Source: Rugosibacter sp. (GTDB lineage Bacteria > Pseudomonadota > Gammaproteobacteria > Burkholderiales > Rhodocyclaceae). Taken from it: 64,000 nt of DNA. The notes beneath the pieces are model-generated. The model was not told the DNA's origin and ran no database searches. It saw only the letters and a list, made by a program, of their open reading frames with translations. The translations under genes and the position numbers were made by a program. Below, piece by piece: positions 1 to 64,000 of the stretch. How positions within the stretch are numbered: position 1 is the first letter of the stretch; every line of letters starts with the position of its first letter. The DNA is taken from assembly GCA_004322535.1 (NCBI GenBank), contig SCUZ01000103.1, forward strand, positions 1 to 64,000. The letters are read 5' to 3'.

Positions 1-1
1 G

Positions 2-757
2 GTGCTTGAAGAAGGTCTGATCTGGCGCCGTAATCGCCTGCCGACCATCAGCGTACGCGGCGATATTCGCGGGGAAGTTGAAGCTCCTACCGTGTCATCG
101 GCCATCAATCCGCAACTGGATGCCATTCGCGCAAAATTACCGCCCGGCTTTCGCATCGAGATGGGTGGCTCGATTGAGGAGTCGGTCAAAGCCGAGAAAT
201 CGATTGCTGCGGGGGTTCCATTGATGCTAGTGGTTGTGTTCACGCTTTTGATGGTGCAGCTGAACAGCATTAGCCGCAGCTTCATGGTAATTGCCATGGC
301 GCCATTGGGCATGATCGGTGTGGCCATGGGATTGATTATCTCTCGAGCACCATTTGGTTTTGTCGCCACAACCGGCGTGATTGCGCTCATGGGCATGATC
401 ATGCGCAATGCCGTGATTCTCGTCGACCAGATCAGGCAAGATGAAGATGCTGGTAAAGCGCCGTGGGAAGCCATTGTGGATTCCACCGTGCGCCGTTTGC
501 GGCCCATCATGCTCACCGGAGCGGCAGCAGTTCTGGCCATGATTCCGCTGGCATTTCAGGATTTCTGGGGGCCAATGGCCATTGCCATCATGGGTGGTCT
601 GCTCATTGCCACTTTCCTCACTTGCCTGTTCTTGCCGGCGCTCTACGCCGCTGTATTCCGGGTAGGCAAACCCGCCGTACCAACTTACCGTGAGCTCCTG
701 GATAGAACCGGCAGCCTCACGACTCCCGATACGATAAAATCAGACGATGGATATTAA
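2..757 (+). CDS. RND-family efflux transporter, C-terminal part
   Basis: This is the last 251 residues of an AcrB-type inner-membrane pump subunit; the rest lies upstream of the window. It holds a piece of the periplasmic porter domain (residues 1-65), then hydrophobic helices with the family pattern GxxxMNAVILVDQI-like at about 130-145 and the R-P-I-M-LT motif near 168-174. The final helices end about residue 220 and a polar tail follows. RND pumps export drugs, metals or organics using the proton gradient, with an adaptor and an outer-membrane channel; a TolC-type channel is encoded 1 kb downstream. The substrate cannot be told. The last 11 bp overlap pcm. Confidence 0.9.
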   Translation: MLEEGLIWRRNRLPTISVRGDIRGEVEAPTVSSAINPQLDAIRAKLPPGFRIEMGGSIEESVKAEKSIAAGVPLMLVVVFTLLMVQLNSISRSFMVIAMAPLGMIGVAMGLIISRAPFGFVATTGVIALMGMIMRNAVILVDQIRQDEDAGKAPWEAIVDSTVRRLRPIMLTGAAAVLAMIPLAFQDFWGPMAIAIMGGLLIATFLTCLFLPALYAAVFRVGKPAVPTYRELLDRTGSLTTPDTIKSDDGY

Positions 758-1397
758 TCAAGCCCGTTTCAATATGATCGAACAGCAATTGCGCCCCGCA
801 CGAATACTGGCTGCTGATGTGCTGACTTTATTCGCCGAGATAAAACGCGAAGACTTTGTGCCACCGGCTTATCGCCATCTGGCATTTGCCGCTACCGCAA
901 TTCCCCTGGGCCATGGCGCGCACATGCTCCCGCCGGAACTCGAAGCCCATGCCATGCAGACATTGGCCATGCGCCGTCACGAAAAGGTACTCGAGATCGG
1001 ATCCGGCTCAGGTTATATGGCAGCATTGCTGGGTGCACATGCGGACCATGTTTTGTCCTACGAAATTGAGCCAGCACTGGCAGATTCAGCACGCGTTAAT
1101 CTGGAACATGCCCGGGTGCGCAATGTCCAGGTGGTGACAGGAGATGGCTTGGTGGCACACCCAACTCGGGATCAGTTTCACGTCATTATGGTATCCGGTG
1201 CTGTTGCTGACGTGCCCAAAGTTTTGCTCGATCAATTAAAACCTGGTGGCCGACTGTTTGCAGTAACCGGCATGCGCCCTGCGCTGGAAGCCACATTGAT
1301 ACACCGAATCGGGGATCATTTTGAGCGTATCGCATTGTTTGAAACGGATGCCGACTTTCTTCGCGGGGCAGAACCCGTGCCATGTTTCGTTTTCTAA
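747..1397 (+). CDS. pcm: Protein-L-isoaspartate O-methyltransferase
   Basis: A 216-residue SAM-dependent methyltransferase that starts repair of isoaspartyl residues in aged proteins. The N-terminal part carries the family's substrate-recognition stretch, with RxDFVPxxYRHLAF at about 36-50. The SAM site is VLEIGSGSGYMAALL at about 80-94, followed by an acidic strand end (YEIEP) and a TGDG loop. The start overlaps the end of the RND gene by 11 bp, so the two are probably co-transcribed. In many proteobacteria pcm sits just before a rhodanese and tolC, as here. Length is normal for the short bacterial form. Confidence 0.92.
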   Translation: MDINQARFNMIEQQLRPARILAADVLTLFAEIKREDFVPPAYRHLAFAATAIPLGHGAHMLPPELEAHAMQTLAMRRHEKVLEIGSGSGYMAALLGAHADHVLSYEIEPALADSARVNLEHARVRNVQVVTGDGLVAHPTRDQFHVIMVSGAVADVPKVLLDQLKPGGRLFAVTGMRPALEATLIHRIGDHFERIALFETDADFLRGAEPVPCFVF

Positions 1398-1489
1398 AGC
1401 AACAATAGTTTCATCATCCCACGACTCGTGTTGATTAACGTTTGCATGAGCAACCGGGCAACTCATCAGATAAGCCGACTAGACAGACA

Positions 1490-1813
1490 ATGCATCAGAT
1501 AACCGCCTCCCAATTGCAAGAATGGCTAAGCAATAACACCCGCACGCCACCCGTATTGCTGGATGTGCGTGAGCCATGGGAATTTGCCACCTGCCGCATC
1601 CCGCAGGCGATCTCCATGCCCATGAGCACGCTGCCTGCACATTACTTAGAACTGGATCGCACAGCAGATATCGTCATGATTTGTCACCACGGCGCACGCA
1701 GCTTTCAATCCGGGCTGTTTCTTGAAAACGTAGGCTTTGGTGCCATTGTTAACCTGCAAGGCGGCGTAGCTGCCTGGGCACGCGATGTTGACCCTGCCAT
1801 GCCAACGTATTAA
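1490..1813 (+). CDS. Rhodanese-domain protein
   Basis: A single rhodanese domain of 107 residues. The active-site loop is CHHGARS, whose cysteine would carry a persulfide; the conserved LLDVREPWE entry motif is near the N-terminus. Such single-domain proteins (GlpE/PspE type) act in cytosolic sulfur transfer. I chose the ATG at 1490; an in-frame TTG at 1442 would add 16 polar residues not typical of the family. It lies between pcm and a tolC-type gene with 11 bp to the latter. The physiological sulfur donor is unknown. Confidence 0.85.
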   Translation: MHQITASQLQEWLSNNTRTPPVLLDVREPWEFATCRIPQAISMPMSTLPAHYLELDRTADIVMICHHGARSFQSGLFLENVGFGAIVNLQGGVAAWARDVDPAMPTY

Positions 1814-1824
1814 CGGAGTACCCC

Positions 1825-3165
1825 ATGAAAAAAATATTTTCTGCGTCTTCAGCGTCTTCCCTTTGTCTCATCGGCTGTTTATTTACCAGTGGGGCCGGGG
1901 CTGCTGATTTACTGTCGGCCTATCACGATGCGGTCACGTATGACGCACAGTTTGCTGCTGCGCGCGCGGCGCTGGATGCGGGACGCGAAAAGCTGCCGCA
2001 AGGCCGCTCGGGACTTCTGCCGACCATCGGCGTTACCGCCAATACTGCCTGGAATGATGACAGCCGCACGTCGCGCGCAAACGGCATCGAGACCAACACC
2101 AAATACAACAGCAATGGCTGGACAGCCAGCCTGTCACAGCCCTTGTTTCGCTGGCAGAACTGGGTAGCCTACACACAGTCGGAACTCGCCGTTGCACAAG
2201 CCGAAGCGCAATTTGGTGTGGCGCGGCAGGATCTGATCGTGCGCGTCACACAAGCCTATTTCGACGTGTTGCTGACGCAGGATGCGCTGGCTACGGCACA
2301 AGGGCAAAAGGCGGCAATTGCCGAGCAGCTGGAAGCGGCCAAACGCACTTTTGAAGTGGGTACCACAACCATTACCGATACCAACGAAGCCCAGTCACGT
2401 TATGACTTGATCATCGCGCAGGAACTCGCTGCGCAAAGCGATCTGGCCGTCAAGCAGGAGACACTGCGCATCGTCATCGGCAAAGAGTCCAGCAGTTTGA
2501 AAAACCTCAAGCCGGGCGTGGCGCTGCTGAGCCCACAACCGAATGACATCAATCAGTGGGTGGCCATGGCTGAAACCGGCAATCCGGGCGTACTGGCCTC
2601 ACAAGCTGCTTTTGAAATTGCCACCCGCGAGATTGAAAAACAGCGTGCCGGGCATTATCCGACGCTCGATCTGGTCGCCAGCCGCAACAAGAATGCGCAG
2701 GGCAGTAGTTCAATTCCTGGCTTCGGCGGCGCCGAGAGCGACAACAGCAGTATCGGCCTGCAACTCTCAATCCCTATCTACGCCGGTGGCGTGGTGGCCT
2801 CCAGAGACCGGGAAGCTGTCGCCCTCAAGGAAAAGGCTGCCGCTGATCTGGAAAACACGCGTCGCCAAGCTGCCCTTGGTGCCCGTCAGGCTTACCTGGG
2901 TGTGACTTCCGGACTGGCTCAGGTCCAGGCATTTGAAGCTGCGCTGATCTCGTCACAATCATCTCTCGATTCGAACAAACTGGGTTATGACGTGGGGGTG
3001 CGTATCAATATCGATGTGCTGAATGCGCAAAGTCAGCTATACGCCACGCAGCAAAGCTTGTCCAAAGCGCGGCTGGATACATTGCTTGCGCTGCTGCGTT
3101 TGAAGGCAGCTGCCGGTAGCCTGAAGGAAGAAGACGTACAGGCAATCAACGCACTGTTGAACTGA
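1825..3165 (+). CDS. TolC-family outer-membrane efflux channel
   Basis: A 446-residue outer-membrane factor with a signal peptide (MKKIF... to about residue 26, ending GAGA-AD). Two repeats of long coiled-coil helices follow the TolC pattern: the first half has AYFDVLLTQDAL near 150, the second AYLGVTSGLAQVQAFEAA near 355. The C-terminal stretch has the conserved GYDVGVRINIDVLNAQSQLY region. TolC proteins form trimeric exit ducts for RND and ABC pumps or type I secretion. A good ribosome site (GGAG) precedes the ATG. Its 3' end overlaps waaA on the other strand by 20 bp. Confidence 0.92.
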   Translation: MKKIFSASSASSLCLIGCLFTSGAGAADLLSAYHDAVTYDAQFAAARAALDAGREKLPQGRSGLLPTIGVTANTAWNDDSRTSRANGIETNTKYNSNGWTASLSQPLFRWQNWVAYTQSELAVAQAEAQFGVARQDLIVRVTQAYFDVLLTQDALATAQGQKAAIAEQLEAAKRTFEVGTTTITDTNEAQSRYDLIIAQELAAQSDLAVKQETLRIVIGKESSSLKNLKPGVALLSPQPNDINQWVAMAETGNPGVLASQAAFEIATREIEKQRAGHYPTLDLVASRNKNAQGSSSIPGFGGAESDNSSIGLQLSIPIYAGGVVASRDREAVALKEKAAADLENTRRQAALGARQAYLGVTSGLAQVQAFEAALISSQSSLDSNKLGYDVGVRINIDVLNAQSQLYATQQSLSKARLDTLLALLRLKAAAGSLKEEDVQAINALLN

Positions 3166-4504
3166 TTGACGAGCTGATCAGTTCCAGTGTGTGTGCGGTC
3201 GCACCGCGATGGCGCGCAGCGAACTCGCGGCCTGCCCGACTCATTTGCTCACGGTACGCAACATCTGTCAGCAACATGTCCATCTGGCGTACGAGATCAT
3301 CCGCATCGGTGATTGCATGGGCCGCACCACAGGCCAGAGCCTCGCGCGCGGCCTCGGCAAAATTGTAGGTGGATGGCCCGATCAACACCGGGGTGCCAAC
3401 AGCGCACGCCTCGATTAAATTCTGGCATCCGTAATCCTTCAAGCTGCCGCCGATAAATGCCACATCCACAGCGGCATACCAGGCAAACATTTCACCCATG
3501 CTGTCGCCCAGCAGCACGTGGGTTGTCGGTGCAATAGCCGACTCTTCACTGCGCCGCTGCAAACGCAAGCCTCGGTCAGTTACGAGCCGCGCCACCTCAT
3601 CAAAGCGCTGCGGATGTCGCGGCACGATGACCAATAGCGGAGAAACTGCCTTGTTCTGGCTATTCATCGCCGTATCACCAGCGCCGCCCGGAAGCGGACT
3701 CAAGACTTTCTTCGAATTCATTGCGGAATGCCATGCATCGAGAATCAACGCCTCTTCTCCCTCACGCGTGCTGGCGGCCAACCACACAGGGCGCGCGCCC
3801 ATGCGCGCACGAAACACCCGGCCTAGTTCCATCTGTTCAGGCGGCGTAGCAATATCAAATTTAATATTGCCTGTGACCGTAATTTTTTCCGCACCGAGCC
3901 TGGTCAAGCGTGCAGCATCATCCGCCGATTGCGCGCCAATCGCACTCAGCGACTGCAGCACTTGCCGCGTGAGATTCGGCCAGCGGCCATAACGCCGCGC
4001 CGACCGCGCCGACAACCGGGCGTTGAGCAAATATACCGGCACGCCGGCGGCACGGCATTCGGTGAGCAGGTTCGGCCATAGCTCGGTTTCCATGATCAGG
4101 CCGATCCGGGGTTGGTAATGGCACAAAAAGCGCCGCATTGCCCAGGGCGTATCGTAGGGAAGATAAAGGCGTTCCACCGTGTCGCCAAACAAGGCAACAG
4201 AAGCCGCACGCCCGGTCGGCGTCATGTGGGTAAACAAAACGCGATGATCAGGGTAACGAGCGCACAAGGCAGCAACCAGCGGCTGCGCGGCCCGCGTTTC
4301 GCCCACCGAGACGGCGTGCAGCCATATCGTGGGCGCGAGATACTGCTGGCTGGGTTTGCGCTGCGGGAAAAAACCCCAGCGCTCACCCCAGTGATGTAGA
4401 TATTCTTTCTGCCGTCTGGCACGCCAGAGCAAGTGGATAGCCGCCCACGGCAGCAGCGCCAGCACCGCCAAAGTGTAGATAAACCGCCGCAAGGTCATAG
4501 CCAT
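3146..4504 (-). CDS. waaA: 3-deoxy-D-manno-octulosonic acid (Kdo) transferase
   Basis: A 452-residue GT-B glycosyltransferase that adds Kdo to lipid A at the inner membrane. A membrane anchor spans about residues 5-27. The N-terminal domain has VGETRAAQPLV with its catalytic glutamate and METELWPNLL. The C-terminal domain has IVPRHPQRF and FIGGSLKDYGCQNLIEA. Between the domains, at about residues 260-290, there is an extra segment compared with E. coli WaaA. In it AMNS..SPL occurs twice around GGAGDT, and this is where a dispersed repeat copy sits (3668-3709). It overlaps waaC by 10 bp, so the two form an LPS core operon. Confidence 0.93.
   Translation of the reverse strand: MAMTLRRFIYTLAVLALLPWAAIHLLWRARRQKEYLHHWGERWGFFPQRKPSQQYLAPTIWLHAVSVGETRAAQPLVAALCARYPDHRVLFTHMTPTGRAASVALFGDTVERLYLPYDTPWAMRRFLCHYQPRIGLIMETELWPNLLTECRAAGVPVYLLNARLSARSARRYGRWPNLTRQVLQSLSAIGAQSADDAARLTRLGAEKITVTGNIKFDIATPPEQMELGRVFRARMGARPVWLAASTREGEEALILDAWHSAMNSKKVLSPLPGGAGDTAMNSQNKAVSPLLVIVPRHPQRFDEVARLVTDRGLRLQRRSEESAIAPTTHVLLGDSMGEMFAWYAAVDVAFIGGSLKDYGCQNLIEACAVGTPVLIGPSTYNFAEAAREALACGAAHAITDADDLVRQMDMLLTDVAYREQMSRAGREFAARHRGATAHTLELISSSISSTVR
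3668..3709 (-). repeat. Dispersed 24-bp motif, copy 1, split by 18 bp
   Basis: On the minus strand GACTTT-complement AAAGTC (3704-3709) and the rest of the motif (3668-3685) match the consensus exactly, but an 18-bp insert at 3686-3703 separates them. It lies inside waaA and is read as GGAGDTA, within a segment that looks inserted relative to E. coli WaaA. Confidence 0.7.
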
Positions 4505-5451
4505 GGCTGCGCTGCGGCCAACACTTCCGCCACGCTGGGCGGCGCGCCTTGCATGCCCAGATTGATGGCTGCATTGACATCTCCAGCCCCTGCCAAAACT
4601 CCTGTTGACTCAGGGTCAGAAGCACAAAACAAAGCCAGCGTGGGGCGCCCTACGGCAGCGGCCAGATGCGCCAATCCCGTATCCACGCCAACAACCAGCT
4701 GCGCAGCAGCGCAGTAGCTGGCCAGCTCACGCAAGGATAAGGGTGGCAGGGCAACTGCGCCCGGGATCAATTGCGCGAGCCGGATAGCCCGTGCGCGTTC
4801 AGTGCTATTGCCGCTGGGCAGCAAACAGATCAGCCCGCGCGCAGCCATAGCACAGCCCAGCGCCTGCCAATGGGCCTCAGGCCACAGCTTGTCCGCGCGC
4901 GAGGTGGCTGTTAGCAGCAGAGCCGTGTTGCGTGCAGTGGATGCTATCGGTACGGCTATGCCATAGTCAGGCGCTGACACATCGGATAGGGCATAACCGA
5001 GCGCAGCCGCAGCCAGCCTTCGGTTGCATCGTACCGCGTGCTGATCTTTGGCTACTGTGAAGGTAGCGTTATAAAGCAATGCGGCGACAGGCTCACGAGC
5101 TGAAACGGCCGCATAGCCTGCACGTCTCCCTCGTGCCAAACACGTCAGTAGTGCGCTTTTGAACAGGCCTTGTGTATCCACCACGACATCATAGTTTTCA
5201 CGCCGCAAGGCAGCATAAAACTCGCGCATCTCCTGCCAGGTGGCAGCCTTGAGTAAAGACTTTCGCCAGCGCCGTAGCGCAACCGGAATCACCATCCGCA
5301 CGCCGGGATGCAGCAAAGGAATATCGGCAAAATCTTCTTCTACCAGCCAATCAATCTGCGCGTCAGGAAAAGCATGGCGTACATCCGAAACCACGGGCAA
5401 ATTGTGAATAATATCCCCGAGGGATGAAGTTTTAACAAGAAGAATGCGCAT
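4495..5451 (-). CDS. waaC: Lipopolysaccharide heptosyltransferase I
   Basis: A 318-residue GT9 enzyme that adds the first L,D-heptose to Kdo2-lipid A in the cytosol. The start MRILLVKTSSLGDIIHNLP is diagnostic of WaaC: it has the acceptor-side loop and the conserved aspartate. Later GVDTGLAHLAAAVGRPTLALF matches the nucleotide-sugar binding region of heptosyltransferases. It overlaps waaA by 10 bp and is the first gene of this minus-strand pair. The divergent neighbour at 5557 is another LPS-type glycosyltransferase. Confidence 0.93.
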   Translation of the reverse strand: MRILLVKTSSLGDIIHNLPVVSDVRHAFPDAQIDWLVEEDFADIPLLHPGVRMVIPVALRRWRKSLLKAATWQEMREFYAALRRENYDVVVDTQGLFKSALLTCLARGRRAGYAAVSAREPVAALLYNATFTVAKDQHAVRCNRRLAAAALGYALSDVSAPDYGIAVPIASTARNTALLLTATSRADKLWPEAHWQALGCAMAARGLICLLPSGNSTERARAIRLAQLIPGAVALPPLSLRELASYCAAAQLVVGVDTGLAHLAAAVGRPTLALFCASDPESTGVLAGAGDVNAAINLGMQGAPPSVAEVLAAAQPWL

Positions 5452-5556
5452 CGACCGATTATACGTGGCGACCCTATGCCGTCATAAATAGCATTGGCAT
5501 GCTAAATTCAGCAGTCATTTTCAGTAATCTTAATGCAGCACTGCACAGACTTTTGC

Positions 5557-6372
5557 ATGGAAAAAATTCCCGTATCGGCGGTTCTGATCACCAAAAATGC
5601 TGCGCACTCGCTGGCCGCCTGCCTTGCCAGCGTAGCCTTTTGCGACGAGATTCTGCTTGTCGATTCGGGCAGCACGGATGATACAACCGCCATCGCACAA
5701 CGCTACGGCGCGCGGGTTATTCACACACCCTGGCGAGGATTTGGGCCACAAAAACAGTTTGCCGTTGAAGAAGCTGCACATGATTGGGTGCTTTGCATTG
5801 ATGCTGATGAGCGCGTCAGTGATCACTTACAACAAAGCCTAAAAGCCGCACTTGCTGACATATCCGCTGCATCATCAAAGCCGGCTTTTTACGCTTATCG
5901 CTTTGCCCGATGCAATCGCTTCATGGGTCGTTATCTACGCCATGGCGAAGGCTATCCGGACTGGAGTTTGCGCTTCTTTCACCGGCATCATGCGCAATGG
6001 TCTGCCGACGTGGTGCACGAAAAAGTATGCTTCACTGGTACTGCGGAAACAATGGTCGGCACACTCGCCGGCGACTTGCTCCACGACTCCGCAGAATCAC
6101 TGGAAAACTATCTGGACAAACAAAACCGCTATAGCACTCTGGCGGCCGACGCGGCGCTAGCCAAAGGCAAGCGTGCCAATGCGACGCACTTGCTGCTCTC
6201 ACCCCTGGTGCGGTTCATCAAGTTTTATTTTTTCCGGCGCGGCTTTCTTGACGGGCTGCCGGGCTTGGCGCATATCCTCATCGGCTGTGGCACCAGTTTT
6301 GCCAAGTACGCCAAAATGGCCGCCTTGCAACGCCAGGCGGCCAATCCAGCCCCGCCACCCGATACCCTGTAA
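5557..6372 (+). CDS. Family 2 glycosyltransferase, LPS core type (WaaE/KdtX-like)
   Basis: About 271 residues with a GT-A fold. The N-terminal strand is VSAVLITKNAA, then CDEILLVDSGSTDD (nucleotide-binding acidic residues) and the DxD-like CIDADERVSD at about 82-91. A basic, aromatic C-terminal part follows (FIKFYFFRRGFLDG), probably for membrane association. This pattern is shared by WaaE-type enzymes that add glucose to core heptose. I prefer the ATG at 5557 because homologues begin a few residues before IPVSAV; an ATG at 5533 is also in frame. It is divergent from waaC-waaA, which supports an LPS role. The exact sugar is not known. Confidence 0.82.
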   Translation: MEKIPVSAVLITKNAAHSLAACLASVAFCDEILLVDSGSTDDTTAIAQRYGARVIHTPWRGFGPQKQFAVEEAAHDWVLCIDADERVSDHLQQSLKAALADISAASSKPAFYAYRFARCNRFMGRYLRHGEGYPDWSLRFFHRHHAQWSADVVHEKVCFTGTAETMVGTLAGDLLHDSAESLENYLDKQNRYSTLAADAALAKGKRANATHLLLSPLVRFIKFYFFRRGFLDGLPGLAHILIGCGTSFAKYAKMAALQRQAANPAPPPDTL

Positions 6373-6397
6373 TGGTGGCAGCGCTGGTCACAAGAGG

Positions 6398-7069
6398 CTA
6401 GCTTGGCACGTAACGGCTACACAGTGCATCTAGCGATTGCGCGGCCAGCGCGTCTACCTCATCGTTTGTCGAAACAATAAACCCGGTATCACGCAGCAGG
6501 CCATCCGTCAGGCCGTAAATCCAGCCGTGCACCGTCAATGCCTGATCACGTGCCCAGCTGTCGCGCACTAGGGTCGTGCGCGCGACATTGATGGCTTGCT
6601 CCAACACATTCAGTTCGCACAGACATGCCCAGCGCTGATGCTCATCCGCAATGCTATCCAGCAACTCCTGATGTTTATCGCGCACATCCTGAATATGGCG
6701 CAACCAGTTGTCAGCCAGCCCAACCCGTGCATTCTCCAGCGCAGCGCGCACTCCACCGCACCCGAAATGTCCCACCACCATGATGTGCCGCACCTTTAGC
6801 ACATCAATCGCAAACTGAATCACCGATAGACAGTTCAGATCGGTATGCACCACCACGTTGGCAATATTGCGGTGGACGAACACCTCGCCCGGTAACAGGC
6901 CGGTGATTTCATTGGCCGGTACCCGCGAGTCTGAGCAGCCGATCCATAAATACTCCGGGGCTTGCAGGTGGGCCAGCCTGTCAAAAAAAGCAGGGTCCTC
7001 GGTACGCACGCGTTCGGCCCAGGCACGATTGGCCGTAAAAATTTTGTCCATCTTCTGTTCACTATTCAT
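6398..7069 (-). CDS. can: Beta-class carbonic anhydrase
   Basis: A 223-residue zinc enzyme that interconverts CO2 and bicarbonate in the cytosol. The ligands are visible: Cys and Asp-Arg in CSDSRVPANEI at about 43-53, and His and Cys in VGHFGCGGVRAAL near 99-111. Length and motifs fit the Can type (E. coli yadF). Its ATG overlaps the stop of the upstream AsmA-like gene by 4 bp (ATGA), so translation is probably coupled, though no functional link is obvious. Confidence 0.93.
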   Translation of the reverse strand: MNSEQKMDKIFTANRAWAERVRTEDPAFFDRLAHLQAPEYLWIGCSDSRVPANEITGLLPGEVFVHRNIANVVVHTDLNCLSVIQFAIDVLKVRHIMVVGHFGCGGVRAALENARVGLADNWLRHIQDVRDKHQELLDSIADEHQRWACLCELNVLEQAINVARTTLVRDSWARDQALTVHGWIYGLTDGLLRDTGFIVSTNDEVDALAAQSLDALCSRYVPS

Positions 7070-9429
7070 CGGCCAAAAAGTCCTTTTAGCTTGTCTTTCA
7101 ATTGATCGGCAGCTTTCTGCTGGATTTCCTGTTTTCTTTCATCGACTTTTTTCTGCAATTCCTGTTTTTTCTCGTCGATGCGCACCTGGACCTTTTCTTT
7201 GAGCAAATCACCGATCGCACTGGCAAACTCGATCTTCCACGTGATTGTATCCAACGGGCCCGTCACGCGAACAGGTACGGTCACACCCTTGACCTGATCC
7301 GCCTCCTTGCCATCCTGACCTGCGCTGGTATTCACCACACGGACCTTGGCCAGATAGTTAATCCGGTTATTGCCAATATCAATATCACCCGCGCCCGAGA
7401 GCCTTAAAAAAGGTGACTTTATGGCCAAATCTTCGTTATGCGCCACTCCGCCTGTTAGTCGAAAAGAAGCGCTGAATTCCGAAAAATCAGTTTTATCCGC
7501 TCCGCGTGAAACCTGGGTTACATCCTGCCTGGCTCCGAGCTTGGATTGAATGTCGCGCATGCTCTGCGCCAGATTGATGCCCTTGATGGCACCATCACGT
7601 AACACCAGTGAAGCGGAACCCGCCAGCGATTTTTTCAGCGCGGACACGCTTGCACCCTGACCCGTGACGTCCACTGTCACCATACCTTTGCCTGCAATCA
7701 AATCTTTATCGGCTAAATCTTTCAGGAGCGGGGTAATACTCACCCCCACCAATTTTTGCCGCACTGCCACGCCATTGGCGTTTGCGTTCACAGCGAGGCT
7801 ACCGCTCATCGACCCTTCATAAAGATTGGCCGAGAGTGGCGCAATATCCAGCCGACCATTAGCTGCCGTGAGTGTCGCATTGAGCCGGGAAAATTTGAGA
7901 TTTTTGACTTGCAGCGAACCGATGCGCGCAACGCCATGCAGGCTCAAGCCGCGCAGGGCTGAAAAATCCAGCGGAGCATCCCCTGCACTGGCCTGGCCGG
8001 CCGCGCCGGTGGAAGAGACTGCCACAGCAGGTCTTGGCGGAAAGTATTTATCCACGTTCAAACGATCAATGGTGAGCTCAAAACCCAAAGCCAGCGGTGA
8101 AAAATGTTCGATCTGCGACTCAAAAAAAACTTTTGACTCGTCAAATTGAGTAGCCAGGCGGATCGCGGCTCTTTGTTTTTTCACATCTACCTGAGCGCTG
8201 CCATTGAGCGGCAAGTTCACCTGCTTCATGGGCATGGCAGGATTTTTCATGTCCACTGTGCCTGCAATTTTTTGCAGCGTGACGGTTTGCGCTGTTATGT
8301 TAGCGCTCAAAGGCGACGCCAGATGAATCTTGAGTGCCGCAGCACCACTGGTTGAGTCAGCATCTAACACCATGCGGCTAACCTTGACATCGGTTAACGT
8401 GCCTTCCACGCCGGACAGCGCAATCTTCGCAGTGGTTTGGCGCCCACCCCCATTGAGCTTGGCGTTGAGACTGATGGTCTTGCCGGTCACCTTGCCTGGC
8501 GTCAAGGTGAGTTGCGGCGCGGCTAAATCAATATCAAATGCATTGCTGCCTTGCTTGCCCCGCGTGGTCAACGCAACATTGTCCACGGCCAAGGTTTGGC
8601 GCCCGCTGTCCACGGCAACATGAGCGGCTGAAAAGCTGAGGTCATCCAGGCGGGTTGTCTCGCCGGTTCTTCCATCGTGCTGGCTAAACTGCTTGTTTTT
8701 CAGATTCACTGTATCCACCACCAGCGTTTTTAATATGCTGTTTACCGCCACATGATCGGCAGAAAAAGACAGCCCGGCCAGCGCCATCGTGTTGCCTGTG
8801 TTTTCATCGCGCCGATTGAATTCCACATCCTTTAAGGTAACCGCGTCGACTGTCAATGTCTGCTTTTGGCCATCGGCTAACACCGGGCCGGTGGTGATAT
8901 TCAAGTTGGCCAGCGTGGTCGTGCTGCCTGCTTGCTCATCGCGCCATACCAAATGCGCATTGGTTAGCGCAATGCCTGATACATCAAGCTGCAGCACCGT
9001 ATCGCCAGCGCCGACTTTTTTGTCTTCTGGCTTGCCGCTGGAGAGATCCGCCATATTCAAACTGCCATCTTTTCTTTTCACCAGCATAGCGGTTAAACCG
9101 TCGGCCTTCAGATCATTCACCACCAGTTTCTTTGCTAATAAGGGCATGACTGCCACAGCAATACGCGCTGAATCCAGCGCAAGAAATTCGCGCGGGCTTG
9201 CCGGTTCAGACAGCGTGGTGCGACCAAGCTTGACGCCAACGTTCGGCCACAGCGAAAGCTGCACCGGGCCAGTGATGGTGAGTTCGCGCTGCGTCTTGGC
9301 AAAAACTGCACGGCTTAACTCCATCTTGATTTTTTCGCCATCGAACATGACGTAGAGCACGCCCGCAAGAATTGCCAGCAACAGCAATCCAATGCTGACA
9401 ACGATGCCCGCCAGTCGTATCATTTTCAT
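7066..9429 (-). CDS. AsmA-family membrane protein
   Basis: About 787 residues from the ATG at 9429 (MKMIRLAGIVVSIG), with one N-terminal transmembrane helix and a long periplasmic part. An AsmA-type N-terminal domain (TGPVQLSLWPNVGVKLG) is followed by beta-rich repeats. A conserved C-terminal AsmA region covers about 600-730 (DGAIKGINLAQSMRDI, LRLSGAGDIDI). The last 60 residues are a charged coiled coil rich in K, E and Q. AsmA proteins are bridge-like proteins linked to lipid transport and outer-membrane integrity. An in-frame start at 9468 exists but would precede the membrane helix with an atypical tail. It is followed by can with a 4-bp overlap. Confidence 0.88.
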   Translation of the reverse strand: MKMIRLAGIVVSIGLLLLAILAGVLYVMFDGEKIKMELSRAVFAKTQRELTITGPVQLSLWPNVGVKLGRTTLSEPASPREFLALDSARIAVAVMPLLAKKLVVNDLKADGLTAMLVKRKDGSLNMADLSSGKPEDKKVGAGDTVLQLDVSGIALTNAHLVWRDEQAGSTTTLANLNITTGPVLADGQKQTLTVDAVTLKDVEFNRRDENTGNTMALAGLSFSADHVAVNSILKTLVVDTVNLKNKQFSQHDGRTGETTRLDDLSFSAAHVAVDSGRQTLAVDNVALTTRGKQGSNAFDIDLAAPQLTLTPGKVTGKTISLNAKLNGGGRQTTAKIALSGVEGTLTDVKVSRMVLDADSTSGAAALKIHLASPLSANITAQTVTLQKIAGTVDMKNPAMPMKQVNLPLNGSAQVDVKKQRAAIRLATQFDESKVFFESQIEHFSPLALGFELTIDRLNVDKYFPPRPAVAVSSTGAAGQASAGDAPLDFSALRGLSLHGVARIGSLQVKNLKFSRLNATLTAANGRLDIAPLSANLYEGSMSGSLAVNANANGVAVRQKLVGVSITPLLKDLADKDLIAGKGMVTVDVTGQGASVSALKKSLAGSASLVLRDGAIKGINLAQSMRDIQSKLGARQDVTQVSRGADKTDFSEFSASFRLTGGVAHNEDLAIKSPFLRLSGAGDIDIGNNRINYLAKVRVVNTSAGQDGKEADQVKGVTVPVRVTGPLDTITWKIEFASAIGDLLKEKVQVRIDEKKQELQKKVDERKQEIQQKAADQLKDKLKGLFGR
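8995..9018 (-). repeat. Dispersed 24-bp motif, copy 2
   Basis: One mismatch to the consensus. It lies inside the AsmA-like gene and is read as KVGAGDTVL in a linker about residue 143. Confidence 0.75.
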
Positions 9430-9490
9430 CTGGTTCACCTCTACAGAAAAACAAGCTAACCTAGCCAACCAAACAACGAGGAGTCATTCC

Positions 9491-10057
9491 ATGAAAGCCA
9501 AGTTTACCCTGCTTACCCTTTCTGTTTCACTTGCCTTGGGTCTTGCCTCCAGTCTTGCATTCGCCGAAAGTGGCGGCATAGGTTCAGTCACCGTCACTCC
9601 GAACCCTGCCCAAGCCGGACAAGCGGTCACCATCACCATTGCGGCGGAAGGAGAAGCACCCAGCCTCTGCGGGTTAGCGGTTGAATTTGGCGATGGCACG
9701 GGAGATAAGATCAAGATCAATGGTTCTGACGCAAAATTTCCAGTCACGCTCGCCAAGGCCTATGCCCATCCCGGCACTTATGTCGTGAAAGCCGAAGGCA
9801 AAAAAATTACCACGCATTTCCGTTGTGCTGGTGAAGCCACGGCCACCGTGGTTGTCCAGAGCGCCGCCGCTGCTGCACCCAGCTGCCCATCCGGCTACAA
9901 AATGACGGGTAAACCAAGCCGCACCGGGGCTTACCGCTGCAAAGCCGGCAAGGGCATCGTTGCCCCTGAGGCGAATCTGGTTTGCCCGCCACCACTGGCT
10001 GCTTACAAAACCAAAACAACCGTCGGTTGTCAGGATGTCAAACAGACCAAGAAATAA
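9491..10057 (+). CDS. Secreted protein with a PKD-like domain
   Basis: The 188-residue product has a clear signal peptide (MKAKFTLLTLSVSLALGLASSLAFA). One domain of about 85 residues follows and resembles the PKD/Ig-like fold: SVTVTPNPAQAGQAVTITI, then VEFGDGTG and AYAHPGTYVVKA. The last third is rich in cysteine pairs (CPSGY, YRCKAG, CPPP, GCQD), suggesting disulfides in the periplasm or outside the cell. The ATG at 9491 has a GAGGAG ribosome site eight bases before it. It is divergent from the AsmA-like gene and closed by a strong terminator. I do not recognise a specific function. Confidence 0.75.
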   Translation: MKAKFTLLTLSVSLALGLASSLAFAESGGIGSVTVTPNPAQAGQAVTITIAAEGEAPSLCGLAVEFGDGTGDKIKINGSDAKFPVTLAKAYAHPGTYVVKAEGKKITTHFRCAGEATATVVVQSAAAAAPSCPSGYKMTGKPSRTGAYRCKAGKGIVAPEANLVCPPPLAAYKTKTTVGCQDVKQTKK

Positions 10058-10083
10058 GCATCGATAGCGTAAAAAAGCGCATG

Positions 10084-10121
10084 AAAAAGCCGCGCCTGAC
10101 AGGTGTCAGGCGCGGCTTTTC
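10084..10121. terminator. Rho-independent terminator
   Basis: An inverted repeat GCCGCGCCTGAC / GTCAGGCGCGGC with a 4-base loop is flanked by five A on the left and four T on the right. It can serve both the PKD-like gene on the plus strand and the porin on the minus strand. Confidence 0.92.
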
Positions 10122-10147
10122 TGTAGACAGCCGTTGTCAGAGTGGTC

Positions 10148-11372
10148 TCAGAAAGTATGCCTGATGCCAAACTGAAAGCCGGATAACCTGACATCATCTC
10201 CGATCGTCACTGCGGAATTTTCACTGGCATACCCGTTGCCAAAATCATAACCGCCATGACCGCTGGTATTCGTCCCTGTTTTTGCATCATTGCACAAAGC
10301 CGCATAATTCGCCTTGAGTAGGGTACGCTTGGACAACGAATGCTCGAAGCCAACAGAATAAAACTTCGCGCCGGTGTCCTCACCCGACAAGTAAGGCGAT
10401 GTCGTAGCGCCTATCGCGCTGCCGGAAATATCCCGGGAGCGATAATACTGACTTGTCAATTTGCCGTTTGCCATCACCTGATACGTTGCACCAACACCCC
10501 AGGTGTTTTGCTTGATTTTTCCCAGGCTGCCTTTGGCTGTCGCCTGTCCAAAGAGGGCACGCACACTGAACTGGTCGCCCTCATACTTGCCTGCAAAACG
10601 CAATTCATCAAGTTTTTCACAGCCCCCAACCCGGCCAACCCACCTGGGCCAAAGCCGGGGAAACCGGTCTCATTGCGCTCGGAGAGCTTGCCATACCCGA
10701 CACCTGCCAACCAGCGACCATTAACATACTTCACCCCGGAATCAAAAGCGATCGGCCGAAACCGCGTACCGGGGTTTTCCATTTTATCTTCCGGCGTTTG
10801 CCAGGCCAGAATGACTTGCAACCCGCCAAAAACCGGTGACATGTAGCCGATCCCGTTTTTGAAGCGAACATCCCACATCGAAGGGCCCGAGCGTGTACCG
10901 GTTCTGATCCTGCCATCATCGAACACCCCGCCCAATTTGCCCACAATGGCGCGATTGCTGGCAATACCGTCACTGTCCACATTCACATCCACGGCTTCTA
11001 CCAGCGCACGCGTGGGGCCGGTGGCGTTACCCAGAACGACCACACCCCAGCTACTCGCAATCCCCACGAAATTATCGCGGTTGGTATCCAGCGCCCCGCC
11101 TTTATCGAAATTTGCACTGGACTCGAATTGAAATATCGCCGTCAAGCCATTGCCCAAGTTTTCAGCGCCCTTGAAACCGAGACGTGAACCATTGCTGGAA
11201 ACGCGGTTAAAGCTGGGGTTGTTCGCTGTCGTTTTTCCATCGCTTACATGAATGACATCAAACGTGGCATCCGCCACGCCATACAGGGTGACAGCCGATT
11301 GCGCCCCTGCTTCGCCATAAACCAGCCAGAATAGAAAAGCCGCCGCCCTTTTCTTTTACCAGGTCTACTCAT
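10148..11372 (-). pseudogene. Gram-negative porin with two frameshifts
   Basis: A beta-proteobacterial trimeric porin (OmpC/Porin_4 type), read in three frames. The first ATG is at 11372 (MSRPGK). The signal peptide core (KKRAAAFLFWLVYGEAGAQS) continues in the next frame and joins SAVTLYGVADATFDVIH, the usual mature start. The body runs to about 10620, then the frame changes again before LRFAGKYEGDQFS and the end GFQFGIRHTF, with the C-terminal Phe needed for outer-membrane insertion. Both shifts are repaired by adding one A on the coding strand: in the run at 11349-11357 and in the five-A run at 10613-10617. Either this is a decaying gene or the reads miscounted homopolymers. Confidence 0.85.
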
Positions 11373-11409
11373 CTTCTTTTCTCTTCCTGAATGTAAAAAT
11401 TAATTCGGT

Positions 11410-12930
11410 TTAACCTGCCTGTCCACTCAACCCACGGCGGTAATGGATGGCTTCGGCCACCTGCGGCGCGCCGATGGATTCGGCATCGGCAAGATCGGCA
11501 ATGCTGCGTGCCACTTTCAAAATACGATGATAACCACGCGCGGACAACGACAGCCGCGCCATAGCTTGCGCAAGCAACTGGGCACCAGCTAAGTCAGGCG
11601 TGGCGTGCTCACTAATCTCATTCGGCGTGAGCTGTGCGTTAGGCTTGCCCTGCCGCGCCAGTTGCCGATCACGCGCGGCCATCACTCGACCACGCACCGT
11701 GGTTGATGTTTCGCCAATCGTTCGCGTCGATAATTCCGCTTCGGAAATGGCCGGTACATCCACCATCAGATCAATTCGATCCAACAACGGGCCGGATAGT
11801 TTGCCGCGATAACGCGACACCTGATCGGGCGTGCAACGACATTTACCGGAAGAGTGGCCAAGCCAGCCACAGGGGCACGGGTTCATTGCGGCAATGAGCT
11901 GAAAACGTGCTGGAAACTCAGCCCGCCGCGCAGCGCGTGCAATATGGATATGCCCGGTTTCCAGCGGCTCGCGCAGCGCTTCGAGCACGCCGCGCTGAAA
12001 CTCGGGCAGCTCATCCAGAAACAGCGTGCCGTTATGCGCCAGCGAAATCTCGCCCGGACGCGGCATACTGCCACCCCCGACCAGCGCTGCGGTTGATGCG
12101 GAATGATGCGGCGCACGGAAAGCGCGCCGTCCCCAGTGCTCGAGTTTGAAGAGTCCCGCCAAAGAGTGCACAGCGGCCGCAGCCAGGGCTTCATCATCCG
12201 TCATCGGCGGCAGCAAACCTGTCAAGCGTTGCGCCAGCATCGATTTACCCGCGCCCGGCGGGCCACTCATGAGCAAGCTGTGGCCGCCTGCCGCTGCCAC
12301 TTCGAGTGCGCGTTTGGCCGGCACCTGGCCCCTGACCTCGGCAAGATCGGGATAATGCGCAAAAGTCGGCGCTGGTGATACGGCGTGAGGGGCGATCGTT
12401 TCGCGCCCCGAGAGATGCGCGCACACCTGGAGCAGGTTTTTTGCAGGCAGTATGGTCATATCTGCGATCAGTGCAGCCTCTGGCGCACTGTCTGTTGGCA
12501 AGATGAATACACGCCTGACGGCTGTCTCGTGCGGTGCAGTAGACATCGCCGCACACATCGCCAAAGCGCCGCGAATAGCGCGCAACTCGCCAGAGAGTGC
12601 CAGCTCGCCGGCAAACTCGTATTCGTCCAGCATAGGCGCTTTGAGTTGTCCGGACGCAATCAGGATGCCTAAGGCAATGGGCAAATCAAAGCGGCCGGAT
12701 TCTTTGGGTAAATCAGCCGGCGCGAGATTCACCGTAATGCGCCGCTGCGGAAACTCAAACCCGCAATTTTGAATGGCCGCACGTACCCGATCGCGCGCTT
12801 CCTTGACTTCCGTATCGGGTAAACCCACGAGAGTGAATGTGGGCAACCCACCCGTCAAATGCACTTCGACAGTGACTTCCGGCGCCGACAACCCCGCTAA
12901 CGCTCGCGAACGAAGAACTGCTAGCGCCAT
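11410..12930 (-). CDS. comM: YifB/ComM family Mg-chelatase-like AAA+ ATPase
   Basis: A 506-residue AAA+ protein. ComM helicases promote branch migration of incoming DNA during natural transformation. The N-terminal Lon-protease-like domain covers about 1-170 (LVGLPDTEVKEARDRVRAA). The AAA+ core has Walker A GPPGAGKSM and Walker B LFLDELPEF. The zinc-type segment is NPCPCGWLGHSSGKCRC, and the magnesium-chelatase C-terminal domain follows. The linker between the first two domains carries a dispersed repeat, read as VSPAPTF. It is 19 bp from ubiK on the same strand. Together with pilT and pilU it hints at competence. Confidence 0.93.
   Translation of the reverse strand: MALAVLRSRALAGLSAPEVTVEVHLTGGLPTFTLVGLPDTEVKEARDRVRAAIQNCGFEFPQRRITVNLAPADLPKESGRFDLPIALGILIASGQLKAPMLDEYEFAGELALSGELRAIRGALAMCAAMSTAPHETAVRRVFILPTDSAPEAALIADMTILPAKNLLQVCAHLSGRETIAPHAVSPAPTFAHYPDLAEVRGQVPAKRALEVAAAGGHSLLMSGPPGAGKSMLAQRLTGLLPPMTDDEALAAAAVHSLAGLFKLEHWGRRAFRAPHHSASTAALVGGGSMPRPGEISLAHNGTLFLDELPEFQRGVLEALREPLETGHIHIARAARRAEFPARFQLIAAMNPCPCGWLGHSSGKCRCTPDQVSRYRGKLSGPLLDRIDLMVDVPAISEAELSTRTIGETSTTVRGRVMAARDRQLARQGKPNAQLTPNEISEHATPDLAGAQLLAQAMARLSLSARGYHRILKVARSIADLADAESIGAPQVAEAIHYRRGLSGQAG
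12362..12385 (+). repeat. Dispersed 24-bp motif, copy 3
   Basis: A perfect match to the consensus. It lies in the interdomain linker of comM and is read on the coding strand as HAVSPAPTF. Confidence 0.85.
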
Positions 12931-12949
12931 TAGACCAAATCAGGCTAAA

Positions 12950-13198
12950 TTATTTCTGCTTGCCAGCACGCGCCGCTTCAAGCTCGGCGACACGCTGCTC
13001 AAGTGCGGCAAGCTTTTCAGACGTGCGGCTGAGCACTTCACGCTGCACGTCGAACTCTTCACGCGTGACCAGATCAAGTTTGGCAAAAAAGCTGGCGAGT
13101 AGCGCCCGCGCATTTTTTTCAACATCGCCCACGGGGGATGCGGCCATGGCAGCGGCGATACGGGATGAGATTTCTTCAAATATTTTGGGATTGAGCAT
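12950..13198 (-). CDS. ubiK: Ubiquinone biosynthesis accessory factor UbiK
   Basis: An 82-residue BMFP-type protein (formerly YqiC) that helps organise the soluble ubiquinone-biosynthesis complex. The N-terminal part is amphipathic (MLNPKIFEEISSRIAAAM). The C-terminal half is a coiled coil (SEKLAALEQRVAELEAA) followed by a basic tail. I chose the ATG at 13198 because a GAGGA ribosome site lies about 8 bases upstream; an alternative start five codons earlier lacks one. Confidence 0.88.
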   Translation of the reverse strand: MLNPKIFEEISSRIAAAMAASPVGDVEKNARALLASFFAKLDLVTREEFDVQREVLSRTSEKLAALEQRVAELEAARAGKQK

Positions 13199-13344
13199 GG
13201 CTGGATTCCTCAATGAAAAATCAGTCTAGCACGGGATTTTCGCTATTATCCCTTGATGACTCGCTGCGCATGCTCACGTTCAGTGAAACGAGTTGGCAAT
13301 CTCAATTTGCACAAAATAAGGAGCAATCACAGAAAAAGCACAGC

Positions 13345-13359
13345 GCACCCAGATGGTGC
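13345..13359 (+). promoter_or_regulatory. NtrC (NRI) binding site
   Basis: GCAC-N7-GTGC with full dyad symmetry (GCACC, five bases, GGTGC) matches the NtrC consensus. It lies about 110 bp upstream of the -24 element, a normal enhancer distance. A second, looser pair with a 9-base spacer is at 13374-13390. Confidence 0.72.
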
Positions 13360-13467
13360 ATTGCCGGGTCAGCGCACATCATTATAGTGCATTCCCACAC
13401 AGCATACTCGCAAAAACGTACTGGAAATTGATCGTTACTTACTGATAATTAAGTATGTTTATTGCTA

Positions 13468-13483
13468 TGGCACAATCCTCGCT
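13468..13483 (+). promoter_or_regulatory. Sigma-54 promoter
   Basis: TGGCAC-A-N4-TCGCT matches the -24/-12 consensus (TGGCACR-N4-TTGCW) except for one base, with the invariant GG and GC correctly spaced. It sits 50 bp before the truncated first ORF and 180 bp before glnK, as expected for a nitrogen-regulated operon. Confidence 0.78.
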
Positions 13484-13532
13484 TTAGTAATCCTGCTTTT
13501 TAATTCCACGTTTAATCCTTAGGAGAAGAACC

Positions 13533-14001
<469 letters not shown>

Positions 14002-14014
14002 GGGGAATGCTATT

Positions 14015-15550
14015 ATGAAAAAACTACTCGCTGTTTTGCTGGCAGCCTGCGCTATTGGTGCCGGCAGCTTGGCATGGGCGGACGACAAGCCCGCCGAAGC
14101 TACCACCACCGCCACTACGGCTCCATCCGCTACGCCAGCTGTTGATGCCGCCGCTGCAGCACCTGCTGCTGCACCTGCACCCGCTGAAGCGACTCCCGTT
14201 GCCACCGCACCGACCCCCAATAAAGGGGATACCGCCTGGATGATGATGTCAACAGCACTCGTGCTTTTGATGTCTGTCCCCGCACTGGCTTTGTTTTATG
14301 GCGGCCTGGTGCGCACCAAGAACATGCTCTCGGTGCTCATGCAGGTGTTCGTCGTGTTCTCGCTGATTACCGTGCTGTGGTGTGTGTATGGCTACAGCTT
14401 GGCGTTCACTGAGGGCAGTGGTGCCACCAGCGCCTACTTTGGCGGCTTCGACCGGATCTTCCTCAAGGGCGTATTTGATGCGGCCACCGGCACATTTGCG
14501 TTGGGTGCCACGTTCAGCAAAGCCACGCCGATGTATGAAATCGTTTTCGTCGCCTTCCAGGCCACATTTGCCGCCATTACGGTTTGTCTGATTTTTGGCT
14601 CACTGGTTGAACGCGTCAAATTCTCGGCGATCCTGATTTTTTCGGTGATCTGGTTCACCATCAGCTACATCCCGATCGCTCACATGGTTTGGTTCTGGCC
14701 TGGCCCGGATGCCTACACCGCAGCGGGTGTCGTTGATGCAACCAATGCCAAGGCAGGTTTGCTCTGGCAGTGGGGCGCGCTGGACTTCGCTGGTGGCACG
14801 GTGGTGCATATCAACGCTGGTGTAGCCGGTCTGGTGGGTGCCTTCATGTTGGGCAAACGTATCGGTTTCGGTAAAGAAGCCATGTCGCCACATAGTCTGA
14901 CCATGACCATGATCGGTGCCTCGCTGCTGTGGTTTGGCTGGTTCGGCTTTAACGCCGGCTCTGCTCTGGAAGCCAACGGCTCTGCTGCACTGGCCTTCAT
15001 GAACACCTATCTTGCCACCGCTTGTGCAGTACTGTCATGGATGTTTAGTGAATGGCTCATCAAAGGCAAGCCTTCCATGCTGGGCGCTGCTTCCGGCGCG
15101 GTTGCAGGTCTGGTGGCGATTACACCCGCTGCGGGTAACGTAGGTATCCCAGGTGCCTTCGCAATCGGTCTTCTGGTTGGGCCACTTTGCTTCTGGGGTG
15201 TTACCGGCTTGAAGAAAATGTTGCGGGTTGATGATGCACTTGACGTCTTCGGGGTGCATGCGCTGGGTGGTATCTTTGGTGCGCTGATGACGGGTGTTTT
15301 CAACTCTCCCAGTCTGGGTGGGCCAGGGTTCTACAACAATTGGTTCGAGATGAAGCCAGGTTACGGTGCCATTCTCGACCAGTTGATCATCCAAGCCAAA
15401 GCAGTCGGTTTGACAGTCGTCTGGACAACCATTGCTGCACTCATTGCCTTCAAGATTGCCGATTTGATCGTCGGTCTGCGCGTCCCAGAAGATGAAGAAC
15501 GCGAAGGACTGGACATCACCTCACACGGCGAAGCCGCTTATCACGACTAA
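14015..15550 (+). CDS. amtB: Ammonium transporter
   Basis: A 511-residue Amt channel. A signal peptide (MKKLLAVLLAACAIGAGSLAWA) is followed by a low-complexity Ala/Pro/Thr linker to about residue 70. Eleven membrane helices come next: DTAWMMMSTALVLLMSVPALALFYGGLVR is the usual first one. The pore signatures GGTVVHINAGVAGLVGA and FGVHALGGIFGALMTG carry the twin histidines. The ATG at 14015 is preceded by AGGGGAA. It conducts ammonium in the inner membrane under control of GlnK, with which it forms one transcription unit. Confidence 0.95.
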   Translation: MKKLLAVLLAACAIGAGSLAWADDKPAEATTTATTAPSATPAVDAAAAAPAAAPAPAEATPVATAPTPNKGDTAWMMMSTALVLLMSVPALALFYGGLVRTKNMLSVLMQVFVVFSLITVLWCVYGYSLAFTEGSGATSAYFGGFDRIFLKGVFDAATGTFALGATFSKATPMYEIVFVAFQATFAAITVCLIFGSLVERVKFSAILIFSVIWFTISYIPIAHMVWFWPGPDAYTAAGVVDATNAKAGLLWQWGALDFAGGTVVHINAGVAGLVGAFMLGKRIGFGKEAMSPHSLTMTMIGASLLWFGWFGFNAGSALEANGSAALAFMNTYLATACAVLSWMFSEWLIKGKPSMLGAASGAVAGLVAITPAAGNVGIPGAFAIGLLVGPLCFWGVTGLKKMLRVDDALDVFGVHALGGIFGALMTGVFNSPSLGGPGFYNNWFEMKPGYGAILDQLIIQAKAVGLTVVWTTIAALIAFKIADLIVGLRVPEDEEREGLDITSHGEAAYHD

Positions 15551-15558
15551 CAAGCACT

Positions 15559-15584
15559 ACCCTCTTGCCATCTGACAAGAGGGT
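15559..15584 (+). terminator. Hairpin after amtB
   Basis: ACCCTCTTG / CAAGAGGGT form a 9-bp stem directly behind the amtB stop. No strong T tract follows, so it may be an mRNA-stabilising hairpin ahead of the real terminator. Confidence 0.55.
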
Positions 15585-15609
15585 AAATCTTGCAAGCCCG
15601 TACCTTTAA

Positions 15610-15636
15610 GGGCGCTCTAAGTAGAGCGCCCTTTTT
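15610..15636. terminator. Rho-independent terminator between amtB and a dehydrogenase gene
   Basis: GGGCGCTC / GAGCGCCC stem with a 6-base loop and a TTTTT tail. It lies between the convergent amtB and the minus-strand gene starting its 3' end at 15639. Confidence 0.88.
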
Positions 15637-15638
15637 AT

Positions 15639-16619
15639 TTATGTGCCGGCAAATACTTCGGGATTCACACAGTCACGCGGACGCTGTCCGGTTAATGCCT
15701 CAATTAAATTATCCACGGCACGCATGCCCATTGCCATCCGCGCCTGATAAGACGCCGAGCCAATGTGCGGCGTGAGCACAACATTATCCAGCGTCAGAAA
15801 ATCCGGATTGAACTTCGGCTCTCCTTCAAACACATCCACACCTGCACCGCAAATTCGGCGCTCGCGTAACGCCGTGATTAGCGCTGCATCGTCCACAATA
15901 CCCCCGCGCGCCACATTGACGAGATGCGCAGTCGGCTTCATCAATCTCAATTCGGCCGCCCCGATGTAATGCTGCACGGCGGGCGAATAAGGTAAAAGCA
16001 GGACAACGAAATCCGCTTCGCGCAGAAGAGTTTCTTTATCCACCCACGTGGCATTGTGTTGGGCCTCGATGTCGGCAGGCAAGCGGGATCGGTTGTGATA
16101 AATCGTTTTCATGCCAAACCCGGTCGCTCGCCGCGCCAAGGCCTGGCCAATCCGCCCCATGCCAAAAATACCCAAGGTGGCGTGGTGCACATCCGTACCT
16201 AGCCAAAGATCATAGCGCCATGCACCCCATTGACCCTCGCGCAACCAGCGTTCGGCCATTGGTAACCGCCGTGACACCGCCATCAGCAATGCCCAGGCGA
16301 GATCGGCTGTTGTTTCAGTCAATACGTCCGGCGTGTTGGCCACCATGATGCCCGCCCGCGTGCATGCCGCCACATCGATATTGTTGTAACCCACGCCGAC
16401 ATTGCATGCAGCGCGTAATTGCGGCGCGGCAACGATACTCTCGGCGGTCAGTGGGTCGGCCACCGAGAGCAATATGCCCGCCTTATCGGCCAGTCGGGCT
16501 TTTAATTCAGCGGGCGGCAGACCGTCGTTGCTGGCGTGGTCATCGACCTCAAAATACGCTTGCAGCCGCACCACCAATTCCGGAAAAAACTTGCGTGTAA
16601 CAAGCACCTTCGGTTTCAT
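15639..16619 (-). CDS. D-2-hydroxyacid dehydrogenase (glyoxylate/hydroxypyruvate reductase type)
   Basis: A 326-residue NAD(P)-dependent oxidoreductase. The nucleotide-binding glycine motif is LGIFGMGRIGQALARR at about 150-165. Catalytic residues are in NVARGGIVDD (Arg), EGEP (Glu) and LTPHIGSAS (His). This pattern matches GhrB-like enzymes that reduce glyoxylate, hydroxypyruvate or 2-ketogluconate; the substrate cannot be chosen from sequence alone. It appears to be a single-gene unit, divergent from mscL. Confidence 0.88.
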   Translation of the reverse strand: MKPKVLVTRKFFPELVVRLQAYFEVDDHASNDGLPPAELKARLADKAGILLSVADPLTAESIVAAPQLRAACNVGVGYNNIDVAACTRAGIMVANTPDVLTETTADLAWALLMAVSRRLPMAERWLREGQWGAWRYDLWLGTDVHHATLGIFGMGRIGQALARRATGFGMKTIYHNRSRLPADIEAQHNATWVDKETLLREADFVVLLLPYSPAVQHYIGAAELRLMKPTAHLVNVARGGIVDDAALITALRERRICGAGVDVFEGEPKFNPDFLTLDNVVLTPHIGSASYQARMAMGMRAVDNLIEALTGQRPRDCVNPEVFAGT

Positions 16620-16734
16620 TGTGATCTCCTGATCCTGAGTTATTTGTGAATGATTTCATATGCCATGCCGCTTATACTTCTGCCGGGAATGTTATCTCCC
16701 CTTCACATTCGTGTTTTTAACTCAGGAGAAAACC

Positions 16735-17163
16735 ATGGGCATGATGCAAGAATTTCGCGATTTCGCAGTCAAGGGCAATGTCATGGACTTGGCTGTCGGT
16801 GTCATCATTGGGGGCGCATTCGGCAAGATTGTCGATTCGCTCGTCAAGGACATCATCATGCCATTGATCGGCAAAGTCGTTGGCAATGTCAATTTCACCG
16901 AGATGTTCATACAACTCTCGCCTCCAGCCAAGCCGATCGAGGGCGCTGCAACGTATGAATCACTGACCAAAGCAGGGGCTTCATTATTAGCTTATGGCAA
17001 CTTCTTGACCATTTTGATCAACTTCATCATTCTTGCTTTTGTTATTTTCCAGATGATCAAAATGGTTAATCGCCTGAAAGGCCCTGCACCTGCTGCAGCG
17101 CCTGCAGTCACGCCAGAAGACATTGTGCTGCTGCGTGAAATTCGCGACACTTTGAAGAAATAA
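16735..17163 (+). CDS. mscL: Large-conductance mechanosensitive channel
   Basis: A 142-residue pore protein that opens under hypo-osmotic membrane tension. The N-terminal helix [20 protein letters not shown] and TM1 ([23 protein letters not shown]) contain the classic gate. TM2 is [21 protein letters not shown]. The C-terminal bundle ends in ILLREIRD-like residues. I chose the ATG at 16735 because a CAGGAG ribosome site lies 7 bases before it. A bidirectional terminator follows. Confidence 0.95.
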
Positions 17164-17193
17164 GTGCAGCAGTAAAATTCGGCGCAGGATTGA

Positions 17194-17230
17194 AATAACC
17201 CGCTATCCAAAGACAGCGGGTTATTTTTTT
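17194..17230. terminator. Bidirectional terminator between mscL and bcp
   Basis: AATAACCCGCT / AGCGGGTTATT stem with a 10-base loop and a run of seven T. It serves mscL and, reading the other way, the peroxiredoxin gene whose stop lies inside the tail. Confidence 0.9.
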
Positions 17231-17835
17231 ATCTGCACCAACCGCGTTAAATCATCCACGATCTCTTTTGAGTGGCGCGATGTATCCACCTGCAGATAGG
17301 CTTTAGCAATCTTGCCCTGCGGATCAATCAGAAACGTATAACGTTTAGCGTACTTGACAACCAGCAAGTCGGACAGCGCACCATAACTGCGAGCAACCGC
17401 TGCATCCTGATCCGCTAACAAAGGAAAGGGCAGGTGGTATTTATCCGCAAATTTTTTGTGGGATGCCGAGTCATCCACACTCACACCCACGATTTGAGCG
17501 CCCAGCGCTGTCAAAGCGTGCAAATCATCGCGAAATTGACAGGCTTCCTGCGTGCAGCCCGGCGTGTCATCTTTCGGATAAAAATAAAGTACTACCCATT
17601 GGCCGCGCAAATCCTGGAGTCGCCATGGTTTGCCGCTCTGGTCGGGCAGCGTAAAGCTTGGCGCCAAGGCGCCAACAACCGGCACATCCGCATAGGCAGG
17701 CAATGCGCTCAGCAAACCCAGACCACCAATCAACGTAAAAAAACGCAGGGAGCGGAAGAAGCGGAGGCACAGCGAACCCACTGTATTCAGCACACTGTCC
17801 GGCTTCATGGATTGGCAAAAATTCTTATGATTCAT
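17221..17835 (-). CDS. bcp: Peroxiredoxin of the BCP type with a signal-like N-terminus
   Basis: A 204-residue thiol peroxidase that reduces organic and hydrogen peroxides. The peroxidatic cysteine is in DDTPGCTQEACQFRD, and a second cysteine five residues on fits the BCP atypical 2-Cys form. The core domain starts near residue 52 (VGALAPSFTLPDQSGK). Unusually for BCP, about 50 residues precede it and include FFTLIGGLGLLSALPAYA-D, which looks like a signal peptide, so the enzyme may be periplasmic. An ATG nine codons later (17808) would keep the signal. The photolyase gene ends 2 bp upstream, suggesting co-transcription. Confidence 0.87.
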   Translation of the reverse strand: MNHKNFCQSMKPDSVLNTVGSLCLRFFRSLRFFTLIGGLGLLSALPAYADVPVVGALAPSFTLPDQSGKPWRLQDLRGQWVVLYFYPKDDTPGCTQEACQFRDDLHALTALGAQIVGVSVDDSASHKKFADKYHLPFPLLADQDAAVARSYGALSDLLVVKYAKRYTFLIDPQGKIAKAYLQVDTSRHSKEIVDDLTRLVQIKK

Positions 17836-17837
17836 GA

Positions 17838-19256
17838 TTATTTCCTCACGGTAGAAAATCGCTGCAAAGTACGTTCTCGGGCGACGGCATGGTCGACCAC
17901 GGGCAAAGGATAGTCATGGCCCATTAAAATGCCGCATGCTGCTTGTTGTGACGTATTCATTTTCCACGGCGCATGAATAAACTGCTTTGGAATTGATGAA
18001 AGTTCCGGCACGTAACGCCGAATAAAATGACCGTGCGGATCAAACTTTTCGGATTGCGTGACAGGGTTGAAAATACGGAACCACGGTTGCGCATCACAAC
18101 CCGTGGAAGCTGCCCATTGCCAGCCGCCATTATTCGCGGCGAGGTCAAAATCAAGCAGCTTTTCAGCGAACCATCTTTCTCCCCATCGCCAGTCTACTCC
18201 CAGATCTTTAGTCAAAAAAGATGCCGTCACCATGCGTAGCCGATTATGCATGAACCCTGTATGCATCAGTTGGCGCATCGCGGCATCCACTAGCGGATAG
18301 CCGGTTTTTCCCTGCTGCCATGCGCCCATGAGATCAGGCGCGTCATCCCACACCAGCGTATTCATTGCGGACTTGAAGGCCTGCGTGACGACATGCGGAT
18401 AATGCCAGAGAATCATCTGATAAAAGTCTCGCCAGATGAGCTCGGACAACCACGTTGCAGCCCCTCGGCCCGGCTGGCTTTGTGCATAACCCGCCAGTTG
18501 CCGAATCGACACCGTACCAAAGCGCAGATGCGCTGAAAGGCTTGACGTGCCATTCGCTGCCGGAAAATCACGATCGCTGGCATAGTGATCCAGGCGCTCA
18601 GTGAACGCGAGAAACAAGCTACGGCCACCGTGCATGCCGGTGGGCAAGGTCAAATCCGCCAGATCGGTCGGCACGAAACCCAGTTCCGATAAAGTCGGCG
18701 CTGATGGCACGGCATCCGGAATGGCCAAATTTGCCGCATAACGCTCCACCGGATAAGCTTGTAAATGATACGAGGTCAGCCGCTTTAGCCAGGCATTTTT
18801 GTACGGCGTAAATACCGAAAATGGCGTGCCCTGCTGTGTGAGCACTTCATCGCATTCAAAAATCACCTGGTCTTTGAACAAGCAAAATTCGGCGCTGGCA
18901 AGTCGGCGGATACTTGCCTCAACAGCCGCATCCCGTTGCAGCGCCATGGGTGCATAATCACGATTGGCGTATACCGCGTGCACGCCAAGCCTTGCTGCCA
19001 GTTGCGGGATCTCGTCACATGGGTCGCCCTGCAAAATGATGAGCGCCCCACCCATGCGGCGCAGATCTTCCGCGACCTCTTCTACCGCGCACAAAATAAA
19101 CGCTATCCGGTGGTCAGATCGTGGCAATTGGTCAAGAATCGTGGAATCAAAGACAAACACGCAATACACTTGGCCATGCGCTTTTAACGCATGGAAAAGC
19201 GCCGCATGATCAAAGGTGCGTAAATCGCGGCGAAACCAGACGAGTGCGGATGTCAT
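17838..19256 (-). CDS. phrB: Deoxyribodipyrimidine photolyase
   Basis: A 472-residue class I CPD photolyase that uses light and reduced FAD to split UV-induced pyrimidine dimers. The N-terminal antenna domain begins LVWFRRDLRTFDHAAL. The FAD-binding domain has WLSELIWRDFYQMIL, GYPLVDAAMRQL, MHNRLRMVTASFL and LDFDLAANNGGWQWAAS, all diagnostic. I chose the ATG at 19256; the longer frame adds 31 residues unlike the family. A dispersed repeat lies in the interdomain linker. A peroxiredoxin gene follows 2 bp downstream. Confidence 0.94.
   Translation of the reverse strand: MTSALVWFRRDLRTFDHAALFHALKAHGQVYCVFVFDSTILDQLPRSDHRIAFILCAVEEVAEDLRRMGGALIILQGDPCDEIPQLAARLGVHAVYANRDYAPMALQRDAAVEASIRRLASAEFCLFKDQVIFECDEVLTQQGTPFSVFTPYKNAWLKRLTSYHLQAYPVERYAANLAIPDAVPSAPTLSELGFVPTDLADLTLPTGMHGGRSLFLAFTERLDHYASDRDFPAANGTSSLSAHLRFGTVSIRQLAGYAQSQPGRGAATWLSELIWRDFYQMILWHYPHVVTQAFKSAMNTLVWDDAPDLMGAWQQGKTGYPLVDAAMRQLMHTGFMHNRLRMVTASFLTKDLGVDWRWGERWFAEKLLDFDLAANNGGWQWAASTGCDAQPWFRIFNPVTQSEKFDPHGHFIRRYVPELSSIPKQFIHAPWKMNTSQQAACGILMGHDYPLPVVDHAVARERTLQRFSTVRK
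18691..18714 (+). repeat. Dispersed 24-bp motif, copy 4
   Basis: Three mismatches to the consensus. It lies in the phrB interdomain linker and is read as AVPSAPTL. A partial match (ATTCGGCGCTGG) is 190 bp away at 18888. Confidence 0.6.
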
Positions 19257-19322
19257 GCAAAATAAATCCTGAACACAGATCAACTGAGAAGTGGAACGAC
19301 AGATTACAATATCGCTATTGCC

Positions 19323-19895
19323 ATGGAAACCACATGCCTCGCCAATCATTTCCTCATCGCCATGCCCGCCATGGCCGACCCGAATTTTTCGCGCACGCTA
19401 ACCTACATTTGCGAGCACAACGCGGAAGGTGCGGTGGGTATTGTCATTAACCGGCCGACGGATATGCGCTTGGGCGAGCTGTTCAAGCGCGTGGCCATTC
19501 CCCTCGAAGAAGGCTTGCCCACAGAGTGTTTTGCCAATTTACCGGTGTATGCCGGTGGCCCGGTGCAGTCCGACCGCGGGTTTGTGCTTCACCGCACCAC
19601 CCAACAATGGCAAAGTTCTCTCAAAGTGACGGATGATCTGGCGCTCACCAGCTCGCGCGACATCCTGCAAGCCATGGGCAGCGCCGGCCAGCCAAGCGAT
19701 GTGCTGGTCACACTCGGCTATGCGGGCTGGACAGCCGGCCAGCTGGAATGGGAGCTCGCCCAAAACACCTGGCTGACGGTGAAAGCATCTCCGCACATCC
19801 TGTTTAACGTGCCCAGTGAAGAGCGGCTTGCCGCAGCGATGCAATTGCTGGGCATTGATTTTGCCAACCTGTCCGAGGTCGCCGGTCATGCATGA
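19323..19895 (+). CDS. yqgE: YqgE/AlgH family protein
   Basis: A 190-residue protein of the conserved UPF0301 family. The typical beginning ([28 protein letters not shown]) and [18 protein letters not shown] are present, as are [15 protein letters not shown] and a C-terminal [12 protein letters not shown]. The biochemical role is not established. It precedes ruvX with an 8-bp overlap, an arrangement conserved across proteobacteria. Confidence 0.92.
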
Positions 19896-20370
19896 CGAAA
19901 CGCTGCTGGCCTTTGATTTTGGTCTGCAACGAATTGGCGTGGCGCTGGGCGAAATACGTCTGGGCCAGGCGCGCGCACTCACCTGCATTGCACATGAAGC
20001 CAATGTCGCACGCTTTGCGGCGATCGGCGAACTCATTGCCGAGTGGCAACCCACGCGCCTGTTAGTGGGCCGACCACTCAATGACGATGGCAGCGCACAC
20101 GACATGACGACGCGTTGTGCGCGCTTTGCCAATCAATTACGCGGCCGGTTTGCGTTGCCGGTGGAAGAAGTCGATGAGCGTTTTAGTTCGATCGAAGCCG
20201 ATGCTGCACTCAGACAAACACCTGATTCGCCGCACACCAAGGTTACTTGCTTCACGGCGCCTCACCAAAACCGACTTTCCTGGCAAGAACGCAAGGCGCA
20301 AGTCGATGCTGAAGCTGCACGCGTCATTTTGCAAAGCTGGCTGGAAACTCATGCCCACCAAACGGCCTGA
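19888..20370 (+). CDS. ruvX: Holliday junction resolvase-like RuvX (YqgF)
   Basis: A 160-residue RNase H-fold nuclease; YqgF is implicated in 16S rRNA 5'-end maturation and Holliday junction processing. The first acidic residue is in [31 protein letters not shown] and [13 protein letters not shown] supply the other catalytic positions. A normal YqgF is about 140 residues; this one has roughly 20 extra residues near 115-135 ([20 protein letters not shown]). It overlaps yqgE by 8 bp and pyrR by 20 bp. Confidence 0.9.
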
Positions 20371-20854
20371 CGCAGAAGTGCTCTGCCAAATCCTGGCCGA
20401 TCAAATGCGGCCGCACGTTGATTTGGCACGCACGGCACTGGTTGGCATTCACACGGGCGGCGCCTGGGTGGCTGAGCGTCTGCACACCCTGCTCGGGCTG
20501 CACACTGCGCCGGGTGTGCTGAATATTTCTTTCCATCGTGACGACTACAACCAGCGTGGCCTGCAGGCCAATACGCGCGCATCCTTGCTTCCGTTTGAGG
20601 CCGAAGGTGCGCACATCATCATTGTCGATGATGTACTCTACACCGGCCGTACCATCCGCGCGGCAATAAACGAGCTATTCGACTATGGTCGCCCGGAAAA
20701 AATCGAACTGGCTGTACTCGCTGATCGCGGCGGACGCGAATTACCCATTGCCGCCGACTATTGCGCGCACACCCTCACCCTCGCCGCTGCACAAATGCTC
20801 GAGCTGGAGCGTGCGCCTGACGGTACCCTTTCTTTTCGACTGACTGAAAAATGA
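20351..20854 (+). CDS. pyrR: Bifunctional pyrimidine regulator / uracil phosphoribosyltransferase
   Basis: A 167-residue type I PRTase. The PRPP-binding motif [17 protein letters not shown] is clear at about 93-109, with [14 protein letters not shown] near the N-terminus. In Gram-positives PyrR attenuates pyr operons by binding mRNA. In proteobacteria its job may be mainly uracil salvage; I saw no convincing PyrR antiterminator here. It overlaps ruvX by 20 bp and pyrB by 4 bp, so the pyr genes are read as one unit. Confidence 0.92.
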
Positions 20855-21828
20855 CCTTGACGAGCACCAACCGCAACCCCCAGCTCAATAGTCACGGCGA
20901 GCTCACTCATTTGTTAAGCACCGAAGGATTGCCACACGAAGTACTTACCCGCATCCTGGACACCGCCGCACCCTTTGCTGCTGTTGCCGAACGCGAAGTG
21001 AAAAAAGTGCCCTTGCTCCGTGGTAAAAGTGTATTCAACTTGTTTTTTGAAAACTCAACCCGCACGCGCACGACGTTCGAGATTGCCGCCAAGCGGCTCT
21101 CGGCTGATGTCATCAATCTCAACATCAATACATCGTCTGCCAGCAAGGGCGAAACACTACTTGATACCGCCGACAATCTGGCTGCCATGCAGGCAGACAT
21201 GTTTGTCGTTCGTCATGCGGCCAGTGGCGCACCCTACCTCATTGCCCAACATCTGGCCACTACCGGGCAGAATCATATTCATATCATCAATGCCGGCGAT
21301 GGCCGCCATGCGCACCCGACGCAGGGCCTGCTCGACATGTATACCATTCGTCATTACAAGCAGGATTTAACGCAACTCACGGTAGCTATTGTCGGCGACG
21401 TGTTGCACTCCCGGGTCGCCCGCAGCCAGATACACGCGCTGACCACGCTGGGTGTGCCGGAAGTCCGCGTGATTGCACCCAAAACCTTGCTGCCGAGCGG
21501 TATCGAGCGGCTCGGTGTGCGGGTGTTTAACGACATGAAAGAAGGCCTGCGCGGTGTGGATGTGGTGATGATGCTGCGCTTGCAAAATGAACGCATGCAG
21601 AGCGCCCTCTTGCCCAGCGCGCAGGAATATTTCAAATCCTACGGCCTGACAATGGACAAGCTGGCGCTGGCCAAACCCGACGCCATCGTCATGCACCCGG
21701 GGCCGATGAATCGCGGCGTGGAAATTGAATCCGCCGTTGCCGATGGGTCGCAGGCGGTGATCCTGCCTCAAGTCACTTTCGGCATCGCCGTGCGCATGGC
21801 GGTGATGACTATGCTGGCGGGAGCGTGA
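20851..21828 (+). CDS. pyrB: Aspartate carbamoyltransferase catalytic subunit
   Basis: A 325-residue enzyme that makes carbamoyl-aspartate, the first committed step of pyrimidine synthesis. The carbamoyl-phosphate motif is [12 protein letters not shown], followed by [16 protein letters not shown] (Ser-Lys loop), [16 protein letters not shown], and [13 protein letters not shown] near the end. The short N-terminal extension is typical of the class A form that assembles with an inactive dihydroorotase, which is encoded next with 1 bp between the genes. Confidence 0.95.
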
Positions 21829-21829
21829 C

Positions 21830-23113
21830 ATGAATATCCATATTCGCGGCGGCCGCCTGATCGACCCAGCCAACGGCATGGATAAACACACTGATCTGTT
21901 TATTGCAGAAGGCAAAATAGTCGGCGCTGGCGATACGGCGCCAGAAAGGTTTACCGCCCACACCGTGCTTGACGCCACCGGCTGCATCGTTTGCCCCGGC
22001 CTCATTGATCTTTCCGCGCGGCTGCGCGAGCCGGGCTTTGAGTATAAAGCCACGCTGGAATCCGAAATGGCTGCCGCCGCCGCAGGCGGCGTAACCCGGC
22101 TGGCCTGCCCACCCGACACCGACCCGGTGCTGGATGAACCCGGCCTGGTTGAAATGCTCACGCATCGGGCGCGCTTGCCTGAATTCGCCCATGTGCATCC
22201 GATCGGTGCGCTGACCGTGCAACTGGGCGGGAAAAAACTCACCGAAATGGCAGAACTCGCCGAAGCGGGCTGCGTCGCTTTCGGCCAGGCGAATCAAGCC
22301 ATTGTCGATACGCAAGTGTTGCTGCACGCCATGAACTATGCGGCCACTTTTGATTTTCCTGTCTGGTTGCAAGCACAGGACCCGTTTCTTGCCCAGCAAG
22401 GCGTCGCGCACGATGGTGAAGTGGCTGCGCGACTCGGCCTGGCCGGCATTCCTGTGGCAGCAGAGACCATTGCACTGGCCACGCTGCTGCAATTAGCACG
22501 TGAAACCGGCGTACGCCTGCACGTGACGCGCATTTCCTCTGCGGCAGGCATCGACATGATCGTTGCTGCCCGTGCGGCAGGCATTGCTGTCACTTGCGAT
22601 ACCGCTGTGCATTACCTGCACTTATGCGACCACGATATTGGTTTCTTCAATCCGCATGCGCGCCTGGACCCCCCCTTGCGCGCCCAGCGTGATCGTGACG
22701 CGTTGCGTAGCGGCTTGGCCTCGGGCGCAATCACGGCCGTATGTTCCGACCACACACCCGTAGATGATGATGGCAAACAAAAACCGTTTAGCGAGGCCGA
22801 AATCGGCGCCACGGGCCTGGAACTCTTGCTGCCATTGACCTTGAAATGGGCGCAGGAAATGCAGGTGCCACTCCTCACGGCACTGGCGCGCATCACGTCG
22901 GACCCGGCGCGCATCATGGGCGTGAATGCAGGTCGGCTGGATGCGGGGCTACCAGCGGATATTTGCGTGCTTGACCCGTCCGCCGACTTTCATGTCACCC
23001 GTAAAAATCTCAAAAGCCAGGGCAAGAACACGCCCTTTCTCGGCCTGGCGCTTCCCGGCCGTGTTCGCTACACACTCATTGATGGCTATTTAGCCTACAA
23101 CGGCACAAGTTAA
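21830..23113 (+). CDS. pyrC': Dihydroorotase-like non-catalytic subunit (PyrC')
   Basis: A 427-residue amidohydrolase-fold protein of the type I dihydroorotase group. The metal-binding HxH that should stand in CPGLIDLHxHLREPG is replaced by S-A-R (PGLIDLSARLREPG). The other expected histidines of the N-terminal site are also missing, whereas the C-terminal CSDHTPVDDDGK and LDPPLR motifs remain. This is how the inactive PyrC' (PyrX) of pseudomonads and beta-proteobacteria looks; it holds the PyrB dodecamer together. A catalytic pyrC must lie elsewhere. A dispersed repeat falls at codons about 30-37 (IVGAGDTAPE). Confidence 0.9.
   Translation: MNIHIRGGRLIDPANGMDKHTDLFIAEGKIVGAGDTAPERFTAHTVLDATGCIVCPGLIDLSARLREPGFEYKATLESEMAAAAAGGVTRLACPPDTDPVLDEPGLVEMLTHRARLPEFAHVHPIGALTVQLGGKKLTEMAELAEAGCVAFGQANQAIVDTQVLLHAMNYAATFDFPVWLQAQDPFLAQQGVAHDGEVAARLGLAGIPVAAETIALATLLQLARETGVRLHVTRISSAAGIDMIVAARAAGIAVTCDTAVHYLHLCDHDIGFFNPHARLDPPLRAQRDRDALRSGLASGAITAVCSDHTPVDDDGKQKPFSEAEIGATGLELLLPLTLKWAQEMQVPLLTALARITSDPARIMGVNAGRLDAGLPADICVLDPSADFHVTRKNLKSQGKNTPFLGLALPGRVRYTLIDGYLAYNGTS
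21917..21940 (+). repeat. Dispersed 24-bp motif, copy 5
   Basis: One mismatch to the consensus. It lies within pyrC' and is read as IVGAGDTA. The protein is not longer than its relatives here, so the motif overlays ordinary coding sequence. Confidence 0.75.
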
Positions 23114-23128
23114 TTAGTCATTGTACGG

Positions 23129-23419
23129 TTAGGCCGGAATCAGTCGAGCCCTGACACGTCCTGCCTCAACCCCCATCACCCGTACCCGCTTGGCCCGCGA
23201 AGCTTCGCCCGATAACAACGTTACCGCGCGTTTGGGTACTGCCAAATGCAGCGCAAGAAAGGCGATCAGCTGCGCATTGGCCTGGCCCTCCACCGGTGGC
23301 GCGTGCAATCGAATCTTGAGGGCCTCGCCATGCAAGCCCACCACTTCGGTTTTTTTCGCGCCCGGCTGGATGTAGAGCGTCAGCGTAACACCGGCTTCAT
23401 CCATCTGTAACCAGCTCAT
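23129..23419 (-). CDS. yggU: DUF167 (YggU) family protein
   Basis: A 96-residue small protein. The family signature is visible: VTLTLYIQPGAKKTEVVGLHGEALKIRLHAPPVEGQANAQL, cut here by ordinary spacing rules into two strands and a helix. The function is unknown. It overlaps yggT by 4 bp; the pairing yggS-proC-yggT-yggU is common in proteobacteria, and the order here is exactly that on the minus strand. Confidence 0.9.
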   Translation of the reverse strand: MSWLQMDEAGVTLTLYIQPGAKKTEVVGLHGEALKIRLHAPPVEGQANAQLIAFLALHLAVPKRAVTLLSGEASRAKRVRVMGVEAGRVRARLIPA

Positions 23420-24009
23420 CCTGCCAGCACCACCCAGCGCAGACGCTCTAAAACCATCATGCCCATTTGCAGCAATAAAATAAACGCCAGCGGCGAGAGG
23501 TCTACTCCGCCAATGTCGGGTATCCAGCGACGAAAGGGGCGCAGCAAGGGGCGGCTGATCGCATTAAAAACATCCGCCATGGGCGCATGCGGATTCACCC
23601 AGGAAAAAATTGCCGACACCAGCACCGCACCTAGCAGCAAATAACAAGCAATCTTGATCGTTGCCAACACCGCCAATAAAGCCACTATAAAAGTCGGCGC
23701 TAGTGACACGCCGTGAAACAGGTACCCTTGGGGTGCGGCAGTCAATGTGCCAGACAGCCCAAGCGTCAGACCTAACAAGAGTGCCTGCAGCAACCAGGCG
23801 AGCAGAAGACTCGCCACATCCCATCCAAAGAGTCCGGGAATTACCCGCCGCACAGGACGCACGATCCAATCCGTCATCGCGATGACAAATTGCCCCAGCG
23901 GATTACGAAAAGGGGCCTTGACCCTTTGCAAGACAAACCGGGACAGCAACGCCAGCGTGAGAAAACCACATGCGGCATCCAGCAGAAAAGTAAATAGTTG
24001 TATCAACAT
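23416..24009 (-). CDS. yggT: YggT family membrane protein with an inserted loop
   Basis: A 197-residue integral membrane protein with two YggT repeats. Each has a helix pair and the signature PLLRPxRRxxPxxGGxDxSP (second repeat near 160-178; the first ends RPVRRVIPGLFGWD). The family has been linked to osmotic and cell-shape functions. Compared with E. coli YggT, the loop before the second repeat is about 17 residues longer. That extra stretch (TAAPQGYLFHGVSLAPTF) is encoded by a dispersed repeat in its long form. Confidence 0.87.
   Translation of the reverse strand: MLIQLFTFLLDAACGFLTLALLSRFVLQRVKAPFRNPLGQFVIAMTDWIVRPVRRVIPGLFGWDVASLLLAWLLQALLLGLTLGLSGTLTAAPQGYLFHGVSLAPTFIVALLAVLATIKIACYLLLGAVLVSAIFSWVNPHAPMADVFNAISRPLLRPFRRWIPDIGGVDLSPLAFILLLQMGMMVLERLRWVVLAG
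23690..23742 (+). repeat. Dispersed motif, copy 6, extended to about 53 bp
   Basis: The 24-bp core has two mismatches. The next 29 bp also match the copy at 36216-36268 at about two thirds of positions, including CTTGGGG. On the yggT strand it encodes TAAPQGYLFHGVSLAPTF, in a place where the protein is about 17 residues longer than E. coli YggT. Confidence 0.75.
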
Positions 24010-24026
24010 TGAATACGTTACCTTGT

Positions 24027-24842
24027 CTAGACGTTTTGCTTACCCAGCGTCTCGCCTAACTCACGCCCGCGCGCGTTAGCCGCCAGCACGCCTTGTCCGA
24101 TAGCAGCGGCCACGCCCTGCATGGCAAACGCCTGCAGCGCCACTTCGGTTGTTCCGCCTTTGGATGTCACCCGCTCGCGCAACGTCGTAATGCTTTCGCT
24201 ACTTTTTGCCGCCAGTTGTGCTGCACCAAGAAACGTTTGCACCGTCAATTGGCGCGCGGATTCGGCATCCAGACCTAGCGTGCGCGCGGCAGACTCAATC
24301 GCTTCAATGAAATAAAACACATACGCCGGGCCACTGCCTGAAATGGCGGTAACCGCATCCATTTGCGCTTCGTCTTCAACCCATACATAGGTGCCCACCG
24401 CCTGAAGAATTTGCTCGGCTTGGCGGCGTTTCTCGGCATCGACACTAGGGTCGGCAAATAAACCGGTAATGCCTGCGCCCATCAATGCGGGGGTATTCGG
24501 CATGGCGCGAACTATTTTGCCATAGCCCAGCCAGGCGGCCATATCGGCCACGCGCAAACCAGCGGCGATGCTTAACACCACTTGCTGCGTGAGCTTGCCA
24601 GCAAAGGATGCCACTGCCGCTTTCATCTGCTGCGGCTTGACTGCCAGAACCAGCACATCACAGTGCAGCGCGGCGGCATCGACTGCTGCAACAGTACGTA
24701 CGCCAAACGTTTCCGTGATGCGTTCCCGGGCCTCCTGAAAAGGTTCCACGACTTGAATGGCTGCCGCAGAAAAACCTTGTTTTTGCATCCCGCCAATTAA
24801 TGCAGTGGCCATATTGCCGCCGCCGATAAATGTAATTTTCAT
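24027..24842 (-). CDS. proC: Pyrroline-5-carboxylate reductase
   Basis: A 271-residue NAD(P)H-dependent enzyme for the last step of proline synthesis. It begins MKITFIGGGNMATALIGGM (Rossmann motif). Later it has VLAVKPQQM, VRAMPNTPALMGAGITGL and the C-terminal dimer region with SGSGPAYVFYFIEA and VTSKGGTTEVALQ. All are standard and the length is normal. It is followed by yggT and preceded by yggS on the same strand. Confidence 0.95.
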   Translation of the reverse strand: MKITFIGGGNMATALIGGMQKQGFSAAAIQVVEPFQEARERITETFGVRTVAAVDAAALHCDVLVLAVKPQQMKAAVASFAGKLTQQVVLSIAAGLRVADMAAWLGYGKIVRAMPNTPALMGAGITGLFADPSVDAEKRRQAEQILQAVGTYVWVEDEAQMDAVTAISGSGPAYVFYFIEAIESAARTLGLDAESARQLTVQTFLGAAQLAAKSSESITTLRERVTSKGGTTEVALQAFAMQGVAAAIGQGVLAANARGRELGETLGKQNV

Positions 24843-24856
24843 TAATTTTCCTGTTC

Positions 24857-25555
24857 TTAATTAAGCACACGGATTTGTCGTTCGCCAAAAATGGCCGTGC
24901 CCACACGCACCATCGTTGCCCCGGCAAGAATTGCCGCTTCCAGATCATGTGACATGCCCATCGAGAGCGTATCCAAAGCCAGGCCCTCGGTGTTGAGCTG
25001 GGCAAAAAGCGTGCTCAACCGAGCAAAATTCTGGCGTTGCAGCACAGCGTCATCGGCTACTGCAGGAATTGCCATCAGCCCCCGCAAGCGCAGACGAGGC
25101 AACGCGGTTATCGCATGCGCCAAGGCCGAAGCCGCAGCCGGTGCACAACCGCTTTTTGATGCCTCGCCTGACACATTCACCTGAACGCACACTTGCAGCG
25201 GCGGCAAATGGACAGGACGCTGAGCCGCTAATCGTTCAGCAATCTTTAACCGCTCGAGTGAATGCACCCAGGCAAAACTTTCAGCGACCACGCGTGTTTT
25301 ATTGCTTTGCAGCGGGCCAATAAAATGCCATTCCAGATTCAGATCGGCAAGTTCAGCAATTTTTTCTGCGCCTTCTTGCGCATAGTTTTCGCCAAAAGCA
25401 TGTTGCCCGCACGCGGCAGCTTCGCGCACGCACGCAGCGGGCCGGGTTTTGGATACGGCAAGCAACTGCACGGCATCGGCCGGGCGCCCTGCAACAGCGC
25501 AGGCCGCAGCAATCCGGTTGCGAACAGCTTGCAAGTTGATTGAGATTGTTGTCAT
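24857..25555 (-). CDS. yggS: YggS family PLP-homeostasis protein
   Basis: A 232-residue protein with the alanine-racemase-like TIM barrel that binds PLP. The lysine is in VQLLAVSKTRPAACVREA, then FGENYAQEGAEKI, WHFIGPLQSNKTR, and SMGMSHDLEAAILAGATMVRVGTAIFGER near the end. It has no known catalytic activity and buffers pyridoxal phosphate. The ATG at 25555 matches family starts (MTTISINLQAVRNRI); ten extra residues upstream are unlikely. It is divergent from pilT with about 45 bp between. Confidence 0.93.
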   Translation of the reverse strand: MTTISINLQAVRNRIAAACAVAGRPADAVQLLAVSKTRPAACVREAAACGQHAFGENYAQEGAEKIAELADLNLEWHFIGPLQSNKTRVVAESFAWVHSLERLKIAERLAAQRPVHLPPLQVCVQVNVSGEASKSGCAPAAASALAHAITALPRLRLRGLMAIPAVADDAVLQRQNFARLSTLFAQLNTEGLALDTLSMGMSHDLEAAILAGATMVRVGTAIFGERQIRVLN

Positions 25556-25600
25556 ATAACGCTCTGGAAGTATATCGCACCCCATTTACAGGAAAAAAAC

Positions 25601-26644
25601 ATGGACATTACCGAGTTGCTCTCCTTCGTTGTCAAGAATAATGCGTCCGACTTGCACCTCTCTTCCGGCTTGCCGCCGATGATTCGCGTCCATGGTGATG
25701 TGCGCCGGATTAATCTGCCGCCGATGGAACACAAGGAAGTGCACGGCATGATTTATGACATCATGAGCGATGGTCAGCGCAAGGTGTATGAGGAAAATCT
25801 GGAGTGTGACTTTTCTTTTGAAGTGCCCAATCTGGCTCGCTTTCGGGTCAATGCATTTGTGCAGAACCGCGGTGCTGCAGCGGTAATGCGCACCATTCCC
25901 TCAAAAATTCTTTCATTGGCTGATTTAAAGGCACCCAAGATTTTTGCCGAACTCGCCGATCAACCACGCGGTATTGTGTTGGTCACCGGACCTACGGGCT
26001 CAGGTAAATCAACCACGCTGGCCGCAATGGTTAACCATAAGAATGAAAGCGAGTATGGTCATATACTGACTGTGGAAGACCCGATCGAATTTGTGCATGA
26101 ATCAAAAAAATGCCTGATCAACCAGCGTGAAGTCGGCCCGCACACGCTCTCATTCAACAACGCCCTGCGCAGCGCCTTGCGCGAAGACCCGGATGTCATT
26201 CTGGTCGGCGAAATGCGTGATCTGGAAACCATCCGCCTGGCGTTATCCGCCGCAGAAACAGGCCACCTGGTTTTTGGCACGTTGCACACCTCATCTGCTG
26301 CCAAGACCATCGACCGCATCATTGATGTGTTTCCAGCAGCTGAAAAAGAAATGGTGCGTTCCATGTTGTCCGAATCACTAAAAGCCGTTATTTCGCAAAC
26401 CCTGTGCAAAACCATGGACGGCACAGGGCGCGTAGCAGCACACGAAATCATGATCGGCACGCCGGCCATTCGCAACCTGATCCGCGAGGGTAAAGTCGCC
26501 CAGATGTACTCAGCCATCCAAACCGGCCAGCAATTTGGCATGCAGACGCTGGATCAGAACCTGCAAGATATGGTCAAGCGTCGCATAATTTCGCCTGCCG
26601 AAGCGCGCAGTAAAGCAGCAAACAAAGATAACTTCCTCGGCTAA
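25601..26644 (+). CDS. pilT: Type IV pilus retraction ATPase PilT
   Basis: A 347-residue hexameric ATPase that powers pilus retraction, needed for twitching and DNA uptake. The N-terminal PAS-like domain begins ITELLSFVVKNNASDLHLSSG. Walker A is GPTGSGKSTT, the Asp box and Walker B are around LREDPDVILVGEMRDLETI, and the PilT-specific AIRNLIREGK is at about 287-296. Length equals the family norm. PilU is 39 bp downstream. Confidence 0.96.
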   Translation: MDITELLSFVVKNNASDLHLSSGLPPMIRVHGDVRRINLPPMEHKEVHGMIYDIMSDGQRKVYEENLECDFSFEVPNLARFRVNAFVQNRGAAAVMRTIPSKILSLADLKAPKIFAELADQPRGIVLVTGPTGSGKSTTLAAMVNHKNESEYGHILTVEDPIEFVHESKKCLINQREVGPHTLSFNNALRSALREDPDVILVGEMRDLETIRLALSAAETGHLVFGTLHTSSAAKTIDRIIDVFPAAEKEMVRSMLSESLKAVISQTLCKTMDGTGRVAAHEIMIGTPAIRNLIREGKVAQMYSAIQTGQQFGMQTLDQNLQDMVKRRIISPAEARSKAANKDNFLG

Positions 26645-26683
26645 ATCACCTAGCCCTAAAAGATAAAACGGGACAGAAAAATA

Positions 26684-27820
26684 ATGGAACGCGACGAAGG
26701 TTTAAAGTTCATGTACCAGCTGCTGGGCATGATGATGCAAAAAAAAGGGTCTGACTTGTTCATTACCGCAGGCTTTCCGCCGGCGATGAAAATCGATGGC
26801 AAGATGACGCCCGCAACTACTCAGATTTTATCGCCACAGCATACGCAAGAGCTGGCGCGCGCCATCATGAATGACAAGCAGGCGGCGGTATTTGAAGAAA
26901 CCAAGGAAGCCAACTTCGCCATTTCTCCTTCGGGCATAGGCCGTTTTCGAGTGAATGCTTTTGTGCAGCAAGGGCGTGTGGGCATTGTGCTGCGAACCAT
27001 CAATGTGCAGATTCCGGATTTTGATGAGCTCAAATTACCACCTGTACTCAAGGATGTCGTCATGGCCAAACGCGGTCTGGTGCTCTTTGTCGGTGGTACG
27101 GGTTCTGGCAAATCAACGTCTCTTGCGGCGATGATTGGCTACCGCAACCAGAATAGTCATGGCCATATCATCACCATCGAAGACCCGGTGGAATATGTGC
27201 ATGAACATAGAAACTGCATCATCACTCAGCGTGAAGTGGGCGTCGATACCGAATCGTGGGAAATCGCGCTGAAAAACACCTTGCGTCAGGCGCCGGACGT
27301 GATTCTGATCGGTGAAATTCGTGATCGGGAAGTGATGGAACATGCGATTGCATTTGCCGAAACCGGTCACTTGGCACTCGGTACACTGCATGCCAACAAC
27401 TCCAACCAGGCGCTGGATCGCATCATCAACTTCTTCCCCGAAGAACGTCGTCCGCAACTGTTGATGGATCTCTCTCTCAATCTTAAGGCGGTGGTCTCGC
27501 AGCGACTGATTCCGCTCAAGGAAGGTAAAGGCCGTGCAGCAGCCGTGGAAGTGTTGCTCAATTCACCGCTGATCTCCGATCTTATCTACAAAGGCGATGT
27601 GCACGAAATAAAGGAAATCATGAAAAAGTCGCGCGAGCTGGGCATGCAGACTTTCGATCAAGCGCTGTTTGATTTGCACGAAGAGGGCCGTATCAGCTAC
27701 GAAGATGCCCTGCGCTTTGCAGACTCAATGAACGAAGTCCGCCTGATGCTCAAACTGCATGGCAGAGATGCACAGACAAGGGATCTGCATTCCGGCATCA
27801 GCCACCTCGACATCGTTTGA
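26684..27820 (+). CDS. pilU: Type IV pilus retraction ATPase PilU
   Basis: A 378-residue PilT paralogue that assists retraction under load. It starts MERDEGLKFMYQLLGMMMQKKGSDLFIT; the piece KKGSDLFITAGFPP matches PilU. Walker A is GGTGSGKSTS, Walker B lies in APDVILIGEIRDREVM, and the C-terminus has PLISDLIYKGDVHEIKEIM. It is co-directional with pilT, and the next small membrane protein gene begins 5 bp after its stop. Confidence 0.95.
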   Translation: MERDEGLKFMYQLLGMMMQKKGSDLFITAGFPPAMKIDGKMTPATTQILSPQHTQELARAIMNDKQAAVFEETKEANFAISPSGIGRFRVNAFVQQGRVGIVLRTINVQIPDFDELKLPPVLKDVVMAKRGLVLFVGGTGSGKSTSLAAMIGYRNQNSHGHIITIEDPVEYVHEHRNCIITQREVGVDTESWEIALKNTLRQAPDVILIGEIRDREVMEHAIAFAETGHLALGTLHANNSNQALDRIINFFPEERRPQLLMDLSLNLKAVVSQRLIPLKEGKGRAAAVEVLLNSPLISDLIYKGDVHEIKEIMKKSRELGMQTFDQALFDLHEEGRISYEDALRFADSMNEVRLMLKLHGRDAQTRDLHSGISHLDIV

Positions 27821-27825
27821 TCGCC

Positions 27826-28380
27826 ATGCAAACCCGTAACCGCTCCCTGCCTACCGGCTCACCTCGTGCAGCACTGGAAGCGATCGATCATCTGACAAAA
27901 AAAATCTGCGCCCTGTGGGGGACGCCAGAGTTGAATCTATTCATTCGCCACCTAATTATGGATTCACGTAACGGTTCCCGCCAGGGACTGCCGATGGAGA
28001 TCGCTGCCGAAATGGTTTTTCTTGCTGAAACCAATACATTTGTTCGCGCCATCAACTCGGCAAAACTTCTTGACATCAAGTTCAGCGAAGCGCTCAAGAT
28101 GATTGAAGCTGAAGACGATCAGCCATTGAAGCTTGATGTCTTCGATGATCCGTTTGTTTCTCGTGACACCTTGGCCGATAAAGAAGGACGCGAACGATTC
28201 AACCCCGTTGCGATTGCCCCGGTTCCACGCTATCCACGACGACGCACTCCAGCGAAAAACCAAACCGCAGGATTGCTTGCACTTTTGTTAATGCTGGTCC
28301 GCAACAGGTGGCTGTGGGTTATAGCCTTAGTAGTAATAGGCTATCACTTCGTCTGGCCCTGGATGCAACCCTTGCGTTAA
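27826..28380 (+). CDS. Hypothetical protein with a C-terminal membrane helix
   Basis: A 184-residue protein I do not recognise. The first 100 residues are soluble and helical (EAIDHLTKKICALWGTPELN, FIRHLIMDSRNGSRQGLP). There is an acidic stretch (IEAEDDQPLKLDVFDD) and a basic RRRTPAK segment. The end is strongly hydrophobic (LLALLLMLVRN, WVIALVVIGYHFVWPW), so it is probably tail-anchored in the inner membrane. It is 5 bp after pilU and probably transcribed with it, so a link to pilus function is possible but unproven. The last 4 bp overlap rlmL on the other strand. Confidence 0.7.
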   Translation: MQTRNRSLPTGSPRAALEAIDHLTKKICALWGTPELNLFIRHLIMDSRNGSRQGLPMEIAAEMVFLAETNTFVRAINSAKLLDIKFSEALKMIEAEDDQPLKLDVFDDPFVSRDTLADKEGRERFNPVAIAPVPRYPRRRTPAKNQTAGLLALLLMLVRNRWLWVIALVVIGYHFVWPWMQPLR

Positions 28381-29564
28381 CGCCCCCGATGATGTTCTTG
28401 TACTGATACGTTGCGCCGAGCGCTGCCAGCAACCATATCAAAACCATACAAACGGCATTCCAGCGCGCCGTTATACAAGGGAATTTTGCGTGACGTCTGC
28501 AAGCGAATCAGCTTAGGCAACTGTGTATCGGCAGAAAGAAACCAGCAATGCCAGCCTGCAAAATGCTGCTTTAAAGCATTCCCCAGCAATGGATAAAACG
28601 CAGCCAGGTCTGCTGCACTACCCAGTCGCTCACCATAGGGTGGATTAGCCACCAGCACACCGCTTGCGGCAGGTGCCGTGCGTTGCAACAAGTCAGATTT
28701 TTCCAGCACCACCAAACCATCCAGGCCGGCGTGTGCCAAATTCTGCCGCGTGCGACTCACGGCATCCGCCTCTTCATCACTGCCAAAAATCATCAGCGAG
28801 CCTTCCGCCATGCGCCGCCGTTCCGCCACTTCGCGTTGCAAGCTGCGCCATAGCCCGGCATCAAAAGTTTTGTGATGTTCAAAACCAAAGCCGCCAGATT
28901 CGCGAGACAAGCCCGGCGCATCGTCCAGCGCCATTTGCGCAGCTTCCAGCAAAAACGTGCCGCTGCCGCACATCGGGTCAAGCAACGGCGTCCCGGGCTG
29001 CCAGCCGGATAACCGCAGTATGCCTGCCGCAAGATTTTCTTTCAGCGGTGCGCCGACCTTGGCCAGCTTGTGGCCACGCAGATAGAGCGGCTCGCCGGAA
29101 GTGTCGAGATAGAGCGTCGCCGTGCGATCAGTCAAAAACAAGTGGATCCGCACTTCGGGATTTTTCGTATTCACGCTGGGGCGGCGCGTCGTCTCGGCGC
29201 GAAAACGGTCACACACGGCGTCTTTTACTTTCAGCGTGATGAATTCCAAACTTTTAAGCGGCGAGCGGATGGCCGTGACATATACCCGAATCGAGCGATC
29301 AACAGAGAACAGCCGGGGCCAGTTCGTGTCATACGCCAGCTGGTAAATATCTGCTTCGTTGGAATAGTCGGCGCTGGCGATGCGGTACAGCAAGCGCGTT
29401 GCGATGCGTGATTCGAGATTCACGCGATAGGCAAACTCCAGGCTGCCACTAGCGGCAACGCCACCTGCTACGGCGCGCACTTGCGTTCCGCCGCAGGCGG
29501 TTAAATCCTCCGCCAATAATTCTTCCAGGCCGCGTGGGCAGGTTGCAAAATAATTGTTCATCAA
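28377..29564 (-). CDS. rlmL: 23S rRNA guanine-N2 methyltransferase, THUMP type (RlmL N-terminal half)
   Basis: A 395-residue SAM-dependent RNA methyltransferase. It begins NNYFATCPRGLEELL, typical of RlmL/YpsC, then the THUMP RNA-binding domain (about 45-160). The catalytic domain has LLDPMCGSGTFLLEAA, GSDEEADAVSRTRQN and the NPPYGERLG motif for N2-methylation of guanine. It corresponds to the N-terminal half of E. coli RlmL; the RlmK half is absent, as in many beta-proteobacteria. A dispersed repeat lies at about residue 62 (RIASADYSNEADIY) without lengthening the protein. Confidence 0.9.
   Translation of the reverse strand: MMNNYFATCPRGLEELLAEDLTACGGTQVRAVAGGVAASGSLEFAYRVNLESRIATRLLYRIASADYSNEADIYQLAYDTNWPRLFSVDRSIRVYVTAIRSPLKSLEFITLKVKDAVCDRFRAETTRRPSVNTKNPEVRIHLFLTDRTATLYLDTSGEPLYLRGHKLAKVGAPLKENLAAGILRLSGWQPGTPLLDPMCGSGTFLLEAAQMALDDAPGLSRESGGFGFEHHKTFDAGLWRSLQREVAERRRMAEGSLMIFGSDEEADAVSRTRQNLAHAGLDGLVVLEKSDLLQRTAPAASGVLVANPPYGERLGSAADLAAFYPLLGNALKQHFAGWHCWFLSADTQLPKLIRLQTSRKIPLYNGALECRLYGFDMVAGSARRNVSVQEHHRGR
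29364..29387 (+). repeat. Dispersed 24-bp motif, copy 7
   Basis: Four mismatches to the consensus, though GTCGGCGCTGGCGAT is intact. It is read in the rlmL THUMP region as RIASADY. Confidence 0.55.
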
Positions 29565-29577
29565 AAATTAACGGCTT

Positions 29578-29997
29578 TCAAAAAGAAGGTTTAACCACAA
29601 CCAATATGCAAATGGCAATGAGTGCCAGCACGGGGATTTCGTTGAACCAGCGAAACCAGACATGACCATGCGTCGACTCTCCGCGCATAAATTGCGCAAG
29701 TAGCCGACCACACCAGAAGTGATAAACAACAAGTCCCGCCACTAGCGTCGTTTTGACATGCAACCAGCCTGCGGAAAAACCAAAGCCGAACCATAACCAG
29801 AAACCCGAACCAATCGCCAGCACGGCGATCGGGGTGACGAAGCGATGTAGTTTCTTCGCCATCAACAGCAGCCGCTCGCGTTCGGCAACACTATCGGCAG
29901 ACACGAGCGCCAGATTGACAAAAATGCGTGGCAGATAAAACAGGCCGGCGAACCAGCTGATGACAAATACGATATGAAAGGCTTTTATCCAGAACAT
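29578..29997 (-). CDS. hemJ: Protoporphyrinogen IX oxidase, HemJ family
   Basis: A 139-residue inner-membrane protein with four hydrophobic segments. The conserved histidine is at residue 8 (MFWIKAFHIVFVISWFAGLFYLPR), and WLHVKTTLVAGLVVYH and VWFRWFNEIPVLALI match HemJ. It oxidises protoporphyrinogen in haem synthesis of bacteria lacking HemG/HemY. It overlaps the upstream SDR gene by 13 bp. Confidence 0.88.
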   Translation of the reverse strand: MFWIKAFHIVFVISWFAGLFYLPRIFVNLALVSADSVAERERLLLMAKKLHRFVTPIAVLAIGSGFWLWFGFGFSAGWLHVKTTLVAGLVVYHFWCGRLLAQFMRGESTHGHVWFRWFNEIPVLALIAICILVVVKPSF

Positions 29998-30863
29998 GTG
30001 TTTTCCTCAAGGCACGTCATAACGGTTGGGTAACGCAAACGCAGGCCGAGCTCATGTTTCATGCGCGTATTGTCGAGCTGCCGCGATTCGCTCATGAACG
30101 ACCATTGTAGTGGCGAGACACTTTGCTGAACGGCCTCGCGCGGCAAGCGTGGCGCACGCGGCAGGGCAAAACTATCCGCCAGCAGATCGAACCATTCGCC
30201 CATCAAAAGCCTTGTATCGTCGCTGATGTTATACGTGCGGCTGGGGCGACCCCGATGCAAAGCCGCAAGGCAGGCGCGCCCAAGGTCGGCTGCATGAATA
30301 TGGTTAGTGTGATTATCCTGCTGTGGCACAAACAGCGGCAAGCCCTGGCGCAAACGTTCCAGTGGCAAACGATCAGCGGCATAAATGCCTGGTGCGCGCA
30401 GGATACTGACGCAACAGTCAAATGCCCGCAACTGCGTTTCAGCATCCACCCGCCGTCTCGCCCGCGCCGACTTTGTAGCCAATACCCGGGATTCCCGCAC
30501 AATCTCCCCATGACAATCGCCGTACACGCCGCTAGTACTGATATACACCAAGCGACGTGGTAAAATTTTTCCTCGCCGCAACACGCCAAGCAAGTGCTTT
30601 GTTCGCGCATCTGCCATGCCTGCTGCAGGCGGCGGTGCGCTGTGAATCACGGCATTCGCCACACCGGCCAAGCGCCGCAGCGTTGCAGGCTGATCGAGAT
30701 CCCCTTTAATCTGGCGCACTCCCATAGCAGCTAACTGGGGATCGCGCGCACGGACCAGCGCTATCACCTGCCAGCGTTGCAGCAATTGCGGGAGAATACG
30801 GCGCACGACGTCACCACAACCTACAATTAATATTCTTCGAGAACTTTTTTTTTCACTAGACAA
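29985..30863 (-). CDS. SDR-type NAD(P)-binding protein (YeeZ-like)
   Basis: A 292-residue Rossmann-fold protein of the extended SDR/epimerase group. The nucleotide motif ILIVGCGDVVRRILPQLL is at residues 10-27, VIHSAPPPAAG sits in the middle, and YISTSGVYGDCHGEIV supplies the catalytic Tyr region. YeeZ-like proteins have no firm function. Its last 13 bp overlap hemJ, and its start lies 7 bp from the divergent reductase gene. A dispersed repeat falls on ATKSARARRRVDAE, a stretch that is also common in the family. Confidence 0.8.
   Translation of the reverse strand: MSSEKKSSRRILIVGCGDVVRRILPQLLQRWQVIALVRARDPQLAAMGVRQIKGDLDQPATLRRLAGVANAVIHSAPPPAAGMADARTKHLLGVLRRGKILPRRLVYISTSGVYGDCHGEIVRESRVLATKSARARRRVDAETQLRAFDCCVSILRAPGIYAADRLPLERLRQGLPLFVPQQDNHTNHIHAADLGRACLAALHRGRPSRTYNISDDTRLLMGEWFDLLADSFALPRAPRLPREAVQQSVSPLQWSFMSESRQLDNTRMKHELGLRLRYPTVMTCLEENTCSG
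30451..30474 (-). repeat. Dispersed 24-bp motif, copy 8
   Basis: Two mismatches to the consensus (CGCGGG for CGCTGG, and GAG for GAY). It overlaps a normal family motif in the SDR protein, so it could be coincidence. Confidence 0.45.
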
Positions 30864-30870
30864 TTATCGC

Positions 30871-31914
30871 ATGGTCTCCATTCAACCCGCCGCAACGCCT
30901 CTGCTGCGCATTACGCTGACGCCCAGCGCGCATAGTTTTTTAACCCATGGTGAAGACAGCTTGCTGCAAGCCGCGCTGGATGCCGGATGTGTTCTCCCCT
31001 ATGGCTGCCGCAATGGCGCCTGTGGTTCATGCAAAGGCAAGGTTCTGGAAGGATTGGTCGACCATGGTGACAGCCAGTCCGGTGCCTTGTCACTGGCTGA
31101 CCGCGCCGCAGGCTATGTGCTGTTTTGCTGCGCCAGGCCTTTAACTGACGTGGTGCTGGAATGCCGTGAAGTCAGTGGTAATGACATTCCCGTCAAAACG
31201 TTGCCGTGCCGCGTTGAAAAAATCGAACGGGTTGCCGAGGACGTGATCGTGCTGTCGCTAAAGCTGCCCGTGAATGAGCGCCTGCAATTTTTAGCGGGGC
31301 AACACATTGAGTTCTTGCTCAAGGACGGGAAAACACGTGCCTTCTCTATTGCCAATGCCCCGCATGCCGAAGGGCTGCTCGAACTGCATATCCGGCAGGT
31401 GGTTGGCGGTGAATTCACTTCGCATATATTCAGTCGCATGAAAGTAAAAGAAATTCTGCGCCTGCGGGGTCCCTTGGGCACATTCTTTTTGCGCGAACCC
31501 TCTGGTAAACCGATTATTTTCGTGGCAGGTGGCACCGGCTTTGCGCCGATCAAAAGCATCATCGAACATGCACTGCACAGTGGCATCCGGCGGCCAATGA
31601 CGCTCTACTGGGGCGCACGCAACCGTGCTGGTTTGTATCTGAACAGTCTGGCGGAACAATGGGCAAACGAACATGAACACATCCACTATGTGCCTGTGCT
31701 CTCCGAACCCGGTGCAGCGGATCAATGGGCGGGCCGCACAGGGCTGGTTCATCGGGCCGTGCTGGCAGACCAGCCGACGCTGGATGCATTTCAGGTGTAT
31801 GCCTGCGGCGCACCGGCGATGGTGGAGGCAGCGCAACGCGATTTCATTGCGCACGGTCTGCCTGCAGAGGAGTTTTTCGCCGATGCGTTTACGTTCGCCA
31901 ACGTGACAAGCTGA
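30871..31914 (+). CDS. Ferredoxin-type NAD(P)H reductase (AscD-like)
   Basis: A 347-residue flavo-iron-sulfur protein. The N-terminal plant-type 2Fe-2S domain has ligands in YGCRNGACGSCKGKV and a fourth cysteine in VLFCCARP. The FAD domain is at about 100-200 (RAFSIANAPH). The NAD domain has IFVAGGTGFAPIKSI and ends VYACGAPAMVEAAQRDF. This layout is often annotated as CDP-6-deoxy-3,4-glucoseen reductase; in beta-proteobacteria outside sugar clusters it is more likely a general electron-transfer reductase. It stands alone, divergent from the SDR gene. Confidence 0.85.
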   Translation: MVSIQPAATPLLRITLTPSAHSFLTHGEDSLLQAALDAGCVLPYGCRNGACGSCKGKVLEGLVDHGDSQSGALSLADRAAGYVLFCCARPLTDVVLECREVSGNDIPVKTLPCRVEKIERVAEDVIVLSLKLPVNERLQFLAGQHIEFLLKDGKTRAFSIANAPHAEGLLELHIRQVVGGEFTSHIFSRMKVKEILRLRGPLGTFFLREPSGKPIIFVAGGTGFAPIKSIIEHALHSGIRRPMTLYWGARNRAGLYLNSLAEQWANEHEHIHYVPVLSEPGAADQWAGRTGLVHRAVLADQPTLDAFQVYACGAPAMVEAAQRDFIAHGLPAEEFFADAFTFANVTS

Positions 31915-31928
31915 TTTTTTCGCAATAT

Positions 31929-31952
31929 CGCCGTCTCATCAGCACCGACTTT
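31929..31952 (-). repeat. Dispersed 24-bp motif, copy 9, intergenic
   Basis: Three mismatches to the consensus. It lies in the 44-bp gap between the convergent reductase gene and livF, and fills most of it. No good terminator is otherwise visible there. Confidence 0.6.
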
Positions 31953-31958
31953 TCAGCA

Positions 31959-32720
31959 CTATTCACCCAGATAAGCCGCCCGCACCCGCGGGTCGGCCAG
32001 CAGGTTTTCGGCGCTATCCGTCAGCGTGATCGCGCCGCTTTCCATGACATAACCCCGACTGCACACAGTGAGCGCAAGCCGCGCATTTTGTTCGACCAGC
32101 AGTATCGTCACGCCGCTTTGCGCCACGCTGCGTATGGCGTCGAACACGGTTTGCACCAACAAGGGCGCTAACCCCATCGAGGGTTCATCCAGCAACAGCA
32201 GCTGCGGCTTGCCCATCAGGGCGCGGCCTATGGCCAGCATCTGCTGCTCGCCGCCGGAAAGCGTTCCCGCCAATTGCCGCCGGCGTTCTGCCAGCCGCGG
32301 GAACAGCACATACATGCGCGCTTCGTCCTCTTGAACCGCCGCGCGTTCATCCGGCCGGTGACGGTGATAGGCACCCATCGCCAGGTTCTCCGCCACGGTC
32401 AGGCGCGAGAACACACCACGCCCTTCGGGCACCAGCGCCAGGCCCTGGCTAATCAGTGCATACGCAGGCAAGCCATCAATACGTTGCCCCGCATAATGGA
32501 TTTCGCCGCCCGCCGGAATCATGCGTGCCAGCGCTTTCAGCGTGGACGTTTTGCCTGCGCCGTTGGCGCCGATCAGGCAGACCAACTCGCCCGCGGTCAC
32601 GCAGAAGGAAATATCTTTAACAGCCATGATGCTGCCGTAGCGCACCTGAAGGTTCGCGACATTCAGCAAGGGCTGATGATCTGTTGCAGCAGCCATTGGC
32701 ATGTCATGCAGTTGTGCCAA
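31959..32720 (-). CDS. livF: Branched-chain amino acid ABC transporter ATP-binding protein LivF
   Basis: A 253-residue ABC ATPase. Walker A is GANGAGKTS, the signature is LSGGEQQML, and Walker B with the catalytic glutamate is LLLLDEPSMGLAP. QGLALVPEGRGVFSRLTV is characteristic of LivF. With LivG it drives uptake of leucine, isoleucine, valine or related compounds. It overlaps livG by 17 bp and is the last gene of the liv cluster. Confidence 0.93.
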   Translation of the reverse strand: MAQLHDMPMAAATDHQPLLNVANLQVRYGSIMAVKDISFCVTAGELVCLIGANGAGKTSTLKALARMIPAGGEIHYAGQRIDGLPAYALISQGLALVPEGRGVFSRLTVAENLAMGAYHRHRPDERAAVQEDEARMYVLFPRLAERRRQLAGTLSGGEQQMLAIGRALMGKPQLLLLDEPSMGLAPLLVQTVFDAIRSVAQSGVTILLVEQNARLALTVCSRGYVMESGAITLTDSAENLLADPRVRAAYLGE

Positions 32721-33468
32721 GATAAGCCTCGATCACTTTGGGATTGCGCTGCACTGCGGCGGGTACGTCATCGGCGATTTTCTGGCCATAATCCAGCACG
32801 GCAATGCGATCGCAAAGCCCCATCACGAGCTTGATGTCATGTTCAATGAGCAACACGGTAAAGCCGTCGTCGCGCAGTCTGACGATCAGTCCACGCAGCG
32901 CCGCGGTTTCGGTGGCGTTCATGCCGGCGGCGGGTTCGTCCAGCGCCAGGAGTTGTGGTTCGGTGGCCAGCGCGCGGGCAATTTCCAGCCGCCGCTGATC
33001 GCCATAGGACAGGTTTTTTGCCAGGTCGCCAGCGCGTGCATTGATACCCACATAGGCCAGGAGTTCATCCGCGCGACGGCTAATCGCGGCCTCTTCTTCA
33101 CGCTGTGCCCGGCTGCGCAGCACCGCACCGGCAACGCCGACTTTGCTGCGCGCATGGCGGCCAACCATGACATTTTCACGCGCGCTCATGTTGGCAAACA
33201 GGCGAATGTTCTGGAAGGTCCGCGCAATGCCCGCTTGCGCGACGCGATGCGGTTCGCCCAGCGGCAGGGGACTGCCAGCGAAAATCACTTCACCTTCATC
33301 GCGCGGATAAAGGCCGGTCAGCACATTGAAAAACGTGGTCTTGCCTGCGCCATTCGGCCCGATCAGGCCATAGATCTCACCCCGCTGTATGGTTAATGAA
33401 ACCGCTTGCAGCGCACGCACGCCGCCAAAGCGCTTGCCGATGTTGCGCGCTTCGAGCAAGGCCGTCAT
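32704..33468 (-). CDS. livG: Branched-chain amino acid ABC transporter ATP-binding protein LivG
   Basis: A 254-residue ABC ATPase. Walker A is GPNGAGKTTFFNVLTGLY, the signature is LSYGDQRRLEIARAL, and Walker B is LLALDEPAAGMN. GIARTFQNIRLFANMSARENV is the LivG-type Q-loop region. It overlaps livM by 4 bp and livF by 17 bp, so the four membrane and ATPase genes are translationally linked. Confidence 0.94.
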   Translation of the reverse strand: MTALLEARNIGKRFGGVRALQAVSLTIQRGEIYGLIGPNGAGKTTFFNVLTGLYPRDEGEVIFAGSPLPLGEPHRVAQAGIARTFQNIRLFANMSARENVMVGRHARSKVGVAGAVLRSRAQREEEAAISRRADELLAYVGINARAGDLAKNLSYGDQRRLEIARALATEPQLLALDEPAAGMNATETAALRGLIVRLRDDGFTVLLIEHDIKLVMGLCDRIAVLDYGQKIADDVPAAVQRNPKVIEAYLGTTA

Positions 33469-34532
33469 CGGGAATTGAATTCCTGCCGATGGCGTGGGTC
33501 AGGCCACAAACCTGACGGACGATAGAGCATGACTGCGACCAGCGCCAGGCCGAACAGCAGCATGCGCAGGTTCTCCGGATCAACCAGCACTTGCCCGAAA
33601 ACCGCCTGTTGCACGGGTCCCGCGCCGTGACGGAAGGCTTCGGGCAAGACCGTCAGCACCAGCGCACCGAGAATGACGCCGGGAATATGCCCCATGCCGC
33701 CGAGCACCACCATGCATAGCACCATGATCGATTCCATCAGGCTGAAACTTTCCGGCGAGACAAATTCCTGAAAGCTGGCGAACAAACCGCCTGCCAGTCC
33801 GCCGAAACTGGCCCCCATGGCAAAGGCCAGCAGCTTGATATTGCGCGTGTTGATGCCGCACGCCTTGGCGGCCATTTCATCCTCACGGATCGCCGCCCAG
33901 GCACGGCCGATGCGTGAATTTTGCAAGCGCAATCCGGCTAGCATGACGAGCAGCGCCAGCGCCAGAAAAAAATAATAAGTGAGCACCAGCGCGGGTACCG
34001 TCACGCCAAAAATCTCCAGCGGTTGCGCCAGGGCATGGCCGCCGACTTGGATGGGATCAATGCTGGCGATGCCCTTGGGGCCGTTGGTGATATTTACCGG
34101 TGCATTCAGGTTGTTCATGAAAATGCGCACGATTTCGCCAAAGCCGAGCGTAACGATGGCCAGATAATCGCCGCGCAAACGCAGTGTCGGCGCGCCCAGC
34201 ACCACGCCAAAACCGCAGGCGGCCAGCGCGCCCAGCGGCAGGATGGCCCATACCGGCCAGTGCAGGCCGAAATGCGGCGAGGCGAGCAGCGCATACACAT
34301 AAGCGCCAACAGCGTAAAACGCGATGTAGCCCAGATCCAGCAAGCCCGCAAAGCCGACCACGATGTTGAGCCCCAGCGCCAGCATCACATACAACAGCGC
34401 AAAATCGAGCACCCGCAACCAGGTGTTGCCCAGGCCCGCACTCACCATGAAAGGCAGCACGGCAAGCGCAATGACAGCCAGCGCGAGTTGCACATTGCGC
34501 GGCATGCGGGCGTTGTTCATTCCCGCGCTCAT
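33465..34532 (-). CDS. livM: Branched-chain amino acid ABC transporter permease LivM
   Basis: A 355-residue permease with about ten helices. The key stretches are ALGLNIVVGFAGLLDLGYIAFYAVGAY, TLRLRGDYLAIVTLGFGEIVRI and the EAA-like cytoplasmic loop GRAWAAIREDEMAAKACGIN. I start it at the ATG at 34532, which overlaps the livH stop (ATGA). The same frame stays open far upstream but is antisense-like noise over livH. It ends 4 bp inside livG. Confidence 0.92.
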   Translation of the reverse strand: MSAGMNNARMPRNVQLALAVIALAVLPFMVSAGLGNTWLRVLDFALLYVMLALGLNIVVGFAGLLDLGYIAFYAVGAYVYALLASPHFGLHWPVWAILPLGALAACGFGVVLGAPTLRLRGDYLAIVTLGFGEIVRIFMNNLNAPVNITNGPKGIASIDPIQVGGHALAQPLEIFGVTVPALVLTYYFFLALALLVMLAGLRLQNSRIGRAWAAIREDEMAAKACGINTRNIKLLAFAMGASFGGLAGGLFASFQEFVSPESFSLMESIMVLCMVVLGGMGHIPGVILGALVLTVLPEAFRHGAGPVQQAVFGQVLVDPENLRMLLFGLALVAVMLYRPSGLWPDPRHRQEFNSR

Positions 34533-35452
34533 GCCCGTTCCGCCACGCGTTCGCCGAGCAGCCCGGCAGGCCGCAGCACCAGCACGCCAATCAATACAAA
34601 GAAGGCGAACACATCCTGATACTGACTGCCCAGCACACCACCGGTCAGATCGCCAATGTAGCCCGCGCCGAGCGCTTCGATCACACCGAGCAACAGGCCA
34701 CCGACCACCGCACCGGCCAGATTGCCAATGCCCCCCAGCACGGCGGCTGTAAAGGCTTTCAGGCCGAGCATGAAACCCATGTTGTAATGCGCGATACCGT
34801 AGTTGGATGCCACCAGCATGCCTGCCAACGCAGCCAGCGCAGAACCGATCAGGAAGGCCAGCACGATGATGCGGTTGGCATCGACGCCCATCAGCGCAGC
34901 AATGCTCGGGCTCTCCGCTGTGGCGCGCATGGCGCGGCCCAGCCGCGTGCGGTTCACCAGCACCAGCAGCGCCGCCATGGTCAGGCCGGCAACGCCGATG
35001 ATGACGAGCTGAATCACGGTGATTTGCACGCCGCCCAGCGCAAAGGCCATCTCCGGCAAGAGCTGCGGCATGGCGTGGTAGCTGCGCCCCCAGAGCATCA
35101 TCGCCAGCTGTTGCAGGATGATGGAAACGCCAATCGCGGTAATCAACGGCGCCAGGCGCGGCGCATTGCGCAAGGGGCGGTAAGCGATGCGCTCGATGAC
35201 TATGCCCAGCGCCATGCATACGGCAGCGGCAAGCAGGAAGGCCAGCACGAACACCACAGCAGGCGGCAGCGCGGCGGCGAGCAGAAACTTGCTGGCAGCC
35301 AAAGCGGTCAGTGCCCCCACCATCACCACCTCGCCATGCGCGAAATTGATCAGGCCGAGAATGCCATAAACCAGGGTATAGCCAAGGGCGACGAGTGCGT
35401 AAATGCTGCCCAGGGTGAGGCCGTTGGCCACTTGTTGAAGAAAAATATCCAC
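34529..35452 (-). CDS. livH: Branched-chain amino acid ABC transporter permease LivH
   Basis: A 307-residue permease. The family start is xDIFLQQVANGLTLGSIYALVALGYTLVYGIL, and here the first codon is GTG at 35452; an upstream frame to 35530 adds residues that do not match the family. The EAA-like loop is LGRAMRATAESPSIAALMGVD, and AVLGGIGNLAGAVVGGLLLG is conserved. The gene is separated from livK by a decayed HEPN-like gene, which is unusual for a liv operon. Confidence 0.9.
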   Translation of the reverse strand: MDIFLQQVANGLTLGSIYALVALGYTLVYGILGLINFAHGEVVMVGALTALAASKFLLAAALPPAVVFVLAFLLAAAVCMALGIVIERIAYRPLRNAPRLAPLITAIGVSIILQQLAMMLWGRSYHAMPQLLPEMAFALGGVQITVIQLVIIGVAGLTMAALLVLVNRTRLGRAMRATAESPSIAALMGVDANRIIVLAFLIGSALAALAGMLVASNYGIAHYNMGFMLGLKAFTAAVLGGIGNLAGAVVGGLLLGVIEALGAGYIGDLTGGVLGSQYQDVFAFFVLIGVLVLRPAGLLGERVAERA

Positions 35453-35589
35453 GCCGCGAATAATACGATAAGGCGGCAGGCAAAGGACGAGTAATGCAAG
35501 CTGGCCGTAGGGCTTATACGGAACTACCACCGAGGCAACCGGCGCTGCGCCGCGTCCAGCGACCGAAGGGAATGAGGTTGAGTGCTGGG

Positions 35590-36209
35590 TCAGCTGCCAT
35601 AGGTGGTCTCCAGCCTACGTAACGTACCACGCATGTTTTCTACTGCCCGCTCAGCACGGGGCACGAAAGATTTTTTGTGCCAAAGAACAGCAGTAGACTG
35701 CCAGCCAAAAAATGCGATCAAGTCTAGCGTATCAAGGCAGACGCGAGGAAGACCACGCAATTCAAGAGACCAGCCCTTTGGCGTGAAATGGATGAAATCA
35801 TTTCGACAGGAGTTCAGCAGGGTGAAACTTTTGTCATGCGTTGCGCCGGGCGAAAATGGTCCGGCATCAGCGACATGGAAGTTATCTTTGTCTTTGACTT
35901 TCTTGTATAGATTGAGAAACTCATCAAGTTTTTTGACCGGGTACGGCCCCCCATTGTTGTAGGCATCAAGCCATTTCGTGGCGATCTTGTCTCGAAGCGA
36001 AGGGTGAGAAGACCATTTCCGTTCCAAAGGGCAAGCACCATAAAGCCTTGCACTGCGTTGTGGAGCGCAATGAGAACCCATTTCCACTGATACGGGTCTT
36101 CGGAGATTGACACCGCTTGCTGCTCCGCCCATTCGAGGGAGCGTACTGCTTCTTCTCGTTCATCAGTTCGCGGGTAACGGGGTTGGCCCATTGAGGCAGC
36201 TAACGTCAT
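35590..36209 (-). pseudogene. HEPN-like protein gene, frameshifted by a 5-bp duplication
   Basis: The first part (MTLAASMGQPRYPR... ALHNAVQGFMVLALWNGNGLLTLR) and the second (DKIATKWLDAYNNGGPYPVKK... to RRLETTYGS) lie in different frames. The sequence CGAAG is present twice in tandem at 35993-36002; with one copy the frame is restored as LLTLRDKIATKW. The joined product of about 205 residues is helical and contains RNDFIH, matching the R-x4-H motif of HEPN ribonuclease-like domains. The partner gene common for HEPN toxins is not adjacent. Its ATG overlaps the livK stop, and the gene separates livK from livHMGF. Confidence 0.7.
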
Positions 36210-37423
36210 TTCGTAAAAGTCGGCGCTGGTGACACGCCGCGCAGCAAGTCCTCTTGGGGGACGGCGGTGCTGATGGTTTCCAGTGGTTCCCACGCGCCGT
36301 TTTTGCCGACATAAAGACTGATCACGCCGTCTTTCAAGTCGCCTTTGGCATCGAACTGGATGTGGGCTGTCACGCCGTTGTAGTCGGTCTTGGGCAACTC
36401 GGCCAATATGCTTGCAGGCTCGCCGGACTGGGCGCGTTTTGCCGCTTCGATGAGCACCATCGCGGCGTCATAGGCATAGGGCGCGTAGGACTGGATGTTG
36501 GCGTTGAAACGTGCTTTATAACGCTCCGAGAATTTCGCGCCGCCGGCCATCTTGGCGAGCGGCACGCCGGGTAGGGAGCAGTAGCAGCCTGCGCTGGCAT
36601 CAGCCGCGTTCTTGATGAAATCCGCGTTGCAGCCACCATCGCCCAAGAGGAATTTGGCGGGGACACCGAGCTGCTTGATTTGCCGTGCCATGGGTGCGGC
36701 TTGCGGGTCCATGCCGCCGAAGAAAATCAGGTCGGGCTGCTTGCCCTTGATGGTGGTCAGGATGGATTTGAAATCGACCGACTTGTCATCGGTGTGTTCT
36801 TCGGCCACAACAGTGGCACCTGCCGCAATCGCGGCTTTCTTGAATTCCGTCGCCAGGCCTTCGCCGTAGGCCGTCTTGTCGTCAATCACGGCGACGGTTT
36901 TGGCGTGCAGATTGTTGACGGCGTACATGCCCAGCACCTTGCCTTGCTGCACGTCATTGGCCATGACGCGGAAAGCGGTTTTGAAGCCCTGCTCGGTATA
37001 AGTCGGATTGGTGGCCGAAGGCGACACCTGCGGGATGCCGGCAGTGGCATAGAGCCGGGAGGCGGGTATGGTGGTGCCGGAATTGAGATGGCCAATCACC
37101 GCATTCACCTTGGCATCGACAAACTTTTGTGCAACTAAATTGCCCTGGCGCGGATCGGACTGGTCGTCTTCGCTCGTCAGTTCAAACGTCACTGCGCGGC
37201 CACCGAACTTCAGATTGGCGGCATTGGCATCTTCCACCGCGAGACGCGCGCCGTTTTCATTGTCCTTGCCCAGATGCGCCTGCGGGCCGGTGAGCGGAGC
37301 GGCATGACCAAGGCGGATGAGGATAGGCGCATTGGCGTCTGTTGCAGGAGTAGTCTTGCTGCACGCGGCAAGGCCAAGCACAGCTGCCAGCGCAAACAAG
37401 AAGGAAGTGACGGAAAGATTCAT
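36206..37423 (-). CDS. livK: Branched-chain amino acid ABC transporter substrate-binding protein LivK
   Basis: A 405-residue periplasmic binding protein. The lipobox LAAVLGLAACSK suggests a lipid-anchored form. The Leu/Ile/Val receptor fold follows: RLGHAAPLTGPQAHLGKDNENGARLAVEDAN, NAVIGHLNSGTTIPASRLYA and VAVIDDKTAYGEGLATEF. I start at the ATG at 37423. The last 18 residues ([20 protein letters not shown]) are not part of the normal fold; they are encoded by a dispersed repeat and end at a stop overlapping the next gene. Confidence 0.92.
   Translation of the reverse strand: MNLSVTSFLFALAAVLGLAACSKTTPATDANAPILIRLGHAAPLTGPQAHLGKDNENGARLAVEDANAANLKFGGRAVTFELTSEDDQSDPRQGNLVAQKFVDAKVNAVIGHLNSGTTIPASRLYATAGIPQVSPSATNPTYTEQGFKTAFRVMANDVQQGKVLGMYAVNNLHAKTVAVIDDKTAYGEGLATEFKKAAIAAGATVVAEEHTDDKSVDFKSILTTIKGKQPDLIFFGGMDPQAAPMARQIKQLGVPAKFLLGDGGCNADFIKNAADASAGCYCSLPGVPLAKMAGGAKFSERYKARFNANIQSYAPYAYDAAMVLIEAAKRAQSGEPASILAELPKTDYNGVTAHIQFDAKGDLKDGVISLYVGKNGAWEPLETISTAVPQEDLLRGVSPAPTFTK
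36216..36268 (+). repeat. Dispersed motif, copy 10, extended to about 53 bp
   Basis: One mismatch in the 24-bp core. The extension is shared with 23690-23742. It forms the 3' end of livK and encodes [18 protein letters not shown], 12 of 18 residues identical to the YggT segment. Confidence 0.8.
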
Positions 37424-37500
37424 GGAAATACTCCGGTCAGGATGGATTGTGGAGTGCACATCATACGATGATGCCGCAGTGACAGAAACATGACAGAAAC

Positions 37501-37532
37501 AAAAAAGCCAGTCGCAGTGGACTGGCTTTTTT
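37501..37532. terminator. Rho-independent terminator after the cytochrome c gene
   Basis: AAAAAAGCCAGTC / GACTGGCTTTTTT, with a 6-base loop. It lies downstream of cytochrome c on the minus strand and upstream of livK, so it insulates the two genes. Confidence 0.9.
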
Positions 37533-37553
37533 GTTTGCAGCTAGGCGAAGGAA

Positions 37554-37874
37554 TTACTTGGCGCCAGCAAGGATCCATTTGACCAGGGTCTTGATGTCCT
37601 CATCCTTGACCGCTGCATTCGGCGGCATGGGAATGGGGCCCCAAACACCAGAACCACCCTTCTTGACCTTATCTACCAGCTTGGCTTCCGCTGTCTTGTC
37701 ACCGGCGTATTTTTTGGCGACGTCCTGATAGGCAGGGCCAACCAGTTTTTTGTCGACCGCATGGCAAGCCATGCAAGCGCTCTTGGTGGCCAGGTCTTTT
37801 TCTTTACTAGCAAAAGCTGAAGCAGAAGACAGAATACCCATAGCGACCAAGGCAGAGGCGATAATTAATTTCAT
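37554..37874 (-). CDS. Small c-type cytochrome (c551/c8-like)
   Basis: A 106-residue periplasmic monohaem cytochrome. A signal peptide (MKLIIASALVAMGILSSASAFA) precedes the haem motif CMACH at about residues 34-38; VGPAYQDVAKKYAGD and the axial methionine in GPIPMPPNA follow. This is the cytochrome c551/c8 pattern: a soluble electron carrier, for example to terminal oxidases or nitrite reductase. It is a single-gene unit with its own terminator. Confidence 0.92.
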   Translation of the reverse strand: MKLIIASALVAMGILSSASAFASKEKDLATKSACMACHAVDKKLVGPAYQDVAKKYAGDKTAEAKLVDKVKKGGSGVWGPIPMPPNAAVKDEDIKTLVKWILAGAK

Positions 37875-37991
37875 ATGAACCTTCCTTCCAGACAGAGTTA
37901 AAAAGCAAATTTCGTAATGGCCTCGATTTTACAATGAGGTGAAACACTATTGGGCACGCGACTTACAAGAAATTACATTTGCTCTTGTTAT

Positions 37992-40025
37992 TTACTTGAC
38001 AGCGAGTTGCGGCTTTACCGCTTCCCAGCAGTCAATGGGTGCTAAGCAGTGAACGCCTCGGCATATCCAGGCGTTGACATGCTCGCTTTCTGGCTTGGCC
38101 AATGCTTCAGGTAAACCAGAAAGTGAATTCGGCAAACTCAATATCATGCGGTGCAGGCTGGCGCCAAGCGCCTGCTGCCAGGCTGCACATTCCTCGGCCG
38201 GGCCGCGCAGAATAACCATGTCTGGCGGTATCAAGGTTTCTTCCAGTGTCGCCAACAGGCTGCTAAAACCCATGGTTGAATTCGTTATTTGCGGCCAGTA
38301 GAGTCGCAGAGTGCGTTCGGCAGCTTCCACATAGCGCACATTGCCCAGCAGGTAACCCAGGCGCTGCAAGGCAAACGCCGCAATGCCGTTACCCGATGGC
38401 GTGGCATTGTCGTGGCCGGGCTTGGGGCGCAGTATCAGCGCCTCGTGATCGTGCGCCGTGAAAAAGAAGCCTCCCGCGGACTGGTCTTCAAAATCAGCGA
38501 GCAGGATATCGGCCAGTTCGCGGGCAAAAGCCAGATCGGCAGGTCGAAATTCGGCTTGCATCAACTCCAGCAGCGCGGCCAGCAAAAAGGCATGGTCATC
38601 CAGATAGGCCGGCAAATGCACCTGCCCGTTGCGCGAAGTGGCGTAGAGCTGACCATCCTGCCAATGGTGGTTGCGCAAAAAATCCAGCGCCGCTTGTGCC
38701 GACGTGAGCCAGTCGGGACGCTGGAAAACACGCGCGGCATGGGCCATGCCTTCGATCATCAGCGCATTCCAACTGGTGAGTATCTTGTCGTCACAACCCG
38801 GGCGGATGCGCTGTTCACGCGCTGCGTAAAGTACCTGTTTGGCTACCGTAATCAGCGGTCGGTCGGCCTCATCCAGCGCGTTGGCCACCTTCAAATGCCA
38901 GTGGCCTTCAAAATTAGACTCATCTTCAAGGCCCCAGTGCGGAGCAGCAGCGCGCCATTGCTCAGGCGTGAGCAATGCTTGAATTTGCTCGCGCGTCCAG
39001 ACGTAATATTTGCCCTCTTCGCCTTCCGAGTCCGCATCCAGCGCAGAGTAGTAGCCACCGCCGCTACCCTTGGTCGATGACGCTTGCATTTCACGGATCA
39101 CCCAGGCCGCCGTTTCATCGGCGACACGCGCAAAAATCGGATCACTCGTTTCTGCCCAGGCATCGGCGTTCAAACCAAGCAAGGGCCCATTGTCATAAAG
39201 CATTTTTTCAAAATGCGGAATTTCCCAGCACTCATCCACGCTGTAACGGCAAAAGCCGCCGCCCACCTGATCGTAAATGCCACCTTCGGCCATGCGCTGC
39301 AAGGTAACCAGCGTCATCGAGCGCACGCGCGGTTCGGCATGGCGCAGCAAAAAGGACAGATCGGTAGGATGCGGAAACTTTGGCGCACGGCCAAAACCGC
39401 CATAGCTGCGATCAAAACTCTGCGCCAGTGATCCGGTGGCGGCAATCAATGGCTGGGTATCGAAACCCGTCGCTGCCATGCTGCCCGATGCATCCGGCAG
39501 CGTCTGCGCCAGCGCGTTGCGCAGTGCGATGTTTTGTTCGTCGATGTTGCTGCGGCGGCTATGGAACGCCTCCGCCACTTGCTCGCACAGATCGGTAAAC
39601 GCAGGCAAGCCGTGACGCGGTGTTTTGGGAAAATACGTGCCGCCAAAAAACGGCGTGCCATCGGGCGTGAGAAACATGGTCAGCGGCCAACCACCCGAGC
39701 GTTGCGCGAGCATTTGATGCGCCGTCTGGTAAATCTGGTCCAGATCCGGGCGCTCTTCACGGTCCACCTTGATATTCACGAAAAGCCGGTTCATAACTGC
39801 TGCAACGGCCCCATCTTCAAAAGACTCGTGCGCCATGACATGACACCAGTGGCAGGCCGAATAACCGATGGAAAGCAGGATAGGCCGGTTTTCCTCGCGT
39901 GCCTGGCTCAACGCCTGCTCATCCCAAGGCTGCCACGCCACCGGGTTATGGGCATGTTGCAGCAGATAAGGCGAGGTGGCCGTGGCAAGCCGGTTAGGGT
40001 CGGATGCAGAAGTGGAAGAAGACAT
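37992..40025 (-). CDS. DUF255 thioredoxin-like/glycosidase-fold protein (YyaL-type)
   Basis: A 677-residue protein. The N-terminal thioredoxin-like domain begins [24 protein letters not shown] and has a CHWCHVM motif at about 56-62. The C-terminal two thirds form an alpha/alpha barrel like glycoside hydrolases ([51 protein letters not shown]). The family (spermatogenesis-associated protein 20/YyaL) is widely conserved but its reaction is unknown. The start at 40025 has GAGG upstream; the frame to 40118 adds an unlikely tail. Confidence 0.88.
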
Positions 40026-40150
40026 GGAAAAAACCTCGGAAAGATTGTTTGCGATGGTAACTGATAACGATCCGTGGATAAGCACCTGGCACAGTAGACC
40101 GACCGATTGAACCGTCAAATTTCTTCCCCCAAACCGGATCAGTACTTACC

Positions 40151-40540
40151 ATGACGCAAGACACCAAATCGATCAGGGACATGAACAAGAACGAAGCCTT
40201 TGCTCGTGTCATCATCGACGCCTTGCTGATAGATCAAAGCTGGGACACCACCAATCCGAATGCCGTGCCGATCGAGGTCCATGACAATGACGAAAAGTTG
40301 AAGGCAATCGTTGATAAATGGAAAGCCTACCTTAATCATCTTGGGCAGAAGTCCATGGCTATCGAGGTTTGGGGGCCAAAACGTCTCGAACTCTTTGTCG
40401 ATCTGCTCCATGAAATGGTAGGCTTTCTCGGCGACAAGTTCAATAGTGTCGAAATATCAAACGACATCTACTCGCCAGAAGGGCATGCAAAAATCGAAAC
40501 TGATCAAGAGATGATTCGCCGAGGATCGCTCTGCTCCTAA
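40151..40540 (+). pseudogene. Chimeric remnant: HsdR-like start fused to a DUF6680-like end
   Basis: A 129-codon ORF that looks like two joined fragments. Residues 12-38 (KNEAFARVIIDALLIDQSWDTT) match the opening of type I restriction HsdR-like proteins. From about residue 45 (DEKLKAIVDKWKAYLNHL, ELFVDLLHEMVGFLGDKFN, IYSPEGHAKIETDQEMIRRG) it resembles the C-terminal part of the DUF6680 family. No catalytic motif of HsdR remains. It opens a region of gene debris ahead of the chemosensory operon. My family matches come from memory of patterns, so they are tentative. Confidence 0.5.
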
Positions 40541-40627
40541 GCGGACAGTTTGCATTGCCAATGGAGGTGAAGCAAGCTTCCTTTCGCTCTCGAAGACCAC
40601 GTCCAGAATGCTGTCGCTTCAGGGCGT

Positions 40628-40858
40628 ATGAAGGCTCATCTCACCCAACAACAACTGGCCGAACGCATGGGGGTAATGCAAGCCTGCATTAGCAAAATCG
40701 AGCACCAGAATAAAGTGACTCCGGCCTTGCTCGCACATGCAATCAAGGCGACACGCCGAAAATCTCGAGTGCTTGGAAAACGGCGATGGGGCGAAGGAAG
40801 CAATTCACAACTTGATGCAGGCAGCCGAAGGGCACTTCAATCTACTCGACTGCGATGA
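40628..40858 (+). pseudogene. Fragment of an XRE-type HTH (antitoxin-like) gene
   Basis: The frame contains a helix-turn-helix, LTQQQLAERMGVMQACISKIEHQN, preceded by open codons (FALEDHVQNAVASGR) that lack a start. It becomes nonsense after about residue 45. A different frame (40737-40991) then carries EAIHNLMQAAEGHFNLLDCDDRELLDTYNRLF, probably the rest of the same or a neighbouring gene. It is best read as a decayed toxin-antitoxin or regulator gene. Confidence 0.5.
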
Positions 40859-41428
40859 CAGAGAGTTACTCGATACCTATAACCGGCTATTCAGGTCTAT
40901 CAAGGTTCATCCTGCAGTTAAGCGACTCCAGGCCGACGCGACCAGCGGGATATCGACAAGGCATGTCCGACACGCAGTTCTTCGGTGTTAAAAGGCGCAC
41001 TCAGGTCTTCTTGTGCTCTCCCATCTGCAGAAACGCAGTCGGTGCTGCGCGCTATCGCGATGCTGGCCAGAAAGTCGGCGCTGGCGACACGGCTCACTCC
41101 GTATGAAGGCTTGCGAAAAATGACGACATGCTATGCAAGCCAACGCTCGTATCGATAATCCGACCAGATACCCTGCTGTCGACGTCTGAAAACCCTGTCG
41201 ACAACCTTGTTATTTCCCTCATTTTACGGGTAGAGAGTATCGAATACTTATCTACAATGAATACGTGTTATGGTAGCGACATAAGAGTAAATTTATGTCA
41301 AATGAATCCACCATAAAGAAGAGCGTCGGGAGGCCATCGGGGAATACGGATAAACAACCAGTTTTGTACTGGCTGCCCAGGTCGTCAATCAGAAATTACT
41401 ACACATCGCCTGTTTTTTGGATAACGAT
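40859..41428. other. Decayed region before the chemosensory operon
   Basis: There is no intact gene. It holds the tail of the frameshifted fragment above, one dispersed-motif copy (41071-41094) and an AT-rich stretch (41200-41300) that may carry the promoter for the following operon. A 45-codon ORF at 41295-41432 (start MSNESTIKKSVGRPSGNTDK) overlaps the first cheW start by 4 bp. That short ORF has a GRP-type DNA-binding tail at its start but no recognisable domain. Confidence 0.5.
41071..41094 (+). repeat. Dispersed 24-bp motif, copy 11, intergenic
   Basis: One mismatch to the consensus. It is at the left edge of the chemosensory island; no copy was found within the island (41.4-52.4 kb). 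Confidence 0.8.
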
Positions 41429-41887
41429 ATGAAAGAGTACGTTGTCATTGGTCTGGATGAGTTACGCATTGCTTTGCGCCTGTCTGTCGTCGATCGCGTG
41501 ATTCGTGCCATTTATGTAAGCCCTCTGCCCGACGCACCGGAGATTGTGTCCGGCGTGGTCAATGTCCAGGGGCGGGTGATTCCGGTTGTCAATATACGCA
41601 GGCGATTCCGCCTCGCGAACCGGCCGACGATCCTGACCGACCGGCTCGTCATCGCACACACGGCCCAAAGACCGGTGGCGCTCGTGGTCGATGCGGTGAG
41701 CGGGGTGCTCGAATATTCTGAACCGGATATTATCGACGCCGACGATATTCTCCCCGGCCTGGCGTATGTGGATGGCGTGGCGAAACGCAAAGACGGTCTG
41801 ATCCTCATCCACGATCTGGGTCGGTTTCTGTCGCTGGATGAAGAGTCTGCACTCGAACGTGCCATGACGCCGGCCGGAGGCCGGTAA
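41429..41887 (+). CDS. CheW-domain protein (WspB-like)
   Basis: A 152-residue single CheW domain that couples receptor and kinase. The signatures are ALRLSVVDRVIRAIYVSPLPDAPEIVSGVVNVQGRVIPVVNIRRRF (split here only by normal loops) and LVVDAVSGVLEY. I start at the ATG at 41429; a TTG four codons earlier is possible. It is the first gene of the Wsp-like operon and is followed after 1 bp by cheR. The position and the CheW-CheR-CheW order match wspB-wspC-wspD. Confidence 0.85.
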   Translation: MKEYVVIGLDELRIALRLSVVDRVIRAIYVSPLPDAPEIVSGVVNVQGRVIPVVNIRRRFRLANRPTILTDRLVIAHTAQRPVALVVDAVSGVLEYSEPDIIDADDILPGLAYVDGVAKRKDGLILIHDLGRFLSLDEESALERAMTPAGGR

Positions 41888-41888
41888 A

Positions 41889-43304
41889 ATGAACAAGGCA
41901 TTTTCAGATCAACTCAGCATGTCCCTGAGCGATCTGCTTTCTGCGCAGACCGGTTTGCATTTTCCCCAAGAACGCTGGCGCGATCTCGAGCGCGGCATCA
42001 CCGCCGCCGCTCCCGCCTTCGGCATGCCGGATGCGGAATCGTGCGCACACCGGCTCCTGTCCGCGCCGCTGACACACCACCAGATCGAGGTCCTTGCCAG
42101 TCACCTGACCGTGGGCGAGACCTATTTTTTCCGCGAGAAGATGAGCTTTGAGGCGCTCGAGCAGCACATTCTCCCGGAACTCATCCGCGCGCGTGCGCAC
42201 GCCGGACGGCGCCTGCGCATCTGGAGCGCCGGCTGCTGCACGGGCGAGGAGCCCTACTCCGTCGCCATGCTCCTCGACCGGCTGATTCCGGATCAGAAGG
42301 ACTGGAACATTACCCTCCTGGCCACCGACATCAATCCGGCATTCCTGCGCAAGGCGGCCGAGGGCGTATATGGCGAATGGTCGTTCCGCAGTGCACCGGA
42401 CTGGCTTCAGGCGCGGTACTTCAGGCGGAGAAAAGACAAGCGTTTCGAATTATTGCCGCATATCCGCAAACGGGTGACCTTTGCCTGTCTCAATTTTGCC
42501 GAGGATGTTTATCCCTCGCTCATGACCAATACCAATGCGATGGATGTGATCCTCTGTCGCAATGTGCTGATGTATTTCAGCCCGGCATGGGTGAAGAAGG
42601 TTGCGCAGAATTTCCACCGGTCACTCGTCGATGGCGGATGGCTCATCGTCAGTCCGACGGAAACCTCGAACAGCCTGTTTCCACAGTTCAAGGCCACCAC
42701 CTTTCCCGGGGCGGTGCTCTATCGCAAGACCAAGGGTGCGGAATCACCGGCAGTGCCTGCCGGGCATCCCATCTCGCCGTTTGACTCGTTACCCGATACT
42801 TTGCGCATGCCGGAAGCAGTGACGGGCGCATCAGTTCAATCCGTGGCGGCAGAGCCGGCTGCAATCCATCCATCGCACCAGGAGGAGCGGGATGCCCTCT
42901 GCCGCACTGCCCATTTCTGCGCCGATCAGGGCAGGCTCGCCGAGGCGACGGCGTGGTGCGAGAAAGCCATCGCTGCCGACAAGCTTGATCCAACAACCCA
43001 TTATCTCCTTGCCACCATTCTGCAGGAGCAGGGAGAAAATGACCGTGCGGTGCAAGCGCTGCTGCATGCGCTTTATCTCGCTCCGGATTTCGTGCTGGCA
43101 CACTTTGCCCTGGGCAACCTGCGTCTGTCGCAGGGGCGGCATCGCGAGGCGCGGCGACATTTCAGCAATGCGCAGGCGCTGCTGCATACGCACACGCAGG
43201 ACGAGATACTGCCGGAGTCAGAGGGTTTGACCGCCGGCCGGCTTGGCGAGATCATTGCGTCGGTGCAGTTGAGTTTGCCGCATCTGACAGTCGCGAGCGG
43301 CTGA
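41889..43304 (+). CDS. CheR methyltransferase with C-terminal TPR (WspC-like)
   Basis: A 471-residue protein that methylates receptor glutamates using SAM. The N-terminal helical domain is about 1-80. The catalytic domain has GETYFFREKMSFEALEQ, IWSAGCCTGEEPYSVAML, DINPAFLRKAAEGVYGEWSFR and DVILCRNVLMYFSPAW. After residue 320 two or three TPR units follow (AHFCADQGRLAEATAWCEKAI, YLLATILQEQGENDRAVQALLHALYLAP). The TPR extension is the mark of WspC and FrzF-like CheRs, as opposed to flagellar CheR. Confidence 0.9.
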   Translation: MNKAFSDQLSMSLSDLLSAQTGLHFPQERWRDLERGITAAAPAFGMPDAESCAHRLLSAPLTHHQIEVLASHLTVGETYFFREKMSFEALEQHILPELIRARAHAGRRLRIWSAGCCTGEEPYSVAMLLDRLIPDQKDWNITLLATDINPAFLRKAAEGVYGEWSFRSAPDWLQARYFRRRKDKRFELLPHIRKRVTFACLNFAEDVYPSLMTNTNAMDVILCRNVLMYFSPAWVKKVAQNFHRSLVDGGWLIVSPTETSNSLFPQFKATTFPGAVLYRKTKGAESPAVPAGHPISPFDSLPDTLRMPEAVTGASVQSVAAEPAAIHPSHQEERDALCRTAHFCADQGRLAEATAWCEKAIAADKLDPTTHYLLATILQEQGENDRAVQALLHALYLAPDFVLAHFALGNLRLSQGRHREARRHFSNAQALLHTHTQDEILPESEGLTAGRLGEIIASVQLSLPHLTVASG

Positions 43305-43317
43305 AGGAAGAGCCTGT

Positions 43318-43950
43318 ATGGACGCCAGTGACCCAAAACCGCGTAAGCCGACAACCACCGACTGGGATAAGGTCAAGCAGCGTCTGGCGGCTGCGCGCGT
43401 CGCCGTTGAGCACGTCTGGGCGCCTACCGCGGAAGAGACGCAACGCATCCTGAAGGCCCGGGCGCAGGCGCTGGCCCGGGAGCCCGCGCCGGCGGAGACC
43501 GCCGATGAGCGCATCGAGGTGGTGGAATTCCTCCTTGCCCACGAATGCTATGCGATCGAGTCATCGTACGTCCGCGAGGTCTTCCTCACGGAAAACCTGA
43601 CGCCGCTGCCGTGCACACCGGCCTTCGTGCTCGGTATCGTCAACCTGCGCAGCGAGATACTCTCGGTCATCGACATCAGGAAATTCTTCAACCTGCCGGA
43701 GAAGGGGTTGACCGATCTTGACAAGATCATCGTGCTGCAATCCGGCAGCATGCTGTTCGGCATCATGGCGGATGCGATTACCGGTGTCCGCCGCATTCCG
43801 GTGGCCGACATCCAGCCGTCCCTGCCCACGCTCACCGGCGTCCGTCAGGAATACCTGAAAGGCGTGACACCCGGGCGTACCGTGATTCTCGATGCGAAAA
43901 AGCTTCTGACGGATGAACACATCATCGTGCAAGAACAGGTGTCCGGATAG
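43318..43950 (+). CDS. CheW-domain protein (WspD-like)
   Basis: A 210-residue adaptor. About 60 charged residues (KQRLAAARVAVEHVWAPTAEETQRI) precede a CheW domain starting RIEVVEFLLAHECYAIESSYVREVF. Then come VLGIVNLRSEILSVIDIRKFFNLP and IMADAITGVRRIPV. The N-terminal extension resembles WspD, which differs from WspB in this way. It lies 13 bp after cheR and before a gap with one small ORF. Confidence 0.87.
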   Translation: MDASDPKPRKPTTTDWDKVKQRLAAARVAVEHVWAPTAEETQRILKARAQALAREPAPAETADERIEVVEFLLAHECYAIESSYVREVFLTENLTPLPCTPAFVLGIVNLRSEILSVIDIRKFFNLPEKGLTDLDKIIVLQSGSMLFGIMADAITGVRRIPVADIQPSLPTLTGVRQEYLKGVTPGRTVILDAKKLLTDEHIIVQEQVSG

Positions 43951-44010
43951 AGGCGCCGGCATTCGAACTTACCCGACTGCCGCCCGTAACGCACACAAGG
44001 AGAACAGAGC

Positions 44011-44202
44011 ATGAAATGGTTCCTCGAATTTACAGTGCGGGTGATTGCAACCGTGTGCGATCTTGAGACTATTCGCACCCTTGCTGGCCAGGTGCGGGCC
44101 GCGATTCCCGAAGCGCATCTGTCGAGAAACCGTGCGACACAGAATGTTCCTCTTGATGGTTCCCTTAGCACGTTTTTTAGAAGAGAAAGGACAACAATAT
44201 GA
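44011..44202 (+). CDS. Small hypothetical protein in the Wsp-like operon
   Basis: A 63-residue ORF ([20 protein letters not shown]...). It has a strong AAGGAG ribosome site 8 bases before the ATG, and its stop overlaps the receptor's ATG (ATGA), so translation is probably coupled. The middle ([19 protein letters not shown]) could be helical and the end is basic. I recognise no family. It may be a leader or regulator of the receptor, or just a chance ORF in the 248-bp gap. Confidence 0.45.
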
Positions 44203-45662
44203 AATGGACCGTGGGAATAAAAATCGGAGCCGGATACGTTCTGGCATTGATCGTCCTGTGCATCTTTGGCACAGTCTCATACCGAAACATCACCGAGTTT
44301 ATCTACGCCGCCCAGATGCGGAGTCATACCAACCAGGTGCTTCTGACTCTCCAGGAAACGCTTTCCACCATGCAGGATGCCGAGACCGGGCAACGCGGCT
44401 ACATCATTACCGGGGAGGAGCGGTATCTGGAACCGTATCAGACTGGCACGGCCGTGGTGAATCAAACCATCCAGAATCTCCGCAGGCTGACGGCCGACAA
44501 CCCCAACCAGCAAAGGCGGCTCGACGCCATCGAACCCCTGATCGCCGGCAAGATCAGTGAGCTCAGGCAAACGATCGATTTGCGCAGAAGCAAGGGGTTT
44601 GATGCCACGTTGCAGGTGATTCAGATGGACAAGGGAAAGAAGGTAATGGATGACTTCCGCAAGATAATCGCCGAAATGGGGAACGAAGAGAGACTGCTTT
44701 TGGAGCAGCGCGATGCCAAGGTGCAGGCCAGCAGTGAAATCACGATCTCCATTCTTGTTTACGGCACCGCGTTTGCTTTCGTCGTGTTGACCATGGTCGG
44801 TTTCTTTATCACACGCACCATCACCGGCCAGCTCAGGGAAAGTATCGCCCTGCTATCGTCGTCCTCCGCCGAAATTCTCGCCACCACGACGCAAGTCGCT
44901 TCGAGCGCGGCCGAGGCTGCGGCAGCGGTAAGCGAGACCACGGTCACGGTGGAGGAAGTCAAACAGACCGCGCAGATGGCGAGCCAGAAAGCAAAGTACG
45001 TTTCCGACAGTGCGCAGAAAGCTTCGAACGTCTCCCAGGCCGGGCGCAAGTCGGTCACGGACGCTATCCAGGGAATGCACCACATCCAGGAACAGATGGA
45101 AGCTATCGCCGAGAGCATTGTGCGGCTGGCGGAACAGAGCCAGGCGATTGGCGAGATCATCGCCACGGTCAATGACCTTGCCGAGCAATCGAATGTGCTG
45201 GCGGTGAATGCGGCCATCGAGGCGGCCAAGGCCGGGGAGCAGGGCAAAGGTTTCGCAGTGGTGGCACAAGAAGTGAAGAGCCTCGCCGATCAATCCAAGC
45301 AGGCAACCACCCAAGTACGCGCGATTCTTGGCGACATCCAGAAGGCCACCAGCACAGCGGTGCTGGCCACCGAGCAGGGTAACAAGGCGGTGGAAGCCGG
45401 CGTCAAGCAAACCGGGGAAACGGGCGAATCCATTCGGCTGCTGGCCGAAAGCATCAGTGAAGCGGCGCAAGCCGCCACCCAGATCGCGGCCTCGAGCCAG
45501 CAGCAGATGGCGGGCATGGATCAGGTGGCACTGGCCATGGACAACATCAAGCAGGCCAGCATGCAGAACGTCGCCGGCACCAAACAGGCGGAAGTCGCCG
45601 CCCAGCAACTGCATGATCTGGGGCAACGGCTGAGTTCCCTGATCGGGAGCCGGGCTGGCTGA
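44199..45662 (+). CDS. Methyl-accepting chemotaxis protein with CHASE3 sensor (WspA-like)
   Basis: A 487-residue receptor. TM1 lies about 8-28. A periplasmic CHASE3 domain covers about 30-185 with the marker [20 protein letters not shown]2 is at about 188-208 ([19 protein letters not shown]). There is little HAMP, then a long signalling coiled coil whose hairpin tip is [24 protein letters not shown]. No C-terminal CheR-docking pentapeptide is seen. Its place between two CheW genes and CheA fits WspA, though the CHASE3 sensor indicates its own stimulus. Confidence 0.9.
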
Positions 45663-45683
45663 TCCGGAGAGCGGAACGAGAGC

Positions 45684-47999
45684 ATGGCCAAAAAAAACGA
45701 CGCCTTCCTGATAAAGCTCCTCGCGACCTTCCGGGTCGAGGCGGACGAACACCTCAGGGCGCTGTCCACAGGCCTTCTGGCGCTTGAAAAAGCACCGGGG
45801 GATGGGCGGCACGCGGACATTATCGAGAAAATCTTTCGCGTGACGCACAGCCTGAAGGGCGCTGCCCGGGCCGTGAACCTCACGGAGATCGAATCGGTGT
45901 GCCAGGCACTGGAGAGCATATTTGCCGCGCTGAAAGACAACGCTGTTGCCATTTCGCCGACGCTCCTGGATTTGCTGTATCAGTCGGCAGATGCTCTCAG
46001 CGTACTTCTTGCTCCGAATGCGCCGACAAAACCGGCAGTCGCACCGTTGATACGCCGGCTTAACGATGCGCTGAAGGGGCCAGCGCCCATGCGCGAAGAA
46101 GCGTCCCCGGCAATTCCGCGACAGGTGGAGGCTGTGCTGCTTTCCGGCCCCGCATCGCCTGCAGATGCTGACTTGCAGACTGCGCCTGCGGCCCTCGACC
46201 TTCTGTCCGAGACAGTCAGAATATCCACGGCGAAGCTTGACGCGGTGATGCGGCAGACCGAGGAATTGCTTGCGCCGCGGCTGGCGACAGACCAGCGCGC
46301 CAGGGAAGTGCGCGAAACGAGCGCAATGCTCGCGGACTGGAAAAAGCAATGGGCCAGTATCCGACCAACCCTGCGGGCGATGGAGCGCTCAGCGGCACGT
46401 ACCGGCAAGGGAAACGGAACCGCCAAAGAACAGCAGAAATTTGCGTGGCTGTTCGAACATCTGGATGCGGGAAGCCTTTTTGTGAAAACGCTCGAGACCC
46501 GGCTGGCCCGGCTGGGAAAGGCCGCCGAGCACGATCATCGCGCACTGGCCGGAATGGTAGACGGACTTTTGCACGACGTGAAGGAGATGCACCTGTTGCC
46601 GTTTTCTTCGCTGCTCGAAGTCTTTCCGCGATTCGTCCGCGAACTTGCGCGCGATCAAGGCAAGCTCGTGGAGCTGACAATCCATGGCGGCGAACTCAAG
46701 ATCGACCGACGTATTCTCGAAGAGATGAAGGATGCGCTAATGCACATGATCCGCAATTGTATTGACCATGGCATTGAAACGCCGGCAGTACGCGAACAGA
46801 AACAAAAACCCCCGTGCGGCACGATCACGCTCGCGATTGCGCAGAAAGACAGCGGCAAGGCCGAGGTACTCGTCACTGATGACGGCACGGGCATTGACGC
46901 CGGACAGATAAAGGCGGCGGCCCGCAAACTTGGTCTGGTCTCTACCGAAGAGACGGCACAGCTTGGCGAGCACGAGGCGTTGATGCTCGCCTTCCAGTCC
47001 GGCATTTCTACCAGCTCGATCATCACCGACATTTCGGGGCGGGGGCTGGGGCTCGCCATTGTGCGCGAAAAGGTCGAGCAGCTGGGCGGTACCGTTGCGA
47101 TCGAGTCGCATCCTGATGCCGGCACGACTTTCCGGATTGCCCTGCCGCTGACACTGGCCAATTTTCGGGGCGTCCTCGTTGGTGTCGGCGGGCAGTTTTT
47201 CATTATCCCCATGGCCAGCATCGGGCGCGTGGCGCGCCTGGCGGACATGGACATCCGGACCGTGGAAAACCGGGAAACGATTTCCCTCGACGAAAAAGCA
47301 GTCTCTCTGGTGCGGCTTGGCGACGTGCTGGGACTGCCATCGAAAGCGGCGGCGGGAAAATCTGCAGGCGAGATGGCCATCGTGCTCGATTTGGGATCCA
47401 CGCGCATCGCATTCCAGGTGGACGAGGTTATCGGGGAACAGGAGGTACTGGTAAAACCTCTGGGCCCGCAGCTCGCGCGCGTGCGCAATATCGCCGGCGC
47501 GAGCGTACTGGGGACGGGCCAGGTCGTGCCTGTGCTGAACGTTCCCGATCTGATGAAATCGGCCGTGAAGTTTGCGTCGGCGCCACGTGCGGCGGGCATG
47601 CCCGTGCAGCCTGCGGAAACAAGAACGCAGTCCGTGCTGGTAGTGGAGGATTCGATTACCTCGCGTGCGCTGCTCAAGAATATCCTGGAATCGGCGGGTT
47701 ACGCTGTTACCACTGCCGTGGACGGGGTTGACGCTTATACCGTGCTCAAGACTGCGGTGTTCGATCTGGTTGTCTCCGATGTGGAGATGCCGCGCATGGA
47801 CGGATTCGAGCTTACGGCGAAGGTGCGTTCAGACAAGCAGCTTGCGGAGCTGCCGATCGTGCTGGTGACGGCGCTGGAGTCGCACGAGCATCGCGAGCGC
47901 GGGATCGACGTCGGCGCCAATGCCTATATCGTGAAAAGCAGCTTCGACCAGAGCAATTTGCTGGAGGTCATCCGGCGCCTGATCGGAACGATGCCATGA
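45684..47999 (+). CDS. Hybrid CheA histidine kinase with receiver domain (WspE-like)
   Basis: A 771-residue kinase. An Hpt domain is at the N-terminus with the phospho-histidine in RVTHSLKGAARAV (about residue 54). The ATPase domain has LMHMIRNCIDHGIE (N box), VTDDGTGIDAGQI and GRGLGLAIVREKVEQLGG. A CheW-like domain spans about 490-625. A receiver domain ends the protein (SVLVVEDSITSRALL, VVSDVEMPRMDGFEL), with the phospho-accepting aspartate. CheA fused to a C-terminal receiver is the WspE/FrzE layout; no P2 domain is visible. Confidence 0.92.
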   Translation: MAKKNDAFLIKLLATFRVEADEHLRALSTGLLALEKAPGDGRHADIIEKIFRVTHSLKGAARAVNLTEIESVCQALESIFAALKDNAVAISPTLLDLLYQSADALSVLLAPNAPTKPAVAPLIRRLNDALKGPAPMREEASPAIPRQVEAVLLSGPASPADADLQTAPAALDLLSETVRISTAKLDAVMRQTEELLAPRLATDQRAREVRETSAMLADWKKQWASIRPTLRAMERSAARTGKGNGTAKEQQKFAWLFEHLDAGSLFVKTLETRLARLGKAAEHDHRALAGMVDGLLHDVKEMHLLPFSSLLEVFPRFVRELARDQGKLVELTIHGGELKIDRRILEEMKDALMHMIRNCIDHGIETPAVREQKQKPPCGTITLAIAQKDSGKAEVLVTDDGTGIDAGQIKAAARKLGLVSTEETAQLGEHEALMLAFQSGISTSSIITDISGRGLGLAIVREKVEQLGGTVAIESHPDAGTTFRIALPLTLANFRGVLVGVGGQFFIIPMASIGRVARLADMDIRTVENRETISLDEKAVSLVRLGDVLGLPSKAAAGKSAGEMAIVLDLGSTRIAFQVDEVIGEQEVLVKPLGPQLARVRNIAGASVLGTGQVVPVLNVPDLMKSAVKFASAPRAAGMPVQPAETRTQSVLVVEDSITSRALLKNILESAGYAVTTAVDGVDAYTVLKTAVFDLVVSDVEMPRMDGFELTAKVRSDKQLAELPIVLVTALESHEHRERGIDVGANAYIVKSSFDQSNLLEVIRRLIGTMP

Positions 48000-48009
48000 G
48001 GCCCTTCCC

Positions 48010-49071
48010 GTGATCAATGTCCTGATCGTTGAAGATTCGCCGGTGGTGCGTGAATTCCTCATTCACATTCTCAGTGCGGATGCCGGCATCCGGATAGCCG
48101 GCACCGCGCAGGACGGCGAGGAAGCGCTCGACGCCGTGCGCCGCCATCGACCCGATGTGATCACGATGGACATCCATATGCCGAAACTGAACGGGCTGGA
48201 GGCTACGCGCCGGATCATGGAAACGCAGCCGACGCCCATCATCGTTGTCAGCGGCAGCGAGGATCCCCGCGAGGTGGTGACGACATTCGATGCGATGGAG
48301 GCAGGTGCGCTGGCCGTGCTGCGCCGACCAACGGGCATCGGCCATCCGGACCACGAGGCCACGGCCCGCGAACTGGTGCAGACGGTGAAATTGATGTCGG
48401 AGGTAAAGGTGGTGCGACGCTGGCCGAAAACGCGACGTACGGGGCCGGCCCCGCGACCGGTGGAGATGGGACTTGCGCAAGAACCGGCAAAGGTGCGGAT
48501 TGTCGCCATCGGCGCCTCGACCGGCGGTCCGCCGGTGCTGCACACCATTTTCGCGGGACTACCAAAGAATTTTCCGGTACCGCTGCTGGTCGTGCAGCAC
48601 ATGGCGCCCGGTTTTATGCAGGGGTTCGTCGAGTGGCTGGCGGAGTCGTCCGACCGGCCTGTTCATGTCGCCAGGCACGGCGAGTCCGTGCTACCCGGCC
48701 ATGTCTACGTCGCTCCCGATGAATGCCAGATGAAAGTGGTGCACGGAGGAAAGATTGCCTTGACCCAGGATGAACTCGAGAATGGGCTGCGTCCCTCCGT
48801 TTCCTATTTGTTTCGCTCGATCGCCGAGGTCTATGGTTGCAATGCCGTTGCCGGCCTGCTCACCGGCATGGGGCGCGACGGCGCCGAGGAGTTGCGGCAG
48901 CTGAAAGAAAAAGGTGCGGTCACCTTCGTCCAGGACAAGGCCAGCTCCGTGGTCCATGGCATGCCGGGCGAGGCCATAAGACTCGATGCGGCGATGCTGG
49001 TGTTGCCGCCGGAGAAAATCGCTGCAGTGCTGACGAATCTGGTGAACCACCAAAATAAACAAGGAGCGTAA
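48010..49071 (+). CDS. CheB methylesterase (WspF-like)
   Basis: A 353-residue response regulator-methylesterase. The receiver domain has MINVLIVEDSPVVREFL and ITMDIHMPKLNG with the phosphorylatable Asp. The catalytic domain has IVAIGASTGGPPVLH (Ser), VVQHMAPGFMQ (His) and LLTGMGRDGAEEL (Asp). It removes receptor methyl groups and so adapts or silences the pathway; loss of WspF in pseudomonads locks the Wsp system on. It lies 10 bp after cheA. Confidence 0.92.
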   Translation: MINVLIVEDSPVVREFLIHILSADAGIRIAGTAQDGEEALDAVRRHRPDVITMDIHMPKLNGLEATRRIMETQPTPIIVVSGSEDPREVVTTFDAMEAGALAVLRRPTGIGHPDHEATARELVQTVKLMSEVKVVRRWPKTRRTGPAPRPVEMGLAQEPAKVRIVAIGASTGGPPVLHTIFAGLPKNFPVPLLVVQHMAPGFMQGFVEWLAESSDRPVHVARHGESVLPGHVYVAPDECQMKVVHGGKIALTQDELENGLRPSVSYLFRSIAEVYGCNAVAGLLTGMGRDGAEELRQLKEKGAVTFVQDKASSVVHGMPGEAIRLDAAMLVLPPEKIAAVLTNLVNHQNKQGA

Positions 49072-49073
49072 CC

Positions 49074-52000
49074 ATGAAATCCAAAAAGAAGAACGCCATC
49101 GAAATTCTCATCGCCGAGGACAGTCCGACCCAGGCGGAAAAGTTGCAGCACCTGCTCGAGGAATGCGGCTACATGGTCACCACTGCGTCCGATGGCAAGC
49201 AGGCTCTGATATTGGCCCAGCAGCGCAAGCCGGCGCTGGTTATCAGCGACATCGTGATGCCCGAGATGAACGGCTATGAATTGTGCAAGGCGATCAAGTC
49301 CGATGAGGCGTTGAAGGATATCCCGGTCATTCTGGTGACTACCCTGTCCGACGTCATGGACATCATGAGGGGGCTGGAGTGCGGCGCCGACAACTTCATC
49401 CGCAAGCCGTATGAGGAAAAATACCTGCTTGCCCGCGTCAATTACCTGCTTATGAATCAGGAAATGCGCAAGAGCCAGAAGATGCAGATAGGGATGGAAA
49501 TCCATCTCGGCGGACAAAGACATTTCATCACCGCCGAACGGCAGCAGATTGTGGACCTGCTGATCTCGGTCTATGAAGAGGCAGTGCATATCAGCGAGGA
49601 GCTCAAGTTGCGGCAACGCGAGCTGGCCGACTCGAACCGTTCCCTGACCGGCCTCTACCACATCGCGGAAGGACTGAACCGCGCGGTCAGCGAACGCGAG
49701 GTGTGCGAGAAGGCGCTCGAGCATGCGCTTGAGCTGCCAGGGGTACAGGCAGGGTGGATTTCCCTGAAGGAAGGCGAGTCCGGCCTCCGGCTTGCCGCTG
49801 CACTCAACCTGCCGCCGGCATTGCTGACGGCAGGTGCGATGGATGGCTTGTGCGAATGCCGGCGCCGCTTTCTCGCAGGGAATATGGATCATGTCACCAA
49901 CATTCTGGAATGCGAACGACTGCAGTCTGCTGTGGGCGACACGAATGGCTTGCGCTACCACGCCAGCGTGCCGTTGTGGATCGGCGAGCGCATGTTGGGG
50001 ATCCTGAACATGGTGGGCGCGGATCAGGGTCTGTTCAAGGATGAAGAGCTGGAAATGCTTTACGGTGTCGGGCACCAGATAGGTATCGCGCTGGAGCGCG
50101 CCCGGCTGCACGAGGGCCTGGAACAACTGGTGGAGGAGCGCACCGCCGCGCTCACCGCAGAGATTGCCGAACGCAAGCGTGCGGAGCTGGCTGTGCAGCA
50201 AAGCGAAGTGAAATTCAGGGCGCTGTTCGAGAACGCGAACGACGCCATCTTCCTCATGATGGAAGGTGCCATGATTGACTGTAATCCAAAAACGGAACAA
50301 ATGTTTCGATGCCGGCGCGAGGAGATTCTAAGCCTGAAACCACATGAGTTCTCACCACCGTTTCAGCCGGATGGGCGCGATTCGCTGGAGAAAGCACGCG
50401 AGAAGATCGTCGCAGCTTTGTCCGGCGTGCCGCAAGTCTTCGAATGGCAGTACAAGACGTTCGATGGAATACTCGTTGATACCGAGGTAAGCCTCAATCA
50501 CATTGAGGTTGAGGGTAAGAAAATGTTGCAGGCCATCGTTCGGGACATTAGCGTACGCAAGGTGCAGGAGGCCAGGATCGCTCGCCTCAACCGGATTTAT
50601 GCCGTGCTCAGCGGCATCAATACCACTATCGTGCGCGTACACGATCGGCAGCAGCTCTTCGAGGAGGCGTGTCGCATCGTGGTGGAGCACGGCAAGTTCC
50701 TCTTCGCATGGATTGGTACGCTTGATCCGGACACGCAACAGGTCACGCCGGTCGCCAGGGCAGGCCATGATGATGGATACCTGGATCAGATCAACTTGAC
50801 CGCCGTCGCAGATGCTCCTGGAAACTGCCACCTGACAGCGGAAGCGATAACCCAGATGAAACCGGTGATCTGCAACGACGTCGCCACAGACAATCGCATC
50901 AGAAATTGGTGTAACGAAGCGTTAAAACGCGGCTATCGCTCCCTGGTGGTGTTTCCCCTCATTGTGAAAAACCGGCCGGTCGGCGTGTTCGTGCTCTATG
51001 CGCCGGAAACTGGCGTTTTTGATGATGAGGAGATGCGGCTTCTGATCGAGATGGCCGGTGATATTTCATTTGCCCTGGATCATCTCGAAAAAGAGCAGCG
51101 CCTCAACTATCTCGCTTATTTCGATGCCAATACCGGCCTGTCAAACCGCGCGCTGTTTCTGGACCGGGTGACTCAGCACATCGGTGGCGCACACGACGAG
51201 CAAAAGGCGTTTTCCGTGATCATGCTTGACATCGAACGGTTCAGCAGCATCAATGAGACTTTCGGCCGACAGGCCGGGGACAACCTGTTGCGTCAGATTG
51301 CAACGCGACTAAAAGAGATGCTTGATGAAACGTATATTCTGGCCCGGTTTTCGGCCGACAATTTCAGCATCGCCACGCGGGGTGACGGTGAAGGCACAGG
51401 CATCGCCCATGTTCTGGAGAAGATTTTGTCCGGCATACAGAATCAGCCATTCCTGATTGGCGAGCAGGAGCTGCGCGCTTCGGCCAGGGCAGGGATATCG
51501 TCTTATCCTGCCGACGGCGAGGACGTCGAGACCCTATTACACAATGCCGAGGCCGCACTGAAAAAGGCCAAGCTTTCCGGCGACAAGTACCTGTTCTACG
51601 CCCCTGAGTTCAATGCCCGCGTCGCCGAGAAGCTGTCGCTCGAAAACAAGCTGCGCCGGGCCTTGGAACAGAATCAACTGGTGCTGCATTACCAGCCCAA
51701 AGTCGATCTCAAGAGCGGGCAGATTTGCGGGCTTGAAGCGCTGCTACGCTGGAACGATCCCGAGACCGGACTGGTGCCGCCGATGAAATTCATCCCCTTG
51801 CTTGAAGAAACCGGGATGATTCTGGAGGCGGGTCGCTGGGCGTTGACTCAGGCAGTGTCGGATGCCCGTACATGGCAAGCAAAGGGCTTGCGCGCTCCCC
51901 GGATTGCCGTCAATGTTTCGCCGATTCAGCTTCAACAGAAAGATTTTGTCAGCATGGTGGCGAGTGTGATAGGCGGTACCGGGAATGAAACGGTCGAACT

Positions 52001-52409
52001 GGAACTGGAGATTACCGAGAGCCTGATCATGCAAGACATACGAACCAATATCCAGAAACTCAAGGCCATTCGAGAGATGGGTATCGAGGTTGCGATTGAC
52101 GATTTCGGCACCGGTTACTCCTCGCTCAGCTATATCGCCAAGCTACCGGTCAATACCCTGAAGATCGATCGGGCGTTCATCATCAACATGACCAGCAACT
52201 CCGATGACCTGAGCATCGTCTCCACCATCATTTCCCTGGCTCATTCCCTGAATCTGCGGGTAGTTGCGGAGGGCGTCGAAACCAAAGAACAGGCAAATCT
52301 CCTGCGCTTGCTCAAGTGCAACGAGATCCAGGGATTCCTGTTCAGTCTGGGTGTTCCAGCAGAACAGATCGAAACATTTCTGCACGAGAAAAAGTCACTA
52401 CTGGATTGA
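49074..52409 (+). CDS. REC-GAF-PAS-GAF-GGDEF-EAL response regulator
   Basis: An 1111-residue output protein. The receiver is at about 7-125 (EILIAEDSPTQAEKL, ISDIVMPEMNG). A GAF-like domain follows at about 200-340, a PAS domain at about 375-490 (KFRALFENANDAIFLM) and a second GAF at about 510-665. The GGDEF domain is at about 675-830 and the EAL domain at about 850-1100. The GGDEF motif is replaced by SADNF, so cyclase activity is unlikely. The EAL residues all look present: GLEALLRW, NVSPIQL, ELEITES, IDDFGTGYSS, LKIDRAF, AEGVET and EIQGFLFS. It is the apparent target of the CheA kinase, 2 bp after cheB. Confidence 0.9.
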   Translation: MKSKKKNAIEILIAEDSPTQAEKLQHLLEECGYMVTTASDGKQALILAQQRKPALVISDIVMPEMNGYELCKAIKSDEALKDIPVILVTTLSDVMDIMRGLECGADNFIRKPYEEKYLLARVNYLLMNQEMRKSQKMQIGMEIHLGGQRHFITAERQQIVDLLISVYEEAVHISEELKLRQRELADSNRSLTGLYHIAEGLNRAVSEREVCEKALEHALELPGVQAGWISLKEGESGLRLAAALNLPPALLTAGAMDGLCECRRRFLAGNMDHVTNILECERLQSAVGDTNGLRYHASVPLWIGERMLGILNMVGADQGLFKDEELEMLYGVGHQIGIALERARLHEGLEQLVEERTAALTAEIAERKRAELAVQQSEVKFRALFENANDAIFLMMEGAMIDCNPKTEQMFRCRREEILSLKPHEFSPPFQPDGRDSLEKAREKIVAALSGVPQVFEWQYKTFDGILVDTEVSLNHIEVEGKKMLQAIVRDISVRKVQEARIARLNRIYAVLSGINTTIVRVHDRQQLFEEACRIVVEHGKFLFAWIGTLDPDTQQVTPVARAGHDDGYLDQINLTAVADAPGNCHLTAEAITQMKPVICNDVATDNRIRNWCNEALKRGYRSLVVFPLIVKNRPVGVFVLYAPETGVFDDEEMRLLIEMAGDISFALDHLEKEQRLNYLAYFDANTGLSNRALFLDRVTQHIGGAHDEQKAFSVIMLDIERFSSINETFGRQAGDNLLRQIATRLKEMLDETYILARFSADNFSIATRGDGEGTGIAHVLEKILSGIQNQPFLIGEQELRASARAGISSYPADGEDVETLLHNAEAALKKAKLSGDKYLFYAPEFNARVAEKLSLENKLRRALEQNQLVLHYQPKVDLKSGQICGLEALLRWNDPETGLVPPMKFIPLLEETGMILEAGRWALTQAVSDARTWQAKGLRAPRIAVNVSPIQLQQKDFVSMVASVIGGTGNETVELELEITESLIMQDIRTNIQKLKAIREMGIEVAIDDFGTGYSSLSYIAKLPVNTLKIDRAFIINMTSNSDDLSIVSTIISLAHSLNLRVVAEGVETKEQANLLRLLKCNEIQGFLFSLGVPAEQIETFLHEKKSLLD

Positions 52410-52496
52410 ATGGGATCGCGTCAGCCGTCCAGCGTAGAATCGGCAGTTTAGACAGCGGCGAAACTTCGGCGAATCATTCAGCGCGAACAGTCAAGA

Positions 52497-52529
52497 AAAA
52501 AGGCCGACTGCTCCCAGTCGGCCTTTTTG
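52497..52529 (+). terminator. Rho-independent terminator of the chemosensory operon
   Basis: AAGGCCGACTG / CAGTCGGCCTTTTT stem with a short loop, six A before and five T after. It is about 90 bp past the stop of the EAL protein. Confidence 0.9.
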
Positions 52530-52682
52530 GCTATTAGGAGGATCAAACTCCCAATTCGCATTGGGAATCTTTAGGACTCGGCATATATATATATATAAGG
52601 AAAATCCAAATCTTGGCTACCAATAGGCTACTAATTAAGTTACGCGAAATAAAACTGCTTATGGGTTATCACAAGTTATTGA

Positions 52683-52733
52683 TTATTGGTTTGCCCAGTG
52701 CGACTCGAACTCGTAACCAAAGGATTGTGAGAC
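52683..52733 (-). repeat. Diverged copy of the 3' half of tRNA-Ile(CAU)
   Basis: Aligned without gaps to 53744-53794, 37 of 51 positions agree, including GCCCAG, GACT, GAAC and the ACCAA region. The orientation is the same as the tRNA and the copy ends at the CCA. The T-stem no longer pairs, so it is not a functional tRNA. It may be an old attachment-site duplication. Confidence 0.55.
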
Positions 52734-52876
52734 TTGGCTAGAGTTTCTAGTAGATCGGTAGATCAATGGGATGGTCGTAAACCTTTCTACCGTCAGTCTC
52801 ATCCAGCCCTTTGGAAGCTCGCAATATTGCAAGGGGCTGCGTGAATTGTAGAAGTAATTTGGCCCGCTTGTCACAA

Positions 52877-52947
52877 AAACAGTTTTTCGAACACTAAGCA
52901 AGCTTTGAAAGAAATTGACTTATTTCTTTCAAAGAAAAGAACTGTTT
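52877..52947. repeat. Nested inverted repeats
   Basis: A perfect 12-bp stem CTTTGAAAGAAA / TTTCTTTCAAAG with an 8-base loop (52903-52934) lies inside an outer pair AAACAGTT (52877-52884) / AACTGTTT (52940-52947). It is just upstream of the Fic remnant and could be a regulatory site or the end of a lost element. Confidence 0.6.
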
Positions 52948-52988
52948 GAAAACATTCTTAATCCGGGCTCATATCCTTCGTACCGAAT

Positions 52989-53694
52989 CCTTTGCCACCT
53001 CCCATAGCATTCGACATGGCGCTTACGCTGGCGCGGTCAAAAGCAGATGCGGCTCTGCCGGAACTTTCTGGCCTTGACGGGCAATTACCCAATCCACATC
53101 TGCTGATCGATGAAATCGAAGATGGCAATGCCAAGCGTTCCGTCAATGCGGACATCTAAGAAATTCGAAACCATATCCGAGCCTTGGAGCATGGTGTTGC
53201 GCAGTTGCCTGAATTACCTCTGTCACTTCGGCTAGTCAGAGAGATTCATTCCAAACTCATGACGAGCAGGCGTGGGGATAAAGCCACACCAAGACATTCC
53301 GACGCTCGCAAAATTGGATTAGGCCAGCTGGCAGGACGCCGGTGGCAGCCGCTTTCGTTCCACCTCCGGTGCTGAAGATGAACGAATGTCTGGGCGAATG
53401 GGAGAAGTTTCTTCATATGCGGGATGCCATTCCAGATTTGATTCAATGCGCCATGATGCATGCCCAGGTGAGAGGCAAACCCAACGCGCTCGGCTGGATT
53501 GATGATCTCTTCATCAATACCTGCATGACGATAGGGCGAGCAGCAAAAATCTTGGGGGAAACACATCCAACGGCCAAGGCGACGGTAGCTGCTCTGGAGC
53601 GAGCGAAATTCTCCGCGAAATCACCGGACGGCAATGGGGGCGTTTCTATGTCTGTCAGCCAGTCCTTGATGCGCTCGACAAGCCATTCGCGTAG
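52989..53694 (+). pseudogene. Fic-family protein gene, decayed
   Basis: Fragments of one Fic protein appear in order in several frames. The Fic N-terminal domain (PLPPPIAFDMALTLARSKAD, LPNPHLLI) is followed by HGVAQLPELPLSLRLVREIHSKL, then FRRSQNWI and AAAFVPPPVLKMNECLGEWEKFL. The winged-helix end is present (AAKILGETHPTAKATV, REITGRQWGRFYVCQPVLDA). A stop at 53158, at least two frameshifts, and a deletion of about 120 codons remove the HPFxxGNGR active site, so no AMP-transferase can be made. It lies between the tRNA and its partial copy. Confidence 0.82.
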
Positions 53695-53747
53695 CACCTG
53701 GAAAGGACAAAGGGCTACCCCACACATAAGGCAACCCTTTGATTTAT

Positions 53748-53824
53748 TGGTGGGCCCAGCTGGACTTGAACCAGCGACCAATCGATTATGAGTCGACTGC
53801 TCTAACCAACTGAGCTATGGGCCC
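53748..53824 (-). tRNA. tRNA-Ile (CAU, lysidine-type)
   Basis: A complete 77-nt cloverleaf on the minus strand with encoded CCA. The acceptor stem is GGGCCC / GGGCCC, the D-arm is AGCTCAGTTGGTTAGAGC, the anticodon loop is CTCATAA (anticodon CAT at 53788-53790), and the T-arm is CTGGTTCAAGTCCAG. The body closely follows E. coli tRNA-Ile2, so I call Ile rather than Met; TilS would convert the C to lysidine to read AUA. Confidence 0.9.
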
Positions 53825-53894
53825 GTAAGAGGTGTTACCACGCAGCAAATAACAGGCTACCGCACGACATTTTGGCAATGAGGTAGCCTGTGCG

Positions 53895-55949
53895 TCACGT
53901 CTCCGAATCGAGGAAGCTGCGCAGTTTTTCCGAACGGGTCGGATGACGCAACTTGCGCAGGGCCTTGGCTTCGATCTGACGAATACGTTCGCGGGTGACA
54001 TCGAACTGTTTGCCGACTTCTTCCAGCGTGTGGTCGGTGTTCATTTCAATACCGAAACGCATGCGCAGAACCTTGGCTTCGCGTGGCGTGAGGCTGTCGA
54101 GAATTTCTTTGGTGACATCACGCAAGCTGGAAAACAGCGCAGCTTCGTTCGGCAGCAGCGTGCCTTGATCTTCGATAAAGTCGCCCAAATGCGAATCGTC
54201 ATCGTCGCCAATGGGCGTTTCCATGGAAATAGGCTCTTTGGAAATTTTCAGGATCTTGCGAATCTTATCCTCGGGCATTTCCATTTTTTCTGCCAACACC
54301 GCGGGCAGCGGCTCTTGGCCTGTCTCTTGCAATATCTGGCGGCTGATGCGATTCATCTTGTTGATGGTCTCGATCATATGCACCGGAATGCGGATAGTGC
54401 GCGCCTGATCAGCAATCGAGCGGGTAATGGCTTGCCGAATCCACCACGTGGCATAGGTTGAAAACTTGTAGCCACGGCGATATTCGAATTTATCCACGGC
54501 CTTCATCAAGCCAATGTTGCCTTCTTGAATCAGGTCAAGGAACTGCAAGCCACGATTGGTGTATTTTTTGGCAATCGAGATCACCAGCCGCAAATTGGCT
54601 TCGGTCATTTCGCGCTTGGCACGGCGGGCCTTGGCTTCGCCGGTGGACATCTGCTTGTTGATGTCCTTGAGCTCTTTGAGCGGGATACCTGTCTGGCTTT
54701 GCAGCTCAATCAAGCTATGCTGCTCATCCACCACGTTAGGCGCATTGCGAATGAGCAGAGCCGCATAGGGTTTGCCTGACTGGATCTCTCTTTTGACCCA
54801 ATCCGTATCCACTTCATTGCCAGGAAACGACTTAATGAAATGTTGCCTCGGCATATTCGATTTATCGACACAAAAATGCAGAATTTTCCGCTCATGACTG
54901 CGCACGGAGTCAACGATGCTGCGCACAGAACCACACAGCTTTTCAATTGTTTTGGCGGTGAAACGGATGTTCAAAAGCTCATCTGCAATCTGCTTCTTGA
55001 GGCGCAGATAACTTTTATCCTCGGAACCTTTTTTGGAGAGTGTCTGCTGTAATTTTCCGTAAAGGGCGTGGATGAGCGAGAAACGCTCTAATGCTTCTTG
55101 CTTGAGCTTGAGCAATGAAGCAGACACTTGCGCACTGCCGTCGTCTCCATCAGCAAAGTCCTCTTCAATGTCCTCTTCTGCGGCTGCGGCCTCCAGCTCT
55201 TCGTCCGATGCATTGGGATCAATCAGACCATCAATGAGCTCATCGATGCGCATCTCATCGCGCGCGACACGAGCGGCCATGTCGAGCATGGCGGCAATGG
55301 TGGTGGGACAGGCAGAAATAGCCATCACCATGTGCTTTAAGCCATCCTCAATGCGCTTGGCAATTTCAATTTCGCTCTCACGCGTAAGCAACCCGACCGA
55401 ACCCATTTCACGCATATACATACGCACGGGGTCTGTTGTGCGACCAAATTCCGAATCAACCGTCGACAAGGCTTGCTCGGCTTGCTCTTCCACTTCTTCG
55501 GCATCAACCGGTGCAGGCGAAGTTTGATTCAGCAGCATGTCTTCGACAGCGGGGGCTTCATCAAACACCTGTATCGACATATCGGCAAAAGTAGCAATAA
55601 TCGATTCGATCTGCTCTGCATCAACCAACTCGTCCGGCAGATGATCGTTAATTTCGGCATACGTCAAATAGCCACGTTCCTTGCCCAAAGCAATCAGGGT
55701 TTTGAGCCGACTGCGCTTGGCATCCATATCCAGAGGTGCGGCTTCTGGCGCGATGATCAATTTCTCTTTGCTCTTGCGGCCACGGCCTTTGGCAATCACT
55801 TCGACCGCCACAGGTTTTGCTGGTGCGGCTACAGGCGCTTCAGGAGCGGCAGCCCTCGCTTTTTTTTCTTTAGCGGCAGGAATCTTTTGCTCGACCGTTG
55901 CGCTGGCAGCTTTTGATTTGCTTTTTGTCGTGGTGATTTTGTTCGGCAT
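53895..55949 (-). CDS. rpoD: Primary RNA polymerase sigma factor
   Basis: A 684-residue sigma-70. A basic, Ala-rich N-terminus (to about residue 65) precedes region 1.1. The large non-conserved insert follows (acidic stretch [23 protein letters not shown] cut by normal text). Regions 2.1-2.4 are [19 protein letters not shown] and [20 protein letters not shown], region 3 is [14 protein letters not shown], and region 4 ends in [20 protein letters not shown]. It closes the rpsU-yqeY-dnaG-rpoD block, about 130 bp after dnaG. Confidence 0.97.
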
Positions 55950-56081
55950 GATAATCCTCGGCGGAGACGCAGGAATGGCGCAGTAAGAATTTACAGCTAC
56001 TGTGTAAGACCTTGGGCACTGAGAGTAAATAGTTCAGCGCATCATAAAAACAGTGAAAGCGCTGGGTAACCCGTAATTATA

Positions 56082-57836
56082 TCAGAGTGGGGTATCTGCC
56101 GCAGCAAGTGAAGCGCTGCGTTTTTTTGCCAGCAGATACGTCAGTCGCTGGCGCTCTTCCAAATTAAGCCCCTGCCGCGCCTGTGCCGTAAGTTTTTCAA
56201 TTTCAGCAGTAAGTTGGGCATGCTGCAAATGGATAATCACGTCATTGAAAACCGCCTCAAGTGCAGCTAAGTCAAGCTCCTCTTCGCTGGTTGTCGCCAA
56301 CGCCGAAACTAGTGGCTCATGCGCTGTTCCACGGAAAAATTCAATCATGACGCCAAAGCCTGCCGCTACCAGCTCGCCGTGCGCAATTGCCCGGGCAATG
56401 GCATGCAATGCCGCGCCTGCCGGTTGCTCACGATCGATCAAATCCAGCGGCAACTGCGCTGCCCATATGGGTTTATGCAGCACAATTTTCAGCAACTTGT
56501 GCTCAATGGTCGAGGGTACCGGGCGCTGCTTCATTTGCGCTGGCGCATACCGATTACGAGTGAGCGACTTTAGCTCACACTGGGCTTCCACCTCGGTTTG
56601 CGACACTTGCGCCCGGGCAGCAATCTCTTTGACGATTTGGATTCTTAAAATAGGTGCTGCGATTTTTTGCAGCAAAGGCTTTGCCTCATGCACTAGTTTT
56701 GCCCGATTTTCTGCGCTCACCGGCGGGGTTTGCTTGGTTAGTTCGCGTACCAGAAACTCGGATAAACGGGTGGCATTGCGCGTGTGATGAACAAAGGCTT
56801 CTTTGCCGTGTGCGCGGATAAATTCGTCCGGATCCTGATTGCCCGGCATTTGCAATATCTCAACTGTTTTGTTATCCGCCAGATGTGCCAGGCTCACCTC
56901 CATCGCACGCCAGGCAGCACGGTCTCCGGCGCTATCCCGATCGAAACAAAAAACAACACGGCTTGCCAGCTTCAGCAGTTTTTGTACGTTGGCATCGGTT
57001 GCTGCTGTGCCCAGCGTGGCAACCACATTGCCGACACCATGTTGCGCCAGACCCACGACATCCATATAGCCTTCAACCACCAGAACAGTATCTTCTTCCT
57101 GGATCGCTTTTCGAGCCTGAGGCAAGCCATATAGCTCGCGGCCTTTTTCAAACAGCGGAGTCTCGGGTGAATTGAGATACTTCGGTTCCCCTTCGCCGAT
57201 CACGCGCCCGCCAAAGCCAATGACATTGCCGCGTTGGTCAAGAATCGGAAACATTACCCGATCACGAAACCGATCATAGCGGCGCCCCTGGTCATTGCTA
57301 ATCACCAAGCCGCACTCAATCAGTGCGTTATCGTTGTATTCAGGGAAAGCCTGCTGCAAACCTTGCCACCCATCGGGAGCATAGCCAAGGCCAAATTTAG
57401 CGGCTATCTCGCCGGTCAGCCCTCGGGCACGGAAATAATCAACGGCTTTGGAAGAAATCTTGAGCTGTTCGCGATAAAAGTGCATCGCGCGTGCCATTAA
57501 TTCGGTCAATGGCGCCTTTTTCGCTTGTTCGCTATGGTGGCGCTCGGTTCTCGGCACCGATAATCCGACCGATGAGGCGAGCTCTTCAATCGCCTCAATA
57601 AAACCGATGCCGGAATATTGCATGACAAAACCCACCGCGCTGCCATGCGCGCCACAGCCAAAGCAATGATAAAACTGCTTGCTCGGGCTGACCGTAAACG
57701 AGGGGGTTTTTTCCGAGTGAAACGGACAGCAGGCGCTGTAGTTCGCGCCACCCTTGCGCAAAGACACGTAGCGCTCAACCACATCCACAATATCTATGCG
57801 GGCAAGGAGTTCCTGGACAAAGCTTTCGGGGATCAC
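56082..57836 (-). CDS. dnaG: DNA primase
   Basis: A 584-residue enzyme that makes RNA primers at the replication fork. The zinc-binding domain has CCPFHSEKTPSF and HCFGCGAHG. The TOPRIM core has VVEGYMDVVGLAQHG and FCFDRDSAGDRAAWRA, and the C-terminal helicase-interaction domain covers about 430-580. Its place between yqeY and rpoD is the classic macromolecular-synthesis arrangement. Confidence 0.96.
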   Translation of the reverse strand: MIPESFVQELLARIDIVDVVERYVSLRKGGANYSACCPFHSEKTPSFTVSPSKQFYHCFGCGAHGSAVGFVMQYSGIGFIEAIEELASSVGLSVPRTERHHSEQAKKAPLTELMARAMHFYREQLKISSKAVDYFRARGLTGEIAAKFGLGYAPDGWQGLQQAFPEYNDNALIECGLVISNDQGRRYDRFRDRVMFPILDQRGNVIGFGGRVIGEGEPKYLNSPETPLFEKGRELYGLPQARKAIQEEDTVLVVEGYMDVVGLAQHGVGNVVATLGTAATDANVQKLLKLASRVVFCFDRDSAGDRAAWRAMEVSLAHLADNKTVEILQMPGNQDPDEFIRAHGKEAFVHHTRNATRLSEFLVRELTKQTPPVSAENRAKLVHEAKPLLQKIAAPILRIQIVKEIAARAQVSQTEVEAQCELKSLTRNRYAPAQMKQRPVPSTIEHKLLKIVLHKPIWAAQLPLDLIDREQPAGAALHAIARAIAHGELVAAGFGVMIEFFRGTAHEPLVSALATTSEEELDLAALEAVFNDVIIHLQHAQLTAEIEKLTAQARQGLNLEERQRLTYLLAKKRSASLAAADTPL

Positions 57837-57872
57837 CTTGGCATTATGCGCTAGTCACTGAGTTTTGCACTA

Positions 57873-58340
57873 CTACGCACCGCTTAGCGCGCCAAGTTTG
57901 GCTTTCACCAAACGCGACACTTCGCCCATATCCGCGCGGCCTGCCACTTGGGGCTTGATGTGTGCAATCACTTTGCCCATATCTGAAGGTGCCGCTGCGC
58001 TTACAGCTTGAATAGAGGCGATGATAATGGATTCAATCTGCGCGGCGTCCATCGCTTGCGGCATATAGGCGGAGAGCACTTCTGCTTCGTATTTTTCCGC
58101 ATCTGCCAAGTCTTGCCGCCTGGCAGCTTCATACTGGGTGATTGAATCCTTGCGCTGCTTGAGCATTTTTTCAATCACGGCGATGACACCCGCGTCATCC
58201 AGCTCAACCCGCTCATCCACCAGTTTTTGTTTGATGGCCGCCAGCAACAAAGAAAGCGCCTCTTTGCGTGGGCGATCGCCTGCTTTCAGGGCGGCTTTCC
58301 AGTCGGCGCTGATACGGTCTTTAAGCGTGATGGAGGTCAT
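57873..58340 (-). CDS. yqeY: YqeY (GatB/YqeY domain) protein
   Basis: A 155-residue protein with the YqeY helical fold related to the tail domain of GatB. It begins MTSITLKDRISADWKAALKAGD and has RKEALSLLLAAIKQKLVDERVEL and YEAEVLSAYMPQ. A role in tRNA-dependent amidation is suspected, not shown. The start at 58340 has GGAGG just upstream; the frame to 58364 adds eight residues. It sits between rpsU and dnaG. Confidence 0.92.
   Translation of the reverse strand: MTSITLKDRISADWKAALKAGDRPRKEALSLLLAAIKQKLVDERVELDDAGVIAVIEKMLKQRKDSITQYEAARRQDLADAEKYEAEVLSAYMPQAMDAAQIESIIIASIQAVSAAAPSDMGKVIAHIKPQVAGRADMGEVSRLVKAKLGALSGA
58299..58319 (+). repeat. Dispersed motif, weak copy 12
   Basis: GTCGGCGCT is kept but three bases are missing before GATACGG, and the A run is absent. 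It lies in yqeY (ISADWKA), a stretch normal for the family, so this copy may be chance. Confidence 0.35.
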
Positions 58341-58358
58341 TTTATTTTCTTTCAAGAA

Positions 58359-58389
58359 ATACAAAAACCGCCTGGTGGCGGTTTCTTTA
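58359..58389 (-). terminator. Attenuator-like terminator between rpsU and yqeY
   Basis: On the minus strand AAACCGCC / GGCGGTTTTT with the loop ACCA, followed by T-rich sequence. A partial terminator here would set a higher level of rpsU than of yqeY, dnaG and rpoD, as known for the rpsU-dnaG-rpoD operon of E. coli. Confidence 0.8.
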
Positions 58390-58479
58390 CGTCATCATTG
58401 CCAACCTTGTTATTGGCCGGTGTGGGTCGCCCTAAGTAACCACAGGCACGTTCGCCACACACAACCGCCAACCAGAATC

Positions 58480-58692
58480 TCAATACATTTTTGGCGGCAA
58501 CAACTGGCTGCTGATACGCTTTTTATGCCGTTTAACCGCAGCAGCCGCTTTACGCTTGCGCTCGGAAGTGGGCTTTTCGTAGAACGTACGGGCCCGCAAC
58601 TCGGTGAGGAGGCCTACTTTTTCAATGGTGCGCTTGAAGCGACGGACAGCAACTTCAAAGGGTTCATTTTCTTTGACACGAATACCAGGCAT
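58480..58692 (-). CDS. rpsU: 30S ribosomal protein S21
   Basis: A 70-residue basic ribosomal protein. It begins [25 protein letters not shown] and continues [20 protein letters not shown], both standard. S21 helps mRNA binding by the 30S subunit. It is the first gene of the minus-strand operon that continues to rpoD, and is divergent from tsaD. Confidence 0.96.
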
Positions 58693-58778
58693 TGCAGTGA
58701 CCTTGATAAGACGAAGAGGCGTGCATTCTAAAGATTTTCAGGCAGATGTCAAAGGGGTGCAGCGGATAGAATGCGCCT

Positions 58779-59813
58779 ATGCGAGTTTTAGGTATTGAAT
58801 CTTCCTGCGACGAAACCGGCCTGGCCCTCTACGACACTGAGCGGGGCCTGTTGGCGCATGCCGTACACAGTCAAGTGGCCATGCATGGAATTTATGGTGG
58901 CGTGGTACCCGAGTTAGCCTCTCGCGACCACATTCGTCGGCTGATTCCGCTACTCACGCATGTACTGACGGCCAGCGGATGCAGGCGTCAAGACATTGAT
59001 GCGATTGCCTACACGGCAGGCCCTGGACTGGCCGGTGCGCTGCTGGTGGGTGCCAGTTTTGCCGAATCGCTTGGCCAGGCGCTCAATATCCCCACCCTGC
59101 CCGTGCATCATCTGGAAGGACATTTGCTCTCGCCTCTGCTCGCAGCCGATGCACCTGAATTTCCCTTTATCGCGCTGCTGGTTTCCGGCGGCCACACGCA
59201 GTTGATGTGTGTCACGCGGGTGGGCGATTATGAGCTGCTCGGCGAGTCGCTGGATGATGCCGCAGGCGAAGCCTTCGACAAGACAGCGAAGCTCTTGGGA
59301 CTGGGCTACCCTGGCGGGCCGGCCTTGGCCGAACTGGCCGCATCGGGTACGCCAGGGCGCTACAAGCTGCCACGACCAATGCTTGCCAGTGGCGACTTGT
59401 CTTTCAGTTTTTCTGGCCTCAAAACAGCCGTGCTAACTCTGGCACGCGATAAACTGCTGAGTGAAGCTGATCGTGCCGATCTGGCCGCAGAATTTCAAGA
59501 AGCAGTGGTCGATGTTATCGTTGCCAAAGCCTTGGCGGCGTGTCGCCAGCGCCGACTTTTTCGCTTGGTCGTCGCTGGTGGCGTGGGCGCCAATCTGCGC
59601 TTGCGACAGCGATTGGATGCAACCCTTTTGGCTGCCGGTGGGCGCGCGTTTTATCCTGAACTGGATTTATGTACCGATAACGGCGCAATGATTGCCTTTT
59701 GTGGCGCGCAACGCTTGGCCCAAGGCTTGGCAAACCCCGTGAGCCAAGGCGCTTTTGCTATCCACCCACGCTGGCCGTTGAATCAATTGTCTGCGGAATC
59801 TTCTGGCGACTGA
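58779..59813 (+). CDS. tsaD: tRNA N6-threonylcarbamoyladenosine synthase subunit TsaD
   Basis: A 344-residue ASKHA-fold enzyme that transfers threonylcarbamoyl to A37 of ANN-decoding tRNAs. It begins [19 protein letters not shown], and the metal ligands are in [44 protein letters not shown] and [15 protein letters not shown] follow. Near the end, [17 protein letters not shown] is conserved. A dispersed repeat lies at about codons 254-260 (CRQRRLF) without lengthening the protein. The last 31 bp overlap plsY on the other strand. Confidence 0.96.
59536..59559 (-). repeat. Dispersed 24-bp motif, copy 13
   Basis: One mismatch to the consensus. It lies in tsaD and is read on the coding strand in yet another frame (ACRQRRLF). 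Confidence 0.75.
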
Positions 59814-60406
59814 AAAGCGCGGTTTTCACCCAGGCGGCTTTCTGTGCCTGCGCGCAGTTTTTGGATATTCAAGCGATGCCGATAAATTAGCACCACAGAC
59901 ATCACCGCCACCGCCAGCACGACCTCGATCCGTTCATGGCGCAGCATCGCTATAAAAGGCGCGCTGGCTGCCGCTGTCAACGCGGCCAATGAGGAATAGC
60001 GTGTCACTGTAGCCACCAGCACCCACACAGCCGCCACCCACCCGCCTAGCGCAAGCGAAAACCCAAGCAGCACGCCCAGCGCTGTAGCTACACCCTTTCC
60101 GCCTTTAAAGCTCAGCGTCACCGGAAGCACGTGGCCGAGAAATGCCGCCAGGCCAGCTGCAGCAATCGTCGTCCCACCAGCGCCGAGCTTTGCGGCAACG
60201 AATATCGCCAGCCAACCTTTGCCAACATCACCCAGCAGGGTCAATAATGCGGCCAACATGTTGCCCGAGCGCAGCACATTGGTGGCCCCCGGGTTGCCTG
60301 AGCCAAAACTGCGCGGATCAGCCAGGCCAAAGACGCGCGAGACAATTACGGCAAAGGGCAGTGATCCAAGAAAATAGCCGAGAAGACACGCTAAACCAAT
60401 GTTCAT
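59783..60406 (-). CDS. plsY: Glycerol-3-phosphate acyltransferase PlsY
   Basis: A 207-residue inner-membrane enzyme that acylates glycerol-3-phosphate from acyl-phosphate. The motifs are [36 protein letters not shown], normally broken between helices, and [22 protein letters not shown]. Five to six helices are visible. Its 3' end overlaps tsaD, a convergent arrangement often seen with this pair. The divergent folB starts 44 bp away. Confidence 0.94.
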
Positions 60407-60450
60407 GACAAAGTCCCTAGAATGGAGGAATTCTAAACCGGAGGCGCACA

Positions 60451-60807
60451 GTGGATTTGATTTTCATCGAGGAAATGCGCGTCGAGGCGCTGGTGGGTGT
60501 TTTCGAACGCGAGAGAGTCGCGCCACAAACGCTGGAGATCAGTCTCACCTTTGGCGTGCCTGACGAGGCCACACAAAGCGACGACATCGCACGCACCATC
60601 CGCTATGACGAAGTGATCGAACGCATCCGCAGCGAGCTGGCTTCCCGTCATTTCAATTTGCTGGAAACCCTGGGGGAATATGTCATTCATCTGCTGCTGG
60701 ATGAATTCGGTGCGCCCTGGGTCAGAATCAGCATTGCCAAGCTGGGCATCATGAAAGGCGTGCGCCGCGTAGGCGTGCAGATCGAGCGTTCGCGCAAGCT
60801 CGGCTAA
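60451..60807 (+). CDS. folB: Dihydroneopterin aldolase
   Basis: A 118-residue enzyme of folate synthesis. It starts MDLIFIEEMRVEALVGVFERER (the family's IxxxGxxGVFxxER pattern with variations). Then YDEVIERIRSELASRHFNLLETLGEYVIHLL supplies the catalytic glutamate region, and the end is VRRVGVQIERS. Position beside plsY-tsaD is conserved in beta-proteobacteria. Confidence 0.9.
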   Translation: MDLIFIEEMRVEALVGVFERERVAPQTLEISLTFGVPDEATQSDDIARTIRYDEVIERIRSELASRHFNLLETLGEYVIHLLLDEFGAPWVRISIAKLGIMKGVRRVGVQIERSRKLG

Positions 60808-60843
60808 ATGCCAGCCGCACGCCACCCACATGAACACGGTGTA

Positions 60844-61758
60844 TCAACCGCGCGGGTGGTGCCGATGATGCAACTGTTTGAGCCGTTCGCGAGCCACATG
60901 TGTGTAAATCTGCGTCGTCGAAATATCGGCGTGGCCCAACAACAGTTGCACCACGCGCAAATCAGCGCCATGATTCAGCAGGTGGGTCGCAAACGCATGG
61001 CGCAACACATGCGGCGAAATGCGCTGCTGCGGAATACCTGCATGCAGCGCGTATCTTTTGATGAGCACCCAGAACATTTGCCGCGTCATGCCCGTGCCCC
61101 GTGCGGTGACAAAAATCGCATCCGACACATGTCCGCCCAGCAAGTTACCACGCGCCTCACGGATATAACGCGCCAGCCAGTCGGCGGCCACTTCGCCTAG
61201 CGGCACCAGTCGCTCTTTTGACCCTTTGCCCATCACACGCACCACGTTATCGTTCAAATTCAGTTCGAACAAACGCAGGCCGATGAGTTCAGACACGCGC
61301 AAACCTGTGGCGTACAACAGTTCCAGCATCGCGCGGTCACGCAACCCGAGTGCGGTATTGGTGTCCGGTGCATCGAGCAAATCCGTCACCTGTTTTTCTG
61401 CCAGCGTTTTGGGGAATCGCTGGATCGCTTTTGGTTTTTCAATGTTGCGCAACGGGTCGGACTGCGTTCGTCCCTGATCAAGCAGCCAGCGATAAAGCCG
61501 TTTCAGGCTCGCCATCAAGCGCCGCTGGCTAGTCGTTTTAATACTTCCCGCGCGTGCATGCAAATGCGCCAGATAATCGTTAATCGTCACCTCACTGGCT
61601 GTACTCAATGTCGTACCGCGCGCGACTAGCCAGATGGCGAATAATTGAAGATCGCTGCGATATCCAGCCAGCGTATTTTTCGCCAAACCATCCGCCAACC
61701 ACAACGCATCGATGAATTCGTCGATCAGGCGGGCATCAATATCGTTCATGCCGCTCAT
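60844..61758 (-). CDS. xerD: Tyrosine recombinase XerD
   Basis: A 304-residue site-specific recombinase that resolves chromosome dimers with XerC. The SAM-like N-terminal domain is at about 1-95 (FIDALWLADGLAKNTLAGYRSDL). Catalytic residues: Arg in ATGLRVSELIGL, Lys in MGKGSKERLVPLG, His-Arg in SPHVLRHAFATHLL, His in LLGHADISTTQIYTHV and the nucleophile Tyr in the same stretch. It overlaps ogt by 23 bp. XerD is favoured over XerC by the NTLAGYRSDL start; an ATG three codons later (61749) is also possible. Confidence 0.9.
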   Translation of the reverse strand: MSGMNDIDARLIDEFIDALWLADGLAKNTLAGYRSDLQLFAIWLVARGTTLSTASEVTINDYLAHLHARAGSIKTTSQRRLMASLKRLYRWLLDQGRTQSDPLRNIEKPKAIQRFPKTLAEKQVTDLLDAPDTNTALGLRDRAMLELLYATGLRVSELIGLRLFELNLNDNVVRVMGKGSKERLVPLGEVAADWLARYIREARGNLLGGHVSDAIFVTARGTGMTRQMFWVLIKRYALHAGIPQQRISPHVLRHAFATHLLNHGADLRVVQLLLGHADISTTQIYTHVARERLKQLHHRHHPRG

Positions 61759-62299
61759 GCTGCAATAGCCATCGCTTTACTTCCAGCAGAAATCCACCCC
61801 GCTGCCGAGCAAAGCCGCCTAACCCGTGATTCGCCGCGATGACACGATGGCACGGCACCACAAGGGGATACGGGTTGGCGCCACAGGCATTGCCTACCGC
61901 GCGCGGTCCACTGCCGATTTGCGTAGCCAGCGCACCATAACTCTGTATATCCCCTGCCGGAATCGCTGCAATGGCTGCCCACACCCGCCGCTGAAATGGC
62001 GTGCCCGCAGGCGCCAGGGGCAAACCGAACACGAAAGCAGGGTCAAGAAACCAGGCGTTAATCTGGCGCACCACCTCTTTGGCCAAGAATGACTCTGGTG
62101 CCTGTGCAGCGCAGGGCAAAAGATATTCGATGGCAGTCACATCATCATTATTACAACGAATACCCAATGCAAACAGTGGCCTGTTTTTATTTGATGTTGT
62201 CGATGGCGCAGGTAAAACCGCAGCAAAGGGCACAGCGAAGGGAGAAAGCTGCTGCGCCCCTTCACGCCCAGCGATTTTTGCAGAGTGGCGTATCGTCAT
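61736..62299 (-). CDS. ogt: Methylated-DNA-protein cysteine methyltransferase
   Basis: A 187-residue suicide repair protein that removes O6-alkyl groups from guanine. The acceptor cysteine is in VVPCHRVIAAN, preceded by the helix-turn-helix GDIQSYGALATQIGSGPRAVGNACGANPYP (split by normal helices). A less conserved N-terminal domain is present and lacks Ada-type zinc cysteines. It overlaps xerD by 23 bp and the chalcone-isomerase-like gene by 4 bp. Confidence 0.93.
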   Translation of the reverse strand: MTIRHSAKIAGREGAQQLSPFAVPFAAVLPAPSTTSNKNRPLFALGIRCNNDDVTAIEYLLPCAAQAPESFLAKEVVRQINAWFLDPAFVFGLPLAPAGTPFQRRVWAAIAAIPAGDIQSYGALATQIGSGPRAVGNACGANPYPLVVPCHRVIAANHGLGGFARQRGGFLLEVKRWLLQHERHERY

Positions 62300-62937
62300 G
62301 GTGCTACCACCTGTCCCAAGAGCGCGGCTTTCAAGGCGCGGTCAGCCGGCCGCTCGCCCAGCCAGACGGTCATGAGTGCCTGATAAAAATCTTCCCCCGC
62401 AATATCTTCACCATATCTTTTGCCATTGATGGTCAAGCGCAGCACACCGTCTTTTTCATTTTTTCCCTTGGGCAACCAGTCAAAATCAGCCACATCACCC
62501 GAATGCGCGGTACCCAACGTCAACAAGGCTGCCTTGAAGACGTCCAAACGAGGCTTTAGAAGCATCATCGCTTCCGTGTCATGGTTTTTCTCGATACCTT
62601 TGCCTAACGATTGAGCCAAGCGTTCAGCGGGCGATTCCATCAACACAACCACACGCAAACGCTTCGCCCCTGGCACCTGATAAGCAGCAGCGGCATCTGT
62701 TTGCCTTGTTGTCAAATACAAGCCGATGACATAGGCATTAAGAAACATCACGCCGCGTACGCCAGCGCCATTGAGCACCGTATCACCACCGCCGATTTTT
62801 GCCGTCTCATCAAATTTAATGCCAGCCACCGTCACCGCAGCAAAAACCGGAGTAACGGCCATCAGCGCAAGGGCAATGAAAAATATAAAAATTGCAGAAA
62901 GTACTTTTCTAACGTCTCTCACAGTGACCTCATTCAC
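62296..62937 (-). CDS. Chalcone isomerase-like periplasmic protein
   Basis: A 213-residue protein with an N-terminal membrane or signal segment (LSAIFIFFIALALMAVTPVFA) and a chalcone-isomerase-like fold. The recognisable stretches are VLNGAGVRGVMFLNAYVIGLYLT, MESPAERLAQSLGKGIEKNH and VADFDWLPKG. Bacterial members bind hydrophobic ligands and their role is unknown. It overlaps ogt by 4 bp. A dispersed repeat lies at the start of the conserved domain (IGGGDTVLN). Confidence 0.85.
   Translation of the reverse strand: MNEVTVRDVRKVLSAIFIFFIALALMAVTPVFAAVTVAGIKFDETAKIGGGDTVLNGAGVRGVMFLNAYVIGLYLTTRQTDAAAAYQVPGAKRLRVVVLMESPAERLAQSLGKGIEKNHDTEAMMLLKPRLDVFKAALLTLGTAHSGDVADFDWLPKGKNEKDGVLRLTINGKRYGEDIAGEDFYQALMTVWLGERPADRALKAALLGQVVAP
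62776..62799 (-). repeat. Dispersed 24-bp motif, copy 14
   Basis: Three mismatches to the consensus. It is read as KIGGGDTVL in the chalcone-isomerase-like protein. Confidence 0.5.
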
Positions 62938-63151
62938 TCAAGTTTTTCTCAAGACGATTAACAACTACCGGCCTAAAATGAAAGCATACATGATGGCACA
63001 CTTGATGATGACAGGCTAATGTCCAGACGAGTATGAAGAGACTCGTGTACAGTACAGCGCAGTCATTGGCTCAAAGCAGCAATATGCGCCCAGGCAGCAA
63101 GCGACCATACCGCTGGCCACATCGCGTTTTTATTCCACGGAGGAAGTGAAA

Positions 63152-64000
63152 TTGACTGGTATCAATAAATATTTTTCAGGCGTACTCGGCTTTTTTGTTT
63201 TAAGTTTTTCAGCCCACGCATCCGCACAAGAAGTAGCCTTGCGGCATGCGTTAGATGGCAAGGCGCAAGATGCGCTGGCAACGCTGGTTTTGCGCTTTAA
63301 CGATAGTGTCAAAGGCCATGGCCGCGTCGTTTTGCAGGATGCGCGTAGCTTCGACAACAAACACACCCTGCCGCTGCTCGCCTTGCTGAATGCCGATGAC
63401 AGCGTGAATTTTTTCAATGCGCGCCCTGCATTCATGCCATTGCATAAACTGATGCGCGACTATGGTCAGCCGCTCAATCCCGACATTTTCTACCCACAAA
63501 TTCTGGATGCGGTTGCCGATAGCACAGGCCAGCCGCAAGCATTGCCCATGGGGATGTCGCTCCCCGTCCTGCTGATCAATCGCAAGCAAGTCCCCAGCGC
63601 AGCAAAAACCATTGATCTGGCACCGCGTACTTGGCATGATGTACAAAATCTCGCCGGCACCCTGTCTGACCATGGCGTTAAATGCCCGCTAACCAGTAGC
63701 CGCTTCGCCTGGGTGCATCTTGAAAACATCGCATCCCAGCATGGCGAACAGATGGACATTCGTACCGGCCGTAGCGAAAAAGTGAAGGCGAATAACCTCA
63801 TGAACGTAAAGCATCTGGCGCTGCTGGCCAGTTGGGAAAAGAGCCGTTACTTTGAGTACTTCGGGCCGGACGCTGAGGCCAACCAGCGCTTCTTGCAAGG
63901 CGAATGCGCCATGATTACCGGCGAGTCCTCGCTGTATGTCGCTGCCCGTGCGGCCGGCATGGATGTCAGTATTGCCCCGCTGCCCTTTTACGAAGACGCC
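63152..64000 (+). CDS. ABC-transporter solute-binding protein (family 1, UgpB-like), start of gene
   Basis: An open frame that runs off the right end with no stop. It starts with a signal peptide (TGINKYFSGVLGFFVLSFSAHASA) and continues EVALRHALDGKAQDALATLVLRFND, ALPMGMSLPVLLINRKQV and AMITGESSLYVAARAAGMD. These are features of the sugar/glycerol-3-phosphate binding proteins of UgpB type. The start is TTG at 63152, 8 bases after GGAGG; a GTG at 63146 (MKLTGINKYF) is in frame but too close to the ribosome site. The ligand is unknown. About 210 bp upstream are non-coding. Confidence 0.8.
   Translation, partial: MTGINKYFSGVLGFFVLSFSAHASAQEVALRHALDGKAQDALATLVLRFNDSVKGHGRVVLQDARSFDNKHTLPLLALLNADDSVNFFNARPAFMPLHKLMRDYGQPLNPDIFYPQILDAVADSTGQPQALPMGMSLPVLLINRKQVPSAAKTIDLAPRTWHDVQNLAGTLSDHGVKCPLTSSRFAWVHLENIASQHGEQMDIRTGRSEKVKANNLMNVKHLALLASWEKSRYFEYFGPDAEANQRFLQGECAMITGESSLYVAARAAGMDVSIAPLPFYEDA

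Follow-up and report, generated by a model that had tools for sequence, protein, structure and literature searches.

Among chemosensory arrays, Wsp is the textbook example of one that increases c-di-GMP. A 2012 paper counted, for ACF clusters with CheR-TPR, about 20 regulators with GGDEF, one with EAL and two with both, and described ACF cluster regulators as sometimes carrying added PAS or GAF domains (PMC3447774). Pch of Pseudomonas aeruginosa is an EAL phosphodiesterase (PDE) with GAF, PAS and degenerate GGDEF domains, the activity of which is promoted by phosphorylated chemotaxis CheA (PMC3861689).

The window analysed here is a stretch of 64,000 nucleotides from Rugosibacter sp. (GCA_004322535.1, contig SCUZ01000103.1, positions 1-64,000 of the forward strand; genome G000 below). 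It contains seven genes at 41429-52409, all on the + strand, that encode CheW, CheR-TPR, a second CheW, a receptor, CheA-REC, CheB and a REC-GAF-PAS-GAF-GGDEF-EAL protein. Judging from the sequence, we consider it probable (about 0.72) that this is an ACF-type (non-taxis) operon that supplies its own receptor, kinase and adaptation enzymes and has a PDE output that lowers c-di-GMP upon control by CheA.

The operon and its chemosensory proteins

All seven open reading frames are present in the order, positions and strand proposed by the initial annotation; Pfam confirms each domain and reproduces that order, with all matches far past its cut-offs, which disposes of chance or misannotation. The first gene encodes a CheW coupling protein (41429..41887, +; CheW 1.3e-21), with an ORF that opens at a TTG at 41417 and an ATG at 41429. 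It is followed by a CheR methyltransferase with TPR at the C-terminus (41889..43304, +; CheR 6.7e-48, TPR_2 6.5e-12) and by the second CheW (43318..43950, +; 3.9e-28), the domain of which comprises residues 68-199. In the chemoreceptor (44199..45662, +), a CHASE3 domain (1.7e-46) flanked by two hydrophobic stretches (9-28 and 181-205) precedes the MCP signalling domain (MCPsignal 3.3e-38); a HAMP domain was sought by Pfam and gave no match. The CheA-REC kinase (45684..47999, +) has Pfam matches to Hpt, HATPase_c, CheW and a C-terminal Response_reg, with His55 in the Hpt domain and both the N-box and G-box motifs. The CheB methylesterase (48010..49071, +; CheB_methylest 2.9e-60) carries a REC domain (Response_reg) and the motifs GASTGG, QHM and GMGRDG. 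The output protein of 1111 aa (49074..52409, +; ORF and Pfam) completes the operon, within which there is no gene for a single-domain CheY.

Successive genes are separated by 1, 13, 248, 21, 10 and 2 bp, the end of the first being taken as 41887. RNA folding places an intrinsic-terminator hairpin at the operon end (52490..52531, +). The fold of 52490-52535 has an energy of -23.9 kcal/mol and a z of -5.68, matched by none of 200 shuffles, as expected of a strong terminator; the hairpin is missing from the list of a pattern-based scan. A promoter scan returned 5 sites against 5.1 expected. The region 20000-41430, checked for the idea of a genomic island, holds a single tRNA-like copy, which is degenerate, and no other that scores above shuffles.

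The output protein and its counterparts in related operons

Pfam matches in the output protein comprise Response_reg, two GAF stretches, PAS, GGDEF (9.3e-32) and EAL (7.5e-72), which bears out the proposed PDE-type architecture together with its extra GAF and PAS inputs. The REC domain (residues 11-122; 49104..49439, +), located by Pfam and residue alignment, is intact, with Asp 59 and Lys 111 in place. Motif reading of the degenerate GGDEF domain (51114..51584, +) finds SADNF at residues 760-764 in place of GGDEF, as first reported, and the cyclase site is dead by sequence. Residue alignment of the EAL domain (51645..52346, +) finds the full catalytic set, E888, N947, E979, D1009, D1010, K1030, E1066 and Q1086, at the positions that we take to be the key ones, and the claim of a complete EAL site survives this closer inspection. 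The GGDEF-EAL part aligns almost end to end with solved EAL proteins (4rnh, 7.6e-102; 5m3c, 9.7e-93) and matches DosP structure entries at ∼1e-72; the structure matches and the complete residue set rule out a degenerate EAL domain.

The same features recur in 27 distinct operon outputs (28 were listed, of which L113 is part of L017; L015, a GAF-PAS-GAF-GGDEF-EAL protein with SADCF and no cheB on its contig, was left out). Glu-4 of GGDEF is absent from all 27, which rules out an active cyclase, and the EAL set is complete in all 24 that are full-length. The Asn that contacts the GTP base (PleD N335 position) is retained in 27/27, the GD Asp in 26/27, and the REC Asp and Lys in every one. The loss of Glu-4, the intact EAL set and the retained Asn together support assignment of the output as a phosphodiesterase with a non-catalytic GGDEF domain. 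Four outputs (L047, L060, L091 and L112) have Asn in place of the first metal-site Asp in GGDEF, which weakens the case for a uniform GTP role of this domain. Distances between CheA proteins and between outputs correlate (Mantel r 0.75 over 24 loci, with 0 of 2000 permutations as high), a correlation that would also arise from a common species history by itself.

Nitrosospira sp. Nsp11 (L016) and Thiobacillus denitrificans RG (L014) are among the relatives that have the operon. In relatives, cyclase genes lie between cheA and cheB. The HAMP-GGDEF gene found there has no full-length ortholog elsewhere in the Rugosibacter genome: a search gave 17 matches, which never cover residues 1-190 of 443, and the best has 43% identity over 165 aa. 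Two weak matches (L022 and L023) among the 15 loci from one search were left unannotated.

In the mechanism that we propose, the CHASE3 receptor, tuned through methylation by CheR-TPR and demethylation by CheB, would control CheA, which would in turn phosphorylate the REC domain of the output protein. Phosphorylation would alter the activity of the EAL domain, whose intact site suggests hydrolysis of c-di-GMP. The GGDEF domain would not synthesise c-di-GMP and may, with its guanine-contacting Asn and Asp kept, sense GTP or a partner, while the GAF and PAS domains could add cytosolic inputs. It is plausible that kinase activation leads to lower c-di-GMP; against this scheme, CheA may favour its own REC or CheB over the output REC.

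The sign of this response could be the opposite, with REC phosphorylation keeping the EAL domain off and kinase activation raising c-di-GMP as in Wsp. The sequence leaves activation versus inhibition unfixed, four domains (GAF, PAS, GAF and GGDEF) stand between REC and EAL, and the idea meets no direct counter-evidence; we nevertheless regard it as doubtful. Some EAL domains with full sites work mainly as receptors or scaffolds. An output acting mainly as a receptor or scaffold for c-di-GMP or GTP, with hydrolysis incidental, would fit the retention of the GTP-base Asn alongside the loss of Glu-4, and a class of trigger PDEs has been described (PMC5052742); the completeness of the EAL residues in every full-length output argues against it and makes such a role unlikely.

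CheA phylogeny and the relation to Wsp

The CheA tree, built by a quick method, has 67 rows; it omits seven of 74 loci that have no full CheA, together with L112-L115, and six of 66 CheA matches from other genomes (32-34% identity, like some of those included) were not fetched. Domains of the loci were assigned with models built from the window domains and the loci themselves, the HK model coming from 12 motif-selected segments, and Pfam was used to check a subset.

The window CheA belongs to a clade of 22 rows with 100% SH-aLRT. A fused REC-...-EAL output is present in 19 of these, counting L053 as read further in L115. L020 and L057 have a REC-GAF-GAF-PAS-HK-REC output with a REC-EAL gene downstream, an arrangement shared by L021 and L114 from outside the tree sample, and in L051 the contig edge falls right after the output REC. 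Ten of the 12 rows with HK-type outputs lie outside the clade, and only L058 among them is followed by EAL genes in the same orientation. The PDE output label requires 7 changes on the 67-row tree, in which L053 is still labelled otherwise, indicating that outputs have been swapped over longer times.

These loci also bear on the idea that the main partner of CheA is Pil-Chp or some other unlinked regulator, the output being under another kinase. A Pil-Chp-like set is present in the same genome, and cross-talk among chemosensory pathways is reported (PMC6391922). Against this, a REC-bearing gene follows cheB in 22/22 clade members, and the REC-GAF-GAF front is kept even in the two HK-swapped ones (L020 and L057); we consider an unlinked target very unlikely.

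Loci in Wsp order form a CheA clade of their own (8 rows, 100% SH-aLRT, branch 1.35), outside which the window CheA lies. One of them, L087, encodes a protein that matches 3bre, presumably P. aeruginosa WspR, at 2.6e-133; cyclase outputs are found beyond this clade too (L098, L099 and L100). The receptor gene stands before cheA in all 15 members of the window's clade with upstream sequence, and comes first in Wsp-type loci. The three Wsp-clade receptors scanned are of 4HB_MCP_1-HAMP type, as is that of L050 in the window's clade, and receptor type therefore does not define the latter. With a CheA that falls beyond the verified Wsp clade, and with a different gene order and output, the operon is not Wsp, and the initial picture of a Wsp operon with only its last gene changed is not supported; the operon belongs to a recurring family that is related to Wsp but separate. 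Recent replacement of WspR by a PDE in a true Wsp system, suggested by the shared set of seven protein types, with CheR-TPR and CheA-REC among them, and by the L050 receptor, is scarcely credible given the CheA tree, the receptor gene position and the spread of the PDE output throughout the window's clade.

Likely targets and comparison with known systems

The Rugosibacter genome has flagella and gives no match to CheZ or to a flagellar CheA. Its chemosensory sets are the operon and the Pil-Chp-like set only: of 2 MCP and 5 CheW domain matches, those outside the operon lie on contig C81 with a CheA in a 1712-aa frame, read as Pil-Chp, and the operon receptor is the sole non-pilus receptor among the MCP matches. 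The single PilZ match, a PilZN-PilZ protein of YcgR type with RxxxR and DxSxxG motifs (read by eye), is in the flagellar cluster. With 14 EAL and 17 GGDEF matches in the genome, the operon output is a single c-di-GMP input among many.

A fall in c-di-GMP here would most likely act on the flagellar brake of YcgR type, on type IV pili, or on both. One possible but unlikely reading of a flagellated genome with neither CheZ nor flagellar CheA is that the one-receptor array steers swimming by destroying c-di-GMP and releasing the YcgR brake, rather than through CheY and FliM; if true, this would be a chemosensory path to the motor via a second messenger. A search of 44 genomes included 20 with fused PDE outputs, of which 11 match FliM/N and CheZ, three FliM/N only (G000, G749 and G332), one CheZ only (G562) and five neither; it covered L017 (G764) alone among the genomes of the named loci L009-L021. 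FliM/FliN thus have no match in six of the 20, among them G820 and G764, which are near relatives; this rules out the flagellum as a general target.

The operon represents a conserved sister design with an output apparently committed to c-di-GMP breakdown and relatives with cyclase genes between cheA and cheB, which makes the sign of chemosensory c-di-GMP control comparable and testable. With one non-pilus receptor, a matching kinase, a linked output and one PilZ match, the pathway should be easy to dissect here.

The locus does not resemble a flagellar chemotaxis (F) system, defined by CheY and CheZ acting on FliM: the genome gives no CheZ match and the operon has no single-domain CheY gene. 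The ACF class is marked by a multidomain response regulator output and a CheR-TPR in the cluster, both found here, and the kind is already known from the 2012 count, which includes regulators with EAL in such clusters (PMC3447774). In the portions of the literature consulted, those of that paper included, we found no earlier description of the conserved PDE lineage, of the decay of its GGDEF domain or of the cyclase genes inserted in relatives. Halomonas chemosensory cluster 2, as described in PMC5907407, has CheR-TPR, CheA-REC, one cluster-specific receptor and a c-di-GMP enzyme output in common with the operon. Pch is likewise an EAL PDE with GAF, PAS, a degenerate GGDEF and a CheA link; it has no receiver, and its authors suggest an adaptor (PMC3861689), whereas the present output has a fused REC and is encoded within the operon.

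Wsp (wspABCDEFR of Pseudomonas and Betaproteobacteria) shares with the operon two CheW proteins, CheR-TPR, an MCP, CheA-REC, CheB and a REC output in one operon, and c-di-GMP is the output currency of both. The statement that every Wsp component is present holds for protein types; it needs qualifying for the receptor, which is CHASE3 without HAMP, and for its gene, which opens the Wsp operon and is here the fourth, before cheA. The two CheA clades are separate, and where the Wsp output is REC-GGDEF (WspR), that of the present operon is an EAL protein with a dead GGDEF domain.

The operon and its output enzyme

The operon comprises seven co-directional genes (41429-52409, from the ORFs of the window), and Pfam confirms the initially proposed order, with the domains CheW, CheR+TPR, CheW, CHASE3-MCP, Hpt-HATPase-CheW-REC, REC-CheB and REC-GAF-PAS-GAF-GGDEF-EAL. 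The first gene is called on the forward strand from an ATG at 41429, with a TTG at 41417 as a possible alternative, and RNA folding places a strong terminator hairpin 3' of the operon at 52490-52531. Motif reading finds His55 and the ATPase boxes in CheA, and the CheB motifs in CheB. The receptor has two hydrophobic stretches by sequence scan, with no Pfam match to HAMP.

The GGDEF position of the 1111-residue output reads SADNF, as the initial annotation stated, and none of the residues that we take to be the EAL signature set is missing. Its GGDEF-EAL part can be aligned to EAL proteins of known structure, among them 4rnh, 5m3c and DosP. The same pattern recurs across 27 distinct operons with fused REC-...-GGDEF-EAL outputs (L113, which lies inside L017, being counted once). 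The GGDEF Glu at position 4 is absent in all 27, and the first metal-site Asp is replaced by Asn in four; the EAL set is complete in 24/24 full-length copies, and the three truncated outputs show no mismatch in the surviving EAL part. The comparative evidence that the output is a phosphodiesterase, as predicted from these residues, is thus strong. The Asn at the PleD N335 position is kept in 27/27, and the GD Asp that follows in 26/27. The N335 position sets guanine specificity in PleD, according to PMC5907407, and the retention of base contacts beside a decayed cyclase site suggests that the degenerate GGDEF domain may have an allosteric role. In a separate lineage with REC-GGDEF-EAL-REC outputs (L071, L073, L077, L082 and L083), GGDEF is intact in 5/5, as is the EAL motif.

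The 248-bp gap 5' of the receptor gene contains, at 44011-44198, what looks by eye like an SD site, and a frame whose start resembles that of a second receptor, of 545 residues, which some relatives encode at this place. The best match in six comparisons is the receptor start in three and the segment of residues 51-83 in three, with 0-10 of 500 shuffles equally good; this is suggestive of deletion of a second receptor. At 40540-41400, 5' of the operon, broken reading frames, including a helix-turn-helix-like fragment by eye, adjoin a DUF6680 gene. The tRNA-Met gene at 53748-53824 has a degenerate copy of its 3' portion ∼1 kb away, at 52687-52731, between the operon and rpoD. The copy scores 38, where the best of 50 shuffles reaches 28, and may be the remnant of an attachment site.

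Relation to Wsp and variation among relatives

The 27 operons come from neighbourhoods fetched for 60 of the 66 non-own CheA matches and 13 of 15 other loci, later extended by L112-L115. A maximum likelihood tree of 67 CheAs was built by a quick method. Eight rows form a clade set apart with 100% SH-aLRT support; seven have a REC-GGDEF output and one has no detected output. Its loci with a complete operon recorded have the Wsp gene order, MCP first, and three scanned receptors are all 4HB_MCP_1-HAMP-MCP. The output of one member (L087) matches 3bre at 2.6e-133 (record title 'probable two-component response regulator'), which we take to be P. aeruginosa WspR. The window CheA is placed elsewhere, in a 22-row clade with 100% support, where the receptor gene precedes cheA in 15/15 members with upstream sequence. 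The proposal that the operon is Wsp with its last gene altered is therefore not borne out; it is of a known broad kind (ACF, with CheR-TPR), not Wsp. Receptor type alone cannot separate this clade from Wsp, since it varies within it: five receptors scanned with Pfam comprise three CHASE3 without HAMP and two 4HB_MCP_1, one without HAMP and one (L050) with it.

The fused phosphodiesterase output is found in 19/22 clade members (L053 being read further as L115). Two others (L020, L057) join the same REC-GAF-GAF front to PAS-HK-REC, and one (L051) stops at a contig edge. A REC-EAL gene lies downstream in L020, where it is the second gene on, in L057, and in two loci outside the tree, L114 and L021, the latter with front and kinase as separate ORFs. 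The phosphodiesterase end point thus seems to have been kept where the wiring changed. Outside the clade the pattern does not hold: of the 10 rows with an HK output there, only L058 has same-strand downstream EAL genes. Over longer times outputs have been swapped, the phosphodiesterase label requiring seven changes on the 67-row tree (L053 still labelled otherwise).

Nine of the 22 clade members carry at least one GGDEF gene between cheA and cheB. In eight of these the gene is of a kind of about 443 residues (one ORF shorter as called), with the motif GGEEI or GGDEI and the four catalytic positions kept in all eight copies; for the L010 copy Pfam gives HAMP-GGDEF, and inspection by eye suggests two transmembrane segments. 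L053/L115 has three c-di-GMP genes in this position, two of GGDEF and one of GGDEF-EAL type, so that its operon, with the REC-GAF-GAF-GGDEF-EAL output included, encodes four such proteins. Between cheA and cheB the window has just 10 bp, and a genome search found no full-length ortholog of the ∼443-residue gene elsewhere in its genome. Operons with a GGDEF gene at that point pair a predicted cyclase with a predicted phosphodiesterase; the window version keeps the predicted breakdown arm only.

Genome context and flagella

The genome spans 2.57 Mb in 115 contigs and has a listed completeness of 100%. Its two MCP and five CheW domain matches fall in this operon and in a set on contig C81, which comprises a receptor, two small RECs and a CheA of about 1710 residues and which we read as a putative Pil-Chp system. 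In a flagellar cluster, mostly read by eye from ORF starts, Pfam confirms FliM, two MotAB-type pairs and a FliA-like sigma factor; FliM begins MTQDFLSQDEVDALL, the usual CheY-binding motif. No CheZ match was found in this genome. Its sole PilZ match is a PilZN-PilZ protein of the flagellar cluster, with RxxxR and DxSxxG, whose gene adjoins one read by eye as flhB. In the cluster locus (L110, 5606-7987) the second MotAB-type pair comes immediately after the FliA-like gene; in Pseudomonas che genes lie between the two. With 14 EAL and 17 GGDEF matches, the c-di-GMP network is wider than the operon.

Among 20 genomes with the fused output, 11 have FliM/N and CheZ, three FliM/N without CheZ, one CheZ alone and five neither, so that a flagellar target is not a general rule. 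Distribution is patchy: among the matches listed, a CheA of at least 50% identity occurs in 12/297 family genomes, and matches beyond 1e-100 occur in 2/9 genomes of the genus, its own included.

Comparison with known chemosensory outputs

Phosphotransfer from CheA to the output, the sign of control and the physiological target are inferred. An output of this type has been noted before, with no analysis of it in the passages of literature searched. In the part of PMC3447774 consulted, outputs of CheR-TPR clusters are counted as some 20 GGDEF, one EAL and two with both, and the lineage described here may be among those loci. The text seen of PMC8552884 treats Wsp phylogeny, with CHASE3 absent and EAL mentioned once; that of PMC8846402 lists Wsp-WspR as the chemosensory cyclase case, and that of PMC9758175 describes binding of WspR to the phosphodiesterase RpfG. 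This search, whose scope was mostly outside the subscription literature, found no experimental study of a Wsp-like operon with a REC-fused phosphodiesterase as its output. The closest experiment in the passages searched is that of PMC3861689, in which CheA promotes the activity of the phosphodiesterase Pch; Pch has no receiver, as described there, whereas the window output has a REC domain.
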